In this document: positions 1 to 27,249 of the stretch, piece after piece
Layout of the letters: the number at the start of each line of letters is the position of its first letter
Position numbering within the stretch: position 1 is the stretch's first letter
Origin: Vairimorpha ceranae
Taxonomy: Eukaryota; Microsporidia; Nosematidae
DNA: 27,249 nucleotides
Reading direction: 5' to 3'
Assembly: GCF_000988165.1 (NCBI RefSeq)
Contig: NW_020169350.1
Span: 1-27,249, forward strand
Notes under the pieces: generated by a model
The model's input: the letters and a program-made list of their open reading frames with translations, nothing else
Told to the model about the DNA's origin: nothing
The model's database searches: none
Program-made: the position numbers and the translations under genes

Positions 1-1
1 T

Positions 2-193
2 GCAATGACCATACATAAATCACAAGGACAATCATACGGCCGTGTTGGTATTTACCTTCCAGAACCATTGTTCACACATGGTCAACTGTATGTTGCTTTA
101 AGTAGAGTTAGAAGTAAAGATCAATTAAAGATTGAAATGTCTGCCAATTCGGATAACTGTGTTGACAATATAGTCTACAAAGAGTTATTATAA
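2..193 (+). CDS. Helitron RepHel helicase, C-terminal fragment (cut by window start)
   Basis: This is the last 63 codons of a PIF1-family (superfamily 1B) helicase of the type carried by Helitron rolling-circle transposons. The gene continues to the left of the window, and the reading frame is open to base 2. Visible features are the motif V-like stretch AMTIHKSQGQS and the motif VI stretch GQLYVALSRVRS. The gene ends in NIVYKELL, which resembles the NVVYKEVF ending common in Helitron helicases. In the family, the protein joins an N-terminal HUH Rep nuclease to this helicase and moves the element by rolling-circle replication. The Rep part is not in the window, so only the helicase end is shown. 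The stop is followed within 400 bp by a Helitron-type 3' terminus (544-575), which fits the end of a large element. Confidence in the family is high. Whether the gene is intact cannot be judged here. Confidence 0.88.
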   Translation, partial: AMTIHKSQGQSYGRVGIYLPEPLFTHGQLYVALSRVRSKDQLKIEMSANSDNCVDNIVYKELL

Positions 194-543
194 TAAAAGC
201 TTGGTATGTCATATCTTTAATGTACTACATATAATATGCAGTATATATAAATGAAAAATTTTAAAAACTAAAGAATTCTTTAATAACTAAGATTTCTAAA
301 TACAAGAAAATTACATACACAGAAGTATTTTTTAGAACAACTTTCAGTTCTAAAATGCACAGAAATAATACATTTAATTAAGTATTGAAAAATCATATTT
401 AATAAATTAGTAAGCTATACATATAATTCTTATGTAGCAGTAAAAAAATAATAAAATAAATATTTTAATAAAGAAAAAAAGTTATTAGAACCTGGAAAAC
501 AATTAAACAACATTTAGCCAGGTAACACAATTATAATCTTTAG

Positions 544-575
544 GTCCCGTTTTAAAACGGGACAGCGCAGGCTAG
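544..575 (+). repeat. Helitron 3' terminal hairpin plus CTAG
   Basis: A perfect palindrome GTCCCGTTTTAAAACGGGAC (544-563) is followed by CAGCGCAGG and CTAG (572-575). The same arrangement recurs at the end of each of the following five units. The outermost base pair differs between copies (G-C here, A-T in units 2-4), so the pairing is kept while the sequence changes. Confidence 0.82.
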
Positions 576-920
576 TCTATATATATAAAAAGTTTGAATC
601 TGAACATTTTTTTATTTTTTAACCCTTCTTTTTAAAAAATTTGTAAAATTATTTGTATTTTTTATTTAAAAGCACTAACTACAACCTAGAGATTTTTATA
701 AAGTTGTTAGCCAAAGGATATTACGAAATTTTGTGTATTTTTCTTTATTTTTTTTAATTTTTTTGTAATTGTTAAATGGTGACTATTGCAAATTTTACTT
801 TACAATGTAAGACACTTTGTACTTTAAACAATGCGCACAAGCCTAAAGACATGTTTCACAATTAAACATAAGACTATTATTTATTTATAATACCGTTTCA
901 AACGGGATAGAGTAGGCTAG
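576..920 (+). mobile_element. Non-autonomous Helitron unit 1
   Basis: 345 bp, from TCTATATATA to CTAG at 917-920. The 3' hairpin (about 891-908) has one mismatch (ACC in place of CCC). The interior is AT-rich and differs from units 2-5, so this is either an older copy or a different subfamily with the same ends. Confidence 0.78.
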
Positions 921-1258
921 TCAATATATATAAAAAGTTTGAATCTGAACATTTTTTTATTTTTTAACCCTTCTTTTTTAGAAATTTGGAAAATTCTTAT
1001 TATTTTTGTAAAAAACGAAAAGCATCATTTTAGGGTTTATTTCTCTAAGCACGAAACGGTGGGTTTTGTGCATTTTCCCTTGCTTTTATTTAGTTATATA
1101 AATCTTATACGAAGCGTCTATAGCAAATTTTAATTTATAATAAAAAAGGTAATTTGTAATATAAAATAATAAGTACAGGCATAAAGCTGCATCATACACA
1201 ACAAATGTAAGAACACACATTATTTTGATCCCGTTTTAAACGGGATAGCGTTAGCTAG
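921..1258 (+). mobile_element. Non-autonomous Helitron unit 2
   Basis: 338 bp, from TCAATATATA to CTAG at 1255-1258. The hairpin at 1228-1246 has 9-bp arms (ATCCCGTTT/AAACGGGAT) around one central T. The interior holds the shared block around CTCTAAGCACGAAACGGTG and TCTATAGCAAATTTTAATTT, which is also seen in units 3-5. Confidence 0.82.
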
Positions 1259-1601
1259 TCATCAATATATATAAAAAGTTAGAATCTGAGCATTAATTTA
1301 TTTTTAAGCCCTTCTTTTTTAACACTATAACATTCCTATTATCTTTTAAATACGAGTAGCATAAGTGTTAGGTTTATTTCTCTAAGCGCGAAATAATGTT
1401 TTTGTGCGTTTTCTCTTGCATTTATTTATAAATATTAATCTTATACAAGGTGTTTATAGCAAATTTTAATTTATCATAAAAAGGACAATTTATAATTAAA
1501 AATAATTAGTACATACACAAAGGCACATCATATTTATTAAAAATAAAGAGCACACAATATATTTGTGATCATCCCGTTTTCAACGGGATAGCGTTGGCCA
1601 G
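1259..1601 (+). mobile_element. Non-autonomous Helitron unit 3
   Basis: 343 bp. The 5' end reads TCATCAATATATA, as if three bases (TCA) had been added or duplicated at the junction. The end is CCAG (1598-1601) instead of CTAG. The hairpin is at 1571-1589 (ATCCCGTT..AACGGGAT). The interior is of the shared type. Confidence 0.8.
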
Positions 1602-1957
1602 TCTATATATATAAAAAGTTTAAATCTAAAAATTTATTTATTTTTTAACCCTTCTTTTTAGAATTTTTTTTAAATTTTTTGTATTTTTTATTAATAACGA
1701 ATAGCATTATTTTAAAGTTTATTTCTCTAACCACAGTACAGTGTTTTCGTGCATTTTCCCTTGCTTTTATTTAGTTATACTAATCTTATACAAGGTGTCT
1801 ATAGTAAATTTATATTTATAATAAAAAGTGCATTTTATTATTTAAAACAATAAAATAAGTACATACACAAAGGCACATCATATACATACATTAAATCCAC
1901 CAAAACAAAGAACATACACTATTTTGATCCCGTTTACAACGGGATAGCACAAGCTAG
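1602..1957 (+). mobile_element. Non-autonomous Helitron unit 4
   Basis: 356 bp, from TCTATATATA to CTAG at 1954-1957. The hairpin at 1927-1945 has 8-bp arms around TAC. This is the longest unit. The interior is of the shared type. Confidence 0.81.
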
Positions 1958-2302
1958 TCAATATATTTAAAAAATTTGAATCTGAACATTTATTTATTTT
2001 TTAACCTTTCTTTTTTTTAAAAATTGTAAAATTCTTATTATTTTTTAAATAAAAGTAGCATAAGTGTTAGATTTTTTTATCTAAGCGCGGAACGGTGTTT
2101 TTGTGCATTTTCCCTCGCTTTTATTTAGTTATATTAATCTTATACGAAGCGTCTATAGCAAATTTTAATTTATAATAAAAAGGGCAATTTGTAATTAAAA
2201 ATAATAAAATAAGTACATACATAAAAGCACATCATATCCATTGAAAAGAAAGAACACACATTAAATTTACGATCCCGTTTTCAACGATATAGCGTGAGCT
2301 AC
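1958..2302 (+). mobile_element. Non-autonomous Helitron unit 5 (array end, decayed terminus)
   Basis: 345 bp, starting TCAATATATT. The hairpin at 2272-2290 has lost pairing on its right arm (AACGATAT where AACGGGAT is expected), and the final tetranucleotide is CTAC (2299-2302) followed by T. It looks like an inactivated right end. Confidence 0.75.
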
Positions 2303-4176
2303 TTATTAAATAAAAACTTTCTAAATAAAAAGTAAGAAAAAATGGGAGGTTATAATAACTTTAGTAATTTGAACAAAAGTCGCTTTAGATAGGATTTGGG
2401 CCAAAACAAATGACAATAAATAAATTTACTAATGATAATATAAGTATGTTGAGGATTACTTTAAGGACGGGCTTATTCTCGTGGGCACGATAGCTTGTAT
2501 ATTCTCTGTAAAAATTTTATAATTACAAACATAACATAATTTTTTCCTAAATAAAATTTTACCTTTGGTTGGTTAATTATGGGAGGAAAACTGCTTTTAC
2601 GTAGGAAAAGGTTTATTCGGCATATGTTTATCTTTTCTTTCTTTAAATAGTTTATGTTTTAATTCGATATAAAACGTCAAACAGACTTTTTACAGTTTCA
2701 GTCTTAAATTGCTTTGTTGGTTACCGACGGTAACATAAAGTTTTTATATTTCCTAAATATTCACTAACTTATAAAAAATTAATTCATCTATAAAGTAAGA
2801 TTTGATTTATTTATTTGTTGATTAATTCTTTTTACAGAAATATTAAGTCGTCAAGTTCTTACTAGCGTTTTTCTTTAGTCACAAGATTTTCAAATTATTT
2901 ATTACAACATTGTATGTTTTTTTTAAAGTAAGGTTAAATAAAATACAGACATTGCCAATAAATGTAATTTAGCGTTTTTACAATCTTTTTCTATAAATTT
3001 AATCATTATTTCGTTTAAATTTTTACTAAATTTTTGTCTTACAAAATTATTAAATATATGTTGTTTTCAAAAACATCTGCTGTAAAAATTTGTAAGTGCA
3101 AATATTATTTTTTCACCAATAACTTTTATAAAAAATTTCTGTGTTATTATTAGCATCAAAGTCTAACCTTATCCATTTATTGTTTTCTATTAACTGTAGA
3201 TCAATAATATTGTATTTTTGTATTGCTTTTAAACAAAAGCTCATGTTCTGTTTTTATAAAATAGCTTCTACAATAAATTTAGTATTAAAAAGCAGTATAG
3301 CTAATATAGATAATTTAATATAAAAAACTAAGCATTTGGTAAAAAAGTACAAATATTAAATACCAATACAATTTAATAAAATTTAGATTTTAAAGATTAT
3401 TTATCAAAATATTTGTTTTATCAATAAAAAAAATATTGAAAAATTAAAAATTGCAATAATAATGTAAGATGCCATTTATACCAAAAATATTAAAATTTAT
3501 TATTACAGATTCTTAAAATGATTAGACAGTTTACACGCGTATTCGTGAATTCATCAAAAAAATATTGCTTGTTTTAACCTTTTAAAAAATAAGTAAGCAG
3601 GAATCTTACCTAAATTTATTTTTACAATGAAGCAAAACATATTTGCCCACATACAACTTTAAAAGCAATAATATATATAAATTTAATAACAATGACCTAA
3701 AAGATAATTCCAATATTTTTACAATTTTTTATGTAAACAAAATAATCTTATTTGCACAAAAGAATACACTAGTGTTCGTTCAAACAAGCAGATATTTTAC
3801 AAAAAAATAAAAAAACATAATTCTGAAATCATATTATTCCTTATATTAATCTATATTAACACATTTGTACATCAAGTTTAAACACTTGAAAATAAATAGG
3901 CACACTTATAAACACATTATAAATTAATTGTTCTTTAAAATATGTTTCTTTCTTAAAATACTAATGTGTGCTTTTACTTGTAAATTTTTATTTAGTTACA
4001 ATTAATAATTTTCAACAGTCATTTTTATAGCATAAAATATTATTAATTACACACCAATTTGTGTTAAACACTAAAATACAGCATTACTTTTAAAATTAAA
4101 TAATGTCAACACAAAGTTACAAACAAAAAAATCGAGGAAACCTCGCGACGATTAGACATTGTATAATATTTTAATA
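2303..4176. other. Gene-free AT-rich stretch
   Basis: No credible gene was found in these 1.9 kb. The only ORF of note (3141-3323) begins with GTG and encodes low-complexity hydrophobic sequence. Positions about 2340-2740 are visibly richer in G and C than the rest and contain a perfect 6-bp hairpin (GTTACC-GAC-GGTAAC, 2720-2734). They could be a decayed element or an RNA gene, but I do not recognise it. Confidence 0.5.
4125..4145 (-). terminator. Hairpin plus T-run 3' of the 4177-5697 gene
   Basis: Read on the minus strand, CGAGG-TTT-CCTCG is followed by A and seven T, starting 31 nt after the stop codon of the gene at 4177-5697. It has the shape of an intrinsic terminator, but in a eukaryote it may instead be a 3'-end processing or stability element, or chance. 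Confidence 0.35.
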
Positions 4177-5697
4177 TTATAAATGAAATCCACTAAAAAT
4201 ATAGTTTAGTAACAAATGTTCATCCTGAACCTTCAAGGTTTTATAATTTTCATGCTTGCAATTCTTGCATGTTTTGTTATGTACTATCTGTAATTTCTTA
4301 TATATTCCTTTATTAATTTTAGCATCATTATTAACTAAATCTTTACATACACTTCTAAATCCATTGCAATCATCAATAGTATCACACATATCGAGCATAG
4401 ATTCATAAATTTCTGTTTCAAATTTACTGTGACTTTTAAAAAAAAATCCACCAGTGTTATTCTTTTTCCATTCGGTGTAAATAAGATTGGCGTGTGCAAC
4501 ACACAAATCACATGTCTCTGTATTAATACATTCTTTACACAACTCATTAATACCTTTAATAATATAAGTAACAATTTCTTCATTGTTTTCCATTACGCGT
4601 ATTTTTTTAATAAAATGCTTAACAATCTTAGATCTTTGCTTTTCACATACCCCTCCTAATTTATGAAATATATCTTGAACTAAATCACAACAAATATGAA
4701 GATCATGTTTATCAATAGCCATGTCCATTACTTCTAGAAGCCTATTAGTCCATAAATCATCAGATGTATGTCTAATTGCTTCAATACAAAGTATAATAAT
4801 CTTTTGATATTCATTAACTATAGAGCTATTGCCTTGTTTATAGATAATCCATCCGTCATTATAATTCTTGCTTCTAATACATTCATCAATCATAGACTTA
4901 TCTAGTAAACAAGATGAATTACATCTATTTTTAATCCATAGTCTTACTTTTTCATTCCAATTAAAAAAATACTCAACTCCTTTTTTCCATGTTTCATAAT
5001 CTTCATTTTCTAAAAATGTTAATCTGGCAATATCTTGTACTTCTTTATTTATAATTTGTAAATCAATAAAACTCTTATTTTTTATATTTTCGCATTTTGC
5101 AGTAAACTCACAATCATCATTAAAAGTTAGTAATATTGCCAGTCTATTAGAAAATAATGAGTGTTTTACATGATTATAGATTTTAAAAAACCTAACATAT
5201 TCCCTTCGCATGTATAAAACAAGTAAAACATATTCAGAAATTTCAGTTGTTGTAACATCCATCTGCGGTGTAACATGCTTGTAATATTTAAAAGTCAAAG
5301 ATTCTATATCTTGCTCACAATTTAATGCATTAATAACACCTTTATAATTCTTTTCACTGCACACTGCTATATCCTCTTTAATCTTCTGATTATTGTAATT
5401 TCCCCTTAATGCCTCACATACAGTCAATATTTCGGGTTCACAAATAAATTTAAGTAAATATTTTTCTATAAGAAATATCTTGTAAAATATTTCAACATCT
5501 CTATTTTTTTCTATATTTGTAGAATGTGAAGTCACACAGGACAGTAAAATTGAATAATTAGTAACCAAATCTTCTAGAGTGTTACCATCTTTCAATTTAC
5601 ATCCTGTGCATTTTTTTATGGCAGTAGAAACTTCTTTTATTAATTCAATATAGTATGAATCTGCATCAACAGCAAGAGAATTTCCGACATCAGACAT
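4177..5697 (-). CDS. Hypothetical PPR-like helical-repeat protein with CxxC pairs
   Basis: I do not recognise a specific orthologue. The 506-residue protein is mostly helical and rich in Cys, Ile, Asn and Lys. Two stretches look like pentatricopeptide-type helix pairs: about residues 268-303 (SMIDECIRSKNYNDGWIIY..) and about 430-465 (YESMLDMCDTIDDCNGF..). Cysteine pairs occur at C30/C33, C387/C390, C396/C399 and C477/C480 and could bind zinc. No signal peptide or membrane segment is evident. The ATG at 5697 is supported by CCCC on the minus strand at 5707-5710, nine bases upstream. PPR proteins normally bind organelle RNA, which would be odd in an organism whose mitochondrion has lost its genome. 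The assignment is therefore only structural, and a generic helical solenoid is equally possible. The gene lies 663 bp downstream of TAF2 on the same strand. Confidence 0.7.
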   Translation of the reverse strand: MSDVGNSLAVDADSYYIELIKEVSTAIKKCTGCKLKDGNTLEDLVTNYSILLSCVTSHSTNIEKNRDVEIFYKIFLIEKYLLKFICEPEILTVCEALRGNYNNQKIKEDIAVCSEKNYKGVINALNCEQDIESLTFKYYKHVTPQMDVTTTEISEYVLLVLYMRREYVRFFKIYNHVKHSLFSNRLAILLTFNDDCEFTAKCENIKNKSFIDLQIINKEVQDIARLTFLENEDYETWKKGVEYFFNWNEKVRLWIKNRCNSSCLLDKSMIDECIRSKNYNDGWIIYKQGNSSIVNEYQKIIILCIEAIRHTSDDLWTNRLLEVMDMAIDKHDLHICCDLVQDIFHKLGGVCEKQRSKIVKHFIKKIRVMENNEEIVTYIIKGINELCKECINTETCDLCVAHANLIYTEWKKNNTGGFFFKSHSKFETEIYESMLDMCDTIDDCNGFRSVCKDLVNNDAKINKGIYKKLQIVHNKTCKNCKHENYKTLKVQDEHLLLNYIFSGFHL

Positions 5698-5706
5698 AAA
5701 ATATTA

Positions 5707-5710
5707 GGGG
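5707..5710 (-). promoter_or_regulatory. CCCC start-proximal motif
   Basis: CCCC on the minus strand ends 9 nt before the ATG at 5697. It is one of six such C-blocks next to starts in this window and matches the CCC motif described upstream of microsporidian genes. Confidence 0.5.
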
Positions 5711-6184
5711 TAAAAAAATTTTTTTTTTATATTTTTACTGCATAAATGAAACAAAACAAATTACAAAATTGACCAATAAAATATAAACTAAATAAAGAAA
5801 TGTTAATTTTATTAGGAATAAATCTTATTGAAAAATAATCCTAGAATAAGGGTTTTTATAGCATTTCTCTTAACAATCTATTAATTATATTTTAAATTTT
5901 TTTAGATTTTAATATTAGAACTATAAAAAAAATTAATAATTTATTTATATGGTAAAATTAAAACACCTTGTATTTTATTTAACACATAGACATGTCTTTA
6001 ATAATATCAAGAAATAAATTAATATAAATTGCTTACATTACATGTTTGCAATAAATAATAACCATTATCTACAGTAATGCATCATGTATTTTATATTTAT
6101 TCTATAATAAACATATAGTGAAGTTAAATAAAAGAAAATGAAATCAAATAAATTTGTCATGTAATTGCATAACATTTTAATACA

Positions 6185-6372
6185 AAAAACTATTAGTGTT
6201 ACTATAAATAGAACATAAAAACTATTAATGTTACTATAAATAAAACATAAAACTATTAATGTTAACTACAAATAGAACATAAAAATTATTTATATTTAAT
6301 TATTTACACAACATAAAAACTATTTATATTTAATTTCTATAACATAAAAACTATTTATATTTAATTATAAAT
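6185..6372. repeat. 32-bp minisatellite at the TAF2 3' end
   Basis: Six imperfect tandem units of 31-34 bp (starts near 6185, 6217, 6249, 6281, 6315 and 6346) follow the pattern AAAAACTATTWATRTTA..AAT..AACAT. Units 1-3 share one variant (GTTACTATAAATA), and units 4-6 share another (TATATTTAATT). The last unit runs into the TAF2 stop codon (6361-6363) and its last codons, which suggests the array grew outward from the gene end or that it sets the C-terminus. Confidence 0.8.
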
Positions 6373-9300
6373 ATCCCATGAATACACCTTCTCACCATAA
6401 ACACTAAACGCATGATATATTTGATCTTCAAATATCTCCATTTCTCTCTGTAACTCCTGTTGTGATATAAACTTTCTCATACTATTACTTTTAATATTTC
6501 TTACTTCATCAATTAGTTCTTTAAATGTAACTATTTGCCTATTGTCATATTTTCTCAAAATATCTATAAAATTTATGCTATCTTCAAATCTTTGTAATAG
6601 TAATTTAATAAATTCATCACTACTTATTTTATTTTTGTAATTTTCAAGAAATTGATCAAAATCTTGAGTTTTTTTTAGTAACTTCTTTGCACTGTGAACT
6701 ATCTCTGCCTTGTTTTGATTGAAATATACGCAATTTTTATAAATTTGCTTAATATCACCGTAAAATGATTCTATAGTTAAATATTTCATCATCTTTTTTT
6801 GTACAATGTCCAAACACATAGGAGATCTAACAATATCAACATATGCATCCAAACCATCAATATTAACTGGTCGTATAAAAGAAAAGAATTTATCATTTAA
6901 ACATAAATTATTTAAAAAATCTACACAATAATTTTGTAAAATACTCGACATAGGATGAACAATTTTTGGTATCTGATAAGTTTCATAAATTTTAACTTCA
7001 AAAATGTCAAATAATCTTTTTGCAATATTAAACGTGCGAGATCCATATTGCGAATACGACAATGCAAAAACTAAAGCTCTCTCCATTTCTCGCCAAATCT
7101 TCTTATATCTATGCTCACTAGAAACATATGTTTCTATCTCTTTAAAAGTTTTGGGTCTCCAATCAAAAAAGCTATTATTCTTATTTTTAAATATAACCTT
7201 ATTTACTTGTTTAACTGATATATTATTAATTGTTCCATAAAATAATTTTTTTGTTATCGGATCATTATGTTTTATCTGATAAGATGTCTTTTTTGAAGAG
7301 TAAAATTCAGGAGAACTTAACTCTTCAAATTTATTTCTTCTTTTTCTAAATACAGTGTCTTTTTCAAATTTAATAAAATTTCTGTAGGCTGGTAATCGAA
7401 TTTTGGTTCGTATAGGAAAACGCAATGTAAGTTCATCAATCCTATAAACAAATGCTTCTAAAGGTTCTAAATTTTTCTTTTTAATGCGCATAAACTCTGT
7501 ATCACTATTTAAAAAATATTCTTTACGATTTTCATTTGAAGATTTAATCTGTGATGTACTATTATCCAAACTATCTTCAAGAGTCGATTTTGAAAGTTTA
7601 TCGGCAGCACAAGATTCAGAAACAAAAAATGAAGTGGCGAACTTACTGTTTTCAAAAATATCTCTTGGTTGTGCAAAATCTTTTAAAGGAATAGTATTGC
7701 TTTCTTCATTTTTTAGGAAGGCATTTTTTTGCAAAGGCGAAAAATTAGAATATTTGTTAGATGAGGATAAAAGTGATTCAAATGACGACGAAAACTGTGT
7801 TATATTATTTCTTATAGGTATAAATCCAATATCTACAAAATCTCTATCAAAATCACGTTCTTCTAGTATTTGTGTTTTACATGAATCCTGCTTTTCTTCA
7901 TCTTCACTATTATCACTTAATAAGAATTTCTCTAAATCAACTTTTTGTGAACTAATTTGTGGAAAGCTATCCATTGAGGTTTCTTTTGTATTATTTTTCC
8001 TTGATGTACTATCAAAATTATCATCAAACTCGGTTTCTAAATAATTAAAAGTCCCACTAAATGTGCTTGAATCTGTCCTGCGAGAATTCTCAGAGACTTG
8101 ATTCCTAAAATCATTAAACAATTTATTTATCGTAAGATTTGTTTGTTTCAAAGATTTATCATTAAAATAATCATTTTCAAAATTAACTATTCGATTAAAA
8201 TGTTCTGTATTTTTTGAAAAATTAATACTTGACATTTCATTACTCGAATAATTAATACTTTGTACTTGTTCGTTAGGTACTTTATTAAATTCTAGATAAA
8301 TTTCGTCTAATTCGTTATTTAACTCGTCAAATCTCAGCATTTCTTCTAAATTAACATCTTCCAGTCTGGAATTTTTCTGTTCAACAATAAGTTCTGATTT
8401 ATTGTAAACTTTTACATCATCTTTTTTAGATGTTCCTAAAAATATTATTTCATTTTGAATAGCAGCCGTATTTTCTTTTTTTGTCCGTTCTTCAATAATT
8501 TCTTCTTTCTCCAAGTCTCGCTTTTTAGGTTTTGCTAGTTTTAATAAATAAGTATCTAATAAAAACTGCCTTTTTATCTTTTTAAAATCTTTTAATTTAA
8601 TTTTTAATAGATTTTGAGTTGTAATAATTTTTTCTTGTTCAAGTTTTCTAATTATAAATTTCTTATTAAATTTAGTTTCACACAGTGTTATCAATTTTTT
8701 ATTGTATTCATTAATAGACACATTTTTGTTGTTTAAAAAATCTAAAATTTCAAAGACTTTGTACTTAAAATCATAATCATATGCGTATAATTCTAATAAA
8801 TAATGGAATTCTGATTGGAAAGGAAACAATGTTTTTTTTGTTTCTTCATTTTTTATACTTAAAAGATTTATCCAAGAATTAAGAATTAGTAATTTAATAT
8901 CTATAATATCAGACTTAATGACATCAAACAAGTACTTTAAACACTCCATATCATCATTGTATAAGAATGTCAACATTACAAAGGAAGCCTTTCTCACTTT
9001 AAAGGAATTGGGATATTTTGAATAATTAATTAAAGCTAATTTTGTAAGTGTAATACATCCATAAATGCTTAATCTGCCCAATAAATAAATTATACTTTCA
9101 GTAATAATATTTTTATGTGATGAAAATATCATATCCATAATTCTGTATCGTTCAACTTCTTCTAAAGCCTCTTGAATAAATTTAAAAGAATTTTTATCTT
9201 TTTTTACATTTTCTTCATTAAATGTAAAATTATCAATTGCATCTTCTTTAAAAATTTCTTTAAGATCATCAGAACTATTTTCTTGTAGATCATACTGAAA

Positions 9301-11565
9301 ATCAGTACCTTTATTATTAACAATGTAATCATTCGTATTGCTATCTTCAATAACATTACTGGATAAATGCTCAGAAAATGTATCCTTGCTATTATAATTT
9401 TCTAAATCTTCAAAATGTTGTAAAGCTAAAATAGGTTTACTAAGACATTCAATTACAGAGGCAATATACCATGAATCATTGTATAGATTGGCAGAATTAT
9501 CATTAAACTTTAATATATTAATTATAAATGAACAAATAACAGAAAAAGAAGCTACATTCCGGCCATTATAGCCTTTTATTATTGATGGATTAGTATAAGA
9601 CAAAGCTTTTACACAATGCTTCTGTAGAAAATAATTTACAAACAAAAATTCATTGGGTTTAACAATCGTAGATGATTGTACAAAATATTTTTTTGTAAAA
9701 AATTGAATTAATCTTTGAAACCCTATAAAATTGTCAATATTGATTTTTGATAAAATATACATCACCTTAATTCTGATTTTATAAAAAACATGGGAACTAT
9801 CTAAAACTCTTTCTAAGACTTCACAAATTTGTATCGAAATATTTTTAGAAAGTTGGTCTAAAGCTTCTAACTGTCCTATAACATTTTTATCTAAAACTTG
9901 TTCTATAAACATATAATCAGGTTGTTCTATAAAACCATCTATTAGATGTTCTCTCTTTGGATCCATTCTCATCCATAAAAGAGGCATTATTTCATCCTCC
10001 TCTTCTTCAATTTTTTTCCTTTTCTTAGTTCGTACATGATAATAAAAATGATCAGAATTTTGCATATTAATAACATGATCAAAACATCCTTCTACTTCAT
10101 ATGATGCTATAGAAATATTTCCAATAGCTTTGGTATTATGATTAAAAATTTTACTCGTAGGTCTTTGTTCAATCTTAAAATCTACTCTATTTTTTTTTGT
10201 ATCAATGCTATATCTAAAATTAACTTTTAATAAGCCAGGCTTAAATACATAAAATTCAAAAAAATCTTTCATATCTTTCCCTGTAATATCTTTAATTAAA
10301 GATAAAAAATCCGGTGTAAAATTCACTAAAACTTCATCTTTTTTTTCTATCAAAAATCGTATAATTTTTTCTAAAAACGCTTTACTAAGATTATTTTCTA
10401 GTGTGTGAAAAACAAGTTTTGATTTTTTAATAAAAAAATCTGTTTTATAAGATATTTGGTCACGTTTCTCGTCACACAATGGTAATTCATAAATATCATT
10501 TTTTAAAACAAAATCCTTGTCAATTTTATATTGAAACAAAAATTCGTTGTTTCCCAATAAAATTCTGACACAATAGTCTTCAAGATATCCTTTAAGTCCA
10601 CAAAAAATCCAATAATCAGTATTATCTCTAGAATAAACATGATAATCAAATATCTGTGACGAAATAATATTAGAAATTAATCTTTTGATTAAAAACTTAG
10701 GTTCAATGTCATTGAAAGTAGAAATATGTGAAATATTATAAATAGCGACATTTAAAGAATGTATCATATCAGTTTCTATCAATGTAAATAAAACACTTAA
10801 AGATTCAAGAGGATATGACATCTGTAATAAAAATTCTACGTATTTAATAATGTTAGAAAAATCATCAATTATTTCTAAAATTGATTCATTTAACTGTTTC
10901 ATATACAACGGGCAGAATATCAATTTCTTATCATCCCCATTAAAAATTTCATGCCTTGAAAAAGTCCCTATTGCAAAATTAATAAAATTTGCACAACTGT
11001 TTTCTATTGAATAAGATGATATAAGCAAATTGTCTTCTTCAACAAAAGATCTCAAAATTCCCGGAGAAATAATTTTAAGTTCTTCTAATGATGAATACAC
11101 ATAAATAAGCTCCCATTTATATTTTTGATCAGAATCAACACTAGGAAATATTCCTGAACTATCATTATTTTTATTATTGCATACCATCTCTTTATGATTA
11201 TCTTTATCCGTAAGTGGTTTATAAAAACAAATAGCTGAATTTTCTTCTTTACTCTTAAAATCTATCTTAATCTTTAAATCTTTATTTTTATAAATTTCAA
11301 GTAACTTAATATTAAGGTAATTACAATTAACTGCCTGAAAATGCTTTCTATCATCTATTTTATCTTTAAGATATTCAATAGTAAATAATGCATCAGTAAT
11401 AAGCTGCCCATTTTGGAATACGGCAATATCTGTTATTTCTAAGGCAGAAAATTTATATCTAAAAAATATATCTTCTTTATTATTAATATAAGTCTCAATG
11501 TATCCTCTAAACAGATTCTGATTTAGATCTATAAAATAAATATTTTTTTGTCTTTCAATTTTCAT
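6361..11565 (-). CDS. TAF2: TFIID subunit TAF2 with C-terminal bromodomain
   Basis: TAF2 is the TFIID subunit that contacts promoter DNA near the initiator. The 1734-residue protein has the inactive M1-aminopeptidase-like region (about residues 10-460). At about 318-335, DYWIFCGLKGYLEDYC matches the TAF2 'W..GL.GYL' stretch, and no HExxH zinc motif is seen. The TAF2 signature PLLWMRMDP (528-536) is followed by EQPDYMF and by helical-repeat sequence. A long charged, low-complexity section (roughly 1050-1400) precedes a bromodomain at about 1542-1631. The bromodomain has ZA-loop residues RPV and YVDIVRSPM, the B/C helix NCVYFN, and the conserved acetyl-lysine-contacting Asn near 1616. Yeast Taf2 has no bromodomain. 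The ATG at 11565 is preceded by CCC (minus strand, 11572-11574). The gene is divergent from SEC61, 595 bp away. Confidence 0.9.
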   Translation of the reverse strand: MKIERQKNIYFIDLNQNLFRGYIETYINNKEDIFFRYKFSALEITDIAVFQNGQLITDALFTIEYLKDKIDDRKHFQAVNCNYLNIKLLEIYKNKDLKIKIDFKSKEENSAICFYKPLTDKDNHKEMVCNNKNNDSSGIFPSVDSDQKYKWELIYVYSSLEELKIISPGILRSFVEEDNLLISSYSIENSCANFINFAIGTFSRHEIFNGDDKKLIFCPLYMKQLNESILEIIDDFSNIIKYVEFLLQMSYPLESLSVLFTLIETDMIHSLNVAIYNISHISTFNDIEPKFLIKRLISNIISSQIFDYHVYSRDNTDYWIFCGLKGYLEDYCVRILLGNNEFLFQYKIDKDFVLKNDIYELPLCDEKRDQISYKTDFFIKKSKLVFHTLENNLSKAFLEKIIRFLIEKKDEVLVNFTPDFLSLIKDITGKDMKDFFEFYVFKPGLLKVNFRYSIDTKKNRVDFKIEQRPTSKIFNHNTKAIGNISIASYEVEGCFDHVINMQNSDHFYYHVRTKKRKKIEEEEDEIMPLLWMRMDPKREHLIDGFIEQPDYMFIEQVLDKNVIGQLEALDQLSKNISIQICEVLERVLDSSHVFYKIRIKVMYILSKINIDNFIGFQRLIQFFTKKYFVQSSTIVKPNEFLFVNYFLQKHCVKALSYTNPSIIKGYNGRNVASFSVICSFIINILKFNDNSANLYNDSWYIASVIECLSKPILALQHFEDLENYNSKDTFSEHLSSNVIEDSNTNDYIVNNKGTDFQYDLQENSSDDLKEIFKEDAIDNFTFNEENVKKDKNSFKFIQEALEEVERYRIMDMIFSSHKNIITESIIYLLGRLSIYGCITLTKLALINYSKYPNSFKVRKASFVMLTFLYNDDMECLKYLFDVIKSDIIDIKLLILNSWINLLSIKNEETKKTLFPFQSEFHYLLELYAYDYDFKYKVFEILDFLNNKNVSINEYNKKLITLCETKFNKKFIIRKLEQEKIITTQNLLKIKLKDFKKIKRQFLLDTYLLKLAKPKKRDLEKEEIIEERTKKENTAAIQNEIIFLGTSKKDDVKVYNKSELIVEQKNSRLEDVNLEEMLRFDELNNELDEIYLEFNKVPNEQVQSINYSSNEMSSINFSKNTEHFNRIVNFENDYFNDKSLKQTNLTINKLFNDFRNQVSENSRRTDSSTFSGTFNYLETEFDDNFDSTSRKNNTKETSMDSFPQISSQKVDLEKFLLSDNSEDEEKQDSCKTQILEERDFDRDFVDIGFIPIRNNITQFSSSFESLLSSSNKYSNFSPLQKNAFLKNEESNTIPLKDFAQPRDIFENSKFATSFFVSESCAADKLSKSTLEDSLDNSTSQIKSSNENRKEYFLNSDTEFMRIKKKNLEPLEAFVYRIDELTLRFPIRTKIRLPAYRNFIKFEKDTVFRKRRNKFEELSSPEFYSSKKTSYQIKHNDPITKKLFYGTINNISVKQVNKVIFKNKNNSFFDWRPKTFKEIETYVSSEHRYKKIWREMERALVFALSYSQYGSRTFNIAKRLFDIFEVKIYETYQIPKIVHPMSSILQNYCVDFLNNLCLNDKFFSFIRPVNIDGLDAYVDIVRSPMCLDIVQKKMMKYLTIESFYGDIKQIYKNCVYFNQNKAEIVHSAKKLLKKTQDFDQFLENYKNKISSDEFIKLLLQRFEDSINFIDILRKYDNRQIVTFKELIDEVRNIKSNSMRKFISQQELQREMEIFEDQIYHAFSVYGEKVYSWDIYN

Positions 11566-11571
11566 ATTTGA

Positions 11572-11574
11572 GGG
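11572..11574 (-). promoter_or_regulatory. CCC start-proximal motif of TAF2
   Basis: GTCCCTCAAAT directly precedes the TAF2 ATG on the minus strand, so the C-block ends 6 nt upstream. Confidence 0.45.
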
Positions 11575-11827
11575 ACAAAATAAAAAAAAATTAATTTTAT
11601 TTATGCTACAATATTTTTAAAAATAAAAATATTTATTATTTAAAAAAAACAAAACTGTGAAAAATTTGTCTTGTCTTTTTTAAATAATTATAAAGAAATG
11701 TTTTGCTTGTAAAGTAGTAGAGTAAATTTAGTGATGTAAATTTAAAATCTTCTTTTTGAAGCAAATTAAGCATTTAAAATATAACAGAATTACTTTTATT
11801 TTTTAAGGCTATTCTATAAAATTTATA

Positions 11828-11936
11828 TTTAAAGTATCAATATTAAGTCAAAATTTGCAAATTGATTTTAAAAGTGACATAATTTACCTTTTTTGTTTTC
11901 TTTAAAGTATCAATATTAAGTCAAAATTTACAAATT
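11828..11936. repeat. Two 36-bp direct repeats in the TAF2/SEC61 divergent promoter
   Basis: TTTAAAGTATCAATATTAAG and the following 16 bases occur at 11828-11863 and again at 11901-11936 with a single mismatch (G/A) and a 73-bp period. The repeats lie roughly midway between the two divergent genes. They could be a duplicated regulatory site or a neutral duplication. Confidence 0.75.
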
Positions 11937-12153
11937 TTGAATACCTAATTGTTAAATTTTCTAAGAAGTGTCTAAAAACATTATTTTTCTCTTAGTAATT
12001 AAATTTTAAATAATTTATAAAATAGTAACTATTATTATTATATTTTAAAAGAGTCTTTTTTTGTTAAATACACATTTATAGTACAAAATAATATAATTCC
12101 TTTTTTGTGTTTGTTTTTTATGCATTGTATCGTAAATTTATTTTTTGTTTACA

Positions 12154-12158
12154 CCCCC
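12154..12158 (+). promoter_or_regulatory. CCCCC start-proximal motif of SEC61
   Basis: ACACCCCCTA directly precedes the ATG at 12161. This motif supports that ATG over the longer ORF, which would need a GTG start at 12107. Confidence 0.55.
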
Positions 12159-12160
12159 TA

Positions 12161-13606
12161 ATGACATGTAAGTGTGAACCAAATAATTTAGTTAACGTTT
12201 TACATATGATAAAGCCACTACTTTCATACATCCCCGATGTAGTACAGCCATCTAGACAAGTTACATTTCAAGAGAAATTTATTTGGAGTACTCTAGCAAT
12301 TTTAATTTACATGATAGCATCACAAGTCCCTCTTTTTGGTATTATTGCAAGTGAACAAGCTGATCCATTTTATTGGATGAGGATGATGATGGCCTCTAAC
12401 AGGGGAACACTTATGGATTTGGGAATATCTCCTGTGATAACAGCTTCGATGATTATGCAGTTTTTGACAATGTCAGAAATTATAAAAGTAGATTTTTCGA
12501 TTAAAGAAGATAAACTTCTTCACGGTGCAGCCACTAGATTAATTTCATTAATAGTTACAATTGCACAGGCCACTGTACAAGTATTTACCGGATTTTATGG
12601 TCAACCTAAGGATCTTGGTATGACTTATTGTATTCTACTTATTGTACAATTAATCTTTTCGGGGCTTATAATTATTTTATTGGATGAACTGTTACAAAAA
12701 GGCTATGGACTTGGAAATGGTGTTAATCTTTTTATCGCCGCAAATGTGTGTGAAAGTATTGTATGGAAAGCTTTCAGTCCCAAAGTGTTTTTCACTGGTA
12801 GAGGTATTGAATTTGAAGGGTCTGTAATTGCTTTTTTCCATTTATTAATAGTAAGGACTAACAAGCTTTCTGCTTTATACGAAATATTATTTAGACAAAA
12901 TTTACCGAATCTTTTTACTTTTTTAGCCACTGTTAGTCTTTTTATTTTTGTTATTTACTTGCAAGGATTGAGAGTAGAGCTTACGACAGAATCTACACAA
13001 GTCAGAGGACAAACAGGAAAATACCCTATAAAGCTTTTATATACAAGTACTTCTCCTGTAATATATCAGAATTATATTGTATCATACTTTTGTACAATAT
13101 CAAGATTATTGTACAAGTGGAAGCCTACTAATAATTTTATTAGAATTTTAGGTATATGGGATACTGTTGGGACTGGTAGGATGCATCCTCTTAGAGGTAT
13201 TGCTTATTATGTGTTTCCGCCAGACAGTATTTTTGATTTGTACCGTCGACCAATTTATTTCTTAATTTATTTAGGTTTTACTTTTTTATCATCTTCTTTT
13301 ATGAGTAGAGCGTGGATTGAAATCTCTGACACTACACCTTCACAAGCAGCTAGTAACTTAAAAAAAAACAGAATGACTTTGAAAGGAATTAGAGAATCTA
13401 ATATGGAATCCGTATTTTCTAAATACATTCCTACTGCAGCATTATTGGGTGGTTTTTTTACTTCTTTGGTAGTTTTACTTTCTAATTTATTTGACACTAT
13501 AGGAAGTGGCACGAATGTTTTTCTTGCAACTTCTATTGTTTATCAATACTTAGAATTGTTTGCTAAAGAAACTGCTAAGAAGAGTGGATTATCATTTATT
13601 GATTAA
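12161..13606 (+). CDS. SEC61: Sec61 alpha, protein-conducting channel of the ER
   Basis: This is the channel subunit of the Sec61 translocon, which moves nascent secretory proteins across, and membrane proteins into, the ER membrane. The sequence follows the family closely: an N-terminal amphipathic start (VLHMIKPLLSYIPDVVQPS), QVPLFGI in the first membrane segment, ADPFYWMRMMMASNRGTLMDLGISP for the plug region, then LGNGVNLFIAANV, the cytosolic-loop stretch LRVELTTESTQVRGQ and a C-terminal YQYLELFAKE. About ten hydrophobic segments are visible. The ATG at 12161 gives 481 residues, the normal length, and is preceded by CCCCC. The longer ORF adds 18 codons and has no ATG start. A second in-frame ATG (12206) would remove the start of the N-terminal helix. 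The gene is divergent from TAF2, and KAE1 follows 1.4 kb downstream on the same strand. Confidence 0.96.
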   Translation: MTCKCEPNNLVNVLHMIKPLLSYIPDVVQPSRQVTFQEKFIWSTLAILIYMIASQVPLFGIIASEQADPFYWMRMMMASNRGTLMDLGISPVITASMIMQFLTMSEIIKVDFSIKEDKLLHGAATRLISLIVTIAQATVQVFTGFYGQPKDLGMTYCILLIVQLIFSGLIIILLDELLQKGYGLGNGVNLFIAANVCESIVWKAFSPKVFFTGRGIEFEGSVIAFFHLLIVRTNKLSALYEILFRQNLPNLFTFLATVSLFIFVIYLQGLRVELTTESTQVRGQTGKYPIKLLYTSTSPVIYQNYIVSYFCTISRLLYKWKPTNNFIRILGIWDTVGTGRMHPLRGIAYYVFPPDSIFDLYRRPIYFLIYLGFTFLSSSFMSRAWIEISDTTPSQAASNLKKNRMTLKGIRESNMESVFSKYIPTAALLGGFFTSLVVLLSNLFDTIGSGTNVFLATSIVYQYLELFAKETAKKSGLSFID

Positions 13607-14989
13607 ATATGAGTGATTAATTATGTTTTTTAATTTATTATTTTTTAAATGTGTTTTTGTATATGTATTTCTTGAAAATTACATTAGTAAAAAATTAAAG
13701 TTTAAAATAATTTAACCTTTTTTAAAACTATCGATATGTTGGTGTATAACTAAGCAATTTTTTATATAATCTTTTGTATTCAATTATGCTAGTTTATTTT
13801 TAATTTATTTAAAAATTAAAATTCATTTAATAATATAGTGCTACATAAAATGTGTTGTAAAAACCTTAGATAATTTATTATAAGGTAAATAGGTTTACGT
13901 GAAATTCTTATAAAATTTTAATAATAACTAAACTTGTGTTTTTTAGTGATAATTTTTAGAGACAACAAAATGTAATAAAATATTACAAAAATATTGATTT
14001 CCATTACAATTACAATATTGTTATAAACGAGTTAAAAAGTTTTTCTTTTAAAAATTCTCGACTTTTAATTTTTTAAAAACTGCTCTTATAAATTTTCTTT
14101 TTTATAAAGTAAAAAATATTCTGTGCTCTATAAACTTCGCTTTATATTATTGAATTTTAAACTATATTTTTAAATAATTTAGTTATTACAATCATTAAAT
14201 TGTGTATTACTATTATTGTAGATTATCTCTACTTTTTTTCATTGTTTTCTATTTAAAAAAGATCTCTTTTTTGTAAATTTCTAATCTATAAACTTTTAAA
14301 GATCTTTTTAATATTTTATGATATTAATATAAAGGTCAGTTATTAATTGCGTGTATACAGTTAAAAATTGCTTAAAAATTAAATTATTTACTTAAATATT
14401 ATTTAAGAAAGCAAAATTAATATTCATCTAATTTAATATTTTTTATAGAATTAATTTATCTTAAGATACTTAGTTTAAATTTATCATCATTTTGGAAGGT
14501 GTAGGTGTGTAATTTTTATATTTATACTTATTTAGTTGGTTTTAAATAATTTTACATCGAACGTATAATTTAATTGCTTAAATGTATTAAGTAATTGCCT
14601 TGCGCTTGATAGTAGTAGTATGTTATTTTAAGAAGAAATAAATAAATTAATTTTTTTGATAAAATAGTCATTCTATTTGATATAATTGACAGTTGTTTAA
14701 ATAACTTCTTTTACAAAAAGATAGCAATATTTTAATTTTAAATTAAATCAAACAAACTTTCTTTTTGAATATTTAATTACAAGAAAATTTGTAAAATGAT
14801 TATAATAGATTATACACACATTAAGACTTATTAAAGAATCTTAATTATTTTCCCGTTTTTATCAAAAATACTAAATTTCAAATTTTTCGAATTAACTAAA
14901 TATAGAAGTCATTATAATTTTATTTATATTCATAAATATAGTTAGCTTAAAAATATTTAAAACAGTCTAACATTTATTTTTTAATACCC
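13607..14989. other. AT-rich intergenic stretch between SEC61 and KAE1
   Basis: I see no gene, RNA or convincing repeat in these 1.4 kb. The sequence is dominated by short A and T runs. A near-palindrome AAAAAAGATCTCTTTTTT lies near 14255-14272. Confidence 0.5.
14987..14989 (+). promoter_or_regulatory. CCC motif abutting the KAE1 ATG
   Basis: TAATACCC runs directly into ATG at 14990 with no gap, so any 5' leader starting near this motif would be almost absent. Confidence 0.45.
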
Positions 14990-15985
14990 ATGATTGTCTT
15001 GGGATTTGAAGGAAGTGCTAATAAATTAGGAATTGGAATTCTCATTAATAAAAAGATTGTAACAAACGAAAGAAAAACATTTGTTCCACCTGCGGGGGAG
15101 GGATTTATACCAGCTAAGACAGCTGAACATCATAGATTAGAAATTTTTAATTTACTCCGTTTATCTTTAGATAAAGCTAATATCAAATTGCAAGATATAA
15201 ATCTTATTTGTTATACAAAGGGTCCAGGCATGGGGCAGGCCTTGTCTACTGTAGCTACCGTTGCGAGAGCCTTAAGTCTTACACTAAAAATACCCATTGT
15301 ACCAGTGAATCATTGTATAGCACATATTGAAATGGGTAGATTTATTACAAAAGCAAATAATCCGACTGTGCTGTATGTCAGTGGTGGTAATACACAGATT
15401 ATATCTTATAACAAAAACAAATACAAGATATTCGGTGAGGCACTTGATAATGCTGTAGGAAATTGTTTGGACAAGGTAGCTAGAATACTTAAGTTGCCAA
15501 ATGATCCTGCACCTGGTTTAAATATAGAACTATATGCTAAAAAGGGCAAAAAGTACATTGAACTACCTTATGTAGTTAAAGGCATGGATGTATCATTTTC
15601 AGGAATAATTTCTATAATCAAAAATATACAGATTGTAGACCAACAGACAGTTTATGATATATGCTATAGTTTACAAGAAACAGTTTTTTCTGCTTTGGTT
15701 GAGGTCACTGAAAGAGCTATGGCATTTAATAATAGTTCGGAAGTGTTGATTGTAGGAGGCGTAGGCTGTAATAAGAGATTACAAGAAATGATGAATATTA
15801 TGGTTTGTGAAAGAGGAGGAAAGTTATACGCAACTGACGAGAGATATTGTATTGATAATGGTGCTATGATAGCCTTGGCTGGATTACTAATGCATGAAAG
15901 TAATCAAAAATTTACAATTGAAGAATGTACCATTACACAAAGATACAGAACTGATTCAGTACCTATTACTTGGCGAACAGATTAA
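14990..15985 (+). CDS. KAE1: Kae1/OSGEP, catalytic subunit of KEOPS (tRNA t6A synthesis)
   Basis: Kae1 transfers the threonylcarbamoyl group to A37 of ANN-decoding tRNAs, as part of the cytosolic/nuclear KEOPS (EKC) complex with Bud32, Cgi121 and Pcc1. The 331-residue protein aligns from its first residues: [32 protein letters not shown] and CYTKGPGMG. The metal-binding pair H108/H112 sits in NHCIAH, the nucleotide loop is VSGGNTQ (130-136), and the late metal ligand D289 is in DNGAM. The stretch [20 protein letters not shown] (185-204) is typical of the eukaryote/archaea branch rather than of bacterial TsaD or mitochondrial Qri7. No targeting presequence is present. The ATG is fixed by the family N-terminus and by CCC immediately upstream. 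The gene converges with the DEAH helicase, leaving 22 bp between the stops. Confidence 0.97.
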
Positions 15986-16007
15986 ATCTTTAATTTTTTG
16001 TTTTTAA

Positions 16008-18173
16008 CTAATCAATATCTTCTAATTCAAATCTATCATAAAGCTTTTCAAAAATATTAAAAAAATAATCCTTTTGTATTTCTTTTTCATTTTGTGGCTT
16101 TATGTAGTTACTTAATTCATATAAAATTTCTTTAGAATTAATTGTACACATAACTTGCATAATTAAATCTTCTTTTCTATTTTTGAATGATTTATAAAAC
16201 AGAACATATTTACCATCAACATTACTTGTATTATTTTTGTATTTTATTCCTGTAAAAATATGAACATAATAGTTATCACATTTCTTACAAATATTGTAAA
16301 AAAATGTTTTGTATATTGCTATATTTATATGTTTAGAAAAAGTAATCTGATATCCTAAAGACTTAAGTCTTTTTATTAAATTATCATGTTTATATTTAAC
16401 TTTAGAAACAATATATGGAGCATCTTTAATATTTTTTATACCATTTTTAAATAAATTAAGTAAGGTACAAAACTCGTTATTGTCTATTACACAATTATCA
16501 TAATAAGGTTCTTTCCGAAATAATTCAAAAAAGTTATAAAAATCAAAGCTTAAAATACACACAAGTAATGAAGCATCATAAGAACAATTAAGCTTTATAC
16601 CTTCTAAAATAAGTTTTCCTAAGCAAATATCCTCTCCAAAATCCATAATTTTTTTACCATCTTGAGTGATATTTAGATTTGTGTCTACACAATTAAGTAT
16701 AAATAAATTATTGATACCTGCCTGAATAAGATTTTCACTTGGCTTAGAAATAAATGGAAAGTTATTTATTTCTTTATAATTCGCAGATAATAATACTAAA
16801 ATGGTATTAGTGATATTCGATCTTAAAATCTCAGGGATGTTATGACTTTTTAAATCATTATTGTAAGATTCTTCAGTATACATTCTATAACATTCGCCCG
16901 GCATAAGTCTTCCCGCTCTACCTGCTCTTTGTATAGCATTGTCCTTACTTATTGGATATTTAATGAGGCGTTCGCCAAAATTATAATCGTAATAAAGAAT
17001 TTTATGGAAGCCCGAATCTATAACATATTTAATATTATCAATAGTAACAGATGCTTCTGCTATATTTGTAGATAATATACATTTACGTCTATTTTCTTTA
17101 TAATTAAATATTATGTCATAAACATCATTCATAATTTCTGCATAAAGAGGTATAACTATTAAGTCTTTACACAATACAAAATTTTGTAAAATTGTATAAA
17201 CTTGCATGATATCTTCTTTACCACTTAAAAATACTAAAATATCACCTTTTTCTTTTTTCTGATGCACATGCAATATTTTTTTTGCAGTCCATTCGATATA
17301 ATCATCAACATTAATTTTTAAATAATGTATAGACACTGGATATTGACTTCCACCAAAATGAAAAGCAGAAACATCAAAATATTGTTTAAAATCATCAACT
17401 TGTAAAGTAGCACTCATAAGAATAATTTTTAAATTTGATCTTTTGTGCTTAATAATTTTTAAAAAGCCTAATATTATATCAAGATTGATGCTTCTTTCAT
17501 GTACTTCATCGCAAATTATAACATCATATTCTGATAATAACACCTCAGAAGAAAATTCTTTTAGTAAAATGCCTTCAGTAACATATTTAATTTTTGTAGC
17601 ATGTGTTATTTCTTTTTCATATTTAATAACATATCCAATCTCAAAATCATAAAAATGCTTCATACGATAATATAAACTTTTAACACTTATTTTTCTTGGT
17701 TGTGTCACACAGATGCGATAGTTAAATTTATCAAAAATAAATTTGGGGATAAGAGTACTCTTACCACAACCAGTCTCCCCTGTAACAAGAATTATGTTAT
17801 TTTTTTCAAAAAAATCTAAAAATTCATCTTTTTGTTTGTAAACAGGAAGTTCTGTAATTTTTTCTAAAGGTCTAGCTTCATGTTTATGCTTTATTTTTAT
17901 ATTTTTAAAATCAAATTTGTTTATTGTACTTTTGTATTTTTCATAAAACAAACTTTTTTTACAACCAATTAAGTACAAGGGATTAGTAAAATCAAAACTT
18001 TCTTCTGGTTTGAATTCCAAAGTATTAAATTTATATTGTTTTTTAAATTCGATCTCAATATCTTCATCAACATCAATTTCTGAATCATCAGGTTGTATAC
18101 CAGCCATTTTTAATTTTCTGTTTTCCCATAATTTTTGTTCAACAGTTTTTCTTTTTTTTTGACCACTAGACAT
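16008..18173 (-). CDS. DEAH-box (DEVH) RNA helicase, possibly Dhr1/DHX37-like
   Basis: This is an SF2 DEAH/RHA RNA-dependent ATPase of 721 residues. Visible motifs are I GETGCGKS (132-139), Ia TQPRK, II DEVH (222-225, Val where DEAH has Ala), III SAT (254-256), IV-like LVFLSGKEDI, V STNIAEASVTID (368-379) and VI QRAGRAGR (415-422). Winged-helix/ratchet and OB-fold-like sequence follows. The first 60 residues are charged. The phrase NNFPF in the linker after motif VI resembles Dhr1/DHX37 (18S rRNA processing), whereas spliceosomal relatives usually have other residues there. That points weakly to ribosome biogenesis, but Prp-type assignments are not excluded. The ATG at 18173 has no C-block upstream (ATTACCGTTTTT precedes it). 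The gene is divergent from SEC16 and tail to tail with KAE1. Confidence 0.93.
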   Translation of the reverse strand: MSSGQKKRKTVEQKLWENRKLKMAGIQPDDSEIDVDEDIEIEFKKQYKFNTLEFKPEESFDFTNPLYLIGCKKSLFYEKYKSTINKFDFKNIKIKHKHEARPLEKITELPVYKQKDEFLDFFEKNNIILVTGETGCGKSTLIPKFIFDKFNYRICVTQPRKISVKSLYYRMKHFYDFEIGYVIKYEKEITHATKIKYVTEGILLKEFSSEVLLSEYDVIICDEVHERSINLDIILGFLKIIKHKRSNLKIILMSATLQVDDFKQYFDVSAFHFGGSQYPVSIHYLKINVDDYIEWTAKKILHVHQKKEKGDILVFLSGKEDIMQVYTILQNFVLCKDLIVIPLYAEIMNDVYDIIFNYKENRRKCILSTNIAEASVTIDNIKYVIDSGFHKILYYDYNFGERLIKYPISKDNAIQRAGRAGRLMPGECYRMYTEESYNNDLKSHNIPEILRSNITNTILVLLSANYKEINNFPFISKPSENLIQAGINNLFILNCVDTNLNITQDGKKIMDFGEDICLGKLILEGIKLNCSYDASLLVCILSFDFYNFFELFRKEPYYDNCVIDNNEFCTLLNLFKNGIKNIKDAPYIVSKVKYKHDNLIKRLKSLGYQITFSKHINIAIYKTFFYNICKKCDNYYVHIFTGIKYKNNTSNVDGKYVLFYKSFKNRKEDLIMQVMCTINSKEILYELSNYIKPQNEKEIQKDYFFNIFEKLYDRFELEDID

Positions 18174-18554
18174 AAAAACGGTAATATTTTTAATGTAAAT
18201 TACAAATATTTTATTGTATAAAATAAGTCTTAAATAATATCAAAAAATATAAACTAGAATATAAATATTAAAATGTAAATAAATAAGTACTTAAAAAGAA
18301 AGCATTTACCACATCTAATTTATAAAGCTGTTCAAAAACATTCGTGTTTAGAAGATGAAATATTTCTGTATCTCGTGATTTTAATTGTAACATACAGTTG
18401 AATATTAAACAAAAAATGAAAATTTGTGTTGCTAAAAATATAAAATGGAGCCGTTTATATACTTATCATTCAAAATCTAATGTAATTATTTGTGTTAAAA
18501 TTATTTTATAGAATATTTGTTAAGATATAAATATTAAGAAAATATATAAATTAC

Positions 18555-18667
18555 AAACAACAATTTCTATTATGCAGAAACAATACTTTTCATTATGAGA
18601 AACAATAATTTCTATTATGCAGAAACAATAATTTCTATTATGCAGAAACAATAATTTTCATTATTCA
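18555..18667. repeat. 23-bp tandem repeat upstream of SEC16
   Basis: Five units of 22-23 bp start near 18555, 18578, 18600, 18623 and 18646, with consensus AAACAATAATTTCTATTATG followed by CAG. Units 3 and 4 are identical. The array ends about 62 bp before the SEC16 ATG in the divergent DEAH-helicase/SEC16 promoter region. It may be a multiplied binding site or a simple minisatellite. Confidence 0.82.
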
Positions 18668-18721
18668 TAATTGTTTATCAGCCTTATAAAAGGAAAGTAT
18701 GTATTTTAAAATATTTTCTAA

Positions 18722-18724
18722 CCC
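18722..18724 (+). promoter_or_regulatory. CCC start-proximal motif of SEC16
   Basis: TAACCCTTTTT precedes the ATG at 18730, with the C-block ending 5 nt upstream. Confidence 0.45.
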
Positions 18725-18729
18725 TTTTT

Positions 18730-21339
18730 ATGCAAAATAACAATGAGACATTTTGGAACATTGAAGATGAAAGTGATGAGGATTTTGAATCATTGATTAA
18801 TGGAACCCAAGAAGAAATTAAAAAGGATGATGAACCGACATTACAAGATGAAATATTAACTTCGGAAAATATGGATTTTTTGTGGTCTGATGACGAGGAA
18901 GAAAATGTATTTAAGATACAAAAGAATAAAACTGTTCATTTTGAAATATCACAAGACAAAAATAATTTAGAACAAAATAATACAAAATTTAATTTTACAA
19001 ATGAAAAAGGGATGTGTGAAGTGAAAAAAACATTTAATGGCGTGATAAGTGAGAATGATGCATTTAATAATGTAGATGGATTTGTAAATAAAAATATTTC
19101 TAATGATGCTACAAATTTCACTGCAAATAATAAGTTGTCAGAAATATTGAAGGCGGAAAATAATAAAAATGGAGATGAAAGGATTTTATCAGAAAAAATT
19201 ATTGCTACGCAGTTAGAACAGATAGTGAATGAAGAACCTTATAAATTACAAAATGTTACACAAGAAAAAATTAAAGAAGATGTATTTAATAAACTATCAA
19301 ATATTGAAAAAATAGAAGAAGATATAAAAAAGTTATCTATCGATGCTAGCAATAATAGCAACTTTGATACAATTCTAACAAGTGAGGAAATTTCTCAAGA
19401 TATCATTCAGGAACAGCATGGAGATTTTGATTTACCTTTTTCGACATCTTTTGAAAATTCCGTGTTAACTGATGGCTGTAAACATCAAAATAATGTTACT
19501 GCTTGCAATAATGAGGATGTTAATTTGGAATCTAGGACATCCAATTTTATAGAAAAAGAAGATAAACAGACAGAAAAAACAAATTTATTGTTTTCTAACA
19601 CGAATATTGACACTAAAGCACTTGTAGAGTCTACAAACACACCCAATGACACTGAACTGGTTAAAAATGGAAAGGGAAATATTAAATGGTCTTCTGCTGA
19701 TCTTACTATTAAAAAGCCTTTAGTGTGCGTTTTTGGTAATAGTGTTTTATCATTGAATTCATCATTTCAAAAGAGATATTTAAAAGATGGAACACAAAAG
19801 GAAGTTGATGTTAACATTTTTAGAAGATTTAAATTGCTACATTTCTTTGAAATTGTTGATGATGAAATAACAGATTTTTTTGAAGGTAAATCTCTTAATT
19901 TAATTCTTCAACTTATTAAGTTAAAGGATATTCATGCAGAGAGTATATGTGAAGTTATTGGTGCTAAACAGGTACAATATTCTTCAAAAACTTTTGTTGA
20001 TACTGAGAAAAGTTACGATATTAATACAGCATTAAATATATCAACGTTTAACAACAGAATGGCGATTGACTATTGTTTAAAAAAAGAAATGTGGATATTA
20101 GCATTACTAATTTCTAAAAATGATCCAAAAATTATTGAAAGAATTTTTTCTGAAATTCTCGATGAAGATATGCGATTTCTGTTTTGTGATAATACATTTA
20201 AAATGAATCAATCTTGGATAAATTATTTTATGCATTTTGCTAATAGCCCAAAATCGCATTTACATACAAAATATATTTTAGAGGTGTTTAAAAATGATTA
20301 TACTGATGGATGTTTGGTGTTGATCTCTTTATTTTTATGTAATATTATTGACTTGAAGGATTACTTTGAATATTTTACACATAGGCATGCTATTTTACAA
20401 ATTTTATTAATAATTCATAAAAAAATTAAAAAAATTTGTGGCATTGATATTTTGATGTATGAGTATATTAACGACACAAAAGAGAGGGATTTAGAAGGTG
20501 TCAAAAAGTTTTATAAATTGTATAAAAAAGAATTTAGAAAAGATTTTCAAATTATTTTAGATGAATGGTTTAAGTTAAACTGGAATTTTGGAATAAAAAA
20601 TGTATTAAATTTTGGAATTTCTAAGATATTAGATATGCCCGAATCTAATGATAAAAATAACATAAATGTTGTATCTACTCATGAACAGAAAAAAAATATA
20701 AAAAAATCTAATGAGTATATTTGTAATGTTAGTGATCAAAATGCTCATTTAAATTCTCTTGAAAATCAGGAGATTAGTCATAAAGTTGATAGAAGTATAG
20801 GAATCAATGAAAATGTTAATAAGCCTAATAAGGCGGTATATAAAGACAATGAACACAGCAAAAGTTTTGCCGATTTTTTTGATAATGATAGATCACTAAA
20901 TGAAGATAAAATAGAAGATGATACTGCATTGTTTTTATCAAGTTTTAGTTTAAATGAAGATGATAATGTTGATATAAAAAAATCGAAATCAACAGAAAGT
21001 GATGCAGAAAGTAATAGTTCTTTTTTTGGAATTTTTAATTTATTCAAAAAAAAAAGTTATAAAATCGATATTAAGGCATCTGATGATATAAAATATGATC
21101 CTGTTGCTAAAAAATGGATTAGCGGCAGTCAAAGTGTGGCATCAAAACAAGATATTTTAAATAAGCCTCAAATTCCAGTACCAAAAATAAAACCTAATGT
21201 TAATGCTTTTAATACGGCGAATAAGGATTCAGCAGTTAAAAAAAATAGTTTAGATGTAAAAAAGATGTCACTTTATGCTGGCAAGAAAAAGACAAATATC
21301 GTGGAATTTAGTACAATAAAAAAAGACAAAAAAATGTAA
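18730..21339 (+). CDS. SEC16: Sec16-like scaffold of ER exit sites
   Basis: Sec16 organises COPII assembly at ER exit sites. The 869-residue protein has an acidic, Asn-rich, probably disordered N-terminus (1-325). An ancestral-coatomer-like helical domain follows (about 330-600), containing ALNISTFNNRMAIDYCLKKE and MWILALLISKN (about 435-464), which match the Sec16 pattern of a helix pair ending in W..ALLLS. After a disordered acidic stretch comes a motif at about 764-797, FFGIFNLFKKK...KYDPVAKKW, like the conserved C-terminal 'W/F..F...K..(V)YD..LKKW(V)' segment of Sec16 proteins. The tail is Pro/Lys-rich. It is shorter than yeast Sec16 (about 2200 residues). The ATG at 18730 follows CCC by 5 nt. 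The alternative is a Sec31- or Nup-like ACE1 protein, but the C-terminal motif favours Sec16. The gene converges with the LRR gene. Confidence 0.82.
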   Translation: MQNNNETFWNIEDESDEDFESLINGTQEEIKKDDEPTLQDEILTSENMDFLWSDDEEENVFKIQKNKTVHFEISQDKNNLEQNNTKFNFTNEKGMCEVKKTFNGVISENDAFNNVDGFVNKNISNDATNFTANNKLSEILKAENNKNGDERILSEKIIATQLEQIVNEEPYKLQNVTQEKIKEDVFNKLSNIEKIEEDIKKLSIDASNNSNFDTILTSEEISQDIIQEQHGDFDLPFSTSFENSVLTDGCKHQNNVTACNNEDVNLESRTSNFIEKEDKQTEKTNLLFSNTNIDTKALVESTNTPNDTELVKNGKGNIKWSSADLTIKKPLVCVFGNSVLSLNSSFQKRYLKDGTQKEVDVNIFRRFKLLHFFEIVDDEITDFFEGKSLNLILQLIKLKDIHAESICEVIGAKQVQYSSKTFVDTEKSYDINTALNISTFNNRMAIDYCLKKEMWILALLISKNDPKIIERIFSEILDEDMRFLFCDNTFKMNQSWINYFMHFANSPKSHLHTKYILEVFKNDYTDGCLVLISLFLCNIIDLKDYFEYFTHRHAILQILLIIHKKIKKICGIDILMYEYINDTKERDLEGVKKFYKLYKKEFRKDFQIILDEWFKLNWNFGIKNVLNFGISKILDMPESNDKNNINVVSTHEQKKNIKKSNEYICNVSDQNAHLNSLENQEISHKVDRSIGINENVNKPNKAVYKDNEHSKSFADFFDNDRSLNEDKIEDDTALFLSSFSLNEDDNVDIKKSKSTESDAESNSSFFGIFNLFKKKSYKIDIKASDDIKYDPVAKKWISGSQSVASKQDILNKPQIPVPKIKPNVNAFNTANKDSAVKKNSLDVKKMSLYAGKKKTNIVEFSTIKKDKKM

Positions 21340-21639
21340 AAAATTATTTTTAATTTTTTAAATTTATTTTGAGTTTTATTAAAACATTTATAATTTTTAA
21401 CAAATCAATTTACGACATTTTTTTTATGAAACAAAAATTCAAAATTACTATAAAAGCTTAAATTTTTACAATTTTTTAATAAATGAGAAAATTAAGCGAA
21501 GATGAATGGAAATTTAAACATCAATAAATGTTTTAAAACAACTAATAACAAAGTAGTGGACACTGAAGATATAAACAAAAAGCTATTTTAAAGACAATTT
21601 ATAATCAGGTATTATATTTTTTAATAATAATTAGTTATT
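21340..21639. other. Short convergent intergenic region (SEC16/LRR)
   Basis: 300 bp of AT-rich sequence between two gene ends. No RNA or repeat was recognised, and it presumably holds both 3' ends. Confidence 0.5.
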
Positions 21640-22908
21640 CTATTCAAAAAAAATCTGATCAATTTTTTTAAATAATTTTTTTTTTGTGTGCAAATTATTT
21701 AACTTTGCAAGACTCCATAAATGCATTTTTTTAGAAAAAAATCCATGCACTTTATGCCGTTTTTTTATTTTTATAGATGGATTAAAAATATCCTTCACAC
21801 TAATTTTATGATTTACTAAAATATTATAAGGAATAGTATTATGAGTCTTGCTAAAAAGTGCACTAATTCTATTTTTTTGGTTTCTAAAATGTTTTTTACA
21901 AATTTTGTATTTTACGGGATACAACTGTGCTTCAAAATATTCACTAGTTTTAACTAGAAAATAAGCATTAAATATTGGACCACCACAAAACCCGCATTCT
22001 TCTAAATTTAATAATTGTTCAATTAAAGATCTATCAATTTTTTTATATATAGAGAGTGTATTCTTAACAATATTTCTTAGACACATTTCTACTAGATCAA
22101 GTTTTCCTACTTCTTTAAAAATATTTTCGTATACAAAAGTAGTAGTTATCCCATTAAAATCTATAAGAAATGGCATTCTAAGAATTTGTAAGGGAACATC
22201 TTTTATAAGATTATTATTGAATTTTAAATGTCTGAGAGATTTCAATTTACTAATTTCTATTGGCATCTCAGTAAACACGTTATGTTCTAAATGTAAAGAA
22301 TTGAGGGATTCTAGGTTTTTAATATTTTGAGGAAGTTCAGTTAAAAAATTGTATGAAAGATCTAGATGCGATAAATTTTTTAGTTCGCAAATTTCTTCAG
22401 GAAGGTATCGTAATTGATTTCTTGCTAAACTTAATGTATTAAGTTTTTGCAGCTTATTAATTGAAGGCGGAATTCTATTTATGTAATTACAACAAAGTTG
22501 TAAGAGAACCAAATTGTTAAGTTCATCCAAACAATTATTAATTTCAAAAATATTTTCTTTGCATAAAATTAGGTGATCTCCATGGTCTCTAGAATTATAG
22601 TACACTGTTTCTAATTTTTTACCGCTTGACACATTTTTATGCGCCAATACGCTTGGATCATCTTTTAAAGCATTATTTATTTTTTTCTTTGTTTTTATTG
22701 GAGACTTTTCTAGTTTTCTATTTATTTCATAATTGATTTTTTCTAGTCTAATGTCCAATATAACTCTGCCAGAGGTTTTTCTGGGAAGAGATATTGTGTA
22801 AGGAAAAATATTATCTTTTAGGCCAAATAAAGCATATATACCCTGTGCAGCTACATTAGCACGCCCTACACTTACAACCTTTAATGGTTTACTTGCCGAC
22901 GATCCCAT
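21640..22908 (-). CDS. Leucine-rich-repeat protein with predicted N-myristoylation and Cys/His tail
   Basis: The protein has 422 residues counted from the ATG at 22908. The longer ORF to 22947 would have to start with TTG. It begins MGSSASKP, a clear fit to the N-myristoylation pattern MGxxx(S/T)K and very close to the start of Src kinase, so membrane attachment is likely. Residues about 128-250 hold roughly five 23-residue repeats of the LxxLxLxxNxLxxLPxxI type. After the repeats comes a compact C-x2-C...C-x2-H motif: C305, C308 (ECGFCGGPIF), C337 and H340 (YKICKKH). This resembles the Cys-rich tail that follows LRRs in some fungal LRR proteins and may bind zinc. The C-terminus is very basic. 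The partner and pathway are unknown, but LRR domains of this class usually bind proteins. No CCC motif precedes this ATG. Confidence 0.87.
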   Translation of the reverse strand: MGSSASKPLKVVSVGRANVAAQGIYALFGLKDNIFPYTISLPRKTSGRVILDIRLEKINYEINRKLEKSPIKTKKKINNALKDDPSVLAHKNVSSGKKLETVYYNSRDHGDHLILCKENIFEINNCLDELNNLVLLQLCCNYINRIPPSINKLQKLNTLSLARNQLRYLPEEICELKNLSHLDLSYNFLTELPQNIKNLESLNSLHLEHNVFTEMPIEISKLKSLRHLKFNNNLIKDVPLQILRMPFLIDFNGITTTFVYENIFKEVGKLDLVEMCLRNIVKNTLSIYKKIDRSLIEQLLNLEECGFCGGPIFNAYFLVKTSEYFEAQLYPVKYKICKKHFRNQKNRISALFSKTHNTIPYNILVNHKISVKDIFNPSIKIKKRHKVHGFFSKKMHLWSLAKLNNLHTKKKLFKKIDQIFFE

Positions 22909-23837
22909 GTCTTGTGATTTTTTTAATTTATTTATAAATATTGTCAAAATTTTTGTACCAATAATTTATTAGTTACAAATAAATGATCTAATTTGTTAAC
23001 ATATTCGGTCAGTAAGATTTAGTTTAATTAAATAAAACAAATTAAATGATATTTTATTGGTAAAAATATAATTTTAAAATATGAAACTTGATAATATATT
23101 AAACAAGTATTTGAAAAAAAAGATATTTGTTTTCTAACAGCAAAATTTAGCTGTTAGAAAAAATTAAAAGATTTGAACATAACAAATTTTTTATTGATGC
23201 ATCTTATAATTTTAGAGACAAATACATCTGTGTAGTATCTGTTATGTCTTAGCCTTAAATAAGCCAATAAAAATGATTTAAATTTAGAAATATAAAATCT
23301 ATAAGTATGAAAAAATGTATTATTTGTACTAAATATTTGTCTTTTCAATTAGATAAAACATCATTTGTCTTTTGTAATTAGTGTTTAGAATATTTGAAAC
23401 TTAATACTATCAATTACAAAATAGTTATAAATGCATGTAAGCTAAAAATTTACTTTTACAATCAAAATAAATAGAATAAAAGAACATTATTTTTAAAACT
23501 TGTAATCAATTATATTTTTAATTATACTTTTCTACCAAAAAAATTTTTACTTAAAGGCCAGTAAAATATTAGATCATTGTTACGAAACAAAACACGGGTT
23601 TAATGATTTATAATTATTTTTTTCTAAATGTCAAAAATCTCTTTAACAAACAACACATAGATTTATTAAAATGACTCAATTATTCATTTTTATATTGTTT
23701 ATAAAATTTATCAACTTAAGGAAAACATTACATTTATGAAATTTGATGTAGAAGTTTTTAGCAATTTGAACTCTAACTATTTTTCTTTTTGACATCCAAC
23801 TGCTCGCTTTTACAATATTACACCTCGCTCGATTTCA
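22909..23837. other. AT-rich stretch upstream of the tRNA gene
   Basis: No coding gene was seen. A 64-codon ORF at 23154-23348 (minus) starts with TTG directly after a stop codon and lacks an upstream ATG. A perfect 12-bp inverted repeat lies at 23130-23161. Confidence 0.5.
23130..23161. repeat. Perfect 12-bp inverted repeat
   Basis: TTTTCTAACAGC (23130-23141) and GCTGTTAGAAAA (23150-23161) are separated by 8 nt. The repeat lies about 220 bp upstream of the LRR gene start. It could be a hairpin in an untranslated region, a protein-binding site, or the end of a small element. Confidence 0.7.
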
Positions 23838-23909
23838 GGGTCCATAGTTCAGTGGTAGAACATTCGCCTGCAGAGCGGTAGGTCGCAGGTTCAATTCCTG
23901 CTGGGCCCT
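23838..23909 (+). tRNA. trnC-GCA: tRNA-Cys (anticodon GCA)
   Basis: A 72-nt cloverleaf without an intron. The acceptor GGGTCCA pairs with TGGGCCC (one G-U). The D arm is GTTC-AGTGGTA-GAAC. The anticodon loop CTGCAGA carries GCA. The variable loop is AGGTC, and the T arm is GCAGG-TTCAATT-CCTGC. The discriminator base is T, as in cysteine tRNAs. The anticodon stem has a T-T mismatch at 27-43 and a wobble at 28-42, so the stem has only three Watson-Crick pairs. CCA is not encoded. Internal A box (TAGTTCAGTGG) and B box (GGTTCAATTCC) are present. Confidence 0.97.
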
Positions 23910-23915
23910 TTTTTT
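23909..23915 (+). terminator. RNA polymerase III T-run terminator
   Basis: Seven T begin at the discriminator base of tRNA-Cys and end before GAAAAG, as expected for Pol III termination. Confidence 0.85.
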
Positions 23916-24655
23916 GAAAAGATACCTATTTTATTATTTATTTCATTTGTAGTGTAACTTAGATTATAAAAGTAAATTTAAAATTATCATGTATTTTAAA
24001 TGTAATTAATAATAATTTACATATTCTATAATATGTTTACTTTGATTTTAATTTATAAGAATTTATCAAATATATATTAAGAAATGTTTTTTAATTTAAA
24101 TGCCAAGCTAGTAAGTTTTTTTATTATTTTATTTTATAAGGCTATAAGGTTATTGAAAATTTATATTAGTTGTTTTAATTACAATAATCAATAAAATACA
24201 TTTGTTAGAAATCAAGGCAAAAAACATTTAATTTAATCATCATTATTTATTTACAGTAATTATATATTTCTGTAATATATTTTAATAAAACCTTTGTAAG
24301 ATTACAAATATATCAAAGTTCTTTAAATTCATATTTTTTGATATATTGAATAAGTTATATTAAAAAAACTTTATAAGAAAAAAAAGAATGATAAGAAAAC
24401 TCCGCATCCGTGTCAAACATTTCAATTTTTTTTATTAAAAACACTAGACACTATTGAATTTTTAAAAAATAAATAACTTTAAGGCTATAAAAAAACCAAT
24501 TTAACTTTTTTAACTACATATAAACATTTATTTATTATTGTAATGTTATATAATAGTGATCACATAGATGTGCAAATATCATCATTACCTTTAAATTTAT
24601 GTCAAGCACTTTATTTTTTACTATTGCGAATAAAAAGTCCAAATTTTACCCCTTA
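23916..24655. other. AT-rich intergenic stretch before RNR1
   Basis: No gene or clear repeat was seen. The sequence includes the RNR1 promoter region and a possible upstream in-frame ATG at 24599. Confidence 0.5.
24649..24652 (+). promoter_or_regulatory. CCCC start-proximal motif of RNR1
   Basis: ACCCCTTA directly precedes the ATG at 24656, almost the same as ACCCCCTA before the SEC61 ATG. It lies downstream of the first in-frame ATG (24599) and argues for the later start. Confidence 0.5.
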
Positions 24656-27001
24656 ATGCAATTCAATATTCATAAGATAAGCAAATCTACTGATAAACTT
24701 ACACCTTGTATTTATCAACAGTTCAAAAATAAGTTTAAGAAATATATTTCTGACTTAGACTCTCGTTTTATAGCCATTGATGAATATTTTTTAAAAATTG
24801 AATCTGGATTATGTGATGATATAACAGTAGAAGAATTTATTTCGTTTGCTGCCGAGACTGCCGACTCAATGACTACGAAACATTATGATTATGGTAGATT
24901 TTCTGCTAAGATATTAATGGAATATTTAAAAGAAAATACGTTAGATTCTTTTTTTGCTAAAGTTGACTACATTTACAAAAATGGAGATTTTTACTCAGAA
25001 AAATTTTACAATATTGTTTTAGATAATAAAAAATTCTTAGATGAACTTGTTGATTATTCTAAAGATGATTCATGGACCTATTTTGCAATTCTTACGCTTA
25101 AAAGAGCATATCTGTTAACTCTTGACGGTCAGACAATTGAAAGACCGCAAGATATGTTGTTAAGAGTTGCTGTACAACTACATGGTGATAATCTTGAGAA
25201 TGTTAAAGAAACTTATGAACTGTTATCTAATAACATGTATACGCACGGATCGCCTACCATCTTTAATTCTGGTAGCAAAAAGTCACAACTTGCTAGTTGC
25301 TTTCTTTTAACACCCATCGAAGAAACAGTTGAAGGACTGTTTGAAACAGTTAAAAGATGTGTTCAAATTTCAAAGTCGGGTGGAGGAGTAGCTTTAGACC
25401 TACACGACATGGCTGCTAAAGGAACAAGTATTAGAAAAACAGGAGGTATATCAAAAGGTATTATTCCTTATATACAAGTATTAAATTGGTCTCTTAAATA
25501 TATTGGTCAAGCAGGAAGTAGAAGATCGGGTTGCCCTGCTATTTATTTAGAGCCCTGGCACAAAGACATCTTTGATTTTTTAGATTTAAGAAAAAGTATT
25601 GGAAAAGATGAATTAAGAGCCAGAGATGTATTTACTGGCATGTGGATTAATGATTTATTTATGAAAAGGGTTGAGGCTAACGAGGATTGGTCATTATTTT
25701 GTCCAAAATCTGTACCTGGACTTTCAAATGCTTACGGTAAAGAATTTGAGGATATGTATCTTGAGTATGAAAAAAAAGTTGATTGCGTTGTTGTTCCTGC
25801 ACAAAAGGTCTGGAAGGCTATTATTGAGTCACAAATTGAAACTGGTACACCCTACATGTTGTATAAAGATACTATAAATAATTTAAGTAATCAAAAGAAT
25901 ATTGGTACAATTAGATGTTCTAACCTCTGTACAGAAATTGTACAATACACCAGTCCAGATGAAGTAGCAGTATGCAACTTGGCTAGTATATGTTTACCGA
26001 AATTTGTAATTAATGGAGAATTTGACTTTAATTTATTTAAATCAGTTGTAAAAATAGTAACTAAAAATGCTAATATAGTTATTGATTGTAACTTTTATCC
26101 TCTTAAAGAAGCAGAGAAAAGTAACAAAAAACATAGGCCTATAGGTCTGGGTGTTCAAGGACTAGCCGATGTTTTTTTAATGCTTAGATTACCTTATGAA
26201 AGCGAAGGGGCACGAAAACTTAACAAAGAAATATTTGAAACACTATATTTTGGTGCTTTGGAATCTTCTTGTGAGGAGGCTGAGAAATACGGGCCGTATG
26301 AATCTTATAACGGATCACCAATTAGTAAAGGCATTTTCCACTGGGAAATGGCAAATTCTTCTACTACCGGTAGATGGAATTGGGAAGAGTTACGAAAAAA
26401 AATTTTAAAATATGGTGTTAGAAATTCTTTATTAATTGCACCTATGCCTACAGCAGGCACATCACAAATTTTTAATAATAATGAAGCATTTGAACCATTT
26501 ACTTCTAATATATACACTAGAAGAACAGCTTGTGGAGAATTTCAAATGGTAAATAGGTATCTTATGAATGATTTAATAAAGCTTAACATGTGGTCTCCTG
26601 AAATAAAAAATTATATTGTTGAACAAGAAGGATCAATACAAAACATAAGTGGTATTCCAGAGGAAATTAAAGAGTTATATAAAACAGTTTGGGAAATTAA
26701 AATGAAATGTGTTATCGATTTGGCAGCAGACAGGCAGGCATTTGTCGATCAAACTCAATCTCTAAATTTATTTGTTGCAAAGCCTACATACCCGATATTA
26801 TCAAGTATGCATTTTTATGGATGGAAACGAGGATTGAAAACTGGAATGTATTACTTGCGAACAAGACCTATTACATCAGCAATAAAGTTTACAGTAGATC
26901 TTGATATGCTTAAAAAAGTCGAAAAAAATGAAGCTACAAATGAGGAGCTAAAAGAAAACGAAATTAATAAAAGTGATATATGCGAATCGTGTAGTTGCTA
27001 A
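24656..27001 (+). CDS. RNR1: Class Ia ribonucleotide reductase, large subunit
   Basis: This is the catalytic alpha subunit that reduces NDPs to dNDPs with the radical-bearing small subunit. From the ATG at 24656 it has 781 residues. Catalytic residues are in register with yeast Rnr1: C215 (LASCFLL), N423/C425/E427 (SNLCTEI), C440 (VAVCNLASI), radical-relay Y732/Y733 (YYLRTRP), and the PMPTAGTSQIFNNNEAFEPFTSN stretch around residues 596-618. The C-terminal arm ends C776-x2-C779-x-C781. The N-terminal ATP-cone is degenerate: the usual VxKRDGR stretch is not evident, although GLCDDITVEEF...AAET is kept. A start at 24599 would add 19 residues. The later ATG is chosen because CCCC precedes it and because the residue numbering then matches yeast to within a few residues. 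The small subunit gene is not in the window. Confidence 0.96.
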   Translation: MQFNIHKISKSTDKLTPCIYQQFKNKFKKYISDLDSRFIAIDEYFLKIESGLCDDITVEEFISFAAETADSMTTKHYDYGRFSAKILMEYLKENTLDSFFAKVDYIYKNGDFYSEKFYNIVLDNKKFLDELVDYSKDDSWTYFAILTLKRAYLLTLDGQTIERPQDMLLRVAVQLHGDNLENVKETYELLSNNMYTHGSPTIFNSGSKKSQLASCFLLTPIEETVEGLFETVKRCVQISKSGGGVALDLHDMAAKGTSIRKTGGISKGIIPYIQVLNWSLKYIGQAGSRRSGCPAIYLEPWHKDIFDFLDLRKSIGKDELRARDVFTGMWINDLFMKRVEANEDWSLFCPKSVPGLSNAYGKEFEDMYLEYEKKVDCVVVPAQKVWKAIIESQIETGTPYMLYKDTINNLSNQKNIGTIRCSNLCTEIVQYTSPDEVAVCNLASICLPKFVINGEFDFNLFKSVVKIVTKNANIVIDCNFYPLKEAEKSNKKHRPIGLGVQGLADVFLMLRLPYESEGARKLNKEIFETLYFGALESSCEEAEKYGPYESYNGSPISKGIFHWEMANSSTTGRWNWEELRKKILKYGVRNSLLIAPMPTAGTSQIFNNNEAFEPFTSNIYTRRTACGEFQMVNRYLMNDLIKLNMWSPEIKNYIVEQEGSIQNISGIPEEIKELYKTVWEIKMKCVIDLAADRQAFVDQTQSLNLFVAKPTYPILSSMHFYGWKRGLKTGMYYLRTRPITSAIKFTVDLDMLKKVEKNEATNEELKENEINKSDICESCSC

Positions 27002-27249
27002 TAAAATTAATTTATTTGAATTTTTTCTTTAATTTCGACGATTAATAAATGTTTTGGACACTAACCTCTATGTAAACAAAAAAACAAATGAATATAAACA
27101 AAAAAATATTCACCACGCAATTTTATTAATTTTTTTATGTACGTATTTATATTATTATTCAGTTTATATAAATGTATTTCTAATTTAACGTGTCAAAAAT
27201 ATCAAGTATATTTAATTTAGAAAGCAACGGTCTAAAAGTAAATAATAAG
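27002..27249. other. 3' flank of RNR1
   Basis: AT-rich sequence with no recognised feature up to the window end. Confidence 0.5.

What the first reader, a model, noticed from the sequence alone, without database searches (positions are those of the whole stretch)
576..2302. Helitrons arrayed head to tail with exact 3'-to-5' junctions
Five units of 338-356 bp follow one another so that the CTAG-type 3' end of one is immediately followed by the TC-AT-run 5' end of the next, with no host bases between (575/576, 920/921, 1258/1259, 1601/1602, 1957/1958). Each has the terminal hairpin 8-10 nt before the CTRR-type end. Known Helitron biology (5' TC, 3' hairpin plus CTRR, insertion before T, rolling-circle intermediates) accounts for this as failed termination or end-to-end insertion. 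The array may have been read previously as a simple satellite.
Basis: partly seen in the sequence, partly recalled or inferred. Interest (0 to 1): 0.75.

Follow-up and report, generated by a model that had tools for sequence, protein, structure and literature searches.

The report
Mosaic Helitron arrays built by end-insertion
In this microsporidian-like genome, short Helitron jumping genes sit nose to tail, most likely because separate copies landed one after another on each other's front ends and not because one copy was stuttered into a tandem repeat.

Summary
The array is real: window 576-2302 holds five Helitron units joined 3' end to TC 5' end, directly after the 3' end of a helicase-bearing Helitron (5-575). 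Single copies elsewhere share these edges, sit between host A and T, and one has three near-empty paralogous sites. They are non-autonomous Helitrons, not a satellite. Failed termination is not supported as the general cause: over 71 units, adjacent units are no more alike than others (0.680 vs 0.694), 1 of 31 adjacent pairs are nearest relatives, and 1 of 11 pairs at 90% identity or more is adjacent. Outer 3' ends precede T plus an ATAAAA run (22 of 33, against 3% of A|T sites), which the elements' own 5' end resembles. 48 of 84 5' ends abut a Helitron 3' end, while no nested insertion was detected at 320 comparable sites inside units. I infer that the transposase uses a resident's 5' boundary as a landing site that each insertion rebuilds. 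Recombination and block copying clearly reshuffle some arrays, and heterodimeric circles remain possible. Adjacent unrelated Helitrons are already in print; the genome-wide test of kinship against adjacency is the new part.

The parts
5..193 (+). C-terminal 62 codons plus stop of a PIF1-type helicase, the tail of a protein-coding Helitron cut off by the contig start
   Evidence: helicase matches below the curated cut-offs in this short piece; the same 62 residues are 100% identical in C95, whose 217-aa open frame has Pif1_2B_dom (E 3.7e-17) and a 55% match in Vavraia culicis
440..575 (+). 3' region of that Helitron: 20-nt perfect palindrome (544-563), then CTAG (572-575), followed directly by the first unit
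   Evidence: similar 3' regions at C69, C114, C40, C95
576..920 (+). unit 1, 345 bp, subfamily B; 5' TCTATATATATAAAAAG, 3' CTAG
   Evidence: nearest relatives are in C36, C23 and C37, not in the window
921..1258 (+). unit 2, 338 bp, subfamily A; 5' TCAATATATATAAAAAG, 3' CTAG
   Evidence: groups with C77_10725 and C50_2471 (97/92)
1259..1601 (+). unit 3, 343 bp including one extra TCA at the 5' end, subfamily A; 3' CCAG
1602..1957 (+). unit 4, 356 bp, subfamily A; 3' CTAG
   Evidence: groups with C37_50913 (98/94)
1958..2302 (+). unit 5, 345 bp, subfamily A; 3' CTAC without a usable hairpin
   Evidence: weak sister of unit 3 (94/53)
2303..2316 (+). host target remnant TTATTAAATAAAAA: T plus ATAAAAA at the right edge of the array
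   Evidence: related sequence without an array at C13 and C26 (75% and 74% identity) begins at bases 4 and 1 of this flank

Best explanation
The units are non-autonomous Helitrons of several subfamilies that probably use the transposase of a helicase-bearing Helitron. Most arrays arose by successive separate insertions of different elements at the 5' boundary of a resident one, with some later reshuffling by recombination. A Helitron inserts between A and T and prefers an AT-rich run ending in ATAAAA on the right. Every resident's left edge is host A followed by its own TC-ATATATATAAAAAG, so it presents that kind of site. An insertion there leaves CTAG|TC on its right and a new A|TC on its left, so the site is rebuilt and the array can grow leftward. 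Shown: mosaic make-up, exact joints, single orientation, the target motif, near-empty sites, and no nested insertion detected. Inferred: that the transposase, by binding or nicking the resident terminus, draws the incoming element there. Motif likeness alone is too weak.
For:: 71 units in 40 clusters, 31 adjacent pairs, mean identity 0.680 against 0.694 between arrays (85% of 5000 shuffles reach the observed value); 7 of 31 pairs of one subfamily (shuffled mean 9.3); 51 units of 19 arrays need 42 label changes on the tree, shuffled mean 41.7; 1 of 11 pairs at or above 0.90 identity is adjacent. T at +1 in 33 of 33 outer 3' flanks and ATAAAA at +4 to +16 in 22 of 33, against 3.1% of 32,828 A|T sites; outer 5' flank base A in 25 of 37 by script, 27 of 29 on my hand reading; 5'-end consensus among the top 2-3% of A|T sites; 48 of 84 5' ends abut a 3' end; no opposite-strand end pair within 60 bp; 320 comparable sites inside the 71 units (150 on the same strand), 0 nested patterns; 55 of 71 unit 5' ends pass the same threshold; 3' ends of larger families also stand directly before unit 5' ends (C68, C69, C109, C110, C88); three paralogues of the C107 site without the element.
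Against: Order of insertion could not be shown: the left unit has the shorter end branch in 15 of 30 pairs and the longer in 15. TCA repeats before a TCT-type 5' end, the footprint of landing inside a resident's TCA repeat, occur 4 times, all in arrays, too few for a test. Motif preference alone would put about 0.2% of insertions on known element 5' ends, so an unseen extra step is needed. The 48 of 84 is inflated because neighbours were fetched along with the units searched for. The 31 pairs are not all independent: orders such as B then C recur (C39, C54, C57) and long alignments run across unit borders (C39/C54 1055 bp at 82%, C57/C54 732 bp at 90%), though in C57 and C54 the C units are 0.96 alike and the B units 0.84, which a single block copy would not give. 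The 0.98 pair C50_2471/C77_10725 stays alike about 96 bp into the left neighbours, as recombination would leave it. Some units are chimeric. One oversized unit (C58:28407, 521 bp) is unexplained. Seven junctions lack the final G (CTA|T).
Confidence: 0.55

Rival explanations
1. Rolling-circle read-through: one element is copied past its 3' end several times and the concatemer is inserted as a homogeneous tandem array.
For: Exact CTAG|TC joints are what read-through or a circle gives; tandem arrays are cited as support for rolling circles (PMC5876387, passage). One pair, C36:49405/49739, is adjacent, 0.93 identical and mutually nearest. Four of the five window units are of one subfamily.
Against: 30 of 31 adjacent pairs are not nearest relatives; the pairs at 0.96-0.98 identity lie on different contigs. 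The 3' end of a helicase-bearing Helitron is joined to short units in C68 and C69.
Confidence: 0.07
2. Arrays formed once, by whatever route, and were later scrambled and copied as blocks by ectopic recombination and gene conversion between units.
For: Chimeric units: 3' quarters of B and C units resemble each other. Seven copies of a C unit plus right flank have different left flanks. C36 and C57 share a flank with the break inside a unit, C50_2471 and C77_10725 stay alike into the left neighbours, and long alignments cross unit borders.
Against: Sister adjacency remains in one pair only; many units are solitary with host on both sides; copies at 0.90 or more are adjacent in 1 of 11 pairs. 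Recombination alone does not make the first exact 3'/5' joint.
Confidence: 0.2
3. Heterodimeric intermediates: the 3' end of one element is joined to the 5' end of another during transposition, and the mixed circle inserts as a block.
For: Helitron circles with perfect head-to-tail joints exist in Helraiser (PMC4778049, passage); this also gives mosaics, exact joints and one orientation, and could explain recurring orders such as B then C.
Against: Similar units occur with different neighbours: C50_760 and C54_206 (0.92) are followed by A and B units, C50_2471 and C77_10725 (0.98) follow C and B units; longer arrays would need repeated joining.
Confidence: 0.13
4. Ordinary satellite, or safe-haven clustering in a compact genome.
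For: To a repeat finder the array is a 354-bp tandem repeat.
Against: Dispersed single copies with the same edges, one with near-empty paralogues; exact joints in one orientation and no nested insertion detected despite 320 comparable interior sites.
Confidence: 0.03

Closest known systems
Canonical Helitrons (Helraiser/Helibat1)
   Same: 5' TC, 3' hairpin plus CTAG, insertion at A|T, AT-rich preference strongest on the 3' side (PMC4778049, passages)
   Different: Here the 3'-side preference is a T..ATAAAA run that the element's own 5' end resembles, and 5' ends carry variable TCA/TCT repeats
Tandem centromeric Helitrons of plants (Xiong et al. 2016, known to me only as described in PMC12628747, passages)
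   Same: Head-to-tail Helitron arrays
   Different: Described there as partially decayed, truncated copies, many arrays with several 5' and one 3' end, explained by rolling-circle amplification; here most units have both ends and neighbours are usually of different lineages
Directly adjacent distantly related Helitrons in bat and maize (mentioned in PMC4067079, passage)
   Same: Unrelated Helitrons side by side
   Different: Mentioned in one sentence of the passage seen, which gives no test of kinship against adjacency
FoHeli4 pair in Fusarium and a Metarhizium triple (PMC5148889, passages)
   Different: One case each, Helitron2-type elements; a 2-bp gap in the Fusarium case
Transposon dimers by insertion-site preference in Drosophila (McGurk and Barbash, known to me only as described in PMC12628747, passage)
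   Same: Tandem pairs attributed mainly to insertion-site preference
   Different: The passage speaks of transposable elements in general; here it is Helitrons and the joint is usually exact at the boundary

Membership tests
Helitron (canonical) | 5' terminus TC | tested here: met
   57 of 71 units begin TC at the projected edge; near-empty paralogues of the C107 site lack the TCA repeats, so these belong to the element
Helitron (canonical) | 3' hairpin about 10-12 nt before a CTRR end | tested here: met
   52 of 71 units end CTAG at the projected edge; hairpin at five of six window 3' ends; hairpins were not scored in all 71 units
Helitron (canonical) | Insertion between A and T without target duplication | tested here: met
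   T follows in 33 of 33 outer 3' flanks; A precedes in 25 of 37 by script, 27 of 29 on hand reading; no duplication seen at C107 against three paralogues, which differ by a few bases at the joint
Helitron (canonical) | Partner encoding Rep plus PIF1-type helicase | tested here: inconclusive
   Helicase C-terminus found; no Helitron_like_N match, but the control genomes did not ring either, so absence is not shown; no full-length copy seen
Rolling-circle concatemer array | Neighbouring units are each other's closest relatives | tested here: not met
   1 of 31 adjacent pairs; 42 label changes on the tree against a shuffled mean of 41.7
Satellite DNA | No dispersed single copies with the same edges; homogenised units | tested here: not met
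   Solitary copies with the same edges, near-empty sites; adjacent units average 68% identity

The most novel reading that the evidence does not exclude
A Helitron's 5' boundary is a preferred landing site for other Helitrons of any subfamily because the transposase recognises or nicks it. Each insertion rebuilds the site, so arrays are self-perpetuating, and tandem Helitron arrays are not in themselves evidence for rolling-circle read-through.
Probability: 0.47. Interest if true: 0.65.

Novelty: new variant of a known kind. Interest (0 to 1): 0.5.

Why it matters
Head-to-tail Helitron arrays are cited as support for rolling-circle transposition (PMC5876387, passage). In this genome the same structure is mostly assembled from unrelated copies, so exact tandem joints cannot tell the two routes apart without a kinship test. 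If the 5' boundary is a target, it bears on how Helitron insertion sites are chosen, how coding and non-coding Helitrons become composite, and how satellite-like arrays can start from transposons.

Tried and rejected
Read-through was tested by unit kinship and not borne out as the general cause. Satellite was rejected by single copies and near-empty sites. Motif likeness alone was rejected by the nested-insertion control and by arithmetic. Growth direction from end-branch lengths gave nothing, 15 against 15. Mixed TCA/TCT footprints were suggestive but too few. Joint movement of a C unit with its right flank (seven copies, different left flanks) stays ambiguous: mean identity is 0.81 and 0.89 in the unit's halves but 0.94 in the flank, and C76's 5' half is a different sequence, so recombination explains it as well. 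C104 shares a right flank with C65 from its first base, but its left flank is unrelated. Helitron_like_N gave nothing and its control did not ring. The silkworm paper had no passage under my array terms. Only part of the output was shown (cut), and nothing rests on the rest.

Full report
What is there. The window is contig C68 of a 4.56-Mb, 116-contig AT-rich genome. Its Kae1 protein is closest, among records that name an organism, to Vairimorpha necatrix (87%), so the host is probably a Nosema/Vairimorpha-type microsporidian; this was not tested further. Window 576-2302 holds five units joined without host bases. Four joints are direct (three CTAG|TC, one CCAG|TC); the one at 1258/1259 has an extra TCA. 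The last unit ends CTAC without a usable hairpin. Immediately left, window 5-193 is the tail of a PIF1-type helicase gene, and 440-575 is the 3' region of the Helitron that carries it. So the array is six elements long, the first a coding one cut by the contig start.

Dispersed copies. Unit 576-920 has 89 matches, a lower bound because 40 of 94 candidates were scored. I read 39 further loci and located element ends with profiles built from unit ends: 84 5' ends and 79 3' ends. Copies of C units found later at C48, C64, C72 and C76 are not in these counts. Solitary copies exist with host DNA on both sides, for example C1, C65:971, C74, C84, C87 and C107. Of 34 outer 3' flanks listed, three belong to the coding Helitron; one was dropped because the next unit followed, and the remaining 33 all begin with T. 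The base before the 5' TC, after removing TCA/TCT repeats, was A in 25 of 37 by script. Reading the 37 rows by hand I set aside six that follow another Helitron family's 3' end and two internal or misplaced edges; of the remaining 29, 27 have A (exceptions C87 and C29:49740), and one of the 27 (C50:1798) may itself be internal. The C107 site has three paralogues without the element (C88, C107:13907, C114); they lack the TCA repeats and show no duplication, with differences of a few bases at the joint. The window's right flank has related sequence without an array at C13 and C26, 75% and 74% identical, beginning at bases 4 and 1 of the flank.

Kinship against adjacency. 71 complete units fall in 40 clusters with 31 adjacent pairs. 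Adjacent pairs average 0.680 identity, pairs from different arrays 0.694; 85% of 5000 shuffles reach the observed value. Seven of 31 pairs are of one subfamily, shuffled mean 9.3. On a maximum-likelihood tree of 70 units (one oversized unit left out), 51 units of 19 arrays (two arrays rejoined across an undetected end) need 42 label changes, shuffled mean 41.7, 221 of 300 shuffles as low. Of 11 pairs at or above 0.90 identity one is adjacent. In the window, unit 1 is subfamily B and units 2-5 are subfamily A; unit 2 groups with units of C77 and C50, unit 4 with C37, while units 3 and 5, which are not neighbours, are weak sisters (94/53). The window's five units need 4 changes against a shuffled mean of 4.9, so they cluster slightly (51 of 500 shuffles as low). 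Most arrays are thus mosaics, and read-through of one element cannot be their general cause. One pair (C36:49405/49739, 0.93) may be a true tandem copy.

Limits of that test. The 31 pairs are not all independent. B followed by C recurs in C39, C54 and C57, and alignments run across unit borders, for example C39/C54 over 1055 bp at 82% and C57/C54 over 732 bp at 90%. Simple copying of a whole block does not fit C57 and C54, whose C units are 0.96 alike and B units 0.84. C50_2471 and C77_10725 (0.98) stay alike about 96 bp into their left neighbours, and some units are chimeric, so recombination between arrays is real.

Target. 22 of 33 outer 3' flanks carry ATAAAA at +4 to +16, against 3.1% of 32,828 A|T sites in the fetched loci (binomial 1e-25, overstated because a few flanks are paralogous). 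With 30 flanks after removing paralogues, a weight matrix ranks the element's 5' consensus in the top 2.0% (TCT type) and 3.2% (TCA type) of A|T sites, but only at 23% when an extra TCA precedes it. 55 of 71 unit 5' ends pass the threshold of 3.1.

End-specificity. 48 of 84 5' ends abut a 3' end, and 48 of 78 3' ends with enough sequence are followed by a 5' end; no pair of opposite-strand ends lies within 60 bp. Unit interiors hold 320 sites above the same threshold (150 on the same strand), yet no nested pattern of ends was found; the scan sees only insertions whose ends the profiles recognise, and one oversized unit (C58:28407, 521 bp) is unexplained. With about 1.12 million oriented A|T sites, extrapolated from the fetched loci, and 3.2% at that quality, motif preference alone would place about 0.2% of insertions on the 84 known 5' ends. 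The observed fraction is inflated because neighbours were fetched together with the units searched for and because blocks are duplicated; I judge that this does not account for two orders of magnitude. Other families' 3' ends also stand directly before unit 5' ends. At C109 a CTAG end at 5563 follows a helicase fragment at 5249-5335; that both belong to one element is inference. A 1.7-kb family ends CTTG at C29, C36, C50, C71, C88, C109 and C110 (TTTG at C51), with different 5' sequences following at C110 and C88.

Mechanism. From established Helitron biology (Helraiser cuts between flanking DNA and the 5' TC, and exactly at the 3' end; PMC4778049, passages), a resident's left boundary is A|TC followed by an AT run, a site of the preferred kind that each insertion there rebuilds; its right boundary is G|T, not of that kind. 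Leftward growth by successive insertion therefore obeys the A|T rule at every step. That the transposase draws the incoming element to the boundary is inference. Heterodimeric circles and reshuffling by recombination can also give mosaics, and I could not show the order of insertion.

Literature, seen as passages only: PMC5876387 (arrays as support for rolling circles), PMC4067079 (arrays in bat and silkworm attributed to bypassed termination; distantly related Helitrons sometimes directly adjacent in bat and maize), PMC5148889, PMC12628747, PMC13286980 (AT dinucleotide preference in wheat), PMC5012567 (Helitrons in Nosema listed by amount), PMC12558613 (helitron load in microsporidia). Among the rows that searches listed, no title or abstract start described mosaic Helitron arrays in microsporidia; these lists were cut to 10-20 rows each, and most subscription papers are not in that library.

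Noticed in passing
C29:152705, C48:2217, C64:30454, C72:24817, C76:23746, C108:13067, C11:10333: Seven copies of a C-type unit plus its right flank have different left flanks, six of them alike from the unit's 5' end on (C76's 5' half differs): read-through transposition that took the flank along, or recombination between units.
   Followed up: partly
C54:901, C39:5508, C36:5525, C65:30430, C69:182, C41:43621, C77:11062: Seven junctions read CTA|T: the final G of the left element is missing, which restores an A|T dinucleotide.
   Followed up: no
C29:154799-156479 and 18 other matches: A 1.7-kb repeated block, whole or in part, whose CTTG end stands directly before a short unit at several places; it may be another Helitron family with a short 3' hairpin.
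   Followed up: partly
5' ends in many loci, e.g. C107:802-810, C6:313-327, window 1259-1261: Many element 5' ends begin with variable runs of TCA or TCT; each TCA|TCA boundary is itself an A|T site.
   Followed up: partly
C95 and C114 ends, window start: Contigs break inside the helicase-bearing Helitron, so no full-length copy was seen and its 5' end is unknown.
   Followed up: partly
C107:680-810, C88:17330, C114:12004, C107:13907: A repeated sequence of unknown nature hosts one solitary unit and lies near a coding Helitron end in C114.
   Followed up: no
window 6185-6368 and 18555-18664: Two AT-rich minisatellites with periods of 31-32 and 23 bases, the second shortly upstream of the 869-aa frame at 18730.
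   Followed up: no
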